The notes below the pieces were generated by a model. That model was given only the letters and a program-made list of their open reading frames with translations. It was not told where the DNA came from and made no database searches. This document shows positions 1 through 64,000 of a stretch of 64,000 bases of DNA, piece after piece. The position numbers and the translations under genes are program-made. The DNA comes from Candidatus Harpocratesius repetitus (lineage in GTDB: Archaea; Asgardarchaeota; Lokiarchaeia; Sigyniarchaeales; Promethearchaeaceae): positions 3,473,450 to 3,537,449 of the forward strand of contig JAIZWK010000001.1 in NCBI GenBank assembly GCA_021498095.1, in the 5' to 3' direction. Each line of letters opens with the position of its first letter. Position 1 is the stretch's first letter.

Positions 1-195
1 ATTATTTTTTATCAAGGGAATCAACAAGAGATAATTAAACCAAATTTTCGGGAGTCTGCATATACATCAGTAAAAAAAATAATAGAAAAGAACGAAATTC
101 AGCCAAAAAATTATACTAATTTAGTTGAAAAGGCATATCGGCGTGCTCAAGAAAAAAAGAAGGCAGTAATTAATCATATACACAATAATATCTAA
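1..195 (+). CDS. C-terminal end of an unidentified protein (partial)
   Basis: An open frame enters from the left edge and ends at a TAA at 193-195, giving the last 64 residues of a protein. The tail is basic and lysine/glutamate rich, with a predicted helix around 'KAYRRAQEKKKAV'. No family is recognisable from this fragment. It is followed by a short AT-rich spacer and a convergent phosphatase gene. Confidence 0.45.
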   Translation: MIFYQGNQQEIIKPNFRESAYTSVKKIIEKNEIQPKNYTNLVEKAYRRAQEKKKAVINHIHNNI

Positions 196-241
196 AATAA
201 ATCAAGAACAATTAAAAAAAATCAAGAACAATTAAGAATGA

Positions 242-778
242 TCAAGATTTTATATGAGTTTTTAGATTTTCTAATTTTTTTATCATGATAAGAAGATAAT
301 TGGCAATTTGATCCATTAAAGATTTGTAATCCTTATAACTATTATATAATGCCGGATCGGGCAGCTCAACCACTTTATTTTCTGCAGCTTCGGATAATAG
401 AATGCACTTTTCCCTATATTTTGAAGGTAGTAGAACATCTCGATGATCTTTTGTCATAACAATCAACGCTGTTGCATTTCGCAAATCTTCTTTATTTTTT
501 CTCATATGTCGAGGGATATGTTCTTTAATGCGTTCATCTGAAACATGATAATCTAATAAAGCTTTTGCAGTAAATGGATGAATAATTACATCTTTTTGCA
601 AAATAAATCCTCCACTTTGGATTTTAAAAGTAGAAACATCTAGAATAGGGCCTTCTTTAATCATTTTTTCAAATAATATTGCAGCAAATGGAGAACGGCA
701 TATATTACCAGCACAAAGAAAAATTAAATGAATTTTAGATAACTCCTGCATCTTCTTCCAAAATGTCTCATAATTCAT
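242..778 (-). CDS. Low-molecular-weight protein tyrosine phosphatase
   Basis: This 178-residue protein has the LMW-PTP signature near its N terminus: 'CAGNICRSP' gives the C-x5-R phosphate loop with Cys22 as nucleophile and Arg28. The late general-acid motif 'LPDPALYNS' is also present, and the length is normal for the family. Such enzymes dephosphorylate phosphotyrosine through a cysteinyl-phosphate intermediate, and arsenate reductases share the fold. About 15 residues precede the first core strand, slightly more than usual. The gene is monocistronic and transcribed away from the uS2 gene region. The cellular substrate is unknown. Confidence 0.85.
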   Translation of the reverse strand: MNYETFWKKMQELSKIHLIFLCAGNICRSPFAAILFEKMIKEGPILDVSTFKIQSGGFILQKDVIIHPFTAKALLDYHVSDERIKEHIPRHMRKNKEDLRNATALIVMTKDHRDVLLPSKYREKCILLSEAAENKVVELPDPALYNSYKDYKSLMDQIANYLLIMIKKLENLKTHIKS

Positions 779-980
779 AGATCTTTCAGCCGTATAATTT
801 TGAAAATAATTGCTTGACGATATACTTAATCATTTCTCTATATTCATTTTTCTTTATCTAAAAATTTCGTTAAGCATTCATAAAAAATTTAAGATATTCA
901 ATAAAATAGCAGTAAAGAAAAAATAGGAATTTGATTTATGATTTACATCATAATTACCTATAATAGGTAAAAGTCTTAAT

Positions 981-1700
981 TTACTCGGTAGAAGCAGGAA
1001 TTCGGCTTATTTTTGATTCAAATTCTTCTGGAGTAATATCAATATCTTCATCTTTCGCAATTTTACCACGTTCTCGCATAATTTGACGGGCTAATAACCA
1101 TAACATTTTAGAAAGACTTTTTCGACCACGATTATTACTTGGAATGGCTAAATCTATGTTATAAAGATAATCATCAGTATCAATAAATGAAACAACTGGA
1201 ATTCGGGCAAGTTGGGCTTCAGCTAATGCTTGTTTGTCTGCGTGTGGATCAATCATTAATAAAACATCGGCTTCTTTGAATTGATCAATCAAAGGATTCG
1301 TTAATGTTCCTGGAATGAAGCGATCTGCTAATGCTTTCGCACCTGTAACTTTACAAAAAGCCCGTACTGGAGCACGTCCATACCTACGAACAGAGCACAC
1401 CATTATTTTTTCTGGATCAAAAGAAGCGAGAAATTTAGCAGCTACACGTACTCGTTCATCTGTAGCGAGTAAATCAATTACATATAAGCCGTAAGAAGTT
1501 GTCCTGTAAATCCACTTTTCACTATGAATTGTTTTTAATTTAGTTCCAATATGAACTCCAGAACTCAAATAGTCATTTCGGGGGATAAGTAAGTTATCTT
1601 CCTTTTCTTCTTGTAAAACTACTGTTTCATCATCGAGGACGATTTCTTCTAGTTCATCTTCGCCTTCATCGACTTTATCTTTCTTTTTTTTATCAACCAT
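981..1700 (-). CDS. rpsB: Small-subunit ribosomal protein uS2
   Basis: The 239-residue protein is the archaeal/eukaryotic form of uS2 (eukaryotic SA/Rps0). Family features are 'YLSSGVHIGTKLKT', 'LMIDPHADKQALAEA' and the IP-V-SFIDTD segment ('ARIPVVSFIDTDDYLYNID'). An acidic N-terminal extension of about 35 residues (rich in K, D and E) precedes the domain. A good Shine-Dalgarno (AGGTGA) lies 6 nt before the ATG, which supports the start. It acts in the small subunit at the mRNA exit side. In many archaea uS2 sits with rpo and eno genes; here it stands alone. Confidence 0.95.
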   Translation of the reverse strand: MVDKKKKDKVDEGEDELEEIVLDDETVVLQEEKEDNLLIPRNDYLSSGVHIGTKLKTIHSEKWIYRTTSYGLYVIDLLATDERVRVAAKFLASFDPEKIMVCSVRRYGRAPVRAFCKVTGAKALADRFIPGTLTNPLIDQFKEADVLLMIDPHADKQALAEAQLARIPVVSFIDTDDYLYNIDLAIPSNNRGRKSLSKMLWLLARQIMRERGKIAKDEDIDITPEEFESKISRIPASTE

Positions 1701-1942
1701 GAATTTTCACCTATATATCGCATCATTGAAGGATTTCATCAATCAAGATTTATCCTTCTCACGAACGCTCAGAAACTTTTTTTCCAATGATAGAATTCAC
1801 TATCATCTGCTGAACGATTTAAGTAAAAAAGAGTTTTATTTAATATGAATTTTTTCGTTTTGGTGAAAAAAATAAAGATATCTTAATTTATTTGATGTAA
1901 ATCAGAAATGAGAAAAGAGTGATAAAGTGATAAAGTTTACAA

Positions 1943-1960
1943 ACAGAAAATGTATAAATT
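1943..1960 (+). promoter_or_regulatory. Putative BRE/TATA promoter for the membrane protein/GH127 operon
   Basis: An A-rich BRE-like stretch followed by TGTATAAATT is centred about 28 nt upstream of the ATG at 1983. That spacing is typical of archaeal TATA boxes and implies a leaderless or nearly leaderless transcript. The assignment rests on sequence pattern only. Confidence 0.4.
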
Positions 1961-1982
1961 ATTTAGCGGGTAGGTTATTTCT

Positions 1983-2513
1983 ATGCCAATTAACAATATC
2001 AAAATTCGGTATACCATAGCGATCCTATGGAGTTTAGTGCTGGCAATTTTTGGAGTGTTCATATATAGTAATTTTGTATATCGTGGCATGCGCTTACAAA
2101 ATGATATTTTCCCAAATTTCACAGCTGGTTCATTTAATAAATTTACTACCGGCTTATATCTTCTAGTTGGTTCTGGTTTTTCTGCCGATCTTTTTAATCT
2201 ATTTTCTTTGCAAAACTTACAAACTTATGGATTTTTTGGAATTTTATTTGGTGAAACTTTATGGCCCGCAATTTTAACTTGGGGATCCATAGGAATAATA
2301 ATCGGAATGTTCATAAAGGGGATAAAATATAGTGTTATAACTGCTCTTATATTTTATTCAGGAATATGTGTTATTTATTTTGTAATTGCCCTTCTCGCTG
2401 GTGTAAATCTTGCTGGAGGAAATTTCTTAGCAACATTGGGAGAACTTTTAACTGGTTTTATCTTTATATTCCTTTCAAGTATATTGGCAGGCTTCATTAA
2501 TGGTCCTCACTGA
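1983..2513 (+). CDS. Small polytopic membrane protein, unknown
   Basis: The 176-residue protein is very hydrophobic with about four transmembrane segments (around residues 10-30, 55-75, 90-135 and 145-172) and glycine-rich turns. I do not recognise a family. The 3' end overlaps the next gene by 14 nt, so it is probably translationally coupled with the GH127 glycosidase. It could be an anchor or transport accessory for that enzyme (inference). A TATA-like box 28 nt upstream suggests this is the first gene of the pair. Confidence 0.6.
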   Translation: MPINNIKIRYTIAILWSLVLAIFGVFIYSNFVYRGMRLQNDIFPNFTAGSFNKFTTGLYLLVGSGFSADLFNLFSLQNLQTYGFFGILFGETLWPAILTWGSIGIIIGMFIKGIKYSVITALIFYSGICVIYFVIALLAGVNLAGGNFLATLGELLTGFIFIFLSSILAGFINGPH

Positions 2514-4614
2514 AATTCAAGTTAATCAAATTGAAATTTCTGATTATTTTTGGAACAAGGTGCTACATCAAAATCAAGAAATTGCAATTATTCATCAATG
2601 GAATATGCTGGAATTATTTGGTAGTATTGACAATTTTCGTATAGTTGCTGGGCTAAAACATAAATATGGGGAAGGATTTCGTAGAGGATATTTTTATACA
2701 GATTCTGATGTTTATAAATGGGCTGAAGCAGCATCTTGGTTGATACTCTCATATCCCAGCAATTCTCGCTTAAAAGGACTTTTGAACGAATTGATTGAAA
2801 TAATTGAGCAAACACAGGAAGAAGATGGATATTTATTTACTTACAATCAATTCCATTTTTCTAATCAACGTTGGAAAAATTTATCCATTGAACACGAATT
2901 ATACTGCTTGGGTCATTTGATTGAAGCAGGTATCGCACATTATCAAGTAGATCGCCAATCCATTCTTTTTACTTGCGCTCAGAAAAGTGCAAATTTGTTG
3001 GTTCGTGATTTTCTTCATTCTTCTTTTTTTGGAACTCCTGGACATCCTGAAGTTGAATTTGCCCTTTTAAAGCTCTATGAAATTACCCAAAAACGTGATT
3101 ATTTTTATTTAGCACAGAAATTTATCGAATATCGCGGAAAAAACCGAGTATTTGGCATAAAACTACTAAGAGAAAACTTCAATCATATGAAGAGAGAAAA
3201 AATAATTAAGAAACAAAAAAAGAGATTTGAAAAAAATAATAATAATAATAAGGAAAGCTTAAAGAATTCTCAAATTGAAAAATTAATCCAAAATGATTTT
3301 GGATTCATGGAAACAATGATACCAGGCGAAAAAAGAAAATTTTTAATGCGTTCACTTTATCAATTTTTTTCAGGTATTTACTTTCAAGAGAATAAACCTT
3401 TTCGGCAAAGATCACATCCAGAAGGACATGCTGTCCGTTTTGGTTATTTTCAAGCAGCAGTTACACGGTATGCTCAAGAATTAGGTGAAAAGGAAATTCT
3501 ATCCAACATAATAAAATGTTGGGAAAATATGGTAAAAAAATATATGTACATTACAGGCGGATTGGGATCTTTACCAATTGTTGAAGGATTTGGCCGCCCT
3601 TATGAGTTACCTAATGAGACAGCTTATTGTGAAACTTGTGCGGCAATTGCTAGTATTTTATGGACATGGCAGCTGTTCTTGATTACAAAACATCCAGAAA
3701 TGCTTGATATTATCGAATTACAGCTGCATAACGCAATGTTGGTTGGCATGGGAATTGAAGGTGATACATATCTTTATAGAAATATATTATCAAGCGAAGG
3801 AAATATCCAAAGGAGTAAGTGGTACCTCACACCTTGCTGCCCTTCAAATATTTCACGAATATTGGGGCAATTGGGCAAATTTTGTTATGCAATTGAACCC
3901 AATAAATTATTTGTTAATCTATACATTGGAAATACGACAAATATTGACCTTCCTTTGGAAAATTCCATATCATTAGGTGAGAAAAGAATCATTTCAATTT
4001 CAATACAAATGGATGTAGATATGATACACAAAGGAACAGTAAAATTGAGTTTTAAAATCCAAAAGCCTTATAAATTCACAATCATGCTCCGCATCCCCTA
4101 TTGGGTATCTAAATCTGAGGTAAAAGCCAATGGAATTACAATTAAAGAAGAAATATTAGAAAAGAAATTCTTACCTAACACTAAACCTAATTTTGATCAA
4201 TTCTTTCAGAGTGAAAAATTTCAATCAAAATGGCTTCAAATAACTCGCCTCTGGAAGCAAAATAATGACATAACTATCCAATTTCCACTTTCTATTCGAA
4301 AATTACATTCACATCCAAAAGTGAAATCAAATAGAGGAAAAATAGCATTGGCAAGAGGCCCACTCATTTATTGCTCCGAATCAGTTGACAATCCTCAGAT
4401 GAAAACAAGATCCCTAATTTTAGATGAAAATCCACAAATTAACTTTGAATACAATTCGGTATTGCTAAAAGGAATTCCGACTCTTTTAACTTCTGATAAT
4501 AATGAAGAAAAAGTCAGATTAATCCCATATTTTGCATGGGCCAACCGTGCACCTTCAAAGATGATTGTTTGGATCCCTCAACAACAAAGCCATTCTTTGA
4601 AAGAGAAACCTTAA
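2500..4614 (+). CDS. Glycoside hydrolase family 127 (beta-L-arabinofuranosidase-like, DUF1680)
   Basis: The 704-residue protein has the GH127 hallmarks. The catalytic region 'LPNETAYCETCAAI' supplies Glu378 and Cys380, 'PCCPSN' supplies Cys446/Cys447, and Glu362 lies exactly 16 residues before Glu378, as the acid/base glutamate does in the characterised enzyme HypBA1. In HypBA1 the Zn ligands are one Glu and three Cys, and one of those cysteines is the nucleophile; all have counterparts here. An (alpha/alpha)6-type N-terminal part is followed by beta-rich C-terminal domains. Residues about 228-262 form a low-complexity Lys/Asn insertion. No signal peptide is seen, so it is probably cytoplasmic. 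Expected role is removal of terminal L-arabinofuranose or a related sugar; the exact specificity is unknown. Confidence 0.85.
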   Translation: MVLTEIQVNQIEISDYFWNKVLHQNQEIAIIHQWNMLELFGSIDNFRIVAGLKHKYGEGFRRGYFYTDSDVYKWAEAASWLILSYPSNSRLKGLLNELIEIIEQTQEEDGYLFTYNQFHFSNQRWKNLSIEHELYCLGHLIEAGIAHYQVDRQSILFTCAQKSANLLVRDFLHSSFFGTPGHPEVEFALLKLYEITQKRDYFYLAQKFIEYRGKNRVFGIKLLRENFNHMKREKIIKKQKKRFEKNNNNNKESLKNSQIEKLIQNDFGFMETMIPGEKRKFLMRSLYQFFSGIYFQENKPFRQRSHPEGHAVRFGYFQAAVTRYAQELGEKEILSNIIKCWENMVKKYMYITGGLGSLPIVEGFGRPYELPNETAYCETCAAIASILWTWQLFLITKHPEMLDIIELQLHNAMLVGMGIEGDTYLYRNILSSEGNIQRSKWYLTPCCPSNISRILGQLGKFCYAIEPNKLFVNLYIGNTTNIDLPLENSISLGEKRIISISIQMDVDMIHKGTVKLSFKIQKPYKFTIMLRIPYWVSKSEVKANGITIKEEILEKKFLPNTKPNFDQFFQSEKFQSKWLQITRLWKQNNDITIQFPLSIRKLHSHPKVKSNRGKIALARGPLIYCSESVDNPQMKTRSLILDENPQINFEYNSVLLKGIPTLLTSDNNEEKVRLIPYFAWANRAPSKMIVWIPQQQSHSLKEKP

Positions 4615-4650
4615 AATATTTAAATAATTACTCTCATTGGAGAGAATCTT

Positions 4651-5049
4651 ATGCGACGAAAGGGTTTAACTATTTTTTGGCCCCAATATTTTGATCTTAA
4701 TCGATCGATTCGACTAGGGCGACGAGTTCCCAGAGAATTAGCAATATCACGCCCAACATCCTTAGATTTATATGAAGCAGCTCAACATTTGAAATATTAT
4801 GTCGAACATGATAAGACAGCTCGATATCCTCGCACTTCTTCTGATCATCCAGGTCGTGTTTTAATCGATACAATGGGCCAAAAAAAAACATTCGTAATGC
4901 ATAAATTGGCGCCTGAAATCAAAAAAGTTAAGCAAAAACGCAAGGATGCTGCCCAGTTAGCCAAAAGGAAGAAAAAGCATCGAACAAATAAAGAAATTCT
5001 TCAAGAAAAACTTCGCAAAAAGCAATATGCAAAGAAAAAAAAGAAATAA
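4651..5049 (+). CDS. srp19: Signal recognition particle subunit SRP19
   Basis: The 132-residue protein starts with the SRP19 core: 'FWPQYFDLNRSIRLGRRVP' and 'ISRPTSLDLYEAAQHL', plus 'YPRTSSDHPGRVLI'. SRP19 binds helices 6 and 8 of 7S RNA and prepares them for SRP54 in co-translational targeting. After about residue 85 the protein carries a long Lys/Arg-rich tail (about 45 residues), as in eukaryotic and several archaeal homologues. A GGAG Shine-Dalgarno sits shortly before the ATG. Confidence 0.92.
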   Translation: MRRKGLTIFWPQYFDLNRSIRLGRRVPRELAISRPTSLDLYEAAQHLKYYVEHDKTARYPRTSSDHPGRVLIDTMGQKKTFVMHKLAPEIKKVKQKRKDAAQLAKRKKKHRTNKEILQEKLRKKQYAKKKKK

Positions 5050-5143
5050 TTAAGGAAATATATTTTAAGAGAAATAAATTCAAAGAAATATCCTAATTGC
5101 TGTAATTTTGAAAACAAAAATCGGGAGAAAAAAGAGGATTTAA

Positions 5144-6235
5144 ATGATTGTTATATGTCCAATTGCTGGAGTCGGTTCTTACTTACAACCCTTTGTGGTT
5201 TCAAAACCAAAAGCGTTAATTAAAGTCGCAGGAAAACCCATTATTGCTCATACATTAGAAAGAATTCAACAAGTAGTTCCTAAAGGAACAACTATTGTTT
5301 TTATTGTGGGATATAAAAAGCGGTTATTAATTGAATATATAACCCATCTTAATGAAAACATGGACAATTACTTTCAATTAGAATTTGTTGAGCAAGAATC
5401 ATGTGGAATGCATAATGATAAACCATTTTTCTCAGGAATAGGAGATGCAATTGCTTTAGCAAAACCATTCGCAGATAATAAAGATTGTTTTGTCTTTTTC
5501 AGCGATCGTCTTCCAGTAAACAACTATACTACTTTATTACAGCAATGTGAGAGTAATAACTATGATGGAATAATAAATGTGCAAGAAGTTGATGATCCCG
5601 AAAATTACGGAGTATGTGTGTTGGACGAACATCAAATCGTTCAAAAAATCTATGAAAAGCCCACATCATTTATATCTAAACTCTCAATACAAGGTGCGTT
5701 TTTAATTAAAAAATCAATTTCAAAAAGATTTATGGATTATTTAGTAGAACAAGCGAACACTCCACTAATTCCAGGAGAAACACACAGTTACGTGCCAATT
5801 ATTCAAAGACTGATAAATGAAGGTGCAAAAATCGGTATTCATCAAATGAAACAGAAAATGCTTGATTTTGGATCTCTAGATAAATTTTTAGAAGGAAATC
5901 AAGAATTATTAGAATTTCATAAATCATCACTTGAAAAAATAAAAAAATTAAAACAAAAAGGCAAAATTATCAATTCTACAATTATATCACCTGTTTTTCT
6001 TGGAGATGATGTCTTTATTTCTTCTTCCGTAATTGGTCCAAACACATCTATTGGAAATAAAAGCAAAATAAATCGATGCATCCTTTCTAATACTGTAATT
6101 GGGGACAATTGTGATTTAAGCAATTTTTGTACAGATTCCTCTATTATTGGTGATTTTGTTACCTTGGAAAATATGATAAAAAATCGACTCTCTATTGGGG
6201 ACGATTCTTCAATTGTTTCATCAAAAAATATATAA
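5144..6235 (+). CDS. Sugar-phosphate nucleotidylyltransferase with left-handed beta-helix
   Basis: The N-terminal domain (about 1-235) is a GT-A-like nucleotidylyltransferase: 'PIAGVGSYLQPF', 'SKPKALIKVAGKPII' and the metal-binding aspartate in 'FFSDRLP'. Residues about 275-355 contain hexapeptide repeats (V/I-I-G type, e.g. 'SSVIGPNTSIGNKSKI'), as in archaeal glucose-1-phosphate thymidylyl/uridylyltransferases and GlmU-like enzymes. The usual G-x-G-T-R-L loop reads G-V-G-S-Y-L, so the conserved Arg is replaced. It would make an NDP-sugar for glycan or lipid synthesis; the sugar and nucleotide cannot be read from the sequence. Confidence 0.8.
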   Translation: MIVICPIAGVGSYLQPFVVSKPKALIKVAGKPIIAHTLERIQQVVPKGTTIVFIVGYKKRLLIEYITHLNENMDNYFQLEFVEQESCGMHNDKPFFSGIGDAIALAKPFADNKDCFVFFSDRLPVNNYTTLLQQCESNNYDGIINVQEVDDPENYGVCVLDEHQIVQKIYEKPTSFISKLSIQGAFLIKKSISKRFMDYLVEQANTPLIPGETHSYVPIIQRLINEGAKIGIHQMKQKMLDFGSLDKFLEGNQELLEFHKSSLEKIKKLKQKGKIINSTIISPVFLGDDVFISSSVIGPNTSIGNKSKINRCILSNTVIGDNCDLSNFCTDSSIIGDFVTLENMIKNRLSIGDDSSIVSSKNI

Positions 6236-6406
6236 TAAATATCAAAGAATAAGATATTATGAAATATTGAAAAGATTTTGCTCCAAAAGATAAAGAAATC
6301 TGCTTTACTTCATCTTTACTTCATAATTATCTTATCTTAATGTATATCTCTATAAAATGATAATTTATTTAAAATTTTAATAAAAATGCGATAAAAAAAA
6401 GGTAGA

Positions 6407-6793
6407 TTATTCTTCTTTCAACAAAATGCCGTTAATTTGCCCTGTTTGACCTGGACGGCTGGTAATTCTGACTTTTCCTAATTCTGTTTCAACAATTGCA
6501 CCTTTAGTTATGATATTTCTACGCTGATAATCAACAGACGCCGTATTTTTTTCTAATCGGGTAATTTTTGCACGTGTTGTAGTTTTTGTATCAGGATCAG
6601 AAACATTTACGAGATTGGAAGAGTATGCTTTGATTTTAATATTTCCACCGCGGGTTCGGACAATTTTCTTACGCTCATCTGCAATATGAGTTTCAATTGG
6701 ATTACGACCCATACGTGCTTTACGTTTTTTATGAGCAGTTTTAACCTTTGCGCCCGAAGGTTTTCGCCTGGATCTTTCTTGATAATTAACCAC
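6407..6793 (-). CDS. rps8e: Small-subunit ribosomal protein eS8
   Basis: The 128-residue protein matches archaeal eS8: 'RRKPSGAKVKTAHKKRKARMG' style basic N terminus, 'VRTRGGNIKIKAYSSN', and the C-terminal 'VRITSRPGQTGQINGILL'. Length is normal. eS8 is found only in archaea and eukaryotes, so it confirms the domain of the host. The gene is monocistronic. Confidence 0.95.
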   Translation of the reverse strand: MVNYQERSRRKPSGAKVKTAHKKRKARMGRNPIETHIADERKKIVRTRGGNIKIKAYSSNLVNVSDPDTKTTTRAKITRLEKNTASVDYQRRNIITKGAIVETELGKVRITSRPGQTGQINGILLKEE

Positions 6794-6983
6794 GATATAT
6801 CACTAAGAACTTCAACGTAGGATTTAATTAAAATTTTTCTCTTTCCACACTTGATCGCAGAATCCTATAAAGTTAAGCCCGAGTTTTTATCTGCTTTAAA
6901 CTTTATGCTCTAATTTTTATGAGTTATTATCAGATAATATAATAAGGGCAATTAATCTGTTAAATTTTTAATACAATATTTTA

Positions 6984-8276
6984 TCAAAAATCAGGAGTGA
7001 AGGAATTTTCAAATTTTTTTTCAATAGTTTGAATAATTTCCAGAATAATTTTTTCTAATTGTTCACCTAATCTTATACATTCTTCCTTTTTTAAAGACAA
7101 TTTACCCCATCTGTATTGTTCGAATTGATTTGTGAGTTGAATTAATTGTCCAGAGAAATGTGGCATATTTTTCAAAGATTTATGGAAAATCTTACTTAGA
7201 GAAAGATTATAATGAATTAAATAATGATAAAACAAATTAAATAAGTATTTTGGCTCTAATTGAGATGAATTCGATGTTTTGATATTACTAGATTTTCTTT
7301 TTAGAATATAACACTTTTTTTTCAAAGGAGAATATAAAAATGGTTTATCAGCACCAAGATCTAAAAAAATAAAGAATATTTCTTGATATTGAAGATAATC
7401 GTGAAATATATTTTGGAAAACAACAGTATTTTTCAGATCTTGGTGATCAATACCGGAGAGAACAACAAATTCAATATCGATCCAATCAAATGGGACATAA
7501 ACTGTATTGATTTTATGAATAATCGATAATATCAATGAATTCTGAAATAAATTAGCATTTTCTACCATTTCTTTTTGATGTAAAGTATTTCTTTTTAATG
7601 GAAATTGCATGAACAAATTACTTATGATTAATAATAAAGAACAGAAAAGAAAACACATTAAAGAAGGAAATTGAAGAAAATAAGATGAAAATATCGAAAA
7701 AAGGCGCAAAGTATAACCAACTATTAATAAGATTGTTAAAAAAACTGAAGAAAAAGGGATTATTCTAATTAAAAAGAATAATTTTAGAGATAGAAATTTT
7801 CTTGAATTTTGATCGAAAGGAGAAATGAAGAATACTTTTGCTAATTTCATGTCAAATTCTTTATGCTTATCTGAAATGAACTCAAAATTGAAACTTCTCC
7901 CAGTTTGAAGTTCAGATTTAGACAAGTGGAGGCGTTTCCAGAAATTAAATACATGATTATTTATCAATAACAATAATAGTAAATTAATAGCAAAAATTGA
8001 AATAATCGATGAATTATTTAATGGGGCAAAAAGGAGAAAAGTAGAAGAAAAAACCCACCATATTAAAGAAATTAAATTATTAAAGAACGAATTTGATGAA
8101 TAGGAAAAAGAATTAATCTTATATGAGTAATTATTTTTTTTACTCCATTCAAGAAAAAAAATTGGCCATTTATCTTTGTTATGCATATTTTTTTTTGAGA
8201 AATCTTGAAGTATGTGATAAATTTGTGAGAAAGAGCCATTATCTTGAATAGAATCTATTTTCTTCATCCCTAACAT
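6984..8276 (-). CDS. Membrane protein of unknown function
   Basis: The 430-residue protein has a soluble N-terminal segment (about 1-65), about four transmembrane helices in two hairpins (about 68-115 and 168-235), and a soluble, presumably cytoplasmic C-terminal half of about 200 residues. A segment near residue 260, 'VPFDWIDIEFVVLSGID', could be the edge of an alpha/beta domain. I do not recognise the family. Only 26 bp separate its ATG from the divergent UPF0200 gene, so promoter elements must overlap a coding region or a real start lies downstream (the next ATG is codon 4). Confidence 0.6.
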   Translation of the reverse strand: MLGMKKIDSIQDNGSFSQIYHILQDFSKKNMHNKDKWPIFFLEWSKKNNYSYKINSFSYSSNSFFNNLISLIWWVFSSTFLLFAPLNNSSIISIFAINLLLLLLINNHVFNFWKRLHLSKSELQTGRSFNFEFISDKHKEFDMKLAKVFFISPFDQNSRKFLSLKLFFLIRIIPFSSVFLTILLIVGYTLRLFSIFSSYFLQFPSLMCFLFCSLLLIISNLFMQFPLKRNTLHQKEMVENANLFQNSLILSIIHKINTVYVPFDWIDIEFVVLSGIDHQDLKNTVVFQNIFHDYLQYQEIFFIFLDLGADKPFLYSPLKKKCYILKRKSSNIKTSNSSQLEPKYLFNLFYHYLIHYNLSLSKIFHKSLKNMPHFSGQLIQLTNQFEQYRWGKLSLKKEECIRLGEQLEKIILEIIQTIEKKFENSFTPDF

Positions 8277-8302
8277 TCATTTAGTATGGAATCTTTATAA
8301 GC

Positions 8303-8866
8303 ATGATCATGAAAACGTTATGGGGAATCGTTGGATTACCCGGAAGTGGGAAATCTCAAGCAATTTCTTTTGGTAAACAATTTGCACCAGTAATTGTTAT
8401 GGGAGATGTAATTCGGGAGGAAACACTTCGAAGAGGATTGGAGATAAATCCTGAAAATTTAGGGAAAATTGCAAGAGAACTTAGAAAAAATGAAGGAAAA
8501 GCAGCAATTGCTCGTCGATGTGCGGAAAAAATCGAACAAATCCAGAGTCCGATCATAATTATTGATGGAATTCGCTCTATGTTTGAAGTTGATTTTTTTA
8601 GGGAGCGTTATAATTTAATATTGATTGCATTAAGCGTTTCTGAAAAAATAAGATATGAACGCTTGAGATCCAGAAATAGAGCCGATGATTCTCAAGAAAT
8701 GCAAATTATACGCCAACGAGATGAACGTGAATTATCATTTGGACTTGGAGATGTAATTGATAATGCATATTATATTATTGATAATAATGGAAGTTTACTT
8801 GATTTGGAGCGAAATTGCACCGCACTTTTTCAGAAATTAAGAAAAGATTCAAAAGAAGGAAAATAA
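8303..8866 (+). CDS. UPF0200-family P-loop nucleotide kinase-like protein
   Basis: The 187-residue protein has a Walker A loop near the N terminus ('GLPGSGKSQA') and the UPF0200 pattern 'VIVMGDVIREETLRRGL', with a later 'IIDGIRSMFE'. The family resembles adenylate and dephospho-CoA kinases, but its substrate is not established as far as I know. The third codon is also ATG (8309). It is followed 4 nt later by the UPF0201 gene; the two are neighbours in many archaea, so this is a conserved archaeal pair. Confidence 0.82.
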   Translation: MIMKTLWGIVGLPGSGKSQAISFGKQFAPVIVMGDVIREETLRRGLEINPENLGKIARELRKNEGKAAIARRCAEKIEQIQSPIIIIDGIRSMFEVDFFRERYNLILIALSVSEKIRYERLRSRNRADDSQEMQIIRQRDERELSFGLGDVIDNAYYIIDNNGSLLDLERNCTALFQKLRKDSKEGK

Positions 8867-8870
8867 AAAT

Positions 8871-9317
8871 ATGATAACATTGATATTATTCACTAAAATA
8901 TATCCATCCGAAGATCCAAATATTATCGAGCAAATTTTGGCACAATTTGGAACACCAGAAAAGATAGAGATAAAAGATTCTTCAGAATCACAAGTAAAAG
9001 AAATTCAGATGGTATTTCATGGAAGAGAGAATACTAACTTTATATTTTCACAAATAAGAAAAAACCGGACTGTAGAAGCTTTTCGACAATTTTTACTTGC
9101 AAAATTAGAAGCAGAAACTAATTCCATTACTTTCATGATCAATAAACAAGTATTGACTAAAGGAAAAATAGTACTTTGTAAAACACCTTCTGAATCTCCT
9201 TTGGGTCCTGTTTGGGTAACCTTAGAATCAACAAATTTACCGATATTGATTGATTATCTTTTTCCACCAACTAAAAAAGGTAAAGTAATTGAAGCAAAAG
9301 TAATACCTGTTGAATAA
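8871..9317 (+). CDS. UPF0201 (COG1325) protein, predicted RNA-binding/exosome-associated
   Basis: The 148-residue protein fits the archaeal DUF54/UPF0201 family: N-terminal 'PSEDPNIIEQILAQFG', central 'RNRTVEAFRQFLL' and 'LGPVWVTLES...'. COG1325 is described as a predicted exosome subunit with an RNA-binding fold; that role is by family only. It is co-transcribed with the upstream P-loop kinase-like gene (4 nt gap). Confidence 0.8.
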   Translation: MITLILFTKIYPSEDPNIIEQILAQFGTPEKIEIKDSSESQVKEIQMVFHGRENTNFIFSQIRKNRTVEAFRQFLLAKLEAETNSITFMINKQVLTKGKIVLCKTPSESPLGPVWVTLESTNLPILIDYLFPPTKKGKVIEAKVIPVE

Positions 9318-9340
9318 TAAAATAAAAAGAAGTTAAAAAA

Positions 9341-10291
9341 TTAAGAAGAAGTATTTTTTGCCATTAAAGATTTTATTTTCTTTTCTAATTCATCAGCTCT
9401 TTTCTTTTCTTCTTCAGCTCTTTTCTTTTCTTCTTCAGCTCTTTTCTTTTCTTCTTCAGCTCTTTTCTTTTCTTCTTCAGCTCTCTTCTTTTCTTCTTCA
9501 GCTCTCTTCTTTTCTTCTTCAGCTCTTCGCTCTGCCTCTTTAGCTCTTCGTTCTGACTCTTCTGCCTTTTTTCTTTCTTCTTCGAACTTCGATAATAATA
9601 CTTCATTTTTTCCTTTTTTTAGTAGAATTAAACGGGATCGGGGTTTTGCACCTAAGTAAGTTCGATCAAGCTTTTTTAAAGCAAGATCAAATGGAATTTT
9701 AGCAGGTAAATCTATTCTAGCATGCTCATCAATTATTTTATCTTCAATTATCATATATTCATTTAAATCGATAGAAACATACGACCCTTTTTCATTTAAT
9801 ATATAAACACGTAAAAATGGATGGCTTAGCACCTTTCGAGCAATTGGATAAGGAAGAAAGATTATATAAACAAGAATCTTTAGTCTTCGACACGTTTCCA
9901 ATATTTCTGAAAGATCTTTTCTCCAAGTACTTTTTGAAAGAATATTAATCGCTAAATCAGGAATACGATTTTCAAAATCAGAAGCATTATATGATGGAAG
10001 ATCTTCAGGTATTTTAAAATTTAAAAATAATGAAATATCAAATTGAATATCTACCCTTTCACCTTCAATCGAAAAATAATGATGTAAATCCCAAATCGAT
10101 CGATGTTCAGGAAAATTAGAGCATAACACATCGAACAGGTACGAAACTTCTGCAGAATGAGGTTCACTTTCTCTACGACCAATTCTTAGTGGTTCTCTTT
10201 CTGCTTCTTCTCTCAATTCCTTTTCATATTCAGCATCCATACGAGCATGTCTTGTAGAAAAAAAATCAGATTTTTCACTATCTTGTGTCAT
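9341..10291 (-). CDS. Uma2-like (DUF820) protein with C-terminal coiled coil
   Basis: The central part (about 40-200) resembles the Uma2/DUF820 branch of the PD-(D/E)xK fold: 'RVDIQFDISLFL', then 'RIPDLAINILSKSTWRKDL' and 'YIIFLPY', which correspond to the family's PDL-x-ILS-S-x-x-RD pattern. Residues about 240-305 are a highly charged coiled coil of near-perfect 7-residue repeats (EEEKKRA). Coiled-coil tails on Uma2 proteins are frequent in cyanobacteria and uncommon in archaea. It could be a nuclease domain with an oligomerisation tail; activity is unproven. A 268-bp AT-rich region upstream presumably holds its promoter. Confidence 0.6.
   Translation of the reverse strand: MTQDSEKSDFFSTRHARMDAEYEKELREEAEREPLRIGRRESEPHSAEVSYLFDVLCSNFPEHRSIWDLHHYFSIEGERVDIQFDISLFLNFKIPEDLPSYNASDFENRIPDLAINILSKSTWRKDLSEILETCRRLKILVYIIFLPYPIARKVLSHPFLRVYILNEKGSYVSIDLNEYMIIEDKIIDEHARIDLPAKIPFDLALKKLDRTYLGAKPRSRLILLKKGKNEVLLSKFEEERKKAEESERRAKEAERRAEEEKKRAEEEKKRAEEEKKRAEEEKKRAEEEKKRAEEEKKRADELEKKIKSLMAKNTSS
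9395..9520 (-). repeat. Six tandem 21-bp repeats encoding the EEEKKRA coiled coil
   Basis: On the plus strand, the 21-bp unit AGCTCTTTTCTTTTCTTCTTC (single T/C variant in two copies) recurs six times without gaps. It encodes a heptad repeat in the Uma2-like protein. The near-identity at DNA level, including synonymous positions, indicates recent repeat expansion and likely length variability. Confidence 0.9.
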
Positions 10292-10559
10292 AAAAATCTC
10301 TCACTTTTTTATATCAAAATTATAATATAAGATGAATATTATTAAGATTACTAATAAAAATATGAAGTCTGTTGATTTATTAAGAACAACTAAATCTATA
10401 GAAAAAAATAGAAAGAACTACAATTTTGCGTAATTTTTTCTTCAAATTACAAAAAAATAGTGCTAGCTATTTCAAAATAATGATATCAAAAAGAGTATAA
10501 AAAAAGAATTGAAAAGAATAGTTTTATATAATTATTGGTTGATAAAGAGAAGTTAATCT

Positions 10560-11471
10560 CTAATCACGATTCTGAAGGGCATTTGCAATAGTTTCAGCCA
10601 AAGAAGCTTGCATTGCAATCGAATCTAAGGCATCAGTGCCAATAATTTCAGTTGTTCCAGCAGAGATCAATTTTACAACTGCATTCCCAATAAGTAATGG
10701 ATGCGTTCCTACTGCGTATATAGTTGTAGCTCCGCCTTTTTTAGCAATTTGGATTGCACGCGCCATGGTTCCTCCAGTAGCAATTATGTCATCAGCAATT
10801 ATCACATCTCTACCTTGAACGTCAATTTCACCTCTCATAGTAATTTGACCTGTTTTTACATCCCGCTTTTTCTCAAATTGAACCACAGGAATATTCTCAC
10901 CTAAATGGCGCGCAAATGCTCTCGATCTCTCAAATGCACCCTTATCGGGACAAATAACCACAGGATCAGACAATCCTCGATTTTTACATGTTTGAGCCAA
11001 AACTTCCATAGGATCCAAATTGAAGGCTGGAATATTTAATACTTCAAAAACTTTAGGTGCATGCACATCTACGGTATAAAATTCTGTGGCTCCAGCTTGT
11101 TCAATCCATTTTAACAACTCTTCAACAAAAATTGCTTCACCAGGTCGAAATACCTTATCTTGACGTGAATAAGCCAAATATGGAACCACTACACGAATAT
11201 GGGCAGGATTTAAGCGTTTTGCAGCACTTATCATCATAATGAGTTCCATAAATCGCTGATTCTGATCAGCTACAGCAGATGCTCCTGTAGTTTGGACAAT
11301 AATAACATCCTGCTCAAAAAAAACGGATTCTTCATCAATATCAAGTCGTAAATAACATTCTCCATCGGGGAATTTCTTATATTCGGTTGAGATTACGATT
11401 GCATCCAGCAATTCAGCCAATTTAACCGCTAAAAATTGAGAGGCAGGTCCTGCCACAACATATTGTTTCAT
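10560..11471 (-). CDS. prs: Ribose-phosphate pyrophosphokinase (PRPP synthetase)
   Basis: Clear PRPP synthetase: N-terminal 'VVAGPASQFLAVKLAELL', 'VVPYLAYSRQDKVFRPGE' catalytic flexible-loop region, 'VDVHAPK' and the PRPP-binding loop 'DDIIATGGTMARAI'. It transfers pyrophosphate from ATP to ribose-5-phosphate for nucleotide, His and Trp synthesis. I chose the ATG at 11471 (MKQYVVAG); the frame is open to another ATG at 11483, but that adds residues outside the family. It is divergent from the cyclophilin-like gene. Confidence 0.93.
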   Translation of the reverse strand: MKQYVVAGPASQFLAVKLAELLDAIVISTEYKKFPDGECYLRLDIDEESVFFEQDVIIVQTTGASAVADQNQRFMELIMMISAAKRLNPAHIRVVVPYLAYSRQDKVFRPGEAIFVEELLKWIEQAGATEFYTVDVHAPKVFEVLNIPAFNLDPMEVLAQTCKNRGLSDPVVICPDKGAFERSRAFARHLGENIPVVQFEKKRDVKTGQITMRGEIDVQGRDVIIADDIIATGGTMARAIQIAKKGGATTIYAVGTHPLLIGNAVVKLISAGTTEIIGTDALDSIAMQASLAETIANALQNRD

Positions 11472-11556
11472 AATTCTCATCAAATATTTCTTTTAAGAAA
11501 AAAATTCTTGTATAATGTAAATAACTTTAAAATTGAGAAAAACCTTTTGAAAATTT

Positions 11557-11955
11557 ATGTCACAATCAGAATTAGAAATTACATTAACATTCATCGGAAC
11601 CCCCCATGTTTTAAAGGGAAAACTTATTCGATTTCATGCTCCCTTAACAATTCAAGCCTTAATGGATAAAACTTTGGAAAAAGGATCATTTACATGCCGT
11701 AGTCGAGGAAATATTGGATTACCTAAAGCATATTGGATGCTTTTAGTCGAAATAAAACGCGGAGCAGAAAAACATGAATATAAAGATGTAAAAATTGGTG
11801 ATATTGTTTATTGTCCCAGACAAGATGCAGTTTATCTCATATACGCCCAACCAAAAATTTCACTGCCTGTTTATTATTTAGGTGAATTAACTGAAGGTAT
11901 TGATGCTTTAAGAAATATGAAAAATGGAACAATGGTTAAAATCGAAATTCATTGA
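11557..11955 (+). CDS. Cyclophilin-like fold protein (DUF369/COG2164)
   Basis: The 132-residue protein has the cyclophilin-like pattern of this archaeal family: 'LTIQALMDKTLEKG', 'VKIGDIVYCPRQDAVYLIY' and 'PVYYLGELTEGIDALRNM'. These proteins share the prolyl-isomerase fold, but their activity is not established. Its TGA stop (11953-11955) is directly followed, in the same frame, by the remnant of a HepT gene, so this stop also marks a recombination junction. Confidence 0.75.
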   Translation: MSQSELEITLTFIGTPHVLKGKLIRFHAPLTIQALMDKTLEKGSFTCRSRGNIGLPKAYWMLLVEIKRGAEKHEYKDVKIGDIVYCPRQDAVYLIYAQPKISLPVYYLGELTEGIDALRNMKNGTMVKIEIH

Positions 11956-12243
11956 ATCCAAACTTCAATTGAAGCGATGATTGATTTAGTTGCTATGGCA
12001 GCAAAAGAATTAGGTTTTCAAGTTCAAGATGACGAAACAAATATTCAAAATTTAACAAAAACCATGGGAATTGATAAAGAATTAGGGAATAAATTAAAAA
12101 AAGCAAATGGAATGCGTAATCTTATTGTTCATCGTTATAATGGTATTGAAGATAAACGCATTTTGCAATCAATTCCTGAAATAAAAGATTTATTAACAAA
12201 ATGGATTGATATAATTGAAGAAATCATCGGAACAAATAGTTAA
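11956..12243 (+). pseudogene. hepT: HepT toxin lacking its N-terminal third
   Basis: The frame from 11956 reads like the HepT (HEPN) family from the middle of the protein onward ('IQTSIEAMIDLVAMAAKELG') and keeps the active-site motif R-x4-H-x-Y ('RNLIVHRY'). Family members are usually about 130-145 residues; here about 45 N-terminal residues are missing because the frame meets the TGA of the preceding gene. The only ATG in the family region is at 11977, which would give 88 residues and lacks the first helices of the four-helix bundle. The MntA partner overlaps its 3' end by 29 nt. It is probably an inactivated toxin, although a short product is possible. Confidence 0.7.
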
Positions 12244-12658
12244 TATTCCATCAATTGATTATTTAAGAAAGAATCTTTATGAGATTAAAGATTGGTATGA
12301 GACTGTATGTTTTGGTTCTATAGTTGAAGGAACCTTTAGACCTGAATCAGATATAGATATTGCAGTAATCACTCGAAATCATGATAAAGACAGTAATTTT
12401 AAAATATTACTTAATTTATACGAAAAATACGGCTCTAAATTTGATTTTAAGATTTTCGAATTACTTCCAATTTATGTTCAAATTTCAATTATCCAAGATC
12501 ATTGGATAATTTTTGGAGATCCTTTAGAAATTTCAGAATATTTCTACTTTTATCGTAAAAAATGGGAAGATTGCAAACATCGAATTTTATCAAACCAATT
12601 CTCTAGCTATAGAGAGCGGTTAGCAATTATAAACTCAAGAAAAATTAAAAATAAATAA
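12215..12658 (+). CDS. mntA: MntA-type minimal nucleotidyltransferase antitoxin
   Basis: The 147-residue protein has the nucleotidyltransferase signature 'FGSIVEGTFRPESDIDIAV' (G-S-x9-D-x-D) and a third acidic position in 'YGSKFDFKIFE'. MntA antitoxins neutralise HepT, in studied pairs by adenylylating the HepT tyrosine of R-x4-H-x-Y. The start overlaps the HepT frame by 29 nt, the usual hepT-mntA order. The partner here is N-terminally truncated. Confidence 0.8.
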   Translation: MKKSSEQIVNIPSIDYLRKNLYEIKDWYETVCFGSIVEGTFRPESDIDIAVITRNHDKDSNFKILLNLYEKYGSKFDFKIFELLPIYVQISIIQDHWIIFGDPLEISEYFYFYRKKWEDCKHRILSNQFSSYRERLAIINSRKIKNK

Positions 12659-12745
12659 ATAAAGACTTAAGTTCGTAAGTCAAATTCCAACTTTTCAAAA
12701 AAAAAGCGAACTTTTTACTTTAATGTTTACTTATTATACAATATT

Positions 12746-12988
12746 GTGAGCAAAATAATTACTGTTAATCGAAAAGGAATGATTACAATTCCAGTTAATA
12801 TTCGAAAAAAATATAATATCAAAGAAAACTCTAAATTAGTTATTCTAGATATTGATGGAAAACTTGAAATAATACCGATTTATGAAGATTTTTCTAAATT
12901 ACAACAAAATTTATCTTCAAGAGAAAAAATTAAAGAAAGTATTAAGCAATCAATAGATATAGAATTAAAAATTGAGGGAGCAGATTGA
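12746..12988 (+). CDS. vapB: AbrB/SpoVT-type antitoxin (VapB)
   Basis: The 80-residue protein has the swapped-hairpin AbrB motif 'VNRKGMITIPVNIRKKYNI' at the N terminus, followed by 'SKLVILDIDGKLEIIPI' and a helical C-terminal tail that would bind the toxin. It starts at GTG. Its TGA overlaps the TTG start of the PIN toxin by 3 nt, the standard coupling for VapBC operons. Autoregulation of the operon is expected from the family. Confidence 0.85.
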   Translation: MSKIITVNRKGMITIPVNIRKKYNIKENSKLVILDIDGKLEIIPIYEDFSKLQQNLSSREKIKESIKQSIDIELKIEGAD

Positions 12989-13407
12989 AAGAAATTTGCA
13001 TTGATACTGGAGTATTAAGCATTTTCTTTTCTAAAAATCCAACTACTCAAGTTAGAGCCCTAATGAAAGAAATCTTACAAAAAAAGATTAATGTTTACCT
13101 CCCCAAACCTGTATTGATTGAATCATTTTTTCATCTATGTAAAATAAATGGAAAAGAAATTGCTAAAATTACACTTCTCTCATTTTTGGAAAAATATCCA
13201 TTAAATTTAGTTGAATTTGATAATAATTTAATTATCCAGGCAGGTCAAATAAAATGTCAACATCACAATACTCTGTCATATATAGATTGTATGGGAATTG
13301 CTATTGCATTAAATAAAAATATCCCGTTTCATACAACTGAATTAAATCTAAAAAAAATCCCACACAATCTCTTAAATAGATTGAAAATTGTTAAATATTC
13401 TTTTTAA
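12985..13407 (+). CDS. vapC: PIN-domain toxin (VapC)
   Basis: The 140-residue protein has PIN acidic residues: Asp in 'CIDTGVLSIFF', Glu in 'KPVLIESFFHL', Asp in 'LSYIDCMGIAIAL', and a late 'PFHTTELNLKKI' in place of the more usual T-x-D. VapC toxins are Mg-dependent RNases. Start is TTG, overlapping the vapB stop. Confidence 0.82.
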   Translation: MKEICIDTGVLSIFFSKNPTTQVRALMKEILQKKINVYLPKPVLIESFFHLCKINGKEIAKITLLSFLEKYPLNLVEFDNNLIIQAGQIKCQHHNTLSYIDCMGIAIALNKNIPFHTTELNLKKIPHNLLNRLKIVKYSF

Positions 13408-13412
13408 TTTAT

Positions 13413-13460
13413 CTATTCTTCAAATATGTTCTTCCTCTATTCTTCAAATATGTTCTTCCT
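13413..13460. repeat. Two tandem copies of a 24-bp pyrimidine-rich unit
   Basis: CTATTCTTCAAATATGTTCT followed by TCCT is repeated exactly twice between the vapC stop and the end of the convergent ATPase gene. The surrounding 110 bp are T/C-rich on the plus strand. This may serve as a bidirectional terminator region; that function is inferred only. Confidence 0.6.
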
Positions 13461-13522
13461 CTATTCTTCTTTTCTTTCTATTGTTCTATTCTTTCTTCTA
13501 ATTTCTATTTCTCTTTATCTAT

Positions 13523-16477
13523 TTAAAAAAATATTTTCTTCTTTCTTGCATAGACTCGAATCAATTCAAAAGCAATTGTGCTTGGTAAACAAAGTAAAAT
13601 GCATATCACCCAATCAGAAAAACTTAACGCTGTGAAATAAAAAGTGATATTCAGCGTTTCACCCATAAACTGCTGAAGGGGTAAACTGTAGATACCAATC
13701 ACGAAAATTATCAATGAAGGTAAGTAGAAGAGAAATTCCAACCATCCTAAATCTTTTAAAGAATCTAACAGAGAATAATTAATACGACGAATTTGCAAAG
13801 GCATAATTACTGATTCTGTAATAAATAATACCAGAAATCCCATAGTTCGTGCTTTTATTATTTGAGGATTTACAAGCATTTCAACTTTTTCTGGGGGTAA
13901 TTTCGGATATGGATTGTCAATTGAACCAGGATAACCGATATTCGCCAAATTTACATCATTGACATGAATTATATCAAACATACAGAAATAATAAGCAATC
14001 GCAATCGCTGCACCCATAAGAACGAGTTGAACGGCTAAAATTTTAAGAATATTTGGAGTAATTATTTCAGCTGAATTGCGAGGCGGTTCTTCCATGACTG
14101 TTTTTGCATTTTTTCCAAAAGTAAAACCGAATGAGGGAAAGAAATGAGCAGTTAGATAAATCAGATTAAGTTGCCAATAATACCACATCTGAAAATCGGG
14201 ATTTGCAGGATTTAAAGTGCTGGTAAATAATATAATGGCTTCCATAACTGAAACAAGCACAAAGAAATAAATTATGGAACGAATTTTCATAAATAATCCA
14301 CGACCTTCCTTAATTCCTGTCACAATAGTACTAAATGAATCGTCTGTGATAATCATATCAGCAGCTTCTTTTGCCACTTCTGTTCCTTGAATTCCCATCG
14401 CTAATCCACAATCAGCCATAGATAAAGCTAAAGCATCATTTACACCATCCCCACTCATAGATACGATTTTATCCATTGCTTGAAACCGTGAAACAATAAT
14501 TTGTTTATGTTCTGGTGAAACACGCCCATAAACTTTAGTTCGTAGAAAATCTTCATCAGAAAGCGTTTCAATTTGATTTCCTTCTCTTGCTAAATCGTGT
14601 TCGGGATCAAAAAGTCCAATTTTTTCAGCAATAGCTTTTCCAGTAGAAATACTATCTCCTGTAATCATTATCACATCAACATTAGCCTTTTTGCATTCAT
14701 CTACGGCAGAATAAACATCTTCACGAGGTGGATCTAAAATAACAACAAAACCTAAATAGGTTAAATCTCGTTCATAATGCTCACGTGCATTATCGGATTC
14801 AAAATCAACTGTCATTATAGATTTTGTTAATCGTCTATAAGTTAAAGAAAGAATACGATACCCTTCTGCGGCAAATTCTTTCATACGTTCAAGAATTATA
14901 TTTCGCATCTCTTCATTCATATCATATTCTTCTTCTCCCAAACGATATTTTGAACATAAAGGCAGAATCCATTCAGTTGCACCTTTACAAAATAATAAAT
15001 TGGTGTTTTCCGGAGTTCTAAATACTTTACTCATCCTTTTGATAGAAGAATCAAAACTAAATTCCAATAAAAACTGGTAATTAGAATATAAAGCATCAAT
15101 ATCGGGATGGTACTTTTTTGCCAAAACTTTCAAAGCTGCTTCTGTGGGTAAGCCCATAATATCCCAAGTTAACTTTTCTTTCTGATCTTTTCGAAGAGTC
15201 TTTACTATTCTCTGTTGAATTTGACAATTATTATTTAAATGACCAGATTCAATTAATAACGCTAAATGTGTATCATGAGAGTTTATGTTAATAGTCTTAT
15301 TATCGTCTTGCTTGATTATATTTCCTTCATAAGAATAACCTTCACCATCTACTTTATACTCTGCATCAGGAGTCCAAACGTGGACAACAGTCATCTCATT
15401 TTTGGTTAAAGTTCCTGTTTTATCAGTACAGACAACCGAAACACGCCCTAAACTCTCAGTTCGTGAGATTTCTCGAACAATAACGCCTTTTTGCGCCATT
15501 GTTAACACACCTGTAAGCAGAACAATAGTGGTCAATAGTGGAAGGTTGATCGGCATTATTTTCATACCAAGATCAATAGAATCAATAATGCCTTCTCTAA
15601 TGGTTGGTTCCCAAATAAATTCATCGTGAAGCCAGTAAATATAAAGTTTGTATATAACTGATGAAATAAGTAAAAAGACAACACCAATTCCTAAATATAT
15701 CGCAATATGATTCATTTTTTTACGTAAAGGAATATCACCTGTAGTTGATTCTTCTAATTTAGTACTGATTTTTCCAATTTCAGTTTCAGAACCTACTCTA
15801 ACTACAATTGCAGTACATTCACCAGAAGCAACAAAAGTTCCCAGAAATAACATATTCTTTTGATCTTGCAAAGGAATATCAATCCCATCTATTCCATGAG
15901 CAATAATGGATTTTTTAACAGGTTCAGACTCACCGGTTAAACTTGCTTCATCAATTGATAAATTTCGTGCTTCTATAATTCGACAATCAGCAGGAATCTT
16001 ATCACCTGGATGCAGCTGAACAATATCACCAACAGTAATTTTACTTGTAGGTAATTCGATATATTCTCCATTACGAAGAACATAAGTAGTTGCTTCACTT
16101 AACTGTTTCAATGCTTGTAACTGCTTTTCTGCTCTTAACTGTTGAACAATTGCAACAATCGCATTTGCTCCAAGAATAATAAAAGTTGGAACAGTTCGTT
16201 GAATATCACCTAAAATCCACATCAAAAAAGCACTGACAAGATAAATAATAATGAGTAAATTGATAATTGGGGCAATGACTACCTTATAAAAGGAGCGTTT
16301 AACTTTTTTTAATTCATTTAGCCCATATTTTGTGAGATTTTGCTCTACTTGGGATGGAGAAAGCCCGGTTTTAGGATCCGCATTATACAATTTAATAATT
16401 TCAGATAATTCCATTGAATAAAATGGAGTAATGGGTCGTGCCAAAGTTTCTTCTTCTATAGTAGCCATATACTTCAA
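13523..16477 (-). CDS. P-type ATPase of the P2/P3 cation-pump type, atypical
   Basis: The 984-residue protein has all core P-type elements: actuator 'ASLTGESEPV', phosphorylation site 'CTDKTGTLT', 'MITGDSISTGKAIAEKIGL' and the hinge 'GDGVNDALALSMADCGLAMG', plus about ten membrane helices and a cation-ATPase N-terminal domain. Ion-site residues differ from SERCA-type Ca pumps: M4 has P-I-N-L-P where P2A pumps have P-E-G-L-P. M6 has 'NLIYLTAHFFPS' where SERCA has N-x2-T-D-G-x-P, so the key Asp is absent. The usual APAL after the hinge is ALAL. The transported ion therefore cannot be named. The gene is monocistronic and convergent with vapBC. Confidence 0.88.
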   Translation of the reverse strand: MKYMATIEEETLARPITPFYSMELSEIIKLYNADPKTGLSPSQVEQNLTKYGLNELKKVKRSFYKVVIAPIINLLIIIYLVSAFLMWILGDIQRTVPTFIILGANAIVAIVQQLRAEKQLQALKQLSEATTYVLRNGEYIELPTSKITVGDIVQLHPGDKIPADCRIIEARNLSIDEASLTGESEPVKKSIIAHGIDGIDIPLQDQKNMLFLGTFVASGECTAIVVRVGSETEIGKISTKLEESTTGDIPLRKKMNHIAIYLGIGVVFLLISSVIYKLYIYWLHDEFIWEPTIREGIIDSIDLGMKIMPINLPLLTTIVLLTGVLTMAQKGVIVREISRTESLGRVSVVCTDKTGTLTKNEMTVVHVWTPDAEYKVDGEGYSYEGNIIKQDDNKTININSHDTHLALLIESGHLNNNCQIQQRIVKTLRKDQKEKLTWDIMGLPTEAALKVLAKKYHPDIDALYSNYQFLLEFSFDSSIKRMSKVFRTPENTNLLFCKGATEWILPLCSKYRLGEEEYDMNEEMRNIILERMKEFAAEGYRILSLTYRRLTKSIMTVDFESDNAREHYERDLTYLGFVVILDPPREDVYSAVDECKKANVDVIMITGDSISTGKAIAEKIGLFDPEHDLAREGNQIETLSDEDFLRTKVYGRVSPEHKQIIVSRFQAMDKIVSMSGDGVNDALALSMADCGLAMGIQGTEVAKEAADMIITDDSFSTIVTGIKEGRGLFMKIRSIIYFFVLVSVMEAIILFTSTLNPANPDFQMWYYWQLNLIYLTAHFFPSFGFTFGKNAKTVMEEPPRNSAEIITPNILKILAVQLVLMGAAIAIAYYFCMFDIIHVNDVNLANIGYPGSIDNPYPKLPPEKVEMLVNPQIIKARTMGFLVLFITESVIMPLQIRRINYSLLDSLKDLGWLEFLFYLPSLIIFVIGIYSLPLQQFMGETLNITFYFTALSFSDWVICILLCLPSTIAFELIRVYARKKKIFF

Positions 16478-16926
16478 CCGTAAAAAATTTCAGTTTTGAT
16501 CTGAAATTAAATATATAATTAGTTGTTTAGAGATTCGTAAAAAGACTTACATTTCTTAAAAAGCAATTAATTTATGAGGATCTAGCAATTTTTATAATTT
16601 TAAAGATTTTTGATTTTTTAGCTCAAGATTACTCTGATTTTATATTTTTATCCCTTTTTTATTTTAGTCGGGTGTTTTGGATTATTATTTGTTGTAATAT
16701 TGAAGAAAATGAAGGACAACTTGGACTGCATTTGCATATTAATTGTTTATAATGAATTGATAAAAAAGCAATCTATTTTAATGACGAACAAATTGTATTC
16801 AAACGATTATTTTTTCCTGATCAAATATGATCAACCAAAATCGCTATTGGTTAAATCATAAAAATAATTCCATCTATTTAAATCTTTGGAAAGAAAATTC
16901 AGAGAAAAATGCCTAAAGTCCACTGA
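16478..16926. other. Intergenic region with nothing recognisable
   Basis: This AT-rich stretch of about 450 bp upstream of the ATPase gene has stop codons in all frames and no conserved peptide. It must contain the ATPase promoter on the minus strand, but no convincing BRE/TATA pair stands out. Confidence 0.4.
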
Positions 16927-17169
16927 AATGCCCAGAATTTATATGAGCATAAAGGAAATAGAAAAAATGTAATTGATAGTATTACTGCTTTAATCAGACA
17001 ACTAAGAAATATCAAAGAAGTTCCACCAAATGGTTTGATTATGTATTCAGGTCAAATTCCCAAAGATAATAAACTAAGAAGTGAAAAAACCGAACTTTAC
17101 ATAATCGAACCGCCCGAACCAGTAACTACTTTTAAATATTATTGCGCTTCTGAATTTCTCTGTAATTGA
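16927..17169 (+). pseudogene. prf1: Fragment of peptide chain release factor aRF1 (N-terminal domain)
   Basis: The frame between a TGA at 16924-16926 and a TGA at 17167-17169 encodes an 80-residue piece of archaeal/eukaryotic class I release factor: 'NRKNVIDSITALIRQL' corresponds to the N-x2-R-x-V-x-x-A-I helix of eRF1, and 'KEVPPNGLIMYSGQIP' to the P-P-N-G-L-x-x-y-x-G strand. The fragment lacks the N-terminal TASNIKS region, the GGQ domain and the C-terminal domain. It is a relic of a displaced or duplicated gene. Confidence 0.75.
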
Positions 17170-17204
17170 ATCTGTTTTTTTAATGGGAGTTCTTTACGAA
17201 ATAT

Positions 17205-17257
17205 TCGAATTCTTTGATATTATATTTTTTCCGAAAAATTTTTATATGAAATATTAA
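17205..17257 (+). promoter_or_regulatory. Repeated promoter-like block, copy 1
   Basis: The core CCGAAAAATTTTTATATG (17231-17248) is a good BRE plus TATA box. About 52 bp around it are nearly identical to 19141-19192. It lies about 90 bp upstream of the remnant of the first peptidase gene and about 165 bp upstream of the first anchor gene. It may have come with a mobile element or been copied with the locus. Confidence 0.5.
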
Positions 17258-17317
17258 CAACCATTAAGAAATGACAGTATAAAACCAAATAAGAATTCAG
17301 TTTTTTTATGAATGTCC

Positions 17318-17369
17318 ACAATTGTCGTATTGAATTTTGCATCAGCTATAAAAATAAGCGAAAAAATCA
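17318..17369 (+). pseudogene. Deletion scar of a third clan-CD peptidase gene
   Basis: About 44 bp (17318-17361) match the signal-peptide region of the downstream peptidase copy (20798-20841; encoding '..VVLNSASAIKTSG'), with three or four substitutions. A few bases later the sequence jumps to TTATAAATGAATAAAGGAAA, which is identical to the 3' end of that same peptidase gene plus its spacer (from 22136). The simplest reading is an internal deletion of about 1.3 kb that removed peptidase copy 1 and left its anchor gene intact. Confidence 0.7.
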
Positions 17370-17410
17370 TTATAAATGAATAAAGGAAAATTATAGGAGT
17401 GAAAATTATC

Positions 17411-18313
17411 ATGAAAAAATCAAAAAGTAAAAAAAAAAAAAGAAACGTCTTGTTTAAAAATAAATTAGCTGTTTTTCTGATTGCAGTTTTTATTTCCACT
17501 GCATTTTTCGAATTCCAAGCCGTTCCATATGCAACGGCACTTTCCACTGGATTAAAACCCGGAGATGTTATTGTATACGACTATACGGATACTGGTTCCT
17601 ATTTTGACACTAATATGTCTTTAGTTGATTTTTATGAATATAATTCGGATCAAATCGTGGAAAACATATTGGCGGTTAAAAATTCCGGAGATAAAATTGA
17701 AGTAAATTTTTTAGTGCAAGATGAGATTGGAGAAGAAAATCATACATTGGTTCTTAATTCGACATCTCCCATGGGTAGATTAATTATTCCCCAAGAAAAT
17801 ATAGGGTTTAATTTTTCTAATTCAGAATTTTTCAATTATCTTAATAGATGTTTGAACACAAATGAACTAGTTCTGGCTGGCATTTCTCCTGAAGGAAACA
17901 TAACTTGGGACTATGAAGTATTAACAAATGGTCATGGTTTTCAGATTAACGCAAATTATACGAATTATAAATATAATTGCACAGAGTATTATAATTTTTC
18001 CGTAAGCTTGTTCTATTCCAGTTCTGGGGTATTACTACGGAGAATTCAAGAATATAGTGTTAAAGTACCTCCAGATTATTACCGAAACGGCGCAATTCTT
18101 TGGGTTTGGATTAAAAAAACATCTATCAATGAAACTTTATCAACTTTTGAAGGAAAAGATGAACGTCCATGGGATCCGAACTATATTTATCCGGATAATA
18201 CTTTAGATGATGGCCAACAAAAACTGATTTCTCTTGGGAGATTTGGATTCATTGGAATTTTTGGAGTATCTGTTCTCTTTTTGATCAGAAAAAATAAATT
18301 AACAAAAAAATGA
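17411..18313 (+). CDS. Secreted, C-terminally anchored surface protein, copy 1
   Basis: The protein has a lysine-rich N terminus and signal sequence (hydrophobic core 'LAVFLIAVFISTAFF'), an extracellular domain of about 230 residues with several N-x-S/T sequons, and a C-terminal transmembrane helix followed by a basic tail. The start ATG at 17411 is preceded by TAGGAG at good spacing; the GTG at 17399 sits too close to that site. It is closely similar to copies at 22177 and 25043. Its C terminus ('DDGQQKLISLGRF...') differs from the IPGYN-type ends of the other two but matches the fragment near 26200. It has lost its upstream peptidase partner. Function unknown. Confidence 0.75.
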   Translation: MKKSKSKKKKRNVLFKNKLAVFLIAVFISTAFFEFQAVPYATALSTGLKPGDVIVYDYTDTGSYFDTNMSLVDFYEYNSDQIVENILAVKNSGDKIEVNFLVQDEIGEENHTLVLNSTSPMGRLIIPQENIGFNFSNSEFFNYLNRCLNTNELVLAGISPEGNITWDYEVLTNGHGFQINANYTNYKYNCTEYYNFSVSLFYSSSGVLLRRIQEYSVKVPPDYYRNGAILWVWIKKTSINETLSTFEGKDERPWDPNYIYPDNTLDDGQQKLISLGRFGFIGIFGVSVLFLIRKNKLTKK

Positions 18314-18325
18314 AGATGAATTTTA

Positions 18326-18636
18326 CAATTTGAATACTCCTTTTTTTTATTCCATCTTCTTAATTTTCATTTAATTTATGTATTTGAAGAATTATATCTG
18401 TTAAAGCGAATACAAAGTTTTCTTTTTAGATAAGCATCTTCTTTTGGATATTTTCCATAAAGTTTTTATCACATTATAAATTCGAATTTATATGGTAGGT
18501 CGCCCTTTAAAGCCCCAAACCAAGATCTTTCGAGATTTTGAGATAGAAACACCTTCTGGTGATATAAAAACGCTTAAAGAAATACTAATCTGCTGTCCAA
18601 TTTGCCATTCTTCTCACGTTGGAAATCATGGAACAC
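18326..18636 (+). repeat. IS-like repeat, copy 1 (311 bp, 5' end of an element)
   Basis: This block is similar over its entire length to 32418-32728, including about 165 bp of noncoding leader and the first 145 bp of the zinc-ribbon ORF. The shared left boundary (AATTTGGATACT-like) probably marks the element's left end. No terminal inverted repeat could be confirmed. Confidence 0.75.
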
Positions 18637-19000
18637 GAAAGCGAGGAAATACCCGAGTTCAAATTTATCAATGTAAAAATCCGAATTGTGCTTTTCTGAA
18701 ACACGCAAACCAAGGGAAGCAGTTTACGATTTATAGCAGTCTGATGGTAAATTCGATCGTAAATCATTATCTCCATGAAATTTTAGCGAAATTATTTAAA
18801 TCTGAAGGAAAACTGATTAATATTAGGAAAAACTACTCTCTTTCACCCAGTTTAATGTCTTATTTGAATAAAAAGACATTGTGATTGAAAGATTTAACTA
18901 TGAACAAAACAATCGAATCACTACAACAATCGGAGTGAAATCAGATTTTGCTAAAAAAAGAGCGAAAAGGGAATATTTTTACGCAGAAGTGAAATTCAAC
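18492..19000 (+). pseudogene. Decayed transposase with N-terminal zinc ribbon
   Basis: The ORF 18492-18884 (130 aa) begins 'MVGRPLKPQTKIFRDFEIE' and has a zinc ribbon (C-x2-C at 'CPICHSSHVGNHG', then C-x4-C at 'CKNPNC'), typical of IS transposase N termini. It stops after about 130 residues. In another frame just downstream (18885-19000) a further coding-like stretch, 'ITTTIGVKSDFAKKRAKREY', continues, so the ORF appears frameshifted and internally deleted. No DDE core remains. It ends exactly where the acyl-CoA synthetase scrap begins. Confidence 0.65.
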
Positions 19001-19104
19001 TATTTTTCCGTTTTTGAAATAAAAGGTCGGCTTCTTGTAATTGCCTGCGCATAACTTTACCTACTGCATTTTTTGGCATTTCATCGATAATTTCGAAAGC
19101 GCTG
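18996..19104 (-). pseudogene. C-terminal scrap of an AMP-forming acyl-CoA synthetase
   Basis: On the minus strand the frame reads 'EIIDEMPKNAVGKVMRRQLQ' and terminates at 18996-18998. This is the C-terminal motif of acyl/aryl-CoA ligases (P-K-x-x-x-G-K-[IV]-x-R-R, containing the catalytic Lys). Only about 35 residues remain, so it is a relic. Confidence 0.75.
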
Positions 19105-19140
19105 GAATGATCAAAGAAAATTATCAAATATATAATTAGT

Positions 19141-19192
19141 TCGATTTCTTGGATATTACATTTTTTCCGAAAAATTTTTATCTGAACATTAA
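19141..19192 (+). promoter_or_regulatory. Repeated promoter-like block, copy 2
   Basis: This block is nearly identical to 17205-17257. The core CCGAAAAATTTTTATCTG (19167-19184) again looks like BRE plus TATA. It lies about 170 bp upstream of the IS4-type transposase and may drive it or be part of the element's end. Confidence 0.45.
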
Positions 19193-19354
19193 CGATGTAA
19201 TTGGTTTTTTATAGTTTTTCTTGTCTTGAAATTTTTATAAAATCTTAATTTTGATTCAATTTCGGTAGAATTGTTCATATTTTATTTCTTTGCAGGGATG
19301 CATTGCAATTTTGAGAGATAAAGGGAATAATTTAAAAGCTAAGCTTTCTTACCC

Positions 19355-20665
19355 TTGGATATGTCTACAAATCTTAGGGGAAATCCATCGGCTGCCACCG
19401 ATATTGGAAAAATTACTCCCGATCTAATTAATCCGCAGTTACTTTTAGATATTGTGAAAATGATAGATCCTGTGATTTCCCAAAAATTGCCTCAGAAGCG
19501 AAGTGGATTTTCCTACACCATCTTCGTTTTATTTGCATGTTGTATGCAAATTTTAAGACTTTCGCCCCGACACACTTCAGAAATTTTCCAAGAAAAGTGT
19601 TCTCGCGCTCAAATTTCATTTCAATCCTACTCAGTTACCAAATTTTCAAATGGCAAACAACGGAGATTCTTCCCTGATCAACCTGCTCTTTCTCGATGTC
19701 TTCAAACCTTGTCTAAGTTAGATTTAGTTGAAGAATTTTGGAATTCTGTACTTTTAGCACATTTATTAATTCTCAAATCTTTGAAAATTATAGGTTCGGA
19801 TCTAAAGTTAATAGCAGATTATACTGATACGCCGTGCAAGAAAAATAAAGACGATCCTTATTGTTTCGGGAAAAAAGAAGGCAAAACAGTTCATCGTACG
19901 CTTAGTTTTTCCGTTATTTCAGGTGATATTCATCAAATGATTGCCAATTTCAAAATTAAAAAGCGTCAAGATAAACTTCCTTTATTTCACAATGTCCATG
20001 AGATGCTAATTTCTAACTGCTTTTCCATAAAATATGCTATGCTTGACCGAGGCTTTTATCGTAAAAGAATACTAAAGTTCTTTCAGCAGAAGCACATAAC
20101 CGTGATTATGCCAGGAAGAAAATGTGCGCAGACAAAACAAAAAATTATGAACTACTTGAATGGAATTGGCAAAAGATACTGCAAAGGTGTAATTAAGGGT
20201 AAATACGTAAAAAAAAAGGGGTTTTTACCCATTAAATTCGATCTTCTGCTTGTTGCTAAACGCAGATTTAATTTAAAAGAAATCATTCAAGATTTTAATC
20301 AAAAAAAGATCAGTGAACAAGTCGCCAGCAGCCGTATTTTTCCCCTAATTGTTATGTTCTGCTCAAAATCAGGCATAAAAACCCTACACGGCAACGAGAA
20401 TTATATTCGAGATCTTTATCGCCAAAGATGGTTAATAGAAATTGCATTTCGTGAAATGAATCGGTTTGGCATTGCACAAAAGGTGCAAGATCGCAATAGC
20501 CGGCTGAATACTATGGGAGTACGATGCTTTTTGTACAATATATGGCAGACACAACGATTTCTAATAAAGAAAAGCGATCCTTCTGCAGCAAATTTGGAAT
20601 TGAATGAATTTCTTGGAATGTGCTCAAATCATCGGTATCCATTATATTTATCATCCATGAATTGA
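19355..20665 (+). mobile_element. IS4-superfamily DDE transposase
   Basis: The 436-residue transposase is intact. The DDE residues are visible: Asp in 'LIADYTDTPCKK', Asp in 'YAMLDRGFYRK', and Glu in the YREK-like box 'YRQRWLIEIAFREMNR' (Y-x2-R-x3-E-x6, with N instead of the final K). An N-terminal helical domain occupies about 1-120. It lies between anchor copy 1 and peptidase copy 2, so insertion or recombination through it may have split the array. I could not define terminal inverted repeats or a target duplication. Confidence 0.85.
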
Positions 20666-20764
20666 AAGAAGTAATATTATCATGGAGAAATGAATAAATT
20701 AATCTTAAATAGAAGAAAAAGGATCAATTACATAGTGAATGATCTGAAAAAAAAAAAAAAAAGC

Positions 20765-22141
20765 ATGGCAAAAAAAATATGTTATTTTATAATCATAATT
20801 GTCGTATTGAATTCTGCATCAGCTATAAAAACAAGCGGAACAAGCTTAGAAAATACCAATTTATTGAATGGAAATTTGATTGGTTTAAGGTTAAATTTCA
20901 ACAATGAAGAGCCCATTAAAATCGATAATTCAGCATCTTTCAAAATCGTTTCAGATAATTTTTTAGATAAAGGAGTAGATATCTTTATTTATTCGAAATT
21001 GGGGAATTTTCTTTTTGATAACTTTGAAGTATCGGTAAAGAACTATTTCTATCAAGATAAAATTCAGAAATTAGATTTATATATTGAAAATTCGACTATT
21101 GGCTTCTTTGCCGAAATTCACCATCAAGCGAACTATGTAAGAATTGATTTTGCCTTTGAGTATAATTCCTCCCAACTTTCTTTCATGGGGTTATTTCAAT
21201 CATCAAATTTAGAGAGGATTTACTCTGAATTTAATCGAGTAACAGAAAAACAGAAGAATTTTATTTGCGATTCAAAAAACACTATCTTGGATATTAATCA
21301 GATTAATATGATATCAAAAAAAGAGTCGGAGAAATTTCTAAACAGCATTCATTTCCAATATCTAAATCCTAGTGGTTTTGGAGAATCATTAAAAAGTGAT
21401 GGAAGCTCGTTGCTATGTTGACGACCGCCTCAAGCATCAGGTTTAGTCATTAGAGATTATATGATTATTCATCAAAGTGGGGGAACTTACAAAATTGGAA
21501 ATGATGATTTTCCTATAGACATTGTAAATTATATGGAATCGAATCCCAATGTTGATATAGATGTCGGAATTGCTCGAATCGGGCCTTCAGAAAGCCAAAT
21601 AAAAAGTGATCTTCAATATTATAACAAGGATACTGAATATTTTGGATCTTTGCGAACAATTAGGAATATTGTTGCTTATGAATGGTTTGGCCATGGAGGC
21701 TCAAATCGTGAATGGATAATTCAGCAAGAAGTATATGACTATAAATTTCAATTGTATATATGGCAAGAAGTAGGTAGGATTTATCCTGATGAAATTTCAT
21801 CCCTCTGGGGTGATTCATCTTCAGGAAATTATGTTTACCATGTTTTTATGGATAATGCAATAATTCTAGCATTTGCCTGTCAAAATTGGGGAACAACATT
21901 ATCTTCCACACCAAACATGGGATCAGCATTTGTATATGATGGATATGCATCCAGTTGGGTTGGTTTTACAATAGATTTGCCCCAAACCAGCACTGATGAT
22001 TGTTCAGAAACATTTTGGTATGCTTTTTGCAACAATGGAGCGGATGTCGAGGATGCAACAATTGCGATGTGTGATCTTTATCTTGATTTTGAATATGGAG
22101 ATAATTGTGGTATTTATGGTTCTATTTCACAAAAATTATAA
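20765..22141 (+). pseudogene. Clan-CD (gingipain/caspase-like) cysteine peptidase, copy 2, interrupted by TGA
   Basis: Two open segments lie in one frame, separated by a single TGA at 21419-21421 (codon 219 from the ATG at 20765). Together they align along their length with the intact gene at 23639. Upstream: signal peptide ('CYFIIIIVVLNSASA') and a beta-rich prodomain-like part. Downstream: peptidase part with 'EWFGHGGSNREW' (His310) and 'LAFACQNWG' (Cys372) as the predicted His/Cys dyad. I prefer ATG 20765, which matches the homologue; an upstream ATG at 20690 adds a 25-residue basic extension. It is most simply a nonsense mutation; stop readthrough is not excluded. Confidence 0.7.
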
Positions 22142-22176
22142 ATGAATAAAGGAAAATTATAGGAGTGAAAATTATC

Positions 22177-23085
22177 ATGAAAAAATCAAAAAGTAAAAAA
22201 AAAGAAAGAAACGTCTTGTTTAAAAATAAATTAGCTGTTTTTCTAATTGCAGTTTTTATTTCCAATGCATTTTTTGAATTCCAAGCCGTTCCATATGCAA
22301 CGGCACTTTCCACTGGATTAAAACCCGGAGATGTTATTGTATACGATTATACGGATACTAGTTCCTATTTTGACACTAATATGTCTTTAGTTGATTTTTA
22401 TGAACATATTTCGACCCAAATCGTGGAAAACATATTGGCGGTTAAAAATTTCGAAGATAAAATTGAAATAGATTTTAAATTGCAATTACCATATGAGAAT
22501 AAGGAAGAAAATCATACATGGGTTCTTAATTCGACTCTTTACTTAGGTAGCTCTCCTATTCCCCAAGAAAATATAGGGTTTAATTTTTCTGATTCAGAAT
22601 TTTTCAATTATCTTAATAGATGTTTGAACATAAATGAACTAGTTCTGGCTGGCATTTCTCCTGAAGGAAACATAACTTGGGATTATGAAGTATTAACAAA
22701 TGGTCTTGGATTTCAGATTAACGCAAATTATACGAATTATAAATATAATTACACAAAGTATTACAATTTTTCCGTGAGCTTGTTCTATTCCAGTTCTGGG
22801 GTATTACTGCGGAGAATTCAAGAATTTAGTGTTAAAGTACCTCCAGATTATTATCAAGACGGCGCAATTCTTTGGGTTTGGAGTAAAAAAACATCTATCA
22901 ATGTAACTTTATCTAATTTTGACGGTAAAGATGAACGTCCTTGGGATCCGAATTATACTTATCCTAGTGATATTTCAGAAAACGGAAACATTCCCGGTTA
23001 TAATTTAGGCATTTTTATAGGAATTATGTTTACCGCTTCACTCTTCATTATAAGAAAGCGAAAACACAAGTATTACAACGATTGA
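22177..23085 (+). CDS. Secreted, C-terminally anchored surface protein, copy 2
   Basis: About 302 residues: basic N terminus, signal sequence, extracellular domain with N-x-S/T sequons, and a C terminus of 'IPGYN' motif, transmembrane helix and 'RKRKHKYYND'. That tripartite end resembles archaeal CTERM-type sorting signals (e.g. PGF-CTERM). The start follows the same TAGGAG site as copy 1 (ATG 22177 preferred over GTG 22165). Its first 240 residues are nearly identical to copy 1 while its last 60 are nearly identical to copy 3, so it is a recombinant. It lies 35 nt after the peptidase stop, hence co-transcribed. Confidence 0.78.
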   Translation: MKKSKSKKKERNVLFKNKLAVFLIAVFISNAFFEFQAVPYATALSTGLKPGDVIVYDYTDTSSYFDTNMSLVDFYEHISTQIVENILAVKNFEDKIEIDFKLQLPYENKEENHTWVLNSTLYLGSSPIPQENIGFNFSDSEFFNYLNRCLNINELVLAGISPEGNITWDYEVLTNGLGFQINANYTNYKYNYTKYYNFSVSLFYSSSGVLLRRIQEFSVKVPPDYYQDGAILWVWSKKTSINVTLSNFDGKDERPWDPNYTYPSDISENGNIPGYNLGIFIGIMFTASLFIIRKRKHKYYND

Positions 23086-23260
23086 TTATTCATTTTCTTT
23101 CTTTTTTCAATATTGCCTATATTAATAAATTTCTAAGTCAGTTTGGTAAAATTTTTATTTTTTATAGAAATCAGTTAAAAAATATCGGTTATATCAATAA
23201 CATAAATCTGGATTAACAAGATTTTATGATTTTCCGGTAAAAGAACGACGAAATTCTAAA

Positions 23261-23494
23261 ATGGAGCAAAAATTTGGTCAAGAGAAATCAAATTTCATCC
23301 AACGCAGTGGGAAGGCAAATATAAGCAGTCAAATTCGTGTTAGAAGGATATTTAAATTAAAAATTCAAAATACATCGCTTTCTGAAATAGAATCATACAT
23401 AGATTCTCCTGAACGTTCATATTCTCGAGACAAGATACATCAAAGATTAACAATGCTAAAAGAAAGGCAAGAATTTGAAAAAAAATCTTACTAA
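23261..23494 (+). CDS. Small hypothetical protein
   Basis: The 77-residue ORF is basic and probably helical, with 'SLSEIESYIDSPERSYSRDKIHQRL' style helix-turn-helix potential. No family is recognised, and no strong Shine-Dalgarno precedes it. It sits between two peptidase/anchor units and could be noncoding. Confidence 0.3.
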   Translation: MEQKFGQEKSNFIQRSGKANISSQIRVRRIFKLKIQNTSLSEIESYIDSPERSYSRDKIHQRLTMLKERQEFEKKSY

Positions 23495-23599
23495 TTTCCC
23501 AATTGATTTTTCACTTTTCACAAGTTCAATCATAAAGATATCATAAAAAAATCAACCAACTTTGCGAGAACAATTATCTGTTTTAACTATAGGAGAAAG

Positions 23600-23617
23600 C
23601 AAAAACTTTATAAATAT
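23600..23617 (+). promoter_or_regulatory. BRE/TATA promoter of peptidase copy 3
   Basis: GCAAAAACTTTATAAATA contains a BRE-like A-rich part and a consensus TATA box (23608-23616). Its centre is about 27 nt before the ATG at 23639, which implies a leaderless mRNA and starts the peptidase-anchor transcript here. Confidence 0.55.
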
Positions 23618-23638
23618 AAGAAAATAAAAAAAAAAAAC

Positions 23639-25012
23639 ATGACAAAAAGAGAAATATGTTATTTAATAATCTTATTTGTCGTTTTTATTTCCGCTTCAAC
23701 TTTAAAAACCAATGGAATAAACGTAGAAAATTCCACTTTACTAAATGGGAACCTTATCGGTTATAGATTAAATTTAAATGATGAACAACCTATGAAAATA
23801 GATAGTGAAGCATCATTTAATATTATCTTGGATAATTTTCAAGAAAAAAAAGTATGGATATTTTTTTATTCTCGATTCGGTGATTTTATATTTGATAATT
23901 TTGAATTATCTATCAAGAATTATTTATATCAAGGAAAAATCCAAAAATTCGATTTATATATTGAAAACTCAAGTATGGGTTTTTTTGCAGAAATTCATCA
24001 TCAGGCAAATTATTTAAGAATTGATTTTGCATTTGAAAAAAATGAATCTCAATTTTCATTCATGGGTTTATCTCAGTCAAATAATTTAGAAGGATTTTGT
24101 TCAATTTTTAATCAATTATCGCCGAATAAGGAACAAGTGTTATGTAAAAAAAAAAGTATTAATCTAGATCTTAATCAGATTAAACTGTTATCAAAAAAAG
24201 AGTCTGAAAATTTTATAAATAGTATTAATTTTCATAGATTCAATGACCTTAACCATGATTTATCCAAAGGTGGCAATACTCAACTAATTAAACAAAAACC
24301 TCGGGTTTCGGGTTACACAATTACAAAAGATATGATTATTCATCAAAGTGGGGGAACTGCAGAAATTGTAAATGATGATTTTCCAATAAACATTGTAAAT
24401 TATATGGAATCTAATCCCAATGTTGATATAGAGGTCGGAATTGCTCGAATCGGGCCGTCAGAAAGCCAAATAAAAAGTGATCTCCAGTATTATAATAAAG
24501 ATACAGAATATTGCTATTCAATTAGATCTATACGCGATATTGTTGCTTATGAGTGGTTCGGTCATGGTGGTTCAAACCGTGAATGGATAATTCAACAAGA
24601 GACATATGACTATAATATTGGATGGTATGAATGGCAAGAAGTTGGTAGAATTTATCCATCTGAAATTACTTCTCTTTGGGGTGATTCATCCTCAGGAAAT
24701 TATAATTATCATGTTTTTATGGATAATGCAATAATTTTGACATTCGCATGTCAGAATTGGGGAACAACATTATCTACAAACCCGATTATGGGGTCCGCAT
24801 TTGTAGATGATGGTTATGCATCCAGTTGGGTTGGTTTTACTATAGATCTACCGCAAGATATCACCGATGATTGTTCGGAAGCGTTTTGGTATGAATTTTG
24901 TTCGATCGGAAAAAATGTAGAGGACGCAACAATCGCTTTATGCGATATTTCAACAATTTTTAGTTATGGAGTCAATTGTGGAATTTATGGTTCTATTTCA
25001 CAAACATTATAA
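23639..25012 (+). CDS. Secreted clan-CD (gingipain/caspase-like) cysteine peptidase, copy 3 (intact)
   Basis: 457 residues: signal peptide (about 1-22, 'CYLIILFVVFISAS'), a beta-rich N-terminal part (about 25-225), and a C-terminal domain (about 240-457). That domain has 'EWFGHGGSNREW' (His309) and 'LTFACQNWG' (Cys371), followed by 'MGSAFVDDGYASSWVGF'. In gingipains and other clan CD peptidases the same order occurs: hydrophobic strand-x-GHG, then hydrophobic strand-AC, then a G-x-x-F-x-x-G-A/S strand. The dyad would attack peptide bonds outside the cell; the N-terminal part may be a prodomain. It is followed 30 nt later by an anchored surface protein. The family call is by motif only. Confidence 0.62.
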   Translation: MTKREICYLIILFVVFISASTLKTNGINVENSTLLNGNLIGYRLNLNDEQPMKIDSEASFNIILDNFQEKKVWIFFYSRFGDFIFDNFELSIKNYLYQGKIQKFDLYIENSSMGFFAEIHHQANYLRIDFAFEKNESQFSFMGLSQSNNLEGFCSIFNQLSPNKEQVLCKKKSINLDLNQIKLLSKKESENFINSINFHRFNDLNHDLSKGGNTQLIKQKPRVSGYTITKDMIIHQSGGTAEIVNDDFPINIVNYMESNPNVDIEVGIARIGPSESQIKSDLQYYNKDTEYCYSIRSIRDIVAYEWFGHGGSNREWIIQQETYDYNIGWYEWQEVGRIYPSEITSLWGDSSSGNYNYHVFMDNAIILTFACQNWGTTLSTNPIMGSAFVDDGYASSWVGFTIDLPQDITDDCSEAFWYEFCSIGKNVEDATIALCDISTIFSYGVNCGIYGSISQTL

Positions 25013-25042
25013 AAAAATTTTTTCAAAGGAGGAAATTTAAAA

Positions 25043-25945
25043 GTGAAAAGTCAAAAAATAAAAAAAAAAAGATTTCAACTCTCGAAATATTCGATCATAT
25101 TTTTAATAAGTGCATTTATTTTTTTTCCTATATTTTACGAATTACATGCCATTCCATACGCATCGGCATTTTCTACAGGATTGAAGCCGGGAGATGTTAT
25201 CGTGGATGAATTTATAGATATGAATTCTTATTACGATTCAAATATGACATTACTTGATTTTTACATAGATCAGAAGAAGATGACAACAAATATTACAGAT
25301 ATTAGATATTTGAACGAAAACATTGAAATTCACCTTGTATACCGAGATCTTATTATGGAAAAAGACGAAATCGGCGTTGTTATCATTAATTCGTCCCTAC
25401 CTCTGGGAACTGCTTATATCCCCCAAGAATATATCGGGTTCAATTTTTCCGATTCAGCATTTCTTGACTATATTAATTTTTATTTCGAGCATAGAATTAT
25501 GGAAGATGATCGCCCTGAAGGAAATTTTACTTGGAATCATGAAATATTGGCAAAAGGTCTCGGTTTTCGGATTAATGCGAATTATACGAATTATAAATTT
25601 AATTGCACAAAAGAATACAATTTAACTGTAAGTTTGTATTATTCCCGTTCTGGAGTTTTACTGCGGAGAATTGAAGAATTGCGGATTAAATTACCGCCTA
25701 ATTATAATTATAGTATTGACAATACAGTACTTATTGTTTCGAATAAAAACACATTTATCAATTCCACTTTATCTAATTTTGACGGTAAAGATGAACGTCC
25801 TTGGGATCCAAATTATACTTATCCAAGTGTTATTTCAGAAAACGAAAACATTCCCGGTTATAATATAGGCATTTTTATAGGATTTGTGTGTACCGCTTCA
25901 CTCTTCATTATAAGAAAGCGAAAACACAAATATTACAACGATTGA
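25043..25945 (+). CDS. Secreted, C-terminally anchored surface protein, copy 3
   Basis: 300 residues, GTG start with a strong AAAGGAGG 11 nt upstream. Layout: basic N terminus, signal sequence, conserved 'STGLKPGDVIV' start of the mature domain, many N-x-S/T sites, then 'ERPWDPNYTYPS', 'IPGYN', a transmembrane helix and RKRKHKYYND. About half of the positions in the ectodomain differ from copies 1 and 2, whereas the last 60 residues and the 3' flank are almost identical to copy 2. It is coupled to the intact peptidase and may be its substrate, inhibitor or cell-surface tether (inference). Confidence 0.78.
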   Translation: MKSQKIKKKRFQLSKYSIIFLISAFIFFPIFYELHAIPYASAFSTGLKPGDVIVDEFIDMNSYYDSNMTLLDFYIDQKKMTTNITDIRYLNENIEIHLVYRDLIMEKDEIGVVIINSSLPLGTAYIPQEYIGFNFSDSAFLDYINFYFEHRIMEDDRPEGNFTWNHEILAKGLGFRINANYTNYKFNCTKEYNLTVSLYYSRSGVLLRRIEELRIKLPPNYNYSIDNTVLIVSNKNTFINSTLSNFDGKDERPWDPNYTYPSVISENENIPGYNIGIFIGFVCTASLFIIRKRKHKYYND

Positions 25946-26056
25946 TTATTCATTTTCCTTCTTTTTTCAATATTGCCTATATTAATAAATTTCAAAGCCG
26001 ATATTAACAAATTTTTAAGCCTATATTAATAAATTTTAAATAATGGAAGCGTCCGC

Positions 26057-26329
26057 TTGATAAATGAAAGTGATTTGAACCAAATGGTCAAAATCTGGAA
26101 TGATTTTCCAGAATTTTTTACATCTCCAGGCAGAACTCATACTTTAGAAACATTAAAAACTTGGTTTCAAAACCTACATCAAGATTATCATGATTATTAT
26201 GGATATTTTTCAACAAATAATACTGTAGATGATGGCCAGCAAAAACTGATTTCTCTCGGGAGATTTAAATTCATTGGAATTTCAAGAATAATTGTTCTCT
26301 TATTGATCAGAAAGAAAAATTCGCTTTAA
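26057..26329 (+). pseudogene. Fusion remnant ending in an anchor-protein C terminus
   Basis: The last 40 codons ('DDGQQKLISLGRF', then a hydrophobic helix and basic end) match the C terminus of anchor copy 1 at 18197-18300. The first 50 codons ('LNQMVKIWNDFPEFF', 'TLETLKTWFQNL') are unrelated and soluble, with no signal sequence. It looks like the 3' remainder of a further array member joined to other sequence. The start (TTG at 26057) is uncertain. Confidence 0.6.
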
Positions 26330-26426
26330 GTGCTTTTTTCTCTTTTCAGAACTAATATCTTGCAGAAAAAACCAAAAAGTCTTAATAATGAAATTTGCCT
26401 AAATCCTCTCTTATAAAAATGTAAAA

Positions 26427-26894
26427 TTACAAATCTTCATTATTAATTGGAGAATCAGAAACAGACTGCAAATATAAATCTATTATACGGTTTTTTATCG
26501 CACTTGAACTATGAAGGGTGTATTTTGTATAAAGCTTTTCTAACCGACGAACTTCTATGTTTCCGGCATTATTTTTAGATAAAAGTTCCTTTAATTTAGA
26601 AACACTTATTTTTTGGTTGGGACCTAAAAGGATAATATCTGGTTTTAAACTTAGGGCTTTGGCAAGATAATTGTTATTTTCATTACCTAACGTTGCATAA
26701 GTCACATATTTTATAGATTGGATAATTTCTAAGCGTTGCTGCTCACAAATAATTGGAGGTTGCTTCTTCCACTTCTTAATTGTAGAATCACGTGCAAGAA
26801 TTACATATACATCTCCTAATTTTGCAGCTTCTTGAAAGAGAAACAAATGACCAGGATGTAAAATGTCAAAACATCCAGTTACTAATACCCGCAT
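26427..26894 (-). CDS. ribL: Archaeal FAD synthetase (RibL-type cytidylyltransferase fold)
   Basis: The 155-residue protein has the nucleotidylyltransferase H-x-G-H motif ('GCFDILHPGHLFLFQEAA') and the C-terminal 'HSSSAIKNRI' (S-S-S-x-I-K) signature. RibL transfers AMP to FMN to make FAD in archaea. Two cysteines typical of RibL-type C-terminal ends are not obvious, so a related glycerol-3-phosphate or other cytidylyltransferase remains possible. The gene lies upstream of the epimerase on the same strand. Confidence 0.75.
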   Translation of the reverse strand: MRVLVTGCFDILHPGHLFLFQEAAKLGDVYVILARDSTIKKWKKQPPIICEQQRLEIIQSIKYVTYATLGNENNNYLAKALSLKPDIILLGPNQKISVSKLKELLSKNNAGNIEVRRLEKLYTKYTLHSSSAIKNRIIDLYLQSVSDSPINNEDL

Positions 26895-27014
26895 AATATT
26901 TCCAGATCATAGATGAAAGTTTCTTAAATTATTTTATTGAAGTGGAGGTTCTATTTGATTTTTTCGTTCTATAAAATGCGGAAATTAATTTCAATCTCAA
27001 CTTTTATTGAATTT

Positions 27015-28154
27015 TTATTGAAATAATCCCAAATGAGCTTTAGTCCATTCAATTACATTATGAATACCTTTTTTAGGTGAAATTTGTGGCTTCCAATCTA
27101 GAACCCTTGAAACTTTAGAAATATCTGAGATATACACTTTTTGATCTCCGTCACGAGTGCTGTTATAATCAATGTGTAATGGTTTGTTTAAATCTCGACT
27201 TATTATATCCAAAACTTCCCGTAATGAAACGGAATTAGTTAATCCACCTCCAACATTGAATATCAAAGGTTCTATGGAAAAATTTGATCGAAATTGAGAA
27301 TAATTGGATTTTACATGGTTGATGAAGTGGTCCACTAATGAAATTAAATCAGAAATGTAAAGTAAATCCCGTACCTGCTTTCCATTTCCAAAAATAGTAA
27401 TTGGCTTATTTAATAATGCTTGAATAACCAAATGAGAAATCCAGCCTTGACCTTCAAAACCAAATTGCTGCGGACCATAAATGCAAGACATTCTGAAAAT
27501 TCCAGCAGGAATCCTATATGTTCGACAATATTCTTGTACGTATAAATCTCCAGCAAGCTTTGAAACACCATAAGGTGTGTGTTTTGTATGATCAATACCA
27601 AAAAGCTCAGTAAATCCATTTGGCGGATCTATCAATGTATAGCGGACTTGGTCTTCTCTAATCAAACTTTGGTTGATTTTTGTCCCATAGACTTTATTTG
27701 TGGAAAGAAAAAGGAAAATCGGCGGATGAGAACATTGACGCACCGCTTCCAGTGTATTTATCAAACCAATAACATTATCTTGAAAATCAATAAATGGATT
27801 TAAAATCGAATCAACTGCAGAAGTTTGACCAGCAGCATGAATAATTACAGTAGGTTTTTCAGAAGTTATGATTCGCTTGATTTCTATAGAATTGCATAGA
27901 TTTTCTAAATAAATTTTAACTTGAGGATAATTCTGACTTAAAAAGCGGAGATTAAAAGGAATTTTAGATGAATCAACATTATTAATATTGAAAACATTCC
28001 CCTTTCTGATAAGATTTTGAAGGGATTTTATAAAATTTGGTCCAGGACGGGAGAGATTATCGATGCAAATAACATAATTACCTTTATCAGCAAAATATTG
28101 AGCCAAATTTATACCGATAAAGCCTAAACCTCCCGTTATCAAGATTCTTTCCAT
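27015..28154 (-). CDS. NAD-dependent epimerase/dehydratase (CDP-paratose 2-epimerase-like)
   Basis: The 379-residue short-chain dehydrogenase-type enzyme has a Rossmann start ('ILITGGLGFIGINLAQYF'), 'VICIDNLSRPG' as in CDP-paratose/CDP-tyvelose epimerases, the catalytic Y-x3-K ('TPYGVSKLAGDLY') and the C-terminal 'GNGKQVRDLLYISDL'. It acts on a nucleotide sugar; the precise sugar is not determinable. It may cooperate with the nucleotidylyltransferase at 5144 in surface glycan synthesis (inference). Confidence 0.8.
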   Translation of the reverse strand: MERILITGGLGFIGINLAQYFADKGNYVICIDNLSRPGPNFIKSLQNLIRKGNVFNINNVDSSKIPFNLRFLSQNYPQVKIYLENLCNSIEIKRIITSEKPTVIIHAAGQTSAVDSILNPFIDFQDNVIGLINTLEAVRQCSHPPIFLFLSTNKVYGTKINQSLIREDQVRYTLIDPPNGFTELFGIDHTKHTPYGVSKLAGDLYVQEYCRTYRIPAGIFRMSCIYGPQQFGFEGQGWISHLVIQALLNKPITIFGNGKQVRDLLYISDLISLVDHFINHVKSNYSQFRSNFSIEPLIFNVGGGLTNSVSLREVLDIISRDLNKPLHIDYNSTRDGDQKVYISDISKVSRVLDWKPQISPKKGIHNVIEWTKAHLGLFQ

Positions 28155-28271
28155 ATAAATATAACCACATCTCTTATATGTTCTTTTTATTATCCTTTAA
28201 ATCAATTTTTCTATTCATTTTTACCGATTACTCAACTTAATAATTCACATAGTGCGATTACTCAACTTTAC

Positions 28272-28916
28272 TTATTCAACCTTATCTATTTGATTAAGAT
28301 TTTGTTTCAATTTATGCATTTGCAAAGAAAGAGTGACATCTGCCTCAGTTCGAGCCAATATTCCCCGAGCAGCATCGATCTTCTTACGCAATCCAGGTAT
28401 TAATCCATTTGGGTAATCTAATGTAAATAAATAATTGTAAAACTCAGACATTTCTTCTAATAAAACAGATGCTTGAGTATAGTTTTCTTCTCTCAAACAT
28501 CTTAAAATATAACGTCTTAATTCTCCCACTACATCAGCACAAGCATAAGCATAATCTTCTACTTCAATATGACAATCTTCAGGTTCTGGAAGAGAATTAT
28601 GAACAATTAGTTCATAAAAGATAATTGCCTCACCAGTTTCTTGTTTTACTATCTGAAGATAATCCTTTGGGAAATTTCCAGGAGCCTGTGAAATAAGAAC
28701 GTTCATTTTTGATAAATTTTCTTTTAAGCGAACAATTTTTTCAGGGATACTCTCATGCTCATGACGATGCACATTTTTAATTATTTCGCTACACATTCTA
28801 ACAGTCTGTCTTTGCAAAGGCAAAATTTTCTCCCGAATTTCGTCCATTCCATCATAATATGCTCTAATACGAGTAAAAATACGATCAAGTTGCTCTTTCA
28901 TTTTAATTTCCAACAT
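28272..28916 (-). CDS. Translin-family RNA/ssDNA-binding protein
   Basis: The 214-residue all-helical protein matches archaeal translin (COG2178): 'RIFTRIRAYYDGMDEIREK' N-terminal helix, 'QETGEAIIFYEL' and 'DVVGELRRYILRCLRE', then 'FTLDYPNGLIPGLRKKIDAARGIL'. Acidic residues in 'QETGEAIIFYE' correspond to the region holding the Trax nuclease residues. Eukaryotic translin/Trax (C3PO) processes small RNAs with Argonaute, and archaeal homologues are reported to be RNases. Given the Argonaute and RNase III genes 22-25 kb away, it is a candidate accessory factor. An alternative ATG lies 5 codons downstream. Confidence 0.85.
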   Translation of the reverse strand: MLEIKMKEQLDRIFTRIRAYYDGMDEIREKILPLQRQTVRMCSEIIKNVHRHEHESIPEKIVRLKENLSKMNVLISQAPGNFPKDYLQIVKQETGEAIIFYELIVHNSLPEPEDCHIEVEDYAYACADVVGELRRYILRCLREENYTQASVLLEEMSEFYNYLFTLDYPNGLIPGLRKKIDAARGILARTEADVTLSLQMHKLKQNLNQIDKVE

Positions 28917-28976
28917 GTAACAAAATAATTATTCATTATTCAATTCTTCTCACAAACGAATCAACACTTAAAATTT

Positions 28977-30041
28977 CTAAATTAAAGAAAGCAGATCGGA
29001 TATTGCATCCTTCATAGGCTTATCTTCATGCAGTATTTTATATATTTGAGTGGTCAAGGGTAAATTAATTCCATTTTGAATAGCAAATTGATGAACAGAT
29101 TTCGCTGCCCAAACCCCTTCTGCAACCATTCCGTGCATTTCTTCCTTAATTTGAGCAAATGTCTTACCTTCCGCTAATTTTTGCCCATAAGAACGATTAC
29201 GAGATAATTTTGAAGAACAGGTTGCTATCAAATCACCCACACCTGCAATTCCAAAAAAGGTTTTTCTCGCACATCCAAAATGCTTGCCAATTCGGTTCAT
29301 TTCTGTGAGCCCTAAAGTAATAATACTTCCCTTAGAATTATCGCCAAGATTTAGACCATCACAAATTCCAACCGCAATTGCAGTAATATTCTTAACGGCT
29401 CCACAAATTTCTATACCTCGTTCATCTGTTAGAGCATAGGGTTTAAATGTTTTTGTATGAAATAATGAAACAAGACCAGGAAGAATTTCTTCATGGATTG
29501 AAGCAATAACAGTAGCTGTAGGTTGACCCATTGCTACTTCTTTGGATAAATTAGGGCCAGAAAGAGCAGCAACCTTTACATTTTCTGGAAGAACCTCCCG
29601 TAAAACCTCTGACATAAGCTTAAATGTATCATATTCTAAACCTTTAGAAACCGAAACTAATTTATATTCCTTATCAGGAAGGAATAATGGAGCAATTTTT
29701 TGAGCCATACTTCTCACAAATGCTGAAGGAACTGCAAAAACAATTACATCAGAGTTTGGAACTACAGATTCTAATTTTGAATAAGCTTTTAAATTAGGAG
29801 AAAGCGCAATATTTGGCAAATACTGAGGATTTTTATGCAAATTATTAATGTGATCAACAGTTTCTTGCTCATAACTCCATATTTTGACAGATATTCCCTT
29901 TGTGGCTAAAAGGTTGCCTAAAGTAGTCCCCCACCCACCTGCTCCAATTACTGAGACATTTAGATCACTTAAGTCATTTAAACCATTTGGGTTATTTGGA
30001 TCATTTGAGACACTTGGAATTTCATGGATTTTTGTTTTCAT
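28977..30041 (-). CDS. gpsA: NAD(P)-dependent sn-glycerol-3-phosphate dehydrogenase
   Basis: The 354-residue protein is a clear GpsA: 'VSVIGAGGWGTTLGNLLATKG' nucleotide-binding loop, 'AVPSAFVRS', catalytic Lys in 'CGAVKNITAIAVGICDGL', 'GDNSKGSIITLGLTEM' and 'GIAGVGDLIATCSS'. It reduces dihydroxyacetone phosphate to sn-glycerol-3-phosphate, the bacterial/eukaryotic lipid backbone isomer. The protein has an unusual N-terminal extension of about 27 residues rich in Asn, Pro and Asp. No G1P dehydrogenase is in the window. A catabolic role cannot be excluded. Confidence 0.92.
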   Translation of the reverse strand: MKTKIHEIPSVSNDPNNPNGLNDLSDLNVSVIGAGGWGTTLGNLLATKGISVKIWSYEQETVDHINNLHKNPQYLPNIALSPNLKAYSKLESVVPNSDVIVFAVPSAFVRSMAQKIAPLFLPDKEYKLVSVSKGLEYDTFKLMSEVLREVLPENVKVAALSGPNLSKEVAMGQPTATVIASIHEEILPGLVSLFHTKTFKPYALTDERGIEICGAVKNITAIAVGICDGLNLGDNSKGSIITLGLTEMNRIGKHFGCARKTFFGIAGVGDLIATCSSKLSRNRSYGQKLAEGKTFAQIKEEMHGMVAEGVWAAKSVHQFAIQNGINLPLTTQIYKILHEDKPMKDAISDLLSLI

Positions 30042-30170
30042 ATCTGAAATTTATACTTAATTTTTTATCAATCTTTTTTTAAATAAGATATCTTTAAATT
30101 TCTTATATATGGGAATTACTTGTAATATGAAAATATTATAATAAAAAATGTATATATAATAATATTTGAT

Positions 30171-31337
30171 GTGATTAGATTGAAAAAAGGTGAAATTGCG
30201 TATATTAACCCAGAACTGTTAAAATATGCAAGAATTGAAATCGGATTGTCAATTGAAGAAGCATCGAAAAATATCGTTACTAAAAATAAATTAAATGCAG
30301 CAGAACTAGGTAAGGATCATTTAACCTTTAACAAATTGATAAAAATCTCAAATCGATATAAACTTCCAATAACTTTTTTCTATTTGAACAAACCATACAC
30401 AGATTCGCTCATAACTCAATTTCGTTCTATAAAATCTAGAGAAGTTAGATTGACTCCAGAACTTAGGAAAAGCTTTTATGATATAAACTTAAAGAGAAAT
30501 CTCGCAATCGAGTTTAAAAAATACGATTTGAATGAATATAATTATGAATATGTCAATTCAATTGAATTGCAAACCCCAATAAAACAAGTTGCAGAAGAAA
30601 TCAGACATTTATTGCACTTCAAAGAACCTGTTGTTGATTGGAAGGATGATTATCAAGCCCTCAACAATTGGATAAAAGCGATGGAAGATTTAGGAATTTT
30701 GGTTTTCCAAATATCAAAAATTCCTGTTAATATTGTTAGAGGTTTTTCGATTTCAAAAACACCATATCCTACTATTGTAATTAATAGAGCAGATCGACCA
30801 TTTGGAAGAATATATTCTATTGTCCATGAATTTGTCCATATTATATCAATTGATAATAAAGAAAATATATTCTATTCTGAAAATAATGAATTTAATAATA
30901 AATCTAAAGGGAATATTGAAGCATTTTGTAATAAAGTTGCAGCAGAAGTTTTAATGCCAGAAACAGAGTTTATTCATCAAGCATATAAAATATTAAAGCA
31001 ATCTGAAAATACTTGGAACAAAAAGAATATAAAAAAAATAAGTAAGCATTTTTGGGTTAGTCAAGAAGCCATTTTAATTAGACTGAAGACTTTTTCTTTA
31101 ATTAACAAAAAAGAATTTGATTTTCAAATGAAAAGATTAAACAAGAATGTTCATGGTTCTGGATTTGAAAATAAACAACATATGAAGGTAATTAGAACTA
31201 ACTCTTATCATTTCCTTAATAATCTACTTAATGCTTATGCAGAAAGAGAAATAACTGCTTCAAAATTATCTAAAATATTACAGATGAAACTTATTCATTT
31301 GGATGCTTTAGAAAAAGAGTTTTGGAAGAATAAATAA
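30171..31337 (+). CDS. XRE HTH plus ImmA/IrrE metallopeptidase (antitoxin-like regulator)
   Basis: The 388-residue protein has an N-terminal XRE-like HTH (about 10-65, 'IGLSIEEASKNIV'), a linker, and a central DUF955/ImmA-IrrE domain with the zinc motif H-E-F-V-H ('SIVHEFVHIIS') and 'FCNKVAAEVLMPETEF', which supplies the third ligand region. Such proteins cleave repressors or act as antitoxins. GTG start at 30171, with a TATA-like stretch (TGTATATATAAT) about 25 nt upstream. Its TAA overlaps the ATG of a PIN-toxin frame (TAATG), the usual pairing with DUF4411 PIN proteins. Confidence 0.82.
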   Translation: MIRLKKGEIAYINPELLKYARIEIGLSIEEASKNIVTKNKLNAAELGKDHLTFNKLIKISNRYKLPITFFYLNKPYTDSLITQFRSIKSREVRLTPELRKSFYDINLKRNLAIEFKKYDLNEYNYEYVNSIELQTPIKQVAEEIRHLLHFKEPVVDWKDDYQALNNWIKAMEDLGILVFQISKIPVNIVRGFSISKTPYPTIVINRADRPFGRIYSIVHEFVHIISIDNKENIFYSENNEFNNKSKGNIEAFCNKVAAEVLMPETEFIHQAYKILKQSENTWNKKNIKKISKHFWVSQEAILIRLKTFSLINKKEFDFQMKRLNKNVHGSGFENKQHMKVIRTNSYHFLNNLLNAYAEREITASKLSKILQMKLIHLDALEKEFWKNK

Positions 31338-31858
31338 TGCATGATTTAGATCAACTTTTATCCACTAATTCAAAGACGAAAAAGAGAAGAACCTAATTTT
31401 CATTCGATACAAGTGCATTTATAGATTCATGGAGAAGATACTATCCTAAAGATCTCTTTCCTCGTCTCTGGGATTTTATTACTGAAAAAATAAAGAATAA
31501 AACAATTATAGCGAGTAGCATAGTAAAGATAGAATTAAAAGCCCAAAATGACGATTTAACAGAATATATTGATCAATTCAATAATTTATTTGTTGAACCA
31601 GATGAAAGAGTACAAAATATAGTGAAGCGTCTAATAAATAATCCAAATTTCAACAAGTGGGGAATAGATCATTCACATCAGGCAGACCCATTTGTTGTTT
31701 CTTTAGCGAAAGTGAAGAATCTGAAAGTAGTAAGTTATGAAAATCCAAGAAAAGAGAAAAATAGCATTCCAGCAGCTTGTCAATTATTAAATGTTGAGCA
31801 TTTATCTTTTATCGATTTTTTGAGAGAAGAATCCTTTCAAACTTTTATTGACAATTAA
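31337..31858 (+). pseudogene. DUF4411-type PIN toxin with an in-frame TAA
   Basis: One frame runs from ATG 31337 to the stop at 31856-31858 and is interrupted only by TAA at 31394-31396 (codon 20). After it the frame encodes a DUF4411/PIN protein: 'FSFDTSAFIDSWRRYYP', 'LWDFI', 'IVKIELK' and 'HQADPFVVSLAKVKNLKVVS'. No ATG, GTG or TTG restores the N-terminal catalytic Asp ('FDTSAF'); the first start codon after the stop (GTG 31622) deletes half the domain. The toxin is therefore probably dead, with its antitoxin-like partner upstream intact. Confidence 0.75.
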
Positions 31859-31874
31859 AAAAATAAAGAAAAAT

Positions 31875-32327
31875 TCAAACATCCTGCACTAAAATCGTTG
31901 CTTTTCCTTCCGTTACAATTATACCATTTTGATTTTTAACAATAGTCTCTAAAATCAATAACTTCATGGGAGGTTTTCCTTCACGCTCTTTAACTTTTTT
32001 CTCGATTACTGTAGCGATCGCAGTCAATTCATCTCCAATATACACCGGTTTTCGAAATTTGCAGTATTGATCCAAATAAAGTGCTCCTGGTCCGGGTAAC
32101 TTCATGCCAATTACTGCACTAATAAGTCCTGAAGAAAATGCCCCATGAACTAAACGTTTCTTAAAAATCGTTTTTGCAGCAAATTCGTCATTAAAATGCA
32201 GCGGATTATAATCAGTGGTCAATTTCCCAAATTGTTCCACCGTTTCATTGGAGGTTTTTACTGTTATTTGTGCTGTATCTCCAACGTTAAATTCATCAAA
32301 TGATTTTATATGAATTTCTTGTGTCAT
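31875..32327 (-). CDS. MaoC-like (R)-specific enoyl-CoA hydratase
   Basis: The 150-residue hotdog-fold protein has the hydratase-2 motif: 'DYNPLHFNDEFAAKTIFKKR' (catalytic Asp and His) followed by 'LVHGAFSSGLISAVIGMKLPG'. Length and layout match PhaJ/MaoC single-domain enzymes that hydrate trans-2-enoyl-CoA to (R)-3-hydroxyacyl-CoA. Its 3' end is convergent with the broken PIN toxin, 16 bp apart. Confidence 0.88.
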   Translation of the reverse strand: MTQEIHIKSFDEFNVGDTAQITVKTSNETVEQFGKLTTDYNPLHFNDEFAAKTIFKKRLVHGAFSSGLISAVIGMKLPGPGALYLDQYCKFRKPVYIGDELTAIATVIEKKVKEREGKPPMKLLILETIVKNQNGIIVTEGKATILVQDV

Positions 32328-32417
32328 AATTAAATCCCCATTATTTCATAAGCGGGGAAAATTCTTAATAAATTCTTCTATATTTCTAATTTTCGATGAA
32401 TTTCAAAATTCAATGAC

Positions 32418-32728
32418 CAATTTGGATACTACTTTTTTTTATTCCATCTTCTCAATATTCTTTTTATTTGTGTATTTGAAGGATATCTCCTTCTAAAGCG
32501 AAGATAAAGTTGTTCTTCTACATAAGATTCTTTTTTTGGATATTTTTCACAAAGTTTTTATCACACTAAAAATTCGAATTTATATGGTAGGACGCCCTCG
32601 AAAGCCCCAAACCAAGATCTTTCGAGATTTTGAGATAGAAACACCTTCTGGTGATATAAAAATGCTTAAAGAAATACTAATCTGCTGTCCAAATTTCCAT
32701 TCTTCTCACGTTTGAAATCATGGAACAC
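32418..32728 (+). repeat. IS-like repeat, copy 2 (311 bp)
   Basis: This block is similar throughout to 18326-18636. Identity ends abruptly at GGAACAC in both copies, then the sequences diverge, so this copy is a truncated 5' end of the same element. Confidence 0.75.
32584..32715 (+). pseudogene. Truncated zinc-ribbon transposase start
   Basis: The frame begins 'MVGRPRKPQTKIFRDFEIE' like the ORF at 18492, but ends at a TGA after 43 codons. The first zinc ligand pair is broken (C-P-N-F instead of C-P-I-C). Confidence 0.75.
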
Positions 32729-32730
32729 CA

Positions 32731-33087
32731 TTAGAAATAATGAGATATCATTAAAAGCAGGCACAAAAAAAGAGTTTAAAACCATTTCTCCATCAAATAA
32801 TGGATTTTCACCAGTTTTTTCAATATATTTTGATGCATTTTCACAAATTTAATAATAAGCTTTTTCATGAAAGATGAGATTTCAGGATTTTTTGGATTTT
32901 TATATTTGTCAATTATCTTTAAACCTTTCATATATTCATACTTACGATTGTTACCATATAATAATTATCTTCAGAAATATAATTGTGTCGCCTTAATATC
33001 TTGAACTACATAATAACAAGCTCCAACACTAAGAATATTAGCGAATAATGATCAAGTTTTTGTTGGTTCTCTTAATTTTTTTGACAT
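32731..33087 (-). pseudogene. Decayed gene of unknown family
   Basis: On the minus strand an ATG at 33085-33087 opens a frame with protein-like composition ('SLFANILSVGACYYVVQDI', 'YGNNRKYEYMKGLKIIDKY', 'NPKNPEISSFMKKLI'). It is broken by TGA, TGA and TAA and then shifts frame ('CENASKYIEKTGENPLFDGE'). It lies 48 nt after the UDG-like gene and was probably its operon partner. Family not recognised. Confidence 0.5.
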
Positions 33088-33135
33088 TTTTTCTCATCAC
33101 CATTATCTTATGAAATTTCTATTCACAAAAATTGT

Positions 33136-33936
33136 TTAATCTTCAATAATTTTTGAAATTAAAATTCTAGCATCATAATTTTTCACGAGATTATGTAAAT
33201 TCATTATTATTTCATCTCTTTTCGAATTTGTGGGAGAAAAATGGCTTAAAGGAATAATTAGTAATTTTCCATCTTTGTGTTGTATTAAATTTGATTTAAG
33301 AGAAGTAATTTTTGTTGTTATTTGGCTTGAATTTTGGTAATATTTTAAATTATCTTTACCAAATACTTTAACAAGATATTTCCAAGCTAATCCACCAAAA
33401 GAAATAATTATTTTTGGGTTACAAAGTTCTATTTCTTTCTTTAATATTGCAAGATGCATATTTTTGTCTGGATCTTTTTTATATCTAAATTTATAGGCAT
33501 CAGTAAAAATAAAATCGTTCAATAATTGCTTGTTGATATATTTTAAATAAGATTCAATTGATTTAATAGGATACTCCTTTGGAATTATTCCTAGTTCCCA
33601 AAATTTATGGAAAATGTTGCGTAAATATGGATTACCTGTAGCCAGCCAAGATCGAAGACTATTTTGATTTGTTTTCACAAAATCTAAGGCTGATTTAGCT
33701 GTTCCCATTCGTTTCCATTCTTCATATTTTTGCTTTTCAAGTTCAACTTCATATGAATAAATATTACCTTTTCCAGGATTTGCCATTATAATCATCCTAC
33801 TAGGTTTTATTGAAGATATATAATAACCAAATGGACAAATAGGAATTTTGTTAAGATTCCAATCATTCACAAAACATTTTTCAATACTTTTTAATCTTGA
33901 AATCTGTCGTATAATATCTAACAATTCGGGATGCAT
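33136..33936 (-). CDS. Uracil-DNA glycosylase-superfamily-like protein
   Basis: The 266-residue protein shows the pattern of family 4/5-like UDGs: an N-terminal 'IIMANPGKGN' (position of G-E-x-P-G), the central 'FIFTDAYKFRY' then 'EIELCNPKIIISFGGLAW' (D-x-x-K-C-R and P-k-I-I-x-l-G), and late 'IIPLSHFSPTN' (H-P-S-x-x-N loop). The usual active-site residues are only partly kept and the Cys ligands of Fe-S UDGs are absent, so enzymatic activity is uncertain. Such divergent UDG folds occur in accessory regions; a role in DNA or nucleotide damage surveillance is an inference. Confidence 0.55.
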   Translation of the reverse strand: MHPELLDIIRQISRLKSIEKCFVNDWNLNKIPICPFGYYISSIKPSRMIIMANPGKGNIYSYEVELEKQKYEEWKRMGTAKSALDFVKTNQNSLRSWLATGNPYLRNIFHKFWELGIIPKEYPIKSIESYLKYINKQLLNDFIFTDAYKFRYKKDPDKNMHLAILKKEIELCNPKIIISFGGLAWKYLVKVFGKDNLKYYQNSSQITTKITSLKSNLIQHKDGKLLIIPLSHFSPTNSKRDEIIMNLHNLVKNYDARILISKIIED

Positions 33937-34175
33937 TTTCCATCAATTTTGTTAATATTTTATAAATTTCAAGCTAACTTAACGCTTTAACCTTTCCTTT
34001 TAGTAGTAAGAAAGCGTTTTGAAGATTAAAATATTCTGTTCTTTTTTCCTTACCTATGATATGTTTTTTTATTATTTAAATAAGAACACCACTTCAAAAT
34101 CTCATAAAAAAGCCTTCAAACCACCTCCATACCGAAAAGACCCTGTACAACCTCACACTTCATAGATTATACGAA

Positions 34176-34337
34176 TTAATCAACAAACATTTCTTGGATA
34201 GTTTTTTTTATTTGGTCGATGGTTTTTATTATTTCTAAAGTGCCAAATTTCTTGATAAATCTCCTTCTATCCACTGTTCGTGTTTGATCTAGCACAATCC
34301 ATTCTGCTTTACCTGCAAAATTTAGTTTTACCCTTGA
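34176..34337 (-). pseudogene. C-terminal fragment of a MazF/PemK toxin
   Basis: On the minus strand the frame ending at TAA 34176-34178 reads 'EWIVLDQTRTVDRRRFIKKF' followed by 'GTLEIIKTI' and 'IQEMFVD'. This is the C-terminal strand-helix of MazF toxins (D-Q-x-R-T-x-D-x-x-R-L-x-K-x-x-G-x-L). A TGA closes the frame upstream and no N-terminal half is found. Confidence 0.7.
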
Positions 34338-34385
34338 TCACAGAAATATTGATTGTTAGAAATTAAAAAATAATCCAATTTTTAC

Positions 34386-35978
34386 TTAAACTCCATTTAT
34401 TATTTTTTTTTCCATCATATGCTGAATTTCTTCAATATTTTCTTTGATTCTTTGTTTCACTTCTCTCAGAGTCAACTGTTTCTTTTTATTTTTTACAAGA
34501 TTTATTAACTGACTCATTTGAGATGCCATCTTAATTGGAATTTCAAATTTTGCTAAATCATTCTTAATCACATAATGCAATTCATCTATTGTTGTTGCTG
34601 CATCAACCATTTCATGGATTATCAGAAAACGCGAATCAATTTTGGCCAAATCGTATCTCTTTTCCAGATCTTCAATAGTTGACTTCTTATTTTCTCGAGG
34701 ATTGGATTCGATCAAGACCTCTGTAAATTTGTCCCATGTCTGATCTTGCTTTAAAGTACTTCTCTTTAGAATTAGTTTATGTTTCGCTTCTATATGCTGA
34801 TTTAAATCCTCAGGGAGGCGGAAGCTTTTATGACAGTATGGACATTTTACATTTTTTCCAGAACCGTGTTTTCTTGCTTTTTGATGTTGCTCAAGAGCAG
34901 ACTGAGAATTAAATGATCTATCACATGATTGACAATTAAAGGATCTTTCAAGATTTAATGAAGTTTCAATGAAATGATTCTTTTTTTCTTGATGATCTTG
35001 TAATGAATGCTTCTTTCTAAATTCTTTTTCACAAATTGGGCATTTCCATTCCTTTTTTCCTTCATTTGATTTGCTAATTACTTTTTTTTCTTCTTCTGCT
35101 TTCTTATTTATTTTTTCTATATCCTCCGCAATATTTGACTTAATTTGGACTTCTTGATTTGTTTCTTCAGAGATTTTACATTGTTCTGGTTTTGAAAGCA
35201 ATATTTTATGGAGTAGAGATGAAAAATCATGATTTGTTTGGATATCCAATCTTAACATTTTTATGATTTTTTCATAATTTGAATCCATTTTGACAAATGC
35301 ATTGGAAAATTGCTCTAAATTTTCGAGATATGGTTGATTATTTATTAATTTCTGGCATATTTTTTTATAACGTTGAATTTTCTGTTTGAGTTCTTTATTT
35401 TTTTGGGAAATTGTTGCCCATTTCGATGAAAATTCAAGTTTTAGTGATTTTAATTCTTTGTTCACAGAATCAATCTGATTTTCACTCTCTTTTTTCAATT
35501 TTATAATTTTATTTTCTAAAGACTGTTTTTCTTTCCTTAAATCTTCATTTTCTTTTTTCATTTGATTTATTATTTTATATTGAGCCTTTTTCACATTATC
35601 ATAGGCTTGAAATTGTTGCTTTGTCTCAATTGCGGATATCCATGACATAGGAACTCGGATATGAGACGGTTTAAGTTCATTCTCCACAATAAAAGCAGTT
35701 CTACCTAATTTTTTATACTTACGATCATCCGTTTTCTCAAATTTTGCCGAACGATAGAGAAAATACCCCATACTTTGCATTTTATATACAAAATCATCAG
35801 ATTCGATCTTTTTTTTGAAAAATTGACCTTTGTGATATCCATAAATAATGATTAGAACATTAATATGTTTTTGAGAATAAAAATTGCGCAAATCCTGCAA
35901 GATTACATCAAATGCCGATTGATATTTGCTTAAGAGGTGTAAATCCGTTTCGATATAATTGATATCTTTTTTTGCCAT
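34386..35978 (-). CDS. Coiled-coil protein with three C2H2 zinc fingers
   Basis: 530 residues. The N-terminal domain (about 1-125) is of unknown fold. Residues about 130-225 are a long coiled coil, and 225-300 a linker. Three C2H2 fingers follow: C313/C316/H329/H335 and C349/C352/H365/H371 (both C-x2-C-x12-H-x5-H, the spacing of dsRNA/U1-type fingers), and C379/C382/H395/H400 (C-x2-C-x12-H-x4-H, classical). The C-terminal 120 residues are helical. Tandem C2H2 arrays are typical of eukaryotes and rare in archaea. A nucleic-acid or dsRNA-binding regulator is plausible. It is followed on the same strand by no close gene and sits near phosphatase and GTPase genes. Confidence 0.78.
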   Translation of the reverse strand: MAKKDINYIETDLHLLSKYQSAFDVILQDLRNFYSQKHINVLIIIYGYHKGQFFKKKIESDDFVYKMQSMGYFLYRSAKFEKTDDRKYKKLGRTAFIVENELKPSHIRVPMSWISAIETKQQFQAYDNVKKAQYKIINQMKKENEDLRKEKQSLENKIIKLKKESENQIDSVNKELKSLKLEFSSKWATISQKNKELKQKIQRYKKICQKLINNQPYLENLEQFSNAFVKMDSNYEKIIKMLRLDIQTNHDFSSLLHKILLSKPEQCKISEETNQEVQIKSNIAEDIEKINKKAEEEKKVISKSNEGKKEWKCPICEKEFRKKHSLQDHQEKKNHFIETSLNLERSFNCQSCDRSFNSQSALEQHQKARKHGSGKNVKCPYCHKSFRLPEDLNQHIEAKHKLILKRSTLKQDQTWDKFTEVLIESNPRENKKSTIEDLEKRYDLAKIDSRFLIIHEMVDAATTIDELHYVIKNDLAKFEIPIKMASQMSQLINLVKNKKKQLTLREVKQRIKENIEEIQHMMEKKIINGV

Positions 35979-36156
35979 TTTTCTCTGTAGGTAAAAATTT
36001 CTTTTTTGTTTTATTTATTAAATTTTATGTGTATCTAATTAGTGATACATCCTAATATAGATTCCACTTGGAATTCCAGTTAAATATCTAATTGGAATGT
36101 GCACGATTAGGGTCTTATTCTGTACAATATTATATATATTCTTATATTGTTAAATA

Positions 36157-36633
36157 TTATTTCTGTTTTTTAGTTAATACCAGTTTCAGCTGTTCGAGGT
36201 CTTCTTCTTCTAATTTCAAAATCGAATTGAATACGTGTTCTTTTCCATTTTTTTCTAAAAAATCCATAAATTTCTCAACAGAAAAGTGTGATTTTCCTGT
36301 CACACTCAAGTAATAATCTTCGATTATTTTTTGTTTTGGTAGATCACAGAGCCAATATAATAATACAAACAAAATTCCTGATCGATCGGTTCCTCCAACA
36401 CAGTAAATTAAAAGAGGAGTTTGTGTATGAAGAATTAATTGAATAACTTGCCTATATGCTTCACTTTTTTGCTTGATTGTTTCTACATAATCTTCTGCAA
36501 TTGAAATTAGGATATGGATATACTGAAAATCCGGAATAAATTCTTGAACATGGGGGATATTATAAGAATTTTCAGTAACTTCTGAAGATTTTCGTAATCG
36601 CAAATCTTTTTTTGTCGAACTCGATTTTTTCAA
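36157..36633 (-). CDS. Tyrosine/dual-specificity phosphatase-like protein
   Basis: The 158-residue protein has the C-x5-R loop 'YCVGGTDRSGILFVLLYWL' and the following 'IIEDYYLSV', as in the Y-phosphatase3 / dual-specificity group. Members of that group are normally longer and begin with an N-F-R-D-L-G segment; here only a short Lys/Ser-rich N terminus ('KKSSSTKKDLRLRKSSE') precedes it, so the protein may be shortened. The remnant 'DLRLRKSSE' could be the end of that segment. Substrate unknown. Confidence 0.65.
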   Translation of the reverse strand: MKKSSSTKKDLRLRKSSEVTENSYNIPHVQEFIPDFQYIHILISIAEDYVETIKQKSEAYRQVIQLILHTQTPLLIYCVGGTDRSGILFVLLYWLCDLPKQKIIEDYYLSVTGKSHFSVEKFMDFLEKNGKEHVFNSILKLEEEDLEQLKLVLTKKQK

Positions 36634-36898
36634 AGAATTTGTTAAATATTTATCATCATGTTTATAAATTCTTCAATTTGAAGTCGATTCTATTAAAATT
36701 ATTGATTTTCATACCTTGAATTTGGTACGTTGATAAAATCGACAAAAAATAAGGAAGGATATTTTAGATTTGAGTCGGGAGAATTAAGATGATGAAATGA
36801 AAAAATTCGAATCTTTGAAATTTAAAATACCCTCAATTCTTTTTATGATTTTCTCATTCTTATTAAGTTAAATCATCAAATCTTAACACAACTATGGC

Positions 36899-37456
36899 TT
36901 ATTTCATATTTTCTAATTCACGCTCAATGGCTAACGCTTGTTCATAACATTTTCGCGCTACTTGCATGAACATTTCCTCAACATTCGTCCCATCCTTTGC
37001 AGAAGTCTCCAAATGAACTGCATTCAACCGATCCGCCAAATCTAATGCATCATCCCGTGATACACGCCGTTGCTCATCAGCTAAATCTACTTTGTTTCCT
37101 ATCAGCACTAATGGTATATCTCCTGCAGCTTTTTTGAGGGTACTTATCCACCCTGGAAGTCGCAATAAAGACTCGGGTGTTGTGATATCATATACGCCGA
37201 TAGCTGCTTGTGAACCCTTAAAATATATATTTCGCATACTTGAGAATTGAGCTTGTCCTCCTATATCCCAAAGCATGAGCCGTATATCATTTCCATCAAT
37301 TTCTACGTCTTTGATAAGAAAATTGGTTCCGATAGTTTGTTTAAGGTCACTTGAAAATGTTTGTTTAATGAATCTAAAGATTAAGCTGGTTTTTCCAACA
37401 TTCTGGCTACCAAATAGTGGTACTTTAAATTTATACTGTTTTCGTGGAGTCGACAT
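36899..37456 (-). CDS. Ras/Rab-like small GTPase
   Basis: The 185-residue G-domain protein has G1 'GSQNVGKTSL', G2 Thr in 'KQTIGTNF', G3 'WDIGGQAQF', G4 'GNKVDL' and G5 'ETSAK'. This is the Ras superfamily layout (Rab/Ras-like) with Gly instead of the usual Ala/Thr before G-Q in G3. No C-terminal prenylation cysteine is present (it ends in a charged helix), so membrane attachment would need another mechanism. Expanded small GTPases are characteristic of Asgard archaea, where they are proposed to act in membrane or cytoskeletal processes. Confidence 0.92.
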   Translation of the reverse strand: MSTPRKQYKFKVPLFGSQNVGKTSLIFRFIKQTFSSDLKQTIGTNFLIKDVEIDGNDIRLMLWDIGGQAQFSSMRNIYFKGSQAAIGVYDITTPESLLRLPGWISTLKKAAGDIPLVLIGNKVDLADEQRRVSRDDALDLADRLNAVHLETSAKDGTNVEEMFMQVARKCYEQALAIERELENMK

Positions 37457-37628
37457 AATTTATGCCTCGATCAAAAACGAAGTCGATCAATTTGTGCTTG
37501 TTTATAGTATTTTTTTTTCTCCTTATAATGCTAGACTTTTTTAGAAATAATCAAGGTAGATATATTAAATTAGAATCTATTTATAAATAATTTTTTGAAT
37601 ACATAGAATTGATGGAGAAAAATGGATA

Positions 37629-38133
37629 ATGGCAATGTTTGAGTACATTCAAGGATATCAACCAGATATAAAACTTGAATTGCAAGATATTGGAAAGCAG
37701 GTTTACCAACTTCATGAGCTTATGAATAACTATCGGGGAAGCTTCCTATAAAAGGTAAAGAATTCTTTATAGATCGCTTTATTTCACTTCTTTCAGATAA
37801 GAAATACACTCAAAATCGAATAATTGAAATTCAAAACTATGGGGAAGAGATTTGGTATGTTTTACAGCGACTTCCAAAAGGATTCTGCCATGGAGACCTT
37901 CACAGTGGAAATATTTTCAAAACTAAGGCTGGTTCATTTACTTTATTTGATTTTGATGCTTCTGCTTTTGCTTATCCAATTATTGATATCGCAACAATCT
38001 CAAATGCTACCGACTTCAATCAGCTTAAAGCAGATGCATTTGATGAGACATTGATCAATTTAGAACGTTTTCTTTGTGGATATGGCAGAAATTTATCTAA
38101 AAGTGAGAAATTTATCTTCACTTTAAATGAATG
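37629..38133 (+). pseudogene. Frameshifted aminoglycoside phosphotransferase-like kinase
   Basis: The first segment (37629-37751) encodes 'MFEYIQGYQPDI' and 'IGKQVYQLHELMNNY', the hinge region of APH-type kinases. After one frameshift the second segment (to the TGA at 38131-38133) encodes the catalytic loop 'CHGDLHSGNIF' and the metal-binding 'LFDFDASAFAYPIIDIA'. The N-lobe is missing. It is a relic of an APH/choline-kinase-like gene. Confidence 0.8.
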
Positions 38134-38461
38134 ACATATTATATTTATATGTAATTAAGAATGCTACTTATCAAGATTCATACATTTCAAATGGTTCAAT
38201 TTTGAATTTGATTATGTATTTTGGGTTTATTTGATTAAACAATTTAAATTAATTTCCTAAATCGATATAAAATATAGTTATTACGCGAATCAAAGTTGTA
38301 TGTTGAATTTCTCATAACTGTACATAAAAAGCATAATTTATACTTTTTTGGTCATAAATATAGTAGGGATTATTAAGGAAATAGATAAATGAATAAATTT
38401 TTTTATATAAATAATTTTAGTAATTTAGAATAGCAAAAAAAATCATGGAACAAGATCAATA
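38134..38461. other. Intergenic region, 328 bp
   Basis: Very AT-rich, with a TATA-like AATTTATAC near 38336 that could serve the downstream three-gene module. An ATG at 38390 opens only a 14-codon frame. Nothing else is recognisable. Confidence 0.35.
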
Positions 38462-39334
38462 ATGGAAGATTTTATCCAAATTTTAAATCAAGAAATAAAA
38501 ATTTTTCATGAGTACTTGAAAAACAGAAAATTCGATTATTGTAATGTTATATCAAATCGAATTATATCCAATTCTGTTATTACAAAATCCGAAGAATTTG
38601 TATTGGTAGGTTGTTTTTTAAAACAGCTGGTTTTTGATTTAAGCAGAATTAATAATAATGAAGATAAAGATGAATTTTCAAAAAAAATAGAAAATTATTT
38701 AAAAAAAATTGAAAAAACAAATGATATAAATATAATTCTGACACGTTATTATGATCTCATAAAAAATATTAATGTATATTTTACAACTGAAGAAGAAAAA
38801 TCTTTTTATCAAAATAATCTTAAGTTTACTCATTATTCTATAGAATTTTTGGTAAAATTCCTTATTTCTGAATTAAATGAAGATAAATTTATCCATTCAA
38901 TCAATAATATTTTTATCGGATTTTTAAATGAAATTGAAAGATTTCTCAAATTACATGATTTCACTTTAAAAGAATTATTATTGAAATTTATAATGATATA
39001 TTCATCAAAGCTCTATGAATATTATAGAATTTTTATTATAAACGATACTCAAAATAAAGGTTGGTATAAAAAGTGGGAGATTTATCAAGTACTAATTAAA
39101 AAAAATTTGGACGATTACTTAAATAAAGAAGAACAAGAATATATTAAACAATCTATTAAACTTCTTTTTGAGTTATGTAAAGAATGGAGATTTATGTTTA
39201 TTCGATTACTCGAACCTATACAAAAACTAAATAAAATCGAAAAAGAAGTTGAATTACCTCACGAAATAAAGGAAAAAATCCAAGATTTGGCAAAAAAAGC
39301 AATAGATGAAGATTTAGAACATAATGAGGGATAA
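38462..39334 (+). CDS. Helical protein of unknown function, first gene of a PIN-linked module
   Basis: The 290-residue protein is predicted almost entirely helical and Lys/Glu/Ile rich, without membrane segments or known motifs. The next gene begins 3 nt after its stop, so the two are coupled. Together with the PIN-domain gene at 40130 they form an operon-like set. I do not recognise a family; AT content and Asn/Ile/Lys use match other accessory genes here. Confidence 0.6.
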   Translation: MEDFIQILNQEIKIFHEYLKNRKFDYCNVISNRIISNSVITKSEEFVLVGCFLKQLVFDLSRINNNEDKDEFSKKIENYLKKIEKTNDINIILTRYYDLIKNINVYFTTEEEKSFYQNNLKFTHYSIEFLVKFLISELNEDKFIHSINNIFIGFLNEIERFLKLHDFTLKELLLKFIMIYSSKLYEYYRIFIINDTQNKGWYKKWEIYQVLIKKNLDDYLNKEEQEYIKQSIKLLFELCKEWRFMFIRLLEPIQKLNKIEKEVELPHEIKEKIQDLAKKAIDEDLEHNEG

Positions 39335-39337
39335 TAA

Positions 39338-40108
39338 ATGGCGATAACGTCTACAAATCAAAATAATGGATTAAATCCTACTGCTGTTATTTTAGAAAGT
39401 TTTCAATACCTCAGAAATCAGCATCCTGATATATCAATACAGCAGATGGAGATGTTGTTTGAGAAAGAACTAATCAATCAAATTAAAATAGAAATCTGTC
39501 GTTACAATTTTCCCAAAGTTATCCCAAAAAAGGAAATACTAAAATGGAAACTACAAGAATCAAGAACACCAAAAAAGAAAAAAGAAATCCGGGAATATCA
39601 AATCAAACATAATGAAAAGGTTCTTTTTTATCTTACCATGCAAAATGTCATCAAATCTTCAAAAATTGATGAAAAAGATATTTCTTTTTTTTCTATCAGT
39701 AAAAATGATATTGTTGGGAAAAAGGATTCCATTATTTCCCAGTTAGATTTTTATCCAAAAGATGAAAAATCAGAAGAAATTAATAATCTCAAATCAAATA
39801 TATTGAAAGAAGAAAAAACACTTCCCTTTGGTTTTAAGAATAATCAAAATTTTGCAGATATACCTAATCGATCATTAGATTTTTTTAGTTTTGCTTCAAA
39901 TTTGACAGAATCAACTTTAATTTCAAGAAATCTCAATTGGGAAAAAAGCAATGAGATAAGAAAAAAGATAACCAAATCTGAAGAAAATGAAATAATTGAA
40001 ATTGATTCTATTATTGAAGAAATTATTGATTATAAACCAAAACGATATAGATCGAAAAGAAGCGACTGTGGTTCTTTATTGGATTTAATCGATATTGCGA
40101 ATAATTAA
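39338..40108 (+). CDS. Charged protein of unknown function, second gene of the PIN-linked module
   Basis: The 256-residue protein has a low-complexity Asn-rich start, a helical basic part (about 20-105, with 'KKEILKWKLQESRTPKKKKE'), then an acidic and probably disordered region, and a short C-terminal 'KPKRYRSKRSDCGSLLDLID' that could be a toxin-binding tail. This disposition is compatible with an antitoxin-like partner of the following PIN protein, by position only. Confidence 0.55.
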   Translation: MAITSTNQNNGLNPTAVILESFQYLRNQHPDISIQQMEMLFEKELINQIKIEICRYNFPKVIPKKEILKWKLQESRTPKKKKEIREYQIKHNEKVLFYLTMQNVIKSSKIDEKDISFFSISKNDIVGKKDSIISQLDFYPKDEKSEEINNLKSNILKEEKTLPFGFKNNQNFADIPNRSLDFFSFASNLTESTLISRNLNWEKSNEIRKKITKSEENEIIEIDSIIEEIIDYKPKRYRSKRSDCGSLLDLIDIANN

Positions 40109-40129
40109 AAAAAATTTTAGGTGAAATAA

Positions 40130-40576
40130 ATAATAAATATATCATCTAAAAAAATAATTATCGATTCAGGAGTCTGGATCTCCGCATTTGATCATAGAGA
40201 TAAGTATTTCAAAAAAGGAAAAGAAATATTACAATGGATAGAAAATCAAGAAGATTATCGAATTCTAATCTCAAATTTAATTCTTGCGGAAATAGCGAAT
40301 CATATTACTCGAAAAATTAATCATAAAAAAACCGAAATCATAAAAAAAATAATTAATAATGAAAAAATCGATATGTATTATGATGATGAGAAAATATCTA
40401 AAAAAGCTATTGAAATTTATGAAAAATACAATCCTGTAGGATATGTTGATGCAACAACAGCAATTTTTTATAAATTAAAGAAATGTGATTATTTGATAAC
40501 TTTCGATAACGATTTTAAACTAATTAAGGGAATTACTGCTTTGGATTGTTATCCGATTGATTTTAAAAGTAAATAA
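40130..40576 (+). CDS. PIN-domain (VapC-like) protein with apparent AUA start
   Basis: The open frame after a TAA at 40127-40129 encodes about 148 residues: 'KIIIDSGVWISAFD' (first PIN Asp), 'ISNLILAEIANHI' (Glu), 'GYVDATTAIFYKL' (Asp) and 'LITFDNDFKLIKG' (last acidic cluster). All four PIN acidic positions are present, so the whole domain is in frame. No ATG, GTG or TTG exists before the first catalytic Asp. AGGTGA at 40119-40124 would place AUA codons at 40130 or 40133 at normal Shine-Dalgarno spacing. Starting at the first ATG (40373) would remove half the domain. Confidence 0.72.
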   Translation: MINISSKKIIIDSGVWISAFDHRDKYFKKGKEILQWIENQEDYRILISNLILAEIANHITRKINHKKTEIIKKIINNEKIDMYYDDEKISKKAIEIYEKYNPVGYVDATTAIFYKLKKCDYLITFDNDFKLIKGITALDCYPIDFKSK

Positions 40577-41117
40577 TCATATATTAAAAAAATTCTTTTC
40601 TGGGTTCTATATTTATCTTTTCTCGTTTCTTGTTTAATTTTATGTTTTTCCAAATTATATCAAAATATTTGTGGTTTTTCTAACTATTTTATCTGAAATC
40701 TTGCATTTTATATCCAATATCATTTGAATTTGTTTATACCAAAAAGAATTTGTTAATTATGCAATACATTTGCTTTTCATCATCTGGATAATTTAGATTT
40801 TTATCGGTATTTATAGAAAAAATTTTAGTTATATGATGAATTTGTGGCATTCTCATTAGGATTTCCACTAAACTTTAATAATATTCATAACTTGATTAAA
40901 AATATAAAAGAAAAAAAGAGAACACTTTTGATCAGCGTAAATTTGATCGACAGATGCATTTACTCCTATCATATTTCTCATTCTAGTTTCTTGGAATTGT
41001 TTCCATTCAAATATCCTGTTATCTACATTTTTTATTATTATAATTTGATCATATAATTGGAAAATTAAGTCCAAAACTATTATTAAGTGCTATATATTTT
41101 ACTTATTCTCAAATTTA
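40577..41117. other. Intergenic region, 541 bp, possibly with a gene remnant
   Basis: Mostly AT-rich with no clear features. On the minus strand 40868-41074 is open, with protein-like text ('NRIFEWKQFQETRMRNMIG', 'NASVDQIYADQ') that is not typical of random AT-rich DNA and may be the relic of a gene I cannot identify. Confidence 0.3.
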
Positions 41118-41531
41118 TTATTGTGAGCAGTTTTTTATAATTTGAAGTAAATCCTCTTTAGACATTTGCTGTCGTGCTTTTTGGTCATTCCAAATTTTTC
41201 GATACAGATGAAGATATTCAAAAAGTTGGGGCATATCAGGTGTTAATACAGTAATTCCTTCTTCAATCACCTTGCCTCTTAAATACCATGGGATTTCCGA
41301 GAAAAACTGAATGTCGTAATTCTTTCCATAAATATCTACCCGAACGCAAATTTCCTTATAGAGTTTAATCGGATTGTTAGAACTTTCGACAATACATAAA
41401 TCAATATCACTACGGGCTGAATTCATTTCATGTACCCATGAACCGTATAATATCATCCCCAAAAACGAAGGATTACTTAGTAAAAACTTAAAATCGGCAG
41501 TTATCTGATCTATAATGCTTGGTTTAACCAT
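41118..41531 (-). CDS. mntA: MntA-type nucleotidyltransferase antitoxin
   Basis: The 137-residue protein has the nucleotidyltransferase motif 'YGSWVHEMNSARSDIDLCIV' and a third acidic position in 'YGKNYDIQFFS'. It overlaps the 3' end of the HepT gene by 22 nt. It should neutralise that toxin by modifying its R-x4-H-x-Y tyrosine, as in studied MntA/HepT pairs. It is divergent in sequence from the pair at 12 kb. Confidence 0.85.
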   Translation of the reverse strand: MVKPSIIDQITADFKFLLSNPSFLGMILYGSWVHEMNSARSDIDLCIVESSNNPIKLYKEICVRVDIYGKNYDIQFFSEIPWYLRGKVIEEGITVLTPDMPQLFEYLHLYRKIWNDQKARQQMSKEDLLQIIKNCSQ

Positions 41532-41944
41532 TGGGAGATCAACTCCACATATTGGAGAAAAATTTCGGAATGCTTTTCAATTCCGTGAAAAGCAAGTTTG
41601 TCCACTATACCATTATATTCATGTACAATCCGATTTCGCAATCCATTTGCATATTTAAGTTCTTGGAGTATTTTCTGAGAGATAATGTTACTATCACCGA
41701 GTAAATCGAGATTTGAATAATCATCTTTTGGAACTTTACCAATGTCTTTTAATATCATTACTGAAATATCAGAAATTGCTTCTACAATAATTTGAAATGC
41801 ATGAAAAATAGCGTATTTTTCCTTTTTTGGTATTTGTTGATAATCCACATCTGTGATATCATTGATCCAAGATTGCATATCATCCAAATTTTCTTCAATT
41901 ATCTGAATTTTATCTAAATATCGTTCTAATCGAACTTTCTTCAT
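41510..41944 (-). CDS. hepT: HepT-type HEPN toxin
   Basis: The full-length 144-residue all-helical protein has the R-x4-H-x-Y active-site motif ('RNRIVHEYNGI'). It supplies the N-terminal helices ('IQIIEENLDDMQSWIND', 'AIFHAFQIIVEAISDI') that the truncated copy at 11956 lacks. HepT proteins are RNases or growth inhibitors controlled by MntA. It is the first gene of a two-gene operon. Confidence 0.87.
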   Translation of the reverse strand: MKKVRLERYLDKIQIIEENLDDMQSWINDITDVDYQQIPKKEKYAIFHAFQIIVEAISDISVMILKDIGKVPKDDYSNLDLLGDSNIISQKILQELKYANGLRNRIVHEYNGIVDKLAFHGIEKHSEIFLQYVELISQWLNQAL

Positions 41945-42318
41945 TAAAATATATATAATTTTGATTTATTTGAATATAATTGAATTCGCTAAAAAGAGTT
42001 GAACAGATTTCTTCTTTTAAATTATCTTCAATTTTTATGAAGAAATAAGATGAGTTGAAAAAATCATATTTACTATAGAAGCCATCGTTAACGATAAAGT
42101 TAGAAATGCGAATTCTATTCATATTTTTCAACGAAACCTGAAATATTGAATAATTAAAATGATTTTCCCTATAGGATGGTAAATAATCTCTGAAGAATTC
42201 TAATTTAATCGCTTTTCAAAGGGAATTTTGAATCATGTGAAAATTTTAAGAATCTATGTGAATTATTTCGGCTTTACCATCAATATGTTGAATGGTCAGG
42301 CTTATATCTATGTCTTTT

Positions 42319-42822
42319 CTAAAGAGTGATTAGGACACTCTTCATTAATTTCAATGTCTTTTTACTGTATCTTTTTTCTACTTGCCATAATTTCCAACAT
42401 TTATTAAAATCATTTTTTGATAATAAGCCATCTTTAACCAGCTTCAAACAGAATGACCATAATTGAAATGTTGGTATTTTTAACATAGTAGATTGATAAA
42501 ATAAGGCTCGATCATCAGTGATGAGTGTAACATGATCACGTAGACCGATTATTACTAAGTCTTGATCAGCAGAATCGAAGGTTTCTAATATCGATTCTAA
42601 GAAATATTTTGAAATAACTGCCTTTCTTTCATTTGCAGATAAAGGAATAAAGATAAAATTGCTTGGAAAAAAGAGATCCAATTTATAATTTTTATATTCT
42701 AGCAACAACTTTTTAGTTATAACTAACCTGAATTTTCCGAGAATTGGGCGCAAATCAATGGAAGTTTTATGAAAAATATTTCTGATACGGAGAGAAGAGC
42801 AAGTATCTAAAGCGAGCATCAT
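42319..42822 (-). CDS. PIN-like toxin paired with an RHH antitoxin
   Basis: The 167-residue protein has PIN-like acidic positions: 'ALDTCSSLRI' (Asp), 'KKLLLEYKNY' (Glu), 'FDSADQDLVIIGL' (Asp) and 'TLITDDRALF' (Asp-Asp). It lies 63 nt downstream of the ribbon-helix-helix gene on the same strand. Probable RNase toxin of a VapBC-type module of an uncommon subfamily. Confidence 0.65.
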   Translation of the reverse strand: MMLALDTCSSLRIRNIFHKTSIDLRPILGKFRLVITKKLLLEYKNYKLDLFFPSNFIFIPLSANERKAVISKYFLESILETFDSADQDLVIIGLRDHVTLITDDRALFYQSTMLKIPTFQLWSFCLKLVKDGLLSKNDFNKCWKLWQVEKRYSKKTLKLMKSVLITL

Positions 42823-42885
42823 AAGAATTTTGCCTGTATTTTCAATTTTGTGTTTTTTCGTTTTTACTTTTTTATTACGTGTTTA

Positions 42886-43212
42886 TTATTCCTTCATTAA
42901 GGTTTTAATATCATAATTTAATGCCCATTTTAGATGATCTTCCATAATCTCATCTGGGATTATTTCCTTTGCATCTCTACTTGCCCATTCTGCTAAAAAT
43001 TCATTGTATTCCAGCCCTGAAATTTTCCATGCTTTTTTAAATCCGCATTTTCCTTCCTTTAATAATTTAAAAGCGAGTTCTATACGTTTTGGGCGAATCT
43101 CTTCAAGAAAAGCTCTTCTGGCAATTTCAGCAAGCGAGACACCCGTAGATTCTGATAATATTTTGGCAATTTTCATATCATCTGGATCAATACGGAAATT
43201 TATTTGACTCAT
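42886..43212 (-). CDS. Ribbon-helix-helix antitoxin with UPF0175-like region
   Basis: The 108-residue protein begins with an RHH-type strand and helices ('INFRIDPDDMKIAKILSES', 'VSLAEIARRAFLEEI'). It continues with an UPF0175-like part ('LAFKLLKEGKCGFKKAWKIS' and 'YNEFLAEWASRDAKEI'). It likely binds DNA and the PIN protein encoded next. Two palindromes lie directly upstream and are good candidates for its operators. Confidence 0.7.
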   Translation of the reverse strand: MSQINFRIDPDDMKIAKILSESTGVSLAEIARRAFLEEIRPKRIELAFKLLKEGKCGFKKAWKISGLEYNEFLAEWASRDAKEIIPDEIMEDHLKWALNYDIKTLMKE

Positions 43213-43271
43213 GATATAATAAATATCAAATAAATAGATAAAATTTATTATTATGTGATATAAATAATATC
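43213..43271. promoter_or_regulatory. Twin 15-bp palindromes upstream of the RHH/PIN operon
   Basis: GATATAATAAATATC (43213-43227) abuts the antitoxin ATG, and GATATAAATAATATC (43257-43271) lies 44 bp away (about four helical turns). Both share the GATAT-N5-ATATC inverted repeat. This is the classic arrangement for RHH autoregulation. The remainder of 43272-43527 shows nothing further. Confidence 0.55.
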
Positions 43272-43530
43272 TAATAATTAAGCTTTTTATGATTTCGAAT
43301 ATTTAGTCTGAATTTAGAGAGATATTTGTCCCAACATCATTATTCTTAAAAATTTAGCTGGGAAAATGGATCGACTCAAATTATTTCATGGAATTGAATG
43401 AAAATTTAGACGATTCAAAAGAACTCTTGAATATTTCTATCACTATCGAAGGATTTTTATGTGAAAATATATAACCAACTGAAGATATATTATGAAATGC
43501 ATTTTACTGTGTCGGAGACGTATTTAATTG

Positions 43531-43965
43531 GTGAAAAATTCATTAGAAACTCTATTTGTTATTCGTTCAATGATATTGGGAAGCGGAATAATTCTTTTGA
43601 TATCATTTTTTCTCCCAATAATCAACACATACTCATTATTTGATTTAATACGTATTTTCTCAGATATAAGATTAAAATTGCTCTATATGGTTCCTATATT
43701 AAATGCTATTTTTAGGATTTTTATTGCTTTATTTCTTCCAAGATTCTTGAAAAAACGGAAATTATGGCTTTATCTTTTATTAATTTTTGATATTAATATA
43801 ACTACATTATTTCTAAGCGATATCTTCCAAGAACATAATCCTTACCTTTGGCAAAATGTTGCAATATATGGATTCATTTTCGCAACTGTCCTATATCTGA
43901 TTGGATTTTTGAGAATACTCTTATTGGATAATTCTGAAATAAACACGCAACCAACTTTCAATTAA
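43531..43965 (+). CDS. Small membrane protein, unknown
   Basis: About 144 residues with four transmembrane helices (about 8-30, 45-70, 78-95 and 110-135) and no recognised family. GTG 43531 or TTG 43528 could be the start. It is followed 19 nt later by the membrane-bound wHTH regulator and is probably its partner, for example a sensor subunit (inference). Confidence 0.55.
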   Translation: MKNSLETLFVIRSMILGSGIILLISFFLPIINTYSLFDLIRIFSDIRLKLLYMVPILNAIFRIFIALFLPRFLKKRKLWLYLLLIFDINITTLFLSDIFQEHNPYLWQNVAIYGFIFATVLYLIGFLRILLLDNSEINTQPTFN

Positions 43966-43984
43966 CCTTAAGGAACGAATAATA

Positions 43985-44920
43985 ATGGTACATAGAAACT
44001 CTGATTTACGAGAAAAGCAAAACAAAAATACAGTTAACAGTAAAAAAGATCATGAATCAGACATGGAAGAAAAGGTCTATATTGCATTAGGACACGAATT
44101 TCGACGAAAAATACTAAAATTAATTGGAAGAAAAGGATTTACTGGATTTTCAGATATTAAAAAATTGTTAAATGTAAGTACAGGAACGATTTATCATCAT
44201 TTAGAAGTATTACAAGACTTAATAGAACAAGATGAAAGAAAAAAGTATCACCTTTCTCCTTTGGGATTACATGCTTATCAAATTCTACAGAAGGGAGGTG
44301 ATGCAATTGCATCATTGCAACTGGAGAATAAAATATTTTTGGAGCAGAAATTAAAATCATGGCAAAGCTGGGCGCTTTTTCAACCGATTTTAAAATACTA
44401 CTTAAATCATTATCAACATGGAATGATTTTTTCAGGACTTATTGTTTTTATTATTGCAATATTAAGTGCATTATTTCACGTACAAGCATTTGTTAATATT
44501 TATCTCCCTATTTTTGAACCATTTGAATTTTTTCTTACACGCTATCCAATTATCCAGTTTTTCAGTGTTTTTCTTGGATATATTTTTCTATTTTTCTTAG
44601 TTGAAGGTCTGGTTCGAGCGTTATTCCATAAAAATGAAAATGGACGTTGGTTATTTGTTGTGCTTTCTGTAAGTTATATTCCATTGATATTCTATCTTAT
44701 CTGTATTGGGATTTTACGATTATTTCCATTAGAAATTGACACTTTTCTGGTAATAAGTAGATTACTTTTAGTTTTTTTTCAAGTTTGGGGAACAGTAATT
44801 CTAGCACTAAGCATTTCGTTGGTGAAATTTATTAAATATGAAAGGGGGCTAATTATTGTGCTTTTTATTGATTATGCGACTTTGATGGTTCTTTTACTCT
44901 TTAATACTCCGTTTTTATAG
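43985..44920 (+). CDS. Membrane-anchored winged-helix transcription regulator
   Basis: The 311-residue protein has a charged N terminus, then an ArsR-like winged helix (about 30-100: 'ALGHEFRRKILKLIG', 'FSDIKKLLNVSTGTIYHHLE', 'YHLSPLGLHAY'), and from about 145 onward five or six transmembrane helices. DNA-binding and membrane domains in one chain define a one-component membrane regulator. It probably senses a membrane or extracellular cue together with the upstream small membrane protein. Start supported by AAGGAA 8 nt upstream. Confidence 0.75.
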   Translation: MVHRNSDLREKQNKNTVNSKKDHESDMEEKVYIALGHEFRRKILKLIGRKGFTGFSDIKKLLNVSTGTIYHHLEVLQDLIEQDERKKYHLSPLGLHAYQILQKGGDAIASLQLENKIFLEQKLKSWQSWALFQPILKYYLNHYQHGMIFSGLIVFIIAILSALFHVQAFVNIYLPIFEPFEFFLTRYPIIQFFSVFLGYIFLFFLVEGLVRALFHKNENGRWLFVVLSVSYIPLIFYLICIGILRLFPLEIDTFLVISRLLLVFFQVWGTVILALSISLVKFIKYERGLIIVLFIDYATLMVLLLFNTPFL

Positions 44921-45086
44921 TACTTTTAGAAATCAGATTTTTAAATAAAATGACGACTTTGATTCATAAAAATAATTTTTAAATGAGAGTTCATAGTAAT
45001 CTTTCACACCTATCTTGCTCATCTCCATAATATCATTAATAAAGAAGGAAGATTAATATGAAAACTCTTTTTTTTAATTTAAAGAT

Positions 45087-45479
45087 TTGTTAGATAGTAA
45101 ATGGGATGAATTTGAAAAGAAAGAACGCCGTTTACTGAAAATTTACTCTGATTCACCATATCTAATTGCAAAAAAACTAGCAAAAATTATTTCAAATAAA
45201 AGAAAGGTGTTCAACGATAAAGTTGAGAAGATTCAAAGCATAATTCCACCCAATCGAGCCAATACCAACACAATTGAATCTATTTTCGGTAGATATAGAC
45301 TCTTTTTTAAGAAATATCGAAAAATGAAAGACACTGAATACTCTAAAGCTGTATTTGAAATACTAAGATTGCACCACAACCTTTCTCCACCTTATACCGG
45401 CCCAAATCAAAATATATCTCCAATAAATAGAATCGGAATCAAATCAAAATGCATGATTTCTATAGATCGATTATGTTGA
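45087..45479 (+). pseudogene. C-terminal fragment of a transposase
   Basis: The frame is closed by a TAA at 45075 and starts only at TTG 45087. The segment 'NTNTIESIFGRYRLFFKKYRK' resembles the conserved C-terminal part of DDE transposases (N-x-x-I-E-x-x-F-x-x-[FY]). No N-terminal catalytic region is found upstream. Probably a relic of an IS. Confidence 0.5.
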
Positions 45480-45694
45480 ATGATTTCGTGATTTTAACAA
45501 TTTAATTTGGATATCATTTTCTTCTTAAATCCCACATTCTAAAGGTAATCTAAGTCAAAAAATTGACGATACATGTAGAATCTTTGAATTAATATAATGA
45601 AATCCATATAAAAATATCAAAATCATGCTAAAAGATTAAAAAAAGAAAGATTTTCTTTTGATTAAGATCCGCATTAGGGACTAATTCAATAACA

Positions 45695-46201
45695 ATGCTG
45701 AAATCGGGACAATTAAGTCCTGTAGATGTAAGTATAACTACACCATTTAATCCAACAATTGAGTCAAGATCCCAACAACCTCAGTATTTGCCAGTTAATG
45801 TTGAAGATTTATCTGGATATGTATCGTTTTCAAAGAATATTTTAGGTATTAAAAATGAAGAAAATATGGTAAATGTTTTAAAATATTTAACAGAATACAT
45901 TAATCCAATTGCATTAGGGGCTGTCCACAGAGCACGAGAAAAAAATGCAAAAATTGCATCAAGTTTATTAAAATATCATATGGAAGATGGAAATTTAGTA
46001 AAGAGAATTTCTGACATTGTTACAATGGGGCTCTATAATCATGCTTTCTACATAAGTAAAAAAGATGCTGAAGAATTAAAATTGCCAATTGAATCAATTA
46101 ATAGGGAAATTGAATCTTTAATTTGGGATTTATTTTCAGAATATATGACATTATTAGAAAAAAATTTAGTGGAAGGATGGATTAAAAATAATAAAGATTA
46201 A
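45695..46201 (+). CDS. Unknown protein, first gene of the HEPN cluster
   Basis: 168 residues: about 30 disordered Pro/Ser/Thr-rich residues followed by a helical domain ('NMVNVLKYLTEYINPIALGA', 'AREKNAKIASSLLKYHMED'). No family recognised. It is followed by two further small genes with 8-11 nt spacing, so it is probably the head of an operon. An inverted repeat AAAGAAA-GAT-TTTCTTT lies about 40 bp upstream of the ATG. Confidence 0.55.
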   Translation: MLKSGQLSPVDVSITTPFNPTIESRSQQPQYLPVNVEDLSGYVSFSKNILGIKNEENMVNVLKYLTEYINPIALGAVHRAREKNAKIASSLLKYHMEDGNLVKRISDIVTMGLYNHAFYISKKDAEELKLPIESINREIESLIWDLFSEYMTLLEKNLVEGWIKNNKD

Positions 46202-46212
46202 AAGTGATTTGA

Positions 46213-46762
46213 ATGATAGAAAATAACACAAACGGTTTAGCTTCTTCTTCAGATTTATTTAATAGTACTTCTCCAAATAATGAATATTCTACAGCTCCAG
46301 TTGATTCTTTTACTTCAAATATGATAGATCATTTAACAATCATTCCAACAATAAAAATTTTCAATCCATGGAAATCAGACTTACAATTAAAAAGAAAAAA
46401 AAAACTTTACCGATTTGAACATTTCATACAAAGACAGTTTCCGTAAAATCTTGAATAAGCATACGAATTATAAGAAATTATTTTCTCTTCTTATTAATTT
46501 TATAGATGTTTTTTATATTTCAATACCAAATAAACCTAAAGAAATAATTTTTTCTGAATTTTATTTTCCTGGCGAAAATTATTCAGAACCAATGATGAAA
46601 ATAATATACCCCAATATGCATGAAAATAAGCTGTTGGAACATAAATATTTAGTTGAAAAAGAATTTACCAAATTTCTTGCGCAGAATTCAAAGAATAAGG
46701 AAGAATTTATTGAATTAAGAAAGATTCAAAAAAAATTTAGGATAATTATACGAAGAGGGTAG
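46213..46762 (+). pseudogene. Unknown protein split by a frameshift at an A10 run
   Basis: A first frame (46213-46446) encodes a Ser/Asn-rich, disordered start and 'IIPTIKIFNPWKSDLQLKRK'. It runs through a run of ten A residues (46395-46404) and soon ends. A second frame (open from 46391, ending at 46762) continues with a globular, basic protein ('SYKDSFRKILNKHTNYKKLF'). The second frame has only a TTG at 46415 and no Shine-Dalgarno. A single-base shift in the homopolymer would give one protein of about 180 residues. Whether this is a mutation, an assembly error or programmed slippage is open. Confidence 0.5.
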
Positions 46763-46770
46763 TATATCAT

Positions 46771-47070
46771 ATGGATTTTCTTGATTTTTTCAAGATTTCT
46801 GATAAAATTATTTTATACGCAACAAATGAAAAAAATAAAGAAATCTATTATCGAACGGCCATTAATCGTTTATATTATTCAATTTATCATCATGTAATAC
46901 ATTCTTGTGGTATATTCATTCCGAATTCACAAAAAACTCGTTATCATGCATATGTTAAAGAACAAATCGAAAATACGATGATTTGTAGTGATTATTCCGA
47001 TTTAGAAGAACTTAGAGTCAATTCTGATTATTTTTTATCTGTACATATAGATAAATCAACATTTATCTAA
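46771..47070 (+). CDS. Small HEPN-like protein
   Basis: The 99-residue protein contains a HEPN-type signature: 'YYRTAINRLYYSIYHHVIHS' (R-x-A-x-x-R-x-Y-Y-x-x-[FY]-H) and the terminal 'DLEELRVNSDYFLS' (L-R-x-x-A-D-Y). HEPN proteins are often RNases in toxin-antitoxin or defence loci. It is the third gene of a compact cluster and starts 8 nt after the preceding frame. Confidence 0.6.
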   Translation: MDFLDFFKISDKIILYATNEKNKEIYYRTAINRLYYSIYHHVIHSCGIFIPNSQKTRYHAYVKEQIENTMICSDYSDLEELRVNSDYFLSVHIDKSTFI

Positions 47071-47152
47071 CATAAATCGAAAATATAACACTTGAATAAT
47101 AATAGAAGTTTCTATGACAAAATCAGAAATTGGACAATGTAAAAACATTTAA

Positions 47153-48031
47153 TTAAAGAAGATCAATATCAATAATTTTTACTTCATCTACTTGATTGAT
47201 TTGCAAAAGACGTTGCTTTGTCTCTTCAAAATCTTCAGAACCTTTCGGGTTTAGATATATTTCATAGATACATTGTCCTCCTTTTTGACAAATACCTGAA
47301 GTATAAACGAAAGGAAGACCTAATTCTTGGAAAACAAATCCGATTTTCTTTAGAGTTTCTGGACTTAGTTGACCATTAAACAAAACAGCGAATTTCACAA
47401 CGTGATTTCCTTCATGCGGAATAATGTCTACCTTAAAAGAATCCTTACGGCGCTGAAATACAACAAAGTAATTTTTCCTGGTTCCCAAAAAAGATTCTAA
47501 TTCCTTTACCATCTGAATAGGAAGATGTATTGCATGATCTGATTCTAATTTTCGAAATGGAATAAGAATTCCATGAGTCTGCGCTTGGCTGATGGCAAAA
47601 AATTTGGAGAGCTCATTAAACATTTTTTTCAAATATTCAAATTCTTCAGAAATTTCAGATTCATAATTGAGAGGGGGATTGCTAATATAAAGGGCTTTGA
47701 AGATTGATGGTCTATTTTTTTTAACATTCCGGGCAAATTCATGAAAGCGTTGAGCATAAGCTTTTAAATTGGGGGATTCTTCTTCGATTATTTTTGTTAT
47801 CATAACCATTTCTTGCTTTCCCCGAGCCCAATCTGATGGAATCATAAAAAAATAGTTGGCAGTGTTTAATGTGGCGGAAAAAGCATGAGTAAAAAAACCG
47901 GGCGATGCAGTATCCATTAATCTTTTAATTTGCCCCAAATCTTCATCAGAAATTAACTTTTCCAGTTCATTCGGAACACTATAAAGGACATCTGGTCCAA
48001 TAATGGGATTGAAATAGGTTAAGATTAACAT
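47153..48031 (-). CDS. Unknown two-domain protein, possibly longin-like
   Basis: 292 residues. The N-terminal half (about 1-120) begins 'LILTYFNPIIGPDVLYSVP' and continues 'FFTHAFSATLNTANYFFMIP', 'WARGKQEMVMITKII', an alternating strand-helix pattern reminiscent of longin/roadblock-type domains that are abundant in Asgard archaea. The C-terminal half (about 190-290) looks like an alpha/beta ferredoxin-like fold. The resemblance is from pattern only and not secure. Confidence 0.5.
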   Translation of the reverse strand: MLILTYFNPIIGPDVLYSVPNELEKLISDEDLGQIKRLMDTASPGFFTHAFSATLNTANYFFMIPSDWARGKQEMVMITKIIEEESPNLKAYAQRFHEFARNVKKNRPSIFKALYISNPPLNYESEISEEFEYLKKMFNELSKFFAISQAQTHGILIPFRKLESDHAIHLPIQMVKELESFLGTRKNYFVVFQRRKDSFKVDIIPHEGNHVVKFAVLFNGQLSPETLKKIGFVFQELGLPFVYTSGICQKGGQCIYEIYLNPKGSEDFEETKQRLLQINQVDEVKIIDIDLL

Positions 48032-48191
48032 TTTTTCCAGTTACCTCGAAATAATCTATTCATTCATTGTAGCCCCCAATAATTCAACAGAAAATCTGAC
48101 AAAGAATAATAATGAAAGTAGTGAAGAGAAATCTTAATTCTCACACTGCATAATGAGATCAATATGTTGCTCTCCCTTTAAAGATTGTTTC

Positions 48192-48632
48192 TTACGTTTG
48201 ATGGGTTTTCAGATAAGTAAGAACCTCATGAGGGATATTTGGTTGTTGGTGAATACTTAAAGATTTGATTCGAACGAATGAAAGTTCAGGATAATTGTTT
48301 TTAAATCGGATCAGACTCTTTTTTGCTTGATCATGGTCATGCGCGCTTGTTTCCTTTCCTTCATAGTAATAGATCCGATTATGTTGCTGATCTATCAATA
48401 TCACAACATTAAATGAATTAAAGTGATCTGATAAAATCCAAGAATCAGTGTTAAAAATATATAACTTGGTTGTAGATGAAAATTCATCCATTTTTTCATG
48501 AAATTCATCACTATCTGAATTATTCGCGCTTTGTGAATTATTACCACTTTTTTGACTTTCATCTATCTCTTGAGTTAGTGTCATGTTTTTTTCCTTATTT
48601 CCAATTTGTGAAAGGGCTTCCAATTCTTCCAA
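48192..48632 (-). CDS. Unknown small protein, possibly gelsolin-like
   Basis: 146 residues. The first 50 are acidic and Ser/Asn rich (disordered); the rest is a compact alpha/beta domain. The order 'NVVILIDQQHNRIYYYEGKE', then a helix with 'DQAKKSLIRFKNNYPELS', recalls the gelsolin fold (D-x-x-x-x-I-Y-x-W-x-G-K followed by a helix). Asgard genomes encode gelsolin-domain proteins, but the Trp and Ca ligands are missing and this is a weak assignment. Confidence 0.4.
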   Translation of the reverse strand: MEELEALSQIGNKEKNMTLTQEIDESQKSGNNSQSANNSDSDEFHEKMDEFSSTTKLYIFNTDSWILSDHFNSFNVVILIDQQHNRIYYYEGKETSAHDHDQAKKSLIRFKNNYPELSFVRIKSLSIHQQPNIPHEVLTYLKTHQT

Positions 48633-48771
48633 TTATAAATAATAATCTTTTCTTGTGCAAGATTTCTGTAAGATACCTATAAATCCTAGTATAATATTGC
48701 TCTAACACTGTATGTAGAAATTAAAAGGAATGGAAACCCAAAAGTTATTAATTAATTATACGCTATCCATT

Positions 48772-48781
48772 ATATAAATAT
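48772..48781 (+). promoter_or_regulatory. TATA box of the 48801 gene
   Basis: TTATATAAAT lies 20-29 nt upstream of the GTG at 48801, so transcription would begin at or very near the start codon (leaderless). Confidence 0.45.
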
Positions 48782-48800
48782 CTGATCCGAGGGCATAATT

Positions 48801-49049
48801 GTGAAATTCCGACTTGTCTTAAACACAACTACAAAAAAAGGGCACCCTGTTGAAATTAAATTTAAAATTCCACCTTCAAAACATATCGGACTGATTAATT
48901 TCCTACAGATTGCATTAGAACATGGAAATGATGTGGAATTTTCGATTGAAAAAGTTCAAGATGGGAAGCATGAACGAAGTAAAGTTCATGGAACGTTTAA
49001 ACTAACGGAAGAAGGAAATAAAACCCAATCAGAAGATTCTGAAAAGTGA
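48801..49049 (+). CDS. Small conserved-looking protein, unknown
   Basis: 82 residues starting at GTG: a beta-rich N-terminal part ('FRLVLNTTTKKGHPVEIKF'), a helix ('IGLINFLQIALEHG') and a charged tail. No family recognised. A TATA box at leaderless spacing supports expression. Confidence 0.5.
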   Translation: MKFRLVLNTTTKKGHPVEIKFKIPPSKHIGLINFLQIALEHGNDVEFSIEKVQDGKHERSKVHGTFKLTEEGNKTQSEDSEK

Positions 49050-49383
49050 TTTAATAATAGTTTAAGCAAAAATGAGTAAAAAGAACAACATGTATAATAA
49101 TTTATGAAAAAAAAGATAATAATAAATCAAGCATGACTAATGGATTAACTGATTAGTTTTTTAGAAATACTAATAATATAATATTACTGTTTATATCTTA
49201 AAATCTTCAATTTTATTCAACTCACTTAACATAATAATTCAAAAACATGAAATTATATTAATAAAAGTAAAGCTCAAATATTGTATTCAAAATATAGTAG
49301 TTTAGAGATATTTAAACGAAAGTACGGAAAAAGAATAGAATAATAAAGAAATAATAGAGAAAATTAGTCGATATTGATGAAAC
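49050..49383. other. Intergenic region, 334 bp
   Basis: AT-rich with many TA-rich stretches; AACATAATAATTC and TTATATTAATAAAAG may include TATA elements for the phosphatidyltransferase gene. No ORF or structured RNA was recognised. Confidence 0.3.
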
Positions 49384-50043
49384 ATGAAACGCACATTCCG
49401 ATTACGCCCAATTTTTGCACCTATTGTCAAATTCTTAGCTAAGATTGCGATAAATCTTAAAATTACTCCCAATTTTGCTACATGGTTAATGGTTTCATTT
49501 TCACTTATATCCTCACTTGGATTACTCTTTTTCCAGAGTTTTATTTGGTTTGGAGTTTGGATTTTTCTCACAGGGCTACTAGATGGAATAGATGGCGCTA
49601 TTGCAAGAATGACTAAAAAAACCTCAAAGTTTGGAGGATTTTTTGACTCGACTATGGATCGCATTTCTGAAAGTATTATTTTATCAGGATTGATATTATT
49701 CACACAAATTTTTCCAACGAATTATTCTCAATGGATATTACTTTTAACAATAATTGGCTTTATATTCTCATATTTAATAAGTTATTCCAGAGCTCGTGCA
49801 GAATTAGAATTGAAAAGGAGTTTTGTAATTGATAATGATCGTTTTTCGATGAATATTGGAATCTTAGCACGCTCAGAAAGGTTATTTTATCTTTTTATTA
49901 TGTCTTGTATTGTTCAGTTTACTTCCCCTCTAATTTTGCTGATATTTATGGGTTTTTATGTAGTTTTAACTGCTTGGACCTTTCTTGAGAGGTTTTTCAC
50001 TTATAAATCATATCTGAATGAATTTGTTGAAACAAATGAATGA
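49384..50043 (+). CDS. CDP-alcohol phosphatidyltransferase family protein
   Basis: The 219-residue membrane enzyme has the family motif D-G-x2-A-R-x8-G-x3-D-x3-D, read here in 'DGIDGAIARMTKK' and 'FGGFFDSTMDR', and about five transmembrane helices. It transfers a phospho-head group from CDP-activated lipid to an alcohol acceptor; archaeal relatives make archaetidylinositol phosphate, archaetidylserine or archaetidylglycerol. Together with GpsA it bears on the lipid type of this organism. Acceptor specificity is not readable. Confidence 0.85.
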   Translation: MKRTFRLRPIFAPIVKFLAKIAINLKITPNFATWLMVSFSLISSLGLLFFQSFIWFGVWIFLTGLLDGIDGAIARMTKKTSKFGGFFDSTMDRISESIILSGLILFTQIFPTNYSQWILLLTIIGFIFSYLISYSRARAELELKRSFVIDNDRFSMNIGILARSERLFYLFIMSCIVQFTSPLILLIFMGFYVVLTAWTFLERFFTYKSYLNEFVETNE

Positions 50044-50379
50044 TCCATTCAATTTTTTCAATTCTCGCTCATATTTACAATAGAAAAGAGTTAAATCCAT
50101 AGAATTAACGTAAGTCATGAAAATAGAATGTAAAGACGATCATAGAATCAAAATAATAATACTATTCTTATATAAATAATTCAAATTTTCAAATTTTGTA
50201 AAGAAATAACCGATAAAAGAATATATACAATTGAACAAATATATAATATAAGAGTTGTAATCGGAAATAAAGACTCTACTTAAGTATTATTTCCAATTGT
50301 AATTCTTTACATGCTCAATCCTTAAATTGATCTTGGGTTAAATCTTATTTCAATTTTAGAGATATGGAGGAACATACAT
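50044..50379. other. Intergenic region upstream of RNase III, 336 bp
   Basis: AT-rich. ACCGATAAAAGAATATATAC (50208-50227) is a possible BRE/TATA element, but it is about 150 bp from the ATG. ATGGAGGAAC just before the ATG is a good ribosome-binding site (GGAGG). No small ORF is convincing. Confidence 0.35.
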
Positions 50380-51183
50380 ATGGCTCAAGAAATCTCTCCA
50401 GAATTTAAAGAAAAACTATTTAATTGGCTAAAAAAACAAAGAATCATAAACATGGACATAAAAATCTTAATTACAGCCTTCACCCATCCATCATATAAAG
50501 GAGTCTTTCCAGAAGTGGAAGATTATGAAAGACTAGAATTCTTAGGAGATGCGGTTTTGGATCTGGTTTCTGCAGAAGATTTAATCAAACACAGCTCTGC
50601 GAATGAAGGAGTATTAACAGAACGTCGAAAACAATTAGTAAATAATGAAAATCTTTCCCAAATTTTTGATAGATTAAAGATATCATCTTTTATTCGAACT
50701 GCACCTCATTACAAGCCTTCTATTAAGGATAAAGCAAATTTTATTGAAGCCTTTTTTGGAGCTCTCTTTTTAGAGCACCGCTATGAATATTGCGTTATAG
50801 TTTGGCGACAATTTCAAGAAAAAATGGGTAAAATAAAAAAGAAGATTTATCATGCTCCATTATCTCCTGAAGATGAACAAAATAAGGAAGAATTGAAACA
50901 ATTTTATCGCTCAATTGGATTAACCCCAAAAAATGCAAAATCAATGTTACAAGAACTTAACCAAAAACAAGGATTAGATTTACCCAATTATGAATTAATT
51001 GAACATTTTGGACCTGACCATAATCCAACTTTTCGAGTAAAAGTATCAGGTATTTTTTTCACAGGACCCCCAAAATGGACAAGATCAGCAATAGGAGAAG
51101 GTAAGAGTAAAAAAATTGCCGAAATTAGAGCTGCAGAGAAATTATGTGATCAAATCTATTTAGATTACATCCCGTTTGATTAA
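50380..51183 (+). CDS. rnc: Ribonuclease III with C-terminal dsRNA-binding domain
   Basis: 267 residues. RNase III domain (about 10-150): 'YERLEFLGDAVLDL' gives Glu50, Glu53 and Asp57, and 'DKANFIEAFFGALFLE' gives Glu123. The spacing from Asp57 to residue 120 (63) equals that between Asp44 and Asp107 in the Aquifex enzyme, but residue 120 is Asn, so one metal-ligand aspartate is replaced. dsRBD (about 188-262): 'NAKSMLQELNQKQG', 'GPDHNPTFRVKV' and 'GEGKSKKIAEIRAAEKL'. It would cut or bind dsRNA. Canonical RNase III is rare in archaea. It lies directly upstream of an Argonaute gene on the same strand, so a role in making or handling guide RNA is plausible (inference). Confidence 0.9.
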   Translation: MAQEISPEFKEKLFNWLKKQRIINMDIKILITAFTHPSYKGVFPEVEDYERLEFLGDAVLDLVSAEDLIKHSSANEGVLTERRKQLVNNENLSQIFDRLKISSFIRTAPHYKPSIKDKANFIEAFFGALFLEHRYEYCVIVWRQFQEKMGKIKKKIYHAPLSPEDEQNKEELKQFYRSIGLTPKNAKSMLQELNQKQGLDLPNYELIEHFGPDHNPTFRVKVSGIFFTGPPKWTRSAIGEGKSKKIAEIRAAEKLCDQIYLDYIPFD

Positions 51184-51510
51184 GAATAGAAATCAATGAA
51201 AGTGAAAAAAATAAAAAGGAAAATTTTTTATTAATATAATAAGATCTCACGGAAAATGAACCGGAAAGTATCTGAAGGTAAATTGACCGCGAAGACTGTT
51301 ATATTATTTAATTTATTCATAAGATGGTGCAAAATATAGAAATTTTGCATAAATTATGGATAAATTAAATATTATCTGTGTTCGCATTCATTGCTAGTAT
51401 CTCCAGATGTTTTCCAGTTTATTTTACGAGAATTACTCTAGGTCATATTAGGATTATCTAAGAGAATTCTCTATTTTCCTGTGAGATTTTGATAAAAAAG
51501 TGGTATTGAT
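51184..51510. other. Spacer between RNase III and Argonaute, 327 bp
   Basis: No ORF is visible. Elements that may drive Argonaute are TATATTATTTAATTTATTC (51299 on) and ATTATGGATAAATTAAATA (51353 on). Imperfect short inverted repeats (e.g. GCAAAATATAGAAATTTTGC, 51329-51348, arms GCAAAAT/ATTTTGC) could form a hairpin. Whether the two genes share a transcript cannot be judged. Confidence 0.35.
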
Positions 51511-53964
51511 ATGTCAAAATCTCAAAATAAAGGAAGAAAATCAAATGATGCACCTTTAGCATCCCCCTGCTGTCCACAGAAAAAGAAAATAGATCTTGAA
51601 ATGAATCTTTTTCCTGTGAAGATTTCCAATCTTAAAATCAGTATATATTCATGGTTAATTTTTCCAAAAATCGATAATTATAAAGTACAAAGAAATATTC
51701 TTGAAATTGCTTTAAGTGAAGAAGCATTATACGAATACATCATTCAAAAAAACAAGATCTATCAAAAAAAAAGGCATCCAAATATAAAAAGAGTTGTGCT
51801 TTTTCAGAATAAAGAATTTCAAATTGAAATAAATCACCTTGAAACGGTTTATCTTTTAGATAATCCAACACTTCAAAACGAAATTTTTGGAAGTATTTGC
51901 CAAACTGTGGGATTCGAGCAAATAGGACATAATTACTATTATTCAGCAGAAAGACAATCCTCACAACTCACACAATCTACAAAAGAATCATTAAAAAGGA
52001 TATTTCCAGCAATTGAAATAGATGGAGGCAAATACTATTTAAAACAAGGACTAACAACTGCGATTCATTCCACCAAGAAAAATTTTTCGATAGATCAAGG
52101 AAAAAATGCTATTTCAAATGTTGTTGAATTAGAGCAAACATCAAAACTCATTCAAAAAAAGAATTTATTAGAAATAATAATGGATTTGAATAGAAAGGTT
52201 AAAGATCATCACAAGATTGAAAATTTACTCATTGGTTCAAGATTTATTACGCACTACAATAACAGAATATATACAATTCATGGAATTGCTTGGAATAAAG
52301 ATCCTACTTCTACATTTCAAATTCGCTCAAAGTTGCATCAAAATTTAGAAATCACTTTTGAAGAATACTACAAAAAGAATTATCAATTAAAAATTTCAGA
52401 TCTCCATCAACCTTTAATTATTTATTATCCAATGTCTTCTCAAAAGAGTGCTACTTCATCAGGATCTCAAGATATACTCTACTTTTTACCAGAGTTTTGT
52501 CATCTTTTTGGACTATCAAACCTTGATGCTGATAATTTCAGAATTCGGCAAGAAATCACCCGAAATACCCAAATGTCACCTTCAGATAGATATAGAAAAC
52601 TCAAAACATTTGTAGAGAACCAAGATATTCTTGAATTTTTTAAAGTATGGGGTTTAGATATCGATTCACGGATGATTTCTATGTCTGGAATAAAACTACC
52701 AAGTCTAGAGATACAGACTCAAACAGGTGTTTTTCCAATCAATTTTGAACAATCAAATTGGCTTTCATTATTAAATCGCTCGCAAGTAATTGATGCTCCT
52801 GAATTAAAAAAGTGGATGATATTATATCCAAAAAAATCTATGTCTTTGCAAGAAGCAAGAAAATTTAGCAATGATTTTCAAAAAATTGCCCAACAAATGG
52901 GAATGGTATGTCGACCACCTCAATTACAGGGAGTTTTTGATATGACAAAGTTTCTGGCAATATTAAAGAAAAATCCTTCTCAACATCATATAAATTCAAT
53001 CCAATTAATTCTCACAATTACCCCTAATAGGAACAAGACATGTTATCGGAAAATTAAACAGCTGTGTTATCGAGATCTGGGAATTGCCAATCAAAATGTT
53101 GTGCTTAAAAATTTAAGAGATCAAAAAAGAAGAATGCCAATAATCCGAAATTTAGTAAGGCAAATTATTTGCAAGGTTCCAAATTTTAATACAAAATATG
53201 GCGGGGCTTTATGGAAAATCAAAAATAATTCCATCCCTGACAAAACTTTAATTGTTGGAATTGATGTTTGGCATGGCCGTCCCGGAATAGACAAATCTAT
53301 TGCCGGCATCGTCTTTTCAACTGATAAAGGCTTACATTATACAGCAAATTATACAATAACTCCAAGAAAAGGACTGGAATTCATCCACAATTTAGGAAAA
53401 ATCATAATTACACAACTACAGAATCATTATAACGCAACAAGACAATACTTTGAAAATATATTAATTTTTCGCGATGGAGTAGGAAACACCCAGTATAACA
53501 AGATTTTACAAGAAGAATTCAAGTCTATTCAACAAGAACTAACCAATTCATCCATTTTTAGTGAAAAACATCCAAAAATTGCAATAATCTTGGTGAATAA
53601 ACGAATAAATCGCCGGCTATTTCATAAAAACAAACAAGGACAGATATTGAACCCCAAACCCGGAACTTTTATAGAAGATCAATATATAAAATCAGAATTT
53701 TCTAATTATTATTTAGTACCCCACTTTTCTCGTTTTGGAACAACCCGACCGATTCATATTTCGGTAATTTATAACAATACAAAATACGTTAATTTCCAAT
53801 TTGTTGAAATTGCAAATATTTTATGTCATTTGAATTACAATTGGGCAGGAACAGTTCGCATACCAGCATCTGTGGAATATGCCCATAAAGTTGCCGACTT
53901 CATCGGATCAAATCAAATTACATCAATTGCACCAGAATTACTACAAACTCAATTCTATTTGTAA
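51511..53964 (+). CDS. Long PIWI/Argonaute protein with apparent catalytic DEDH tetrad
   Basis: 817 residues, sized and ordered like a full long Argonaute (N, PAZ-like, MID, PIWI). PIWI region: 'LIVGIDVWHGRPG' (Asp585), 'GLEFIHNLGKI' (Glu623, glutamate finger), 'LIFRDGVGNTQY' (Asp655) and 'IPASVEYAHKVADF' (His792), so all four slicer residues appear present. 'YLVPHFSRFGTTRPIHISVI' and 'PASVEYAH' match eukaryotic AGO/PIWI (GT-x-R-P-x-H, PAPVYYAH) far better than bacterial pAgos. Asgard PIWI-like Argonautes are known: HrAgo1 of Ca. Harpocratesius repetitus performs RNA-guided RNA cleavage, and this protein may be it or a close relative (from memory, not checked). The helicase operon begins 50 nt downstream. 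Confidence 0.95.
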   Translation: MSKSQNKGRKSNDAPLASPCCPQKKKIDLEMNLFPVKISNLKISIYSWLIFPKIDNYKVQRNILEIALSEEALYEYIIQKNKIYQKKRHPNIKRVVLFQNKEFQIEINHLETVYLLDNPTLQNEIFGSICQTVGFEQIGHNYYYSAERQSSQLTQSTKESLKRIFPAIEIDGGKYYLKQGLTTAIHSTKKNFSIDQGKNAISNVVELEQTSKLIQKKNLLEIIMDLNRKVKDHHKIENLLIGSRFITHYNNRIYTIHGIAWNKDPTSTFQIRSKLHQNLEITFEEYYKKNYQLKISDLHQPLIIYYPMSSQKSATSSGSQDILYFLPEFCHLFGLSNLDADNFRIRQEITRNTQMSPSDRYRKLKTFVENQDILEFFKVWGLDIDSRMISMSGIKLPSLEIQTQTGVFPINFEQSNWLSLLNRSQVIDAPELKKWMILYPKKSMSLQEARKFSNDFQKIAQQMGMVCRPPQLQGVFDMTKFLAILKKNPSQHHINSIQLILTITPNRNKTCYRKIKQLCYRDLGIANQNVVLKNLRDQKRRMPIIRNLVRQIICKVPNFNTKYGGALWKIKNNSIPDKTLIVGIDVWHGRPGIDKSIAGIVFSTDKGLHYTANYTITPRKGLEFIHNLGKIIITQLQNHYNATRQYFENILIFRDGVGNTQYNKILQEEFKSIQQELTNSSIFSEKHPKIAIILVNKRINRRLFHKNKQGQILNPKPGTFIEDQYIKSEFSNYYLVPHFSRFGTTRPIHISVIYNNTKYVNFQFVEIANILCHLNYNWAGTVRIPASVEYAHKVADFIGSNQITSIAPELLQTQFYL

Positions 53965-54014
53965 ACTTTTTTTAATGTTATAATAAAAATATAAATATGA
54001 AAAAATGATTAAAA

Positions 54015-57000
54015 ATGTCTCTGAAAAATTATCTAAACTCGAATAATCTTTATTATGCAAGCATTTATGGACAAAAACTAAAAAAATTAACTTATCTTTT
54101 TCAAAATATTCGGGATTCTTTTCGCCCTTATATCCATTTTTTGGACAGAGCGATTGAAGCAGAGAAAGAAAGAGAGATTTCAGCCCTTTTTAAAATAGTC
54201 AAAGACGATTTTACGGTTTCTTTTAAACCAATCACAAAAAAGTTGAAGATATTATCAGAAGGTTTTCTCTACTGCGAAGTAGAACAAGATTGGGTTCAAT
54301 TATTAAATTTTGAAGACATTAACAATAATTATGAAGAATTTGATTGGTCTAATTGTGAGAATTTTGAAATTAGTTATATGTCCGATGATGGAGCCAAAAC
54401 AATAAAAATCTCTAAGAAGAATATTATAGTTTTTGAAGACGACGGAAAAATAGATTCTATATATCTTAAGTTCCCAATGAATTATAATGATTCTTATGAT
54501 TTCTATTATAAACGCGTGAGATTGCAGCTTGAAAAAGTCATTGAAGATCTTGATCTCATTGAAATAACACATCATGAATATGCACTTGATGTAATTGACA
54601 TTGAGCATGCAGATTCTCAAAATAGTGTTGTAAAAATCCACTATAGCGGAGTAATCACGCCGGATGATATTGAACATCTAAGAATTAATGGATTACCGCT
54701 TCAAAACCCAAGATTCAAACAGATTTCAGATCTTGGGGATGTTTCAAAGATATTCATTGAAAACAATACTGGAAAAAGACAATTACAAATTCTTAGGAAA
54801 GATTTTAAAAAGAACTGTGTATTTGTAGAATATTTCCGTGAAAAAGGCGATTATTCAATCTTTGGAGAGGATCAAGAACAGAATCGAATAGAAGTGAAAG
54901 AACTTAGATTTGAACCTATTAAAAAAATCCAATTTTTAAATAGAGATATTGAAACGTTATTCTCTCCTCAATTAATTAATGAAAATCGAAGAGGATTAAA
55001 TGAATACGCCGTAGATATTAAACCATTACCTAAGAACGGTGAAAAGGTTCGAGCAGATAATGGAAACGAATATGAATGTATTATAAATAAAAAAAAAAAA
55101 AGAACTGAATTGAAGCTGAAATTATTAGAAGAAAACGAAGAAGACATGCATGAAATCTCAGAAAAATCACCACTAGATTATTTTTTTGAGGATGATGTGA
55201 ATGAAGTAATGGGTCATAAGATTTTTGAAATAGCAAAAAATAAAAAACTCATTTGGACAATTATTAGAAAAAATCGGGAAGAACGAACAATTTCAATCAA
55301 GATCAGCAGCAAAAAAAATTATAAAAATGTAAAATATAATCTAGAACGAATGAGTGAAAAGAATTATCCTCTTTATCTCAATCGAAATGTTTATCAATTA
55401 AAAATGGAAAGAAATTTCATCAATAGGTTAATGAAAAAACCACTAGATGATTATCTCCCCCTTCTCCGATTAGGGGAATCTATTAAAGCAACTAAATATG
55501 AATGGGATATTTTTAACCCTTTGGATGAAAAAAAAATTGAATGGGAAATCCTTACGGAAAATGAGCGAGAAGGAACGGAAAAACAAAGACTATTTGTAGA
55601 AAAAGCATTGAATACTCCTGATTTTGCTTTCCTCGAAGGTCCTCCTGGATCTGGAAAAACAACAGCAATTATAGAATTAATTTTTCAATTAATAAAACAG
55701 AATAAAAAAATACTCTTAGCAGCTTCAACTCATGTTGCCATTGACAATGTTCTTGAAAGAATCAAAAAGTACAAAACAGAATGGTTTAATAGGATTTTAC
55801 CACTCAGGATAGGAGATAGACACAATATTTCTTCAAAAATCGTAGAATTCCAAATTGATAATCTATTAAAAACGCACAAAAATGGCTTAGATGGATTGAA
55901 TTCCCTTATTTTAGATGCTTCTAATTTGGTTTGTGGAACAACCATAGGGATTTTAAAACATCCTTGGTTTGATCGAAAGAAGAATCGTAATGTAGATCGA
56001 AAAGTCTTTCCAATGTTTGATTATTTAATTATAGATGAATCCAGTAAAACTACTTTCCAAGATTTTATTATACCTGCATTGTATGCAAAAAGATGGATTT
56101 TAGTTGGTGATATTAAGCAATTAGCACCCTATGCTGAAAATGACTATTTGAAAAGGTATTTTGAAAAATTAACAGATTATAATAATAAAAATATATTTAA
56201 TTCTCATGCTCAAAAGGCAAATTATTTGATATTTTTGTTACTACGGCGCTTTTGCGATAAGTCTTCAAAAAAATTTTCAAAAAAATTAAAATTTTCTGAG
56301 AGAATCTGTTTTCCTACTGATGAATCTACTATAAAAGCGTTTTTAGAAGAAATAAATAAAAGATATGAGCAAGATATATCAAAGGATCAAATTTTATCTC
56401 AAAAATTTCCTATTATCACAATAATAGTAAAGGATCGAACTGCTTTAGCAAATGTCAATCCAAAAATAATTGAGATCACTGAATCTGATTTAAAAACCAA
56501 TATTCAAAAATCTCTTCTATTAGTAGCATCAGATCTTATTTTAATTGATTGGGATATATATAATAGAAAGGAAAATATTATTCCACCTCATTTTTTTGTC
56601 TTAAATCATCCTAACTGGAAAAATAGTCAACAAGCTTTTCGATGGAGATATATCATCGACATTAATAAAAACAAAAATAATAATTCAAAACTTTTGATCG
56701 AAAATTTTGAGCGTATTAATCAAGATCTGTCTGAAAAGAACTGGGCTTCTGAGATCTCTTGGCGATTAATTAGATCCTATGAATTAAGAGCACTTCCAGA
56801 TAATGAAACTTTGAAAAGATATTATAACGATTTATCTTTTCTCCTCCCGCGAAAAGATGATATCTCTCGTTTTATTATAAATGCTTGGAGTATTTCGCTA
56901 CCATCAATTTTAGAGTCGTTACAATCTGGCATTGGCGAAAAATATAGAGGACATATTGAAACAATTTTAAAAACGGGATTTCCAAATGAATTATTTTTTC

Positions 57001-57845
57001 AAAGGCATGTGAAACTAGAATATCAATTTCGTATGCACAGAGACATTTCAAAATTTCCACGAAAAGAATTCTATGACTCAAAAGCTCTTCAAGATAGCAA
57101 ATTAACGGATAGAACATGGCAATATTTTAGATATAGAAGAAATCGAACTTATGAAAGCCGCTTTACTTGGATAGATCTCTATTGGAAAGCAAAAAGGAAT
57201 AGAAATGAAAAGGAGGCTAATCGATTAATCAAAGAATTAAAAGAGTTTCTTAAATGGGCAGAATCAAATCCAATGAATAATGAAGGAGAAAATTGGACTG
57301 TTGCCTGTATAACATTTTATAAAGGGCAAGAAAGACTCATTCGTGAAAAACTTAGACAATTAACTGGTCTTACTAACAGAACGAATATCTTTTACTATGG
57401 AAATGTGGATATTCTCCTATATACTGTAGATAAAATTCAAGGAAGGGAAGCGGATATTATATTTTTATCTTTGGTTCGCAATGCACGATTTTATAATGGC
57501 AAATATCAAGGGGGAAATTTAGGATTTATGGATAATCCAAACCGTTTAAACGTTGCCTTAACACGAGCCAAATATCAACTTGTTATATTAGGCCATATCC
57601 TAAATTTTCAAGATCAAAACAACAGTATCCATTTGAAGAATTTAACGAAAGCAGTTACAATAGAAAAACGTGAAACTCCAAACCGTCGACAAAATAGAGA
57701 AAATTGGATTAATAGCAAATCAAATCAAAGAAAAAATCAACAATTCATACCATTTTCTGAAAAATCCCGTCGAAAACGGAAAAATTCTAAGAAAAATCAT
57801 TCAAAAATTAATAAAAATACACGTAATCAATGGAGAAGAAGATAA
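54015..57845 (+). CDS. UPF1/DNA2-type superfamily 1 helicase
   Basis: 1276 residues. The N-terminal half (about 1-520) has no recognisable domain. SF1B core: Q-motif region 'GTEKQRLFVEKALN', Walker A 'LEGPPGSGKTTAI' (about 542-549), Ia 'AASTHVAIDNVLERI', Walker B 'LIIDESSKTTFQD' (about 674), III 'WILVGDIKQLAPY', IV 'EYQFRMHRDISKFP', V 'DKIQGREADIIFLSLVRN' and VI 'RLNVALTRAKYQLVILG'. These place it with UPF1/SETX/DNA2 (AAA_11/AAA_12), which act on RNA or R-loops. A large insertion (about 720-1000) separates motifs III and IV, and the C-terminal tail is very basic. It probably forms one transcript with Argonaute (50 nt gap) and the next gene (0 nt). Confidence 0.88.
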   Translation: MSLKNYLNSNNLYYASIYGQKLKKLTYLFQNIRDSFRPYIHFLDRAIEAEKEREISALFKIVKDDFTVSFKPITKKLKILSEGFLYCEVEQDWVQLLNFEDINNNYEEFDWSNCENFEISYMSDDGAKTIKISKKNIIVFEDDGKIDSIYLKFPMNYNDSYDFYYKRVRLQLEKVIEDLDLIEITHHEYALDVIDIEHADSQNSVVKIHYSGVITPDDIEHLRINGLPLQNPRFKQISDLGDVSKIFIENNTGKRQLQILRKDFKKNCVFVEYFREKGDYSIFGEDQEQNRIEVKELRFEPIKKIQFLNRDIETLFSPQLINENRRGLNEYAVDIKPLPKNGEKVRADNGNEYECIINKKKKRTELKLKLLEENEEDMHEISEKSPLDYFFEDDVNEVMGHKIFEIAKNKKLIWTIIRKNREERTISIKISSKKNYKNVKYNLERMSEKNYPLYLNRNVYQLKMERNFINRLMKKPLDDYLPLLRLGESIKATKYEWDIFNPLDEKKIEWEILTENEREGTEKQRLFVEKALNTPDFAFLEGPPGSGKTTAIIELIFQLIKQNKKILLAASTHVAIDNVLERIKKYKTEWFNRILPLRIGDRHNISSKIVEFQIDNLLKTHKNGLDGLNSLILDASNLVCGTTIGILKHPWFDRKKNRNVDRKVFPMFDYLIIDESSKTTFQDFIIPALYAKRWILVGDIKQLAPYAENDYLKRYFEKLTDYNNKNIFNSHAQKANYLIFLLLRRFCDKSSKKFSKKLKFSERICFPTDESTIKAFLEEINKRYEQDISKDQILSQKFPIITIIVKDRTALANVNPKIIEITESDLKTNIQKSLLLVASDLILIDWDIYNRKENIIPPHFFVLNHPNWKNSQQAFRWRYIIDINKNKNNNSKLLIENFERINQDLSEKNWASEISWRLIRSYELRALPDNETLKRYYNDLSFLLPRKDDISRFIINAWSISLPSILESLQSGIGEKYRGHIETILKTGFPNELFFQRHVKLEYQFRMHRDISKFPRKEFYDSKALQDSKLTDRTWQYFRYRRNRTYESRFTWIDLYWKAKRNRNEKEANRLIKELKEFLKWAESNPMNNEGENWTVACITFYKGQERLIREKLRQLTGLTNRTNIFYYGNVDILLYTVDKIQGREADIIFLSLVRNARFYNGKYQGGNLGFMDNPNRLNVALTRAKYQLVILGHILNFQDQNNSIHLKNLTKAVTIEKRETPNRRQNRENWINSKSNQRKNQQFIPFSEKSRRKRKNSKKNHSKINKNTRNQWRRR

Positions 57846-58973
57846 ATGAAAATAATTTTAAAACGAAAAGTATTAATTCAAGTATTTGAAATAATTGCAG
57901 AAATGCAGTTTGAAGAAACAAAACCTGCTTATCAAAAAATATTATCAATTGGGAAAACAGACAAAATTACGGCAGATTCAATTTTATTCTTTTTTTCTGA
58001 ATATAATGAGAATTTGCAAAAGATTCTTGCAAATAATATTATTCGCTTCTTTAAAGTTGAAAAATTTATTGACGATTCAGGGAATCTTACAGTAATTGGG
58101 AATAATATTGTTGAATTAGGTAAAGTACCCATTAAAGAAAAAGGTAAATATCTGATCTGGTGTTTGGAAGATCCACTTTGGGGCAAATGTTGCATTCATT
58201 TCACACGGATGGATTATGATTATAATTCTCATAAAGTTGAATATGGATTTCCTTTTAGCAATATCGAAAACCGTTCTTTTATTGACTTTATTCGAAATAA
58301 CCATTTCGTTATTTCAAGGTTTATTTCAAAGGATGAAAAAATTCCTTTTAAAATACAAAGCAATTATAATTCAAAGCTTAATTTATTATGGGAAATTGAT
58401 TTCAATCTTGAAGATAAAAAAGTTGAGAAATCTTTTATCAAATTGAATGGAAAAATCTTAGAAGAAGTCAAAAAAAGTAAAAAAGAAAAAGAAATTGAAC
58501 CACAAGAAAAAGAATTTAATATTATTAATATTAATTCTTTGATTTCAACAATTTTCAAAAATGCTTCATTAGAATGGGATAATTCAATTATTGGAGTGAA
58601 AATAGGATTAAATGAGATAGTAAACGAGAACTCCTATGATTCTTTTAGAATGGATTTTCAATTCAACAATCAAACTATTTTAGATTTTGGAGATTTTTTA
58701 GATATCTCATGTGAAAACGTCCCCATCATCCCAAAAGATGAAAATGTAGCAAAAGAGTGGCTTATTTATAATCTATCAAAGATTTGCAAGAATAAATTCC
58801 TGTGGTCAGATGAATATTCAAAACATCTTTCAGAATTTCAATCAAAACGCGAAATTTTGCATTGTTTTCCAAGATTGAATATTGATCAAGAAGAATTAGC
58901 ACAAATTTATAAAAATCGTAATCAAATGGAGAGATTCTGGCATCTACAAGCACCTCTCGATTTAACATTTTAA
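57846..58973 (+). CDS. Unknown protein, helicase-linked
   Basis: 375 residues, ATG immediately after the helicase TAA, so translation is coupled. The N-terminal part (about 1-95) is helical with a winged-helix feel ('ITADSILFFFSEYNENLQ', 'DSGNLTVIGNNIVELG'). The middle contains beta strands, and the C-terminal part 'EWLIYNLSKICKNKFLWSDE' is helical. No known family. Because of its position it may be an adaptor of the helicase and PLD-like proteins. Confidence 0.7.
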   Translation: MKIILKRKVLIQVFEIIAEMQFEETKPAYQKILSIGKTDKITADSILFFFSEYNENLQKILANNIIRFFKVEKFIDDSGNLTVIGNNIVELGKVPIKEKGKYLIWCLEDPLWGKCCIHFTRMDYDYNSHKVEYGFPFSNIENRSFIDFIRNNHFVISRFISKDEKIPFKIQSNYNSKLNLLWEIDFNLEDKKVEKSFIKLNGKILEEVKKSKKEKEIEPQEKEFNIININSLISTIFKNASLEWDNSIIGVKIGLNEIVNENSYDSFRMDFQFNNQTILDFGDFLDISCENVPIIPKDENVAKEWLIYNLSKICKNKFLWSDEYSKHLSEFQSKREILHCFPRLNIDQEELAQIYKNRNQMERFWHLQAPLDLTF

Positions 58974-58986
58974 GGAGAAGATAGTA

Positions 58987-61275
58987 ATGAGTGAAAAAAA
59001 CGATTATATTAAACCCGTACAACTTTCTTCATCAAAGTCCTATATGAATGAAATCTATGAAGATTTTTGGATGGAACTGCATTCAGAAATTGACAGTTAT
59101 TCAGTAAAGCTATCAAATTGCTCGATCCTTCTACATACATTTGATAGATTTCGTCAAAAAATCCGCGAAGCAAAAAAATATGTCATCATTTTAACAGATC
59201 GTTTAGATTCGGAATATTTAATCGATGATTTGCTTGAAGCTTCAGAAAATGGGGCAAGGATTTATATTTTGATAGAAGAGCCGACAGAAATCCCAAATGA
59301 AAAAAAAAAGAATTTTATCCATAATATTAAGAAACTAATCAATAAAGCATTAATTAGGATAATCCCAAGAACTCAAGTTCATTTTTTATTAATTGATCCT
59401 GATGATAAAGATAATTCTTTTGGGTTTATTACAAATTCTAGACTTCTTTTTAACTCAGATTTATTTGATCTGGGTAAATTTTTATTACAATTATCTAGAA
59501 CTCAAACTATAGAAGTATTTGATTTATTCAAATTGATATTTTGGACATATTCTGAGTTTCAAATTATACACGAAGAAGATATTGAATTTCCAAAGAAAAT
59601 AGAACCATTATATAACCGTAAATCTAATTTAAAGTGGAAATACCTTTTTTATAAATTAAATAAAGATGAGGATTTTATTAGTCAGAACCTTGCTGAAAAC
59701 ATTCAAAAAGCAAATAGAGAAATTGAAGGTATTTTCGAACATTTTGATCTTGATAATCAAATTATAGATGCCTTCAACTCAAAAATCGATTCTATTGATA
59801 TTCACTTTAACACAACTTTTTATGGATGGAGACCAAATCATTTTTCGCAATCTTCTCGATTGAATGTTATAACTCCGATCAAAAATGATCTTTCAATTCC
59901 GATTTTAAACGGAATTTGCATAGATAAAAAGGTAGGTATCTTATTTATATCTGATATTCCAATGGATGAAAGGGAAGACTACTTCTTACAAATCGCACTT
60001 AAATTAACTGCACCTCAAATGAAGCAATTTCAAGAATTTCTTTCATACATTAAAAAAATATCAAATTACCGCTATTTTTACCAGGAAAAACTCGAAAATA
60101 TTAATCATAATATAATCAAAATTGATGATAATGGGGAGATTTTACCATTTGAGTTAGATGATAACTATAAAAAACATATTGATGACATCAACTGTAAAAT
60201 AATTGATGAGTTTTTAAAAAAGAAAGAATTGAAGGAACGTGATTTCTCAAAATATCAAGAACGGTATAAGAAAAAGATTGACTTTGAATGGAGGGTAATA
60301 CCTCCTAGATTACCTGATAAATCAGAAAAAGACGATTTATATCGGCAATGGGATCAATTTTATCAATCATATGAAACATATATCACAGATCTTAAAGGAT
60401 TGATTCAATATCTGATCAATTATTATAATAATAATAAGTTGATACTTATCCAACAAATTATCACTGGATATCGTCAAAAAATTGAAGAATTTTCTGATGA
60501 ATTAAAAGAATTTAGTGAAATAGACATTGATCAAATTGAAATTGAAAAGTTAAGAGAAAAAATTAATCGTTTGCATGAAATTCACCAAAAACTAGTAGAT
60601 CAATATAGAGATATTTTAACCAAATCAGATAATTGTAAAAGAATCGATGAATTGAAAGAAAAAATTGAAATAATAAAACATGATTACACCGAAATTGAAA
60701 ACAAATTAAAAAAATATATAGAAAAAATAAAAAAGGAAAAAGAAAACTTGAATAAGAATCAAAATAGCTTAAATTCTTTAAAGGAAGCTGCAAAGAAATT
60801 AACGAAAAAGAAAAAAAAGGATCTTTATAATGATATTGATATTCAAAAGGGAATTATTAAGAAAATCAAAAATGAAATTGAAGATCTAGAAAAAGAACGA
60901 AATAAATTAGAAAAAAGAAAGATGCATTTTGAAAATTCAATCAAAAATAATCAAAAAGAAATTGAAAGAATTAAAAGAACAATTGAAAATGAAGGTTTTA
61001 AAGATAAGAAAGAAATAACAACACATTCCTTTGATGAATTTATGAGAAAAGGGAGAAAACAAAACAAAAAAATAAAAAAAGAAATTGAAATGAATTTACC
61101 TGCTATCCACAACAATGTAACCGTACCTTCGGAAAAGATTCCTGAAGTTGGCATTTTATATCGGTCCAAAAAAGAGCGTTTTATTGTCATACAGAAATAT
61201 TCAGAAATTGCTAAAGCAAAGGAAATTGAAAAAAAATATAAATGTAAAATCGTAGTAAACGGAGGAGGGAAATAG
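58987..61275 (+). CDS. Degenerate phospholipase-D-like protein with long coiled coil
   Basis: 762 residues. Residues about 50-205 resemble a PLD-type domain: 'DRFRQKIREAKKYVIIL', 'LLEASENGARIYILIE' and 'VHFLLIDPD...FGFITNS'. The H-x-K-x4-D box reads H-F-L-L-I-D, so the catalytic Lys is absent. Residues about 490-680 form a long Lys/Glu-rich coiled coil, followed by a short C-terminal domain ('YRSKKERFIVIQKY'). It looks like a structural or sensing subunit rather than an active phosphodiesterase. AAGGAG 8 nt before the ATG supports the start. The TAG stop is immediately followed in the same frame by the radical SAM gene. Confidence 0.65.
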   Translation: MSEKNDYIKPVQLSSSKSYMNEIYEDFWMELHSEIDSYSVKLSNCSILLHTFDRFRQKIREAKKYVIILTDRLDSEYLIDDLLEASENGARIYILIEEPTEIPNEKKKNFIHNIKKLINKALIRIIPRTQVHFLLIDPDDKDNSFGFITNSRLLFNSDLFDLGKFLLQLSRTQTIEVFDLFKLIFWTYSEFQIIHEEDIEFPKKIEPLYNRKSNLKWKYLFYKLNKDEDFISQNLAENIQKANREIEGIFEHFDLDNQIIDAFNSKIDSIDIHFNTTFYGWRPNHFSQSSRLNVITPIKNDLSIPILNGICIDKKVGILFISDIPMDEREDYFLQIALKLTAPQMKQFQEFLSYIKKISNYRYFYQEKLENINHNIIKIDDNGEILPFELDDNYKKHIDDINCKIIDEFLKKKELKERDFSKYQERYKKKIDFEWRVIPPRLPDKSEKDDLYRQWDQFYQSYETYITDLKGLIQYLINYYNNNKLILIQQIITGYRQKIEEFSDELKEFSEIDIDQIEIEKLREKINRLHEIHQKLVDQYRDILTKSDNCKRIDELKEKIEIIKHDYTEIENKLKKYIEKIKKEKENLNKNQNSLNSLKEAAKKLTKKKKKDLYNDIDIQKGIIKKIKNEIEDLEKERNKLEKRKMHFENSIKNNQKEIERIKRTIENEGFKDKKEITTHSFDEFMRKGRKQNKKIKKEIEMNLPAIHNNVTVPSEKIPEVGILYRSKKERFIVIQKYSEIAKAKEIEKKYKCKIVVNGGGK

Positions 61276-61887
61276 ATTATAAAAAATCCATACGAAACAG
61301 AAGTTATAGGAGATTTTCTAAATATTAATCATATCTTAGACAGATCAACCTCAAACGGTCCAGGTCTAAGAACAGTCATTTGGCTTCAAGGGTGCCTTAA
61401 GCATTGTGAAGGATGTAATAATAGAAATATGTGGCCTTTTAAAATAAAACAAAAGATTGGAGTTAAAGAATTAATAGATCGAATTAGAAAGAATAAAGAA
61501 ACGTTTGAAATCGAAGGAATTACATTGAGTGGAGGGGAACCACTTCTTCAATGGAGAATCTTGATTCCTTTTTTGCAGGAAATAAAAAAAATGGAACTTT
61601 CAGTAATATGTTTTTCAGGGTATACATGGGAAGAAATAAATTGTGCTAAATTTAAACTTGTACTCCCACTAATTGATATTTTGGTTTCAGGTCCATTTAT
61701 GCAAAAAGAAAAAGGAAACTTACCTTTAAGAGGCTCAAATAATCAAGAAATTCATTTTTTAACTAATAGATATGATAACTCCGATATTAAAGAGCAAAGT
61801 ACTGAAATCTTGATCGATACTGATGGTAAAATTACAATCACAGGATTTCCATCAAAAGATATTTTAGATTTTTTTTCTAATTATTAA
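61276..61887 (+). CDS. Radical SAM protein (NrdG/QueE-like) with non-AUG start
   Basis: About 203 residues, open directly after the TAG at 61273-61275. Family features: 'STSNGPGLRTVIWLQGC', the cluster motif C-x3-C-x2-C ('GCLKHCEGCNN'), 'ITLSGGEPLLQW' (SAM-binding GGE) and 'DILVSGPFMQKEKG', as in anaerobic ribonucleotide reductase activases. No NrdD is in the window. There is no ATG, GTG or TTG before the cysteine motif; the first ATG (61429) would remove it. GGAGGAGGG at 61260-61268 is a very strong Shine-Dalgarno at the right distance from AUU 61276 or AUA 61279. Probably an activase or sulfur/cluster-dependent partner of the next AAA+ protein. Confidence 0.82.
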   Translation: MIKNPYETEVIGDFLNINHILDRSTSNGPGLRTVIWLQGCLKHCEGCNNRNMWPFKIKQKIGVKELIDRIRKNKETFEIEGITLSGGEPLLQWRILIPFLQEIKKMELSVICFSGYTWEEINCAKFKLVLPLIDILVSGPFMQKEKGNLPLRGSNNQEIHFLTNRYDNSDIKEQSTEILIDTDGKITITGFPSKDILDFFSNY

Positions 61888-61912
61888 AAATAACAATAAA
61901 TAAATAAATAAT

Positions 61913-63520
61913 ATGGAAATGAAAATGGTAGAAAAAGAATTGAACGAAATTCGCACATTAATCAGAGCAGGTGCAACAGTAATTCAAGTTGTTTCATACG
62001 AACAACAGCGTGTTCAAGGTTTTGTCGATGCAATTGCCAAAGAATTAGGTTTAAATTGGTTTGATTGGAATTATGTGAAAGGTTTGCAAAAAAGCAATGA
62101 TGGCGTTTTAGAAGCTTTTAAGCATAATTTAACTGATCCAATCGACTTATTGGAAGAAATTCTAACTGACGAATCTGAAAATGGATTGTATATTTGCCAC
62201 GATTTTCATCCATTTATGAATGATAATCCTAAAATAATTCGGTTATTAAGGGAAATAATAACAACGCCATTTGAACACAAGAAAGCATTAATCTTATGCC
62301 AACCAATAAAAATAATTCCAAACGAATTACTAAAGGAAATGCCTATAGTTGAGGTGGAATTACCATCAAGTGAAATTTTAGAAGTGATTGCAGATGTTGT
62401 AAAGGAAAAATTCAATCTCGATAATCAATCCTTTGATAAATCAGAAGGGTTAATCAATGCAGCTCTTGGATTAACCACAATGGAAGCACAGTTAGCATTT
62501 TCAAAAGCAATTGTCGAAACTAACCAATTAAATGAAGAATCAATTAATTATATAATTAAAGAAAAGGAAAACATTATTAAAAAGAAAGGTACTTTAGAAT
62601 ATTTCCATCCAAATGACGATTTTGAAAGCATTGGTGGATTAAATGTATTAAAAGAATGGTTACGAAAACGTGGGAAGGCTTTTAAAAAAGGGGCACAAGA
62701 ATATGGGTTGGATAAACCTAGAGGTGTATTATTATTAGGAATTCCTGGTTGTGGTAAAAGTTTAAGCGCAAAAGCAATAGCAAATGTTTGGAATTTTCCC
62801 TTACTTAGATTTGATTTGGGTAAAGTGTTTTCAGGGATCGTAGGTGAATCAGAACAAAACATCAGAAATGCACTAGATATTGCTAAGGCATTAGCACCTT
62901 GTGTATTATGGATTGATGAAATCGAGAAAGGCTTGTCAGGTGTGAAGAGTTCTAATGAAACAGATTCAGGAGTAAGTGCAAGAATATTTGGTACATTTTT
63001 AACTTGGATGCAAGAAAAGAAAGAACCTGTTTTTGTGGTTGCCACAGCCAACGATATTAGTCAATTACCACCAGAATTATTGAGAAAAGGTCGATTTGAT
63101 GAAATTTTCTTCGTAGATCTTCCCACTTTATCCGAACGCGAAGAAATATTCAGAATCCATATTAAAAAGAAAAAGCGAAATCCTGAAAATTTTAATATTC
63201 AATATTTTGCAAAAATAACTGTAGGATTTACAGGCTCAGAAATTGAGGAAATTGTAAAAGAAGCTCTTTTCCGGGGTTTTGATGAAAACCGTCAGATCCA
63301 AGATAAAGACTTCATAGGAGCAATTAAAGATACAATTCCCTTATCAGTGACTATGGGTACTGATCTCGGTGATTTACGTAAATGGGCGAAATACCATGCA
63401 AAACTCGCAAGTAAAGATGAATTTAATGAAGATTTAAGCGAGATAACCCCAAAAGAAGATATACCAAAATTAAAGCAAGCTAGTATTAATCCCTTCATAA
63501 AACGGAATGAGACGAAATAA
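61913..63520 (+). CDS. Ycf46-like AAA+ ATPase
   Basis: 535 residues. N-terminal domain (about 1-225) as in Ycf46: 'IRAGATVIQVVSYEQQRV', 'NGLYICHDFHPFM' and 'KALILCQPIKIIP'. AAA+ module: 'LLLGIPGCGKSLSAKAIA' (Walker A, about 276), 'FSGIVGESEQNIRNALDIA', Walker B 'VLWIDEIEKGL' (about 333), sensor 1 'VVATANDIS', arginine finger 'LLRKGRFDEIFFVDLP', and 'GFTGSEIEEIVKEAL' (sensor 2 region). Ycf46 was named for a plastid/cyanobacterial gene. DUF1257 (Ycf35-like) and DUF2997 proteins often accompany it, and both follow here. The first codons offer ATGs at 61913, 61919 and 61925. Confidence 0.88.
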   Translation: MEMKMVEKELNEIRTLIRAGATVIQVVSYEQQRVQGFVDAIAKELGLNWFDWNYVKGLQKSNDGVLEAFKHNLTDPIDLLEEILTDESENGLYICHDFHPFMNDNPKIIRLLREIITTPFEHKKALILCQPIKIIPNELLKEMPIVEVELPSSEILEVIADVVKEKFNLDNQSFDKSEGLINAALGLTTMEAQLAFSKAIVETNQLNEESINYIIKEKENIIKKKGTLEYFHPNDDFESIGGLNVLKEWLRKRGKAFKKGAQEYGLDKPRGVLLLGIPGCGKSLSAKAIANVWNFPLLRFDLGKVFSGIVGESEQNIRNALDIAKALAPCVLWIDEIEKGLSGVKSSNETDSGVSARIFGTFLTWMQEKKEPVFVVATANDISQLPPELLRKGRFDEIFFVDLPTLSEREEIFRIHIKKKKRNPENFNIQYFAKITVGFTGSEIEEIVKEALFRGFDENRQIQDKDFIGAIKDTIPLSVTMGTDLGDLRKWAKYHAKLASKDEFNEDLSEITPKEDIPKLKQASINPFIKRNETK

Positions 63521-63521
63521 A

Positions 63522-63719
63522 ATGAGTGATGAAAAAATTATTATTATGATTGATGAAGATGGAAAAATTCAAGCAGATGCAATCGGATTTAAGGGCAATA
63601 TCTGCCTTAAGGAATTAGAAAAATTACTGGAAGGACTTCCTGAAATTGAAAAATTGGATAAAAAACCAGATTTTTATCAAAAAAATGTGAAATACAAACA
63701 CAAAACTATACTAAAATGA
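63522..63719 (+). CDS. DUF2997 small protein
   Basis: 65 residues: 'IIIMIDEDGKIQADAIGFKG', then 'CLKELEKLL' and a basic end with 'KPDFYQKN'. This is the DUF2997 pattern (I-x-x-D-x-x-G-x-x-x-x-x-x-G-F-x-G-x-x-C). It starts 1 nt after the AAA+ stop and precedes the DUF1257 gene by 13 nt. Function unknown; always small and linked to Ycf46-like ATPases in the clusters I know of. Confidence 0.75.
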   Translation: MSDEKIIIMIDEDGKIQADAIGFKGNICLKELEKLLEGLPEIEKLDKKPDFYQKNVKYKHKTILK

Positions 63720-63732
63720 TGGTGAGAATGAT

Positions 63733-64000
63733 ATGAGTTCCTTAATAACCCTTCGACTGCCGTTTTTTGATTTTGAGTGTCTAGAAAAAGCGATTGAGAA
63801 ATCTGGACTTAAAATCATTCAAAAAACGAAAGATATCTTGCTTTCTAATGGAATTTTATTTCAAAATACTAATATTGGATATATTGCCCAAGTAAATAAT
63901 GTTCAAAAAGAAATAATAAATGCAATTCAAACAGAATATGAAAAATTCTATCAAGAAAAAGTTAAAGCTTTAAGAGAAGCACAGAGAAAACTAGAATATC
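63733..64000 (+). CDS. DUF1257 (Ycf35-like) protein, partial at the right edge
   Basis: The first 89 residues are visible and run off the window: 'SSLITLRLPFFDFECLEKAI', 'GYIAQVNNVQKE' and 'YEKFYQEKVKALREAQRKL'. Strand-helix layout and context (AAA+ Ycf46, DUF2997) fit DUF1257, named for plastid Ycf35. GGTGAG before the ATG supports the start. Confidence 0.7.
   Translation, partial: MSSLITLRLPFFDFECLEKAIEKSGLKIIQKTKDILLSNGILFQNTNIGYIAQVNNVQKEIINAIQTEYEKFYQEKVKALREAQRKLEY

What the first reader, a model, noticed from the sequence alone, without database searches (positions are those of the whole stretch)
50380..57845. RNase III, PIWI-type Argonaute and UPF1-like helicase side by side in an archaeon
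Three plus-strand neighbours encode a dsRNA endonuclease with dsRBD, a full-length Argonaute with an apparent D585/E623/D655/H792 tetrad and eukaryote-like C-terminal motifs, and an SF1 helicase of the UPF1/SETX/DNA2 group 50 nt downstream. In eukaryotes these three activities belong to RNA interference. The cluster suggests a self-contained RNA-guided silencing or defence island close to the ancestry of eukaryotic RNAi. The Argonaute may be, or be close to, the described HrAgo1; the linkage to RNase III and the helicase operon is what deserves attention.
Basis: partly seen in the sequence, partly recalled or inferred. Interest (0 to 1): 0.92.

Follow-up and report, generated by a model that had tools for sequence, protein, structure and literature searches.

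The report
Archaeal RNA-silencing operon around HrAgo1
The Argonaute is the already published HrAgo1, but it sits in a longer, conserved Asgard archaeal defence-type operon in which an RNase III, an Argonaute and an RNA-helicase module recur together while the Argonaute itself is exchanged, which makes the guide-making step of an archaeal RNA-interference-like system testable.

Summary
The three genes are real and intact. The Argonaute is 100% identical to HrAgo1 (PDB 8r3z), and its RNase III and helicase neighbours were reported in 2024, so the headline is not new. What is new: the cluster is a nine-gene array, RNase III–Ago–SF1 helicase–ORF375–PLD-fold protein–NrdG-like radical SAM–AAA–DUF2997–coiled-coil. 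The same gene set occurs in another Asgard family (G033), partly in a third (G031), and from the helicase on in a fourth (G054). The helicases form one clade (100/99), but the Argonaute slot differs: PIWI-clade here, an Asgard-specific clade in G033/G031. RNase III–Ago pairs also occur in G177 and G159 without the helicase. The window's RNase III is a near-paralogue of another in its own genome, so the pairing arose at least twice. The helicase is UPF1/MkoA-like (SF1), not Dicer-like. The PLD protein has lost its HxK motifs, although all 11 Ago-free helicase–ORF–PLD loci examined keep one. Most likely this is a modular RNA-guided RNA-targeting defence operon: RNase III makes guides, Ago cuts, and the helicase with its pseudo-nuclease partner processes RNA. 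This mechanism is inferred. The cluster does not look like an inherited ancestor of eukaryotic RNAi.

The parts
50380..51183 (+). RNase III with one RNase III domain and one dsRBD (267 aa); proposed guide-generating enzyme
   Evidence: Pfam PF00636 3e-19, PF00035 4e-13; groups with own-genome paralogue at C1:58.5 kb, 69% identity
51511..53964 (+). HrAgo1, PIWI-clade Argonaute, DEDH tetrad
   Evidence: 817/817 identical to PDB 8r3z; tetrad published; clade with EfPiwi and Siwi 100/99
54015..57845 (+). SF1 UPF1/MkoA-like helicase (1276 aa)
   Evidence: AAA_12 3e-37, PADLOC MkoA 2e-80, PDB DNA2/UPF1; clade with G054, G033 and G031 helicases 100/99
57846..58973 (+). ORF375, uncharacterised partner protein directly downstream of this helicase type wherever the contig shows that side
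   Evidence: aligned homologues in 14 other Asgard loci; AF2 pLDDT 78, no PDB fold match
58987..61275 (+). PLD-fold protein with HxK catalytic motifs lost, plus long coiled coil (pseudo-nuclease)
   Evidence: PLDc_2 1e-5; AF2 model matches Zucchini, NucT, FAM83; HxK absent here and in G033, G031, G054, HxKx4D present in all 11 Ago-free loci
61276..61887 (+). NrdG-like radical SAM protein; ORF list start at 61429 is too short, CxxxCxxC lies upstream in frame (non-ATG start)
   Evidence: translation of 61240-61500; NrdG 2e-32
61913..63520 (+). AAA+ ATPase (CDC48/FtsH-like AAA domain)
   Evidence: PF00004 7e-32; syntenic homologues in G033 and G054
63507..63719 (+). DUF2997 small protein (70 aa)
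   Evidence: PF11211 2e-7; in G033 and G054 clusters too
63733..64000 (+). 191-aa conserved coiled-coil-like protein, runs past the window end (to about 64308)
   Evidence: L047:3183-3758; homologues in G033 and G054

Best explanation
This is an accessory, modular Asgard defence operon that couples an RNase III-Argonaute pair to an SF1 helicase module. Shown by sequence: gene content, order, conservation of the array in another Asgard family, exchange of the Argonaute between clades, independent recruitment of RNase III, and loss of the PLD catalytic motif in the Ago-linked form. Inferred: RNase III dices foreign or structured double-stranded RNA into short duplexes; HrAgo1 loads one strand and cuts matching RNA (cutting is published for HrAgo1, in vitro); the UPF1-like helicase with ORF375 and the pseudo-PLD scaffold binds and remodels target or precursor RNA, having handed the nuclease role to RNase III and Argonaute; the radical SAM/AAA/DUF2997/coiled-coil genes are a regulatory or maturation module.
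For: Same gene set in G033 (JAJRQD010000115.1): rnc-ago-helicase-ORF-PLD-DUF2997-CC-rSAM-AAA; Ago-helicase-ORF-PLD in G031 (JALTMP010000026.1); helicase-ORF-PLD-rSAM-AAA-DUF2997-CC in G054. Ago-linked helicases one clade 100/99. rnc and ago overlap by 35 bp in G033 and 17 bp in G177 and lie 12 bp apart in G159, so one transcript is likely there. RNase III in the slot comes from at least two lineages, yet is paired with Ago each time. A different Argonaute clade fills the slot in G033/G031: an HrAgo1+agoN clade is rejected, p-AU 7e-5. HxK lost in every Ago-linked PLD, HxKx4D kept in all 11 Ago-free loci. HrAgo1 uses 15-25 nt 5'-P RNA guides and cuts RNA.
Against: No expression or activity data for any gene but HrAgo1. 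In the window a 327-bp gap separates rnc from ago, so rnc may have its own transcript. Some related Argonautes stand without RNase III (G054:C267, G161). The ORF375 tree does not recover the Ago-linked loci as one group. The comparison loci are MAG contigs, several cut at the critical gene; the G054 helicase and PLD are broken by frameshifts and its Argonaute, if any, is off the contig.
Confidence: 0.55

Rival explanations
1. Two independent defence modules lie side by side: an RNase III-Argonaute pair and a Mokosh-like helicase-ORF375-PLD system. They share a defence island but not a mechanism.
For: Each half occurs without the other: RNase III-Ago without this helicase in G177 and G159; helicase-ORF-PLD without Ago in at least 11 loci. 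Neighbouring G159 and G119 genes are other defence-type genes.
Against: When joined, order and spacing are tight and shared across families, the helicases form one clade, and the PLD has lost HxK only in the joined form, which suggests co-adaptation.
Confidence: 0.25
2. A piRNA-like primary pathway: the helicase feeds RNA to the PLD protein, which cuts it into guides for the PIWI-clade Argonaute, as MOV10L1/Armitage and Zucchini do.
For: PIWI-clade Ago, UPF1-like SF1 helicase and a PLD fold that matches Zucchini in one operon.
Against: HxK motifs are lost in both halves of the PLD domain in all Ago-linked copies; a dedicated RNase III is present; in G033/G031 the Argonaute is not PIWI-clade.
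Confidence: 0.08
3. RNase III next to hrAgo1 is an ordinary housekeeping gene and the adjacency is accidental.
For: RNase III is found in 152 of 228 Asgard genomes, the window copy is close to another own-genome copy, and a 327-bp gap precedes ago.
Against: Adjacent same-strand RNase III-Ago pairs in four genomes from two RNase III lineages, overlapping in two, plus a divergent arrangement in G119. The window genome has two further RNase III genes.
Confidence: 0.12

Closest known systems
HrAgo1 locus of Ca. Harpocratesius repetitus (Bastiaanssen et al. 2024, PMC11217426)
   Same: The same protein and genome; RNase III and a helicase were noted as flanking genes and proposed for test as guide generators.
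   Different: The paper describes the flanking domains as Dicer-related; here the helicase is SF1 UPF1/MkoA-like. Its main text does not mention the PLD-fold protein, a Mokosh likeness or conservation of the array in other genomes; its figure and supplement could not be read.
Mokosh anti-phage system (MkoA helicase, MkoB PLD)
   Same: Helicase core matches MkoA at 2e-80; a PLD-fold protein lies two genes downstream.
   Different: Window PLD gives no MkoB match at E 0.01 and lacks HxK; ORF375 lies between; linked to RNase III and Argonaute.
Haloarchaeal pAgo-AgaP (APAP) system (PMC11442185)
   Same: Catalytically active archaeal Argonaute with a PLD-family partner, sometimes a helicase nearby.
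   Different: AgaP catalytic activity is needed there; here the PLD protein lacks the motif, an RNase III is present, and HrAgo1 cuts RNA rather than DNA.
Eukaryotic RNAi and piRNA machinery (Dicer; MOV10L1 and Zucchini with PIWI)
   Same: PIWI-clade Ago, RNase III-dsRBD, UPF1-like SF1 helicase and PLD fold all present.
   Different: No Dicer (no SF2 helicase-PAZ-double RNase III fusion), PLD not catalytic by motif, genes exchanged between loci.

Membership tests
PIWI-clade Argonaute (HrAgo1) | PAZ and Piwi domains with DEDX tetrad; groups with eukaryotic PIWI | tested here: met
   Identity to 8r3z; Pfam; tree 100/99 with EfPiwi and Siwi; AGO proteins were not in my tree
Mokosh type I | MkoA-type SF1 helicase | tested here: met
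   PDLC03920 2.1e-80, but the match covers the helicase core in separate stretches
Mokosh type I | MkoB PLD nuclease with HxK motif | tested here: not met
   No MkoB hit at E 0.01 for the window protein; HxK lost
Dicer | SF2 helicase, PAZ and two RNase III domains in one protein | tested here: not met
   Separate one-domain RNase III and SF1 helicase
Haloarchaeal pAgo-AgaP | Argonaute paired with a catalytically active PLD nuclease | tested here: not met
   HxK lost in window, G033, G031 and G054
piRNA primary biogenesis trio | Active Zucchini-type PLD endonuclease with UPF1-like helicase and PIWI | tested here: not met
   PIWI and SF1 helicase present, PLD motif absent
RNA-interference system | Endogenous guides made from double-stranded RNA by a dedicated nuclease | not testable with these tools
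   Needs native small-RNA sequencing and rnc inactivation
Conserved operon rnc-ago-helicase-ORF375-PLD-(rSAM, AAA, DUF2997, CC) | Same gene set in order in an unrelated genome | tested here: met
   G033:C143 complete (last four genes in a different order); G031 and G054 partial because contigs end

The most novel reading that the evidence does not exclude
A multi-gene archaeal RNA interference system in which a dedicated RNase III makes RNA guides for an exchangeable Argonaute, and an SF1 helicase with a catalytically dead PLD scaffold completes the effector. It would be a prokaryotic guide-making and guide-using RNA silencing pathway with its biogenesis enzyme, assembled by repeated convergent pairing of RNase III with Argonaute rather than inherited as the forerunner of eukaryotic RNAi.
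Probability: 0.35. Interest if true: 0.92.

Novelty: new variant of a known kind. Interest (0 to 1): 0.7.

Why it matters
It is often stated that prokaryotes lack enzymes dedicated to making guides for Argonaute. Recurrent, partly overlapping RNase III-Argonaute gene pairs in several Asgard lineages, recruited at least twice, give named loci in which that can be tested directly. The exchange of the Argonaute inside a conserved operon also bears on how eukaryotic RNAi parts came together: by mixing of modules rather than by inheritance of a finished pathway. It also corrects the view of the flanking helicase as Dicer-like.

Tried and rejected
HrAgo1 relatives: one search of 228 Asgard genomes found only weak matches in two others; none on viral contigs or plasmids. 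The single genome-contig scan used unlucky peptide patterns and returned only the two known loci, so bacteria were not surveyed. ORF375 fold search found nothing and no plasmid homologue. An RNA-dependent RNA polymerase search in the own genome was negative, but the control genomes were silent too, so it is uninformative. Promoter and terminator scan: numbers equal to shuffles, bacterial pattern, not used. A Dicer-like reading of the helicase was rejected. A Zucchini-like nuclease reading was rejected on the lost HxK. The idea that the own-genome second RNase III-like/AAA/SF1-helicase cluster is the same system was not pursued: its small RNase III-like gene sits in unrelated contexts in G033 and G035. 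The 32-aa end upstream of the G054 helicase does not resemble an Argonaute C-terminus, so what precedes it is unknown.

Full report
Identity. The window is bases 3473450-3537449 of a 4.36 Mb single-contig genome. The 817-aa Argonaute at 51511-53964 is letter-for-letter the protein of PDB 8r3z, HrAgo1 of Candidatus Harpocratesius repetitus. The linkage to an RNase III gene and a helicase is stated in the 2024 paper and proposed there as a guide-making partnership to be tested. The finding as worded is therefore correct but largely known.

What the cluster really contains. Downstream of the helicase come ORF375 (57846-58973), a 762-aa PLD-fold protein with a long coiled coil (58987-61275), a NrdG-like radical SAM protein, an AAA ATPase, a DUF2997 protein and a 191-aa protein, with gaps of 0, 13, 0, 25, -14 and 13 bp. 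The radical SAM reading frame starts near 61276 with a non-ATG codon, because the CxxxCxxC motif lies upstream of the listed ATG. ago to the 191-aa gene is very likely one operon (inference from spacing). rnc is separated from ago by 327 bp and may be transcribed on its own here.

The helicase. Its nearest solved relatives are DNA2, UPF1, SMUBP2 and SEN1, and its best defence-library match is MkoA of Mokosh (2e-80). It is SF1, not the SF2 type found in Dicer (the SF2 assignment of Dicer is from PMC5303251). NCBIfam's PLuB helicase model matches far below its cut-off.

Conservation. Among 228 Asgard genomes, 17 have a helicase match at E 1e-30 or better. Reading the contigs shows two kinds of locus. 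In Ago-free loci the order is helicase-ORF375-PLD; the 11 such PLD proteins keep an HxKx4D motif. In the other kind the order is that of the window: G033:C143 has rnc-ago-helicase-ORF-PLD-DUF2997-CC-rSAM-AAA, and G031:C26 has ago-helicase-ORF-PLD cut by contig ends on both sides. The G054:C297 contig ends just before the helicase, which is followed by ORF, PLD, rSAM, AAA, DUF2997 and CC. In all of these the PLD protein has lost HxK. A model of the window protein still has the PLD fold, matching Zucchini, NucT and the FAM83 PLD-like domain (mean pLDDT 71.5). The Ago-linked helicases form one clade (100/99) and so could have one origin; the ORF375 tree does not show this.

Exchange of parts. The Argonautes of G033 and G031 are 47-49% identical to each other and about 18-22% to HrAgo1. 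Relatives stand in G177, G159, G035 and G054:C267. They keep the first D, the second D and a D at the last position of the tetrad; the glutamate finger is not clear from the alignment. In a MID-PIWI tree HrAgo1 groups with sponge and silkworm PIWI (100/99), these Argonautes form their own group, and joining HrAgo1 to them is rejected (p-AU 7e-5). Thus one operon slot holds two Argonaute clades. The RNase III slot is also mixed: the window copy groups with a second RNase III of its own genome (69% identity; 92/78) and with G089 (97/90), while those of G033, G177 and G159 fall in another group (97/93) that also holds two RNase III genes not next to an Argonaute. In G177 and G159 RNase III and Ago overlap or lie 12 bp apart, without this helicase. 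In G119 a third Argonaute type stands head to head with a CARF-like gene and an RNase III. Recurrent pairing of RNase III with Argonaute, from at least two RNase III lineages, is the strongest argument for a functional link; a rough chance estimate is 6e-8 for four of 22 loci and 7e-4 for two independent events.

Accessory nature. The congeneric MAG G088 shares sequence with both flanks of the cluster (window 44.0-49.9 kb and, past the window end, 64.7-74.1 kb) but has no match to Ago, to the helicase at 1e-30 or to RNase III; its contigs end at or near the junction, and it is 87% complete.

Mechanism. Shown: HrAgo1 binds 15-25 nt RNAs and cuts RNA (published); the RNase III and helicase motifs looked for are intact; the PLD motif is not. 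Inferred: RNase III makes guide duplexes from double-stranded RNA, Argonaute cuts matching transcripts, the helicase and its ORF375/pseudo-PLD partners remodel RNA-protein complexes, and the last four genes regulate or mature the system. A piRNA-like scheme with a Zucchini-type nuclease is tempting (PIWI, UPF1-like helicase and PLD in one operon) but fails at the PLD active site. Leao et al. 2024 (PMC11291487) discuss Mokosh and Argonaute in Asgards and the Mokosh-piRNA likeness but, in the passages found, do not join them in one locus.

Limits. Only Asgard genomes were surveyed; the one scan of all genomes was uninformative. Several key contigs are truncated or frameshifted. The supplement and figures of the HrAgo1 paper could not be read, so its Fig. 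1c may draw some of the downstream genes.

Noticed in passing
window 61276-61428: The radical SAM gene is annotated too short by ATG start rules; the Fe-S cluster motif GCLKHCEGC lies in frame upstream, so the start is probably ATT or ATA directly after the PLD stop.
   Followed up: yes
G000:C1 about 2536-2550 kb (L140, L142): Second cluster in the same genome: RNase III-like gene without dsRBD, 189-aa protein, NrdG-like radical SAM, AAA ATPase, 1028-aa protein with an actin/Hsp70-like motif, 1327-aa SF1 helicase and 1253-aa protein; next to HerA and NurA genes.
   Followed up: partly
G000:C1:58534-58785 (L115, L136): Another RNase III 69% identical to the Ago-linked one, in a different context.
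   Followed up: partly
L044:7333-13699 (G140): Ago-free helicase-ORF-PLD (HxK intact) locus followed directly by a divergent 366-aa RNase III-dsRBD-like protein.
   Followed up: no
L168 (G119:C19:7000-26000): Argonaute head to head with a Csa3/CARF-like gene and RNase III, followed by NERD-UvrD helicase and NurA genes; an Ago-free helicase-ORF-PLD locus lies about 30 kb away on the same contig.
   Followed up: partly
L079 (G159:C109): RNase III-Ago pair followed by a bpMoxR-vWA pair and preceded by SNF2 helicase, DUF1156 methylase and DUF499 genes, a dense defence island.
   Followed up: partly
L033, L038, L041, L043: Ago-free helicase-ORF-PLD loci carry an unrelated, longer radical SAM gene upstream of the helicase.
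   Followed up: no
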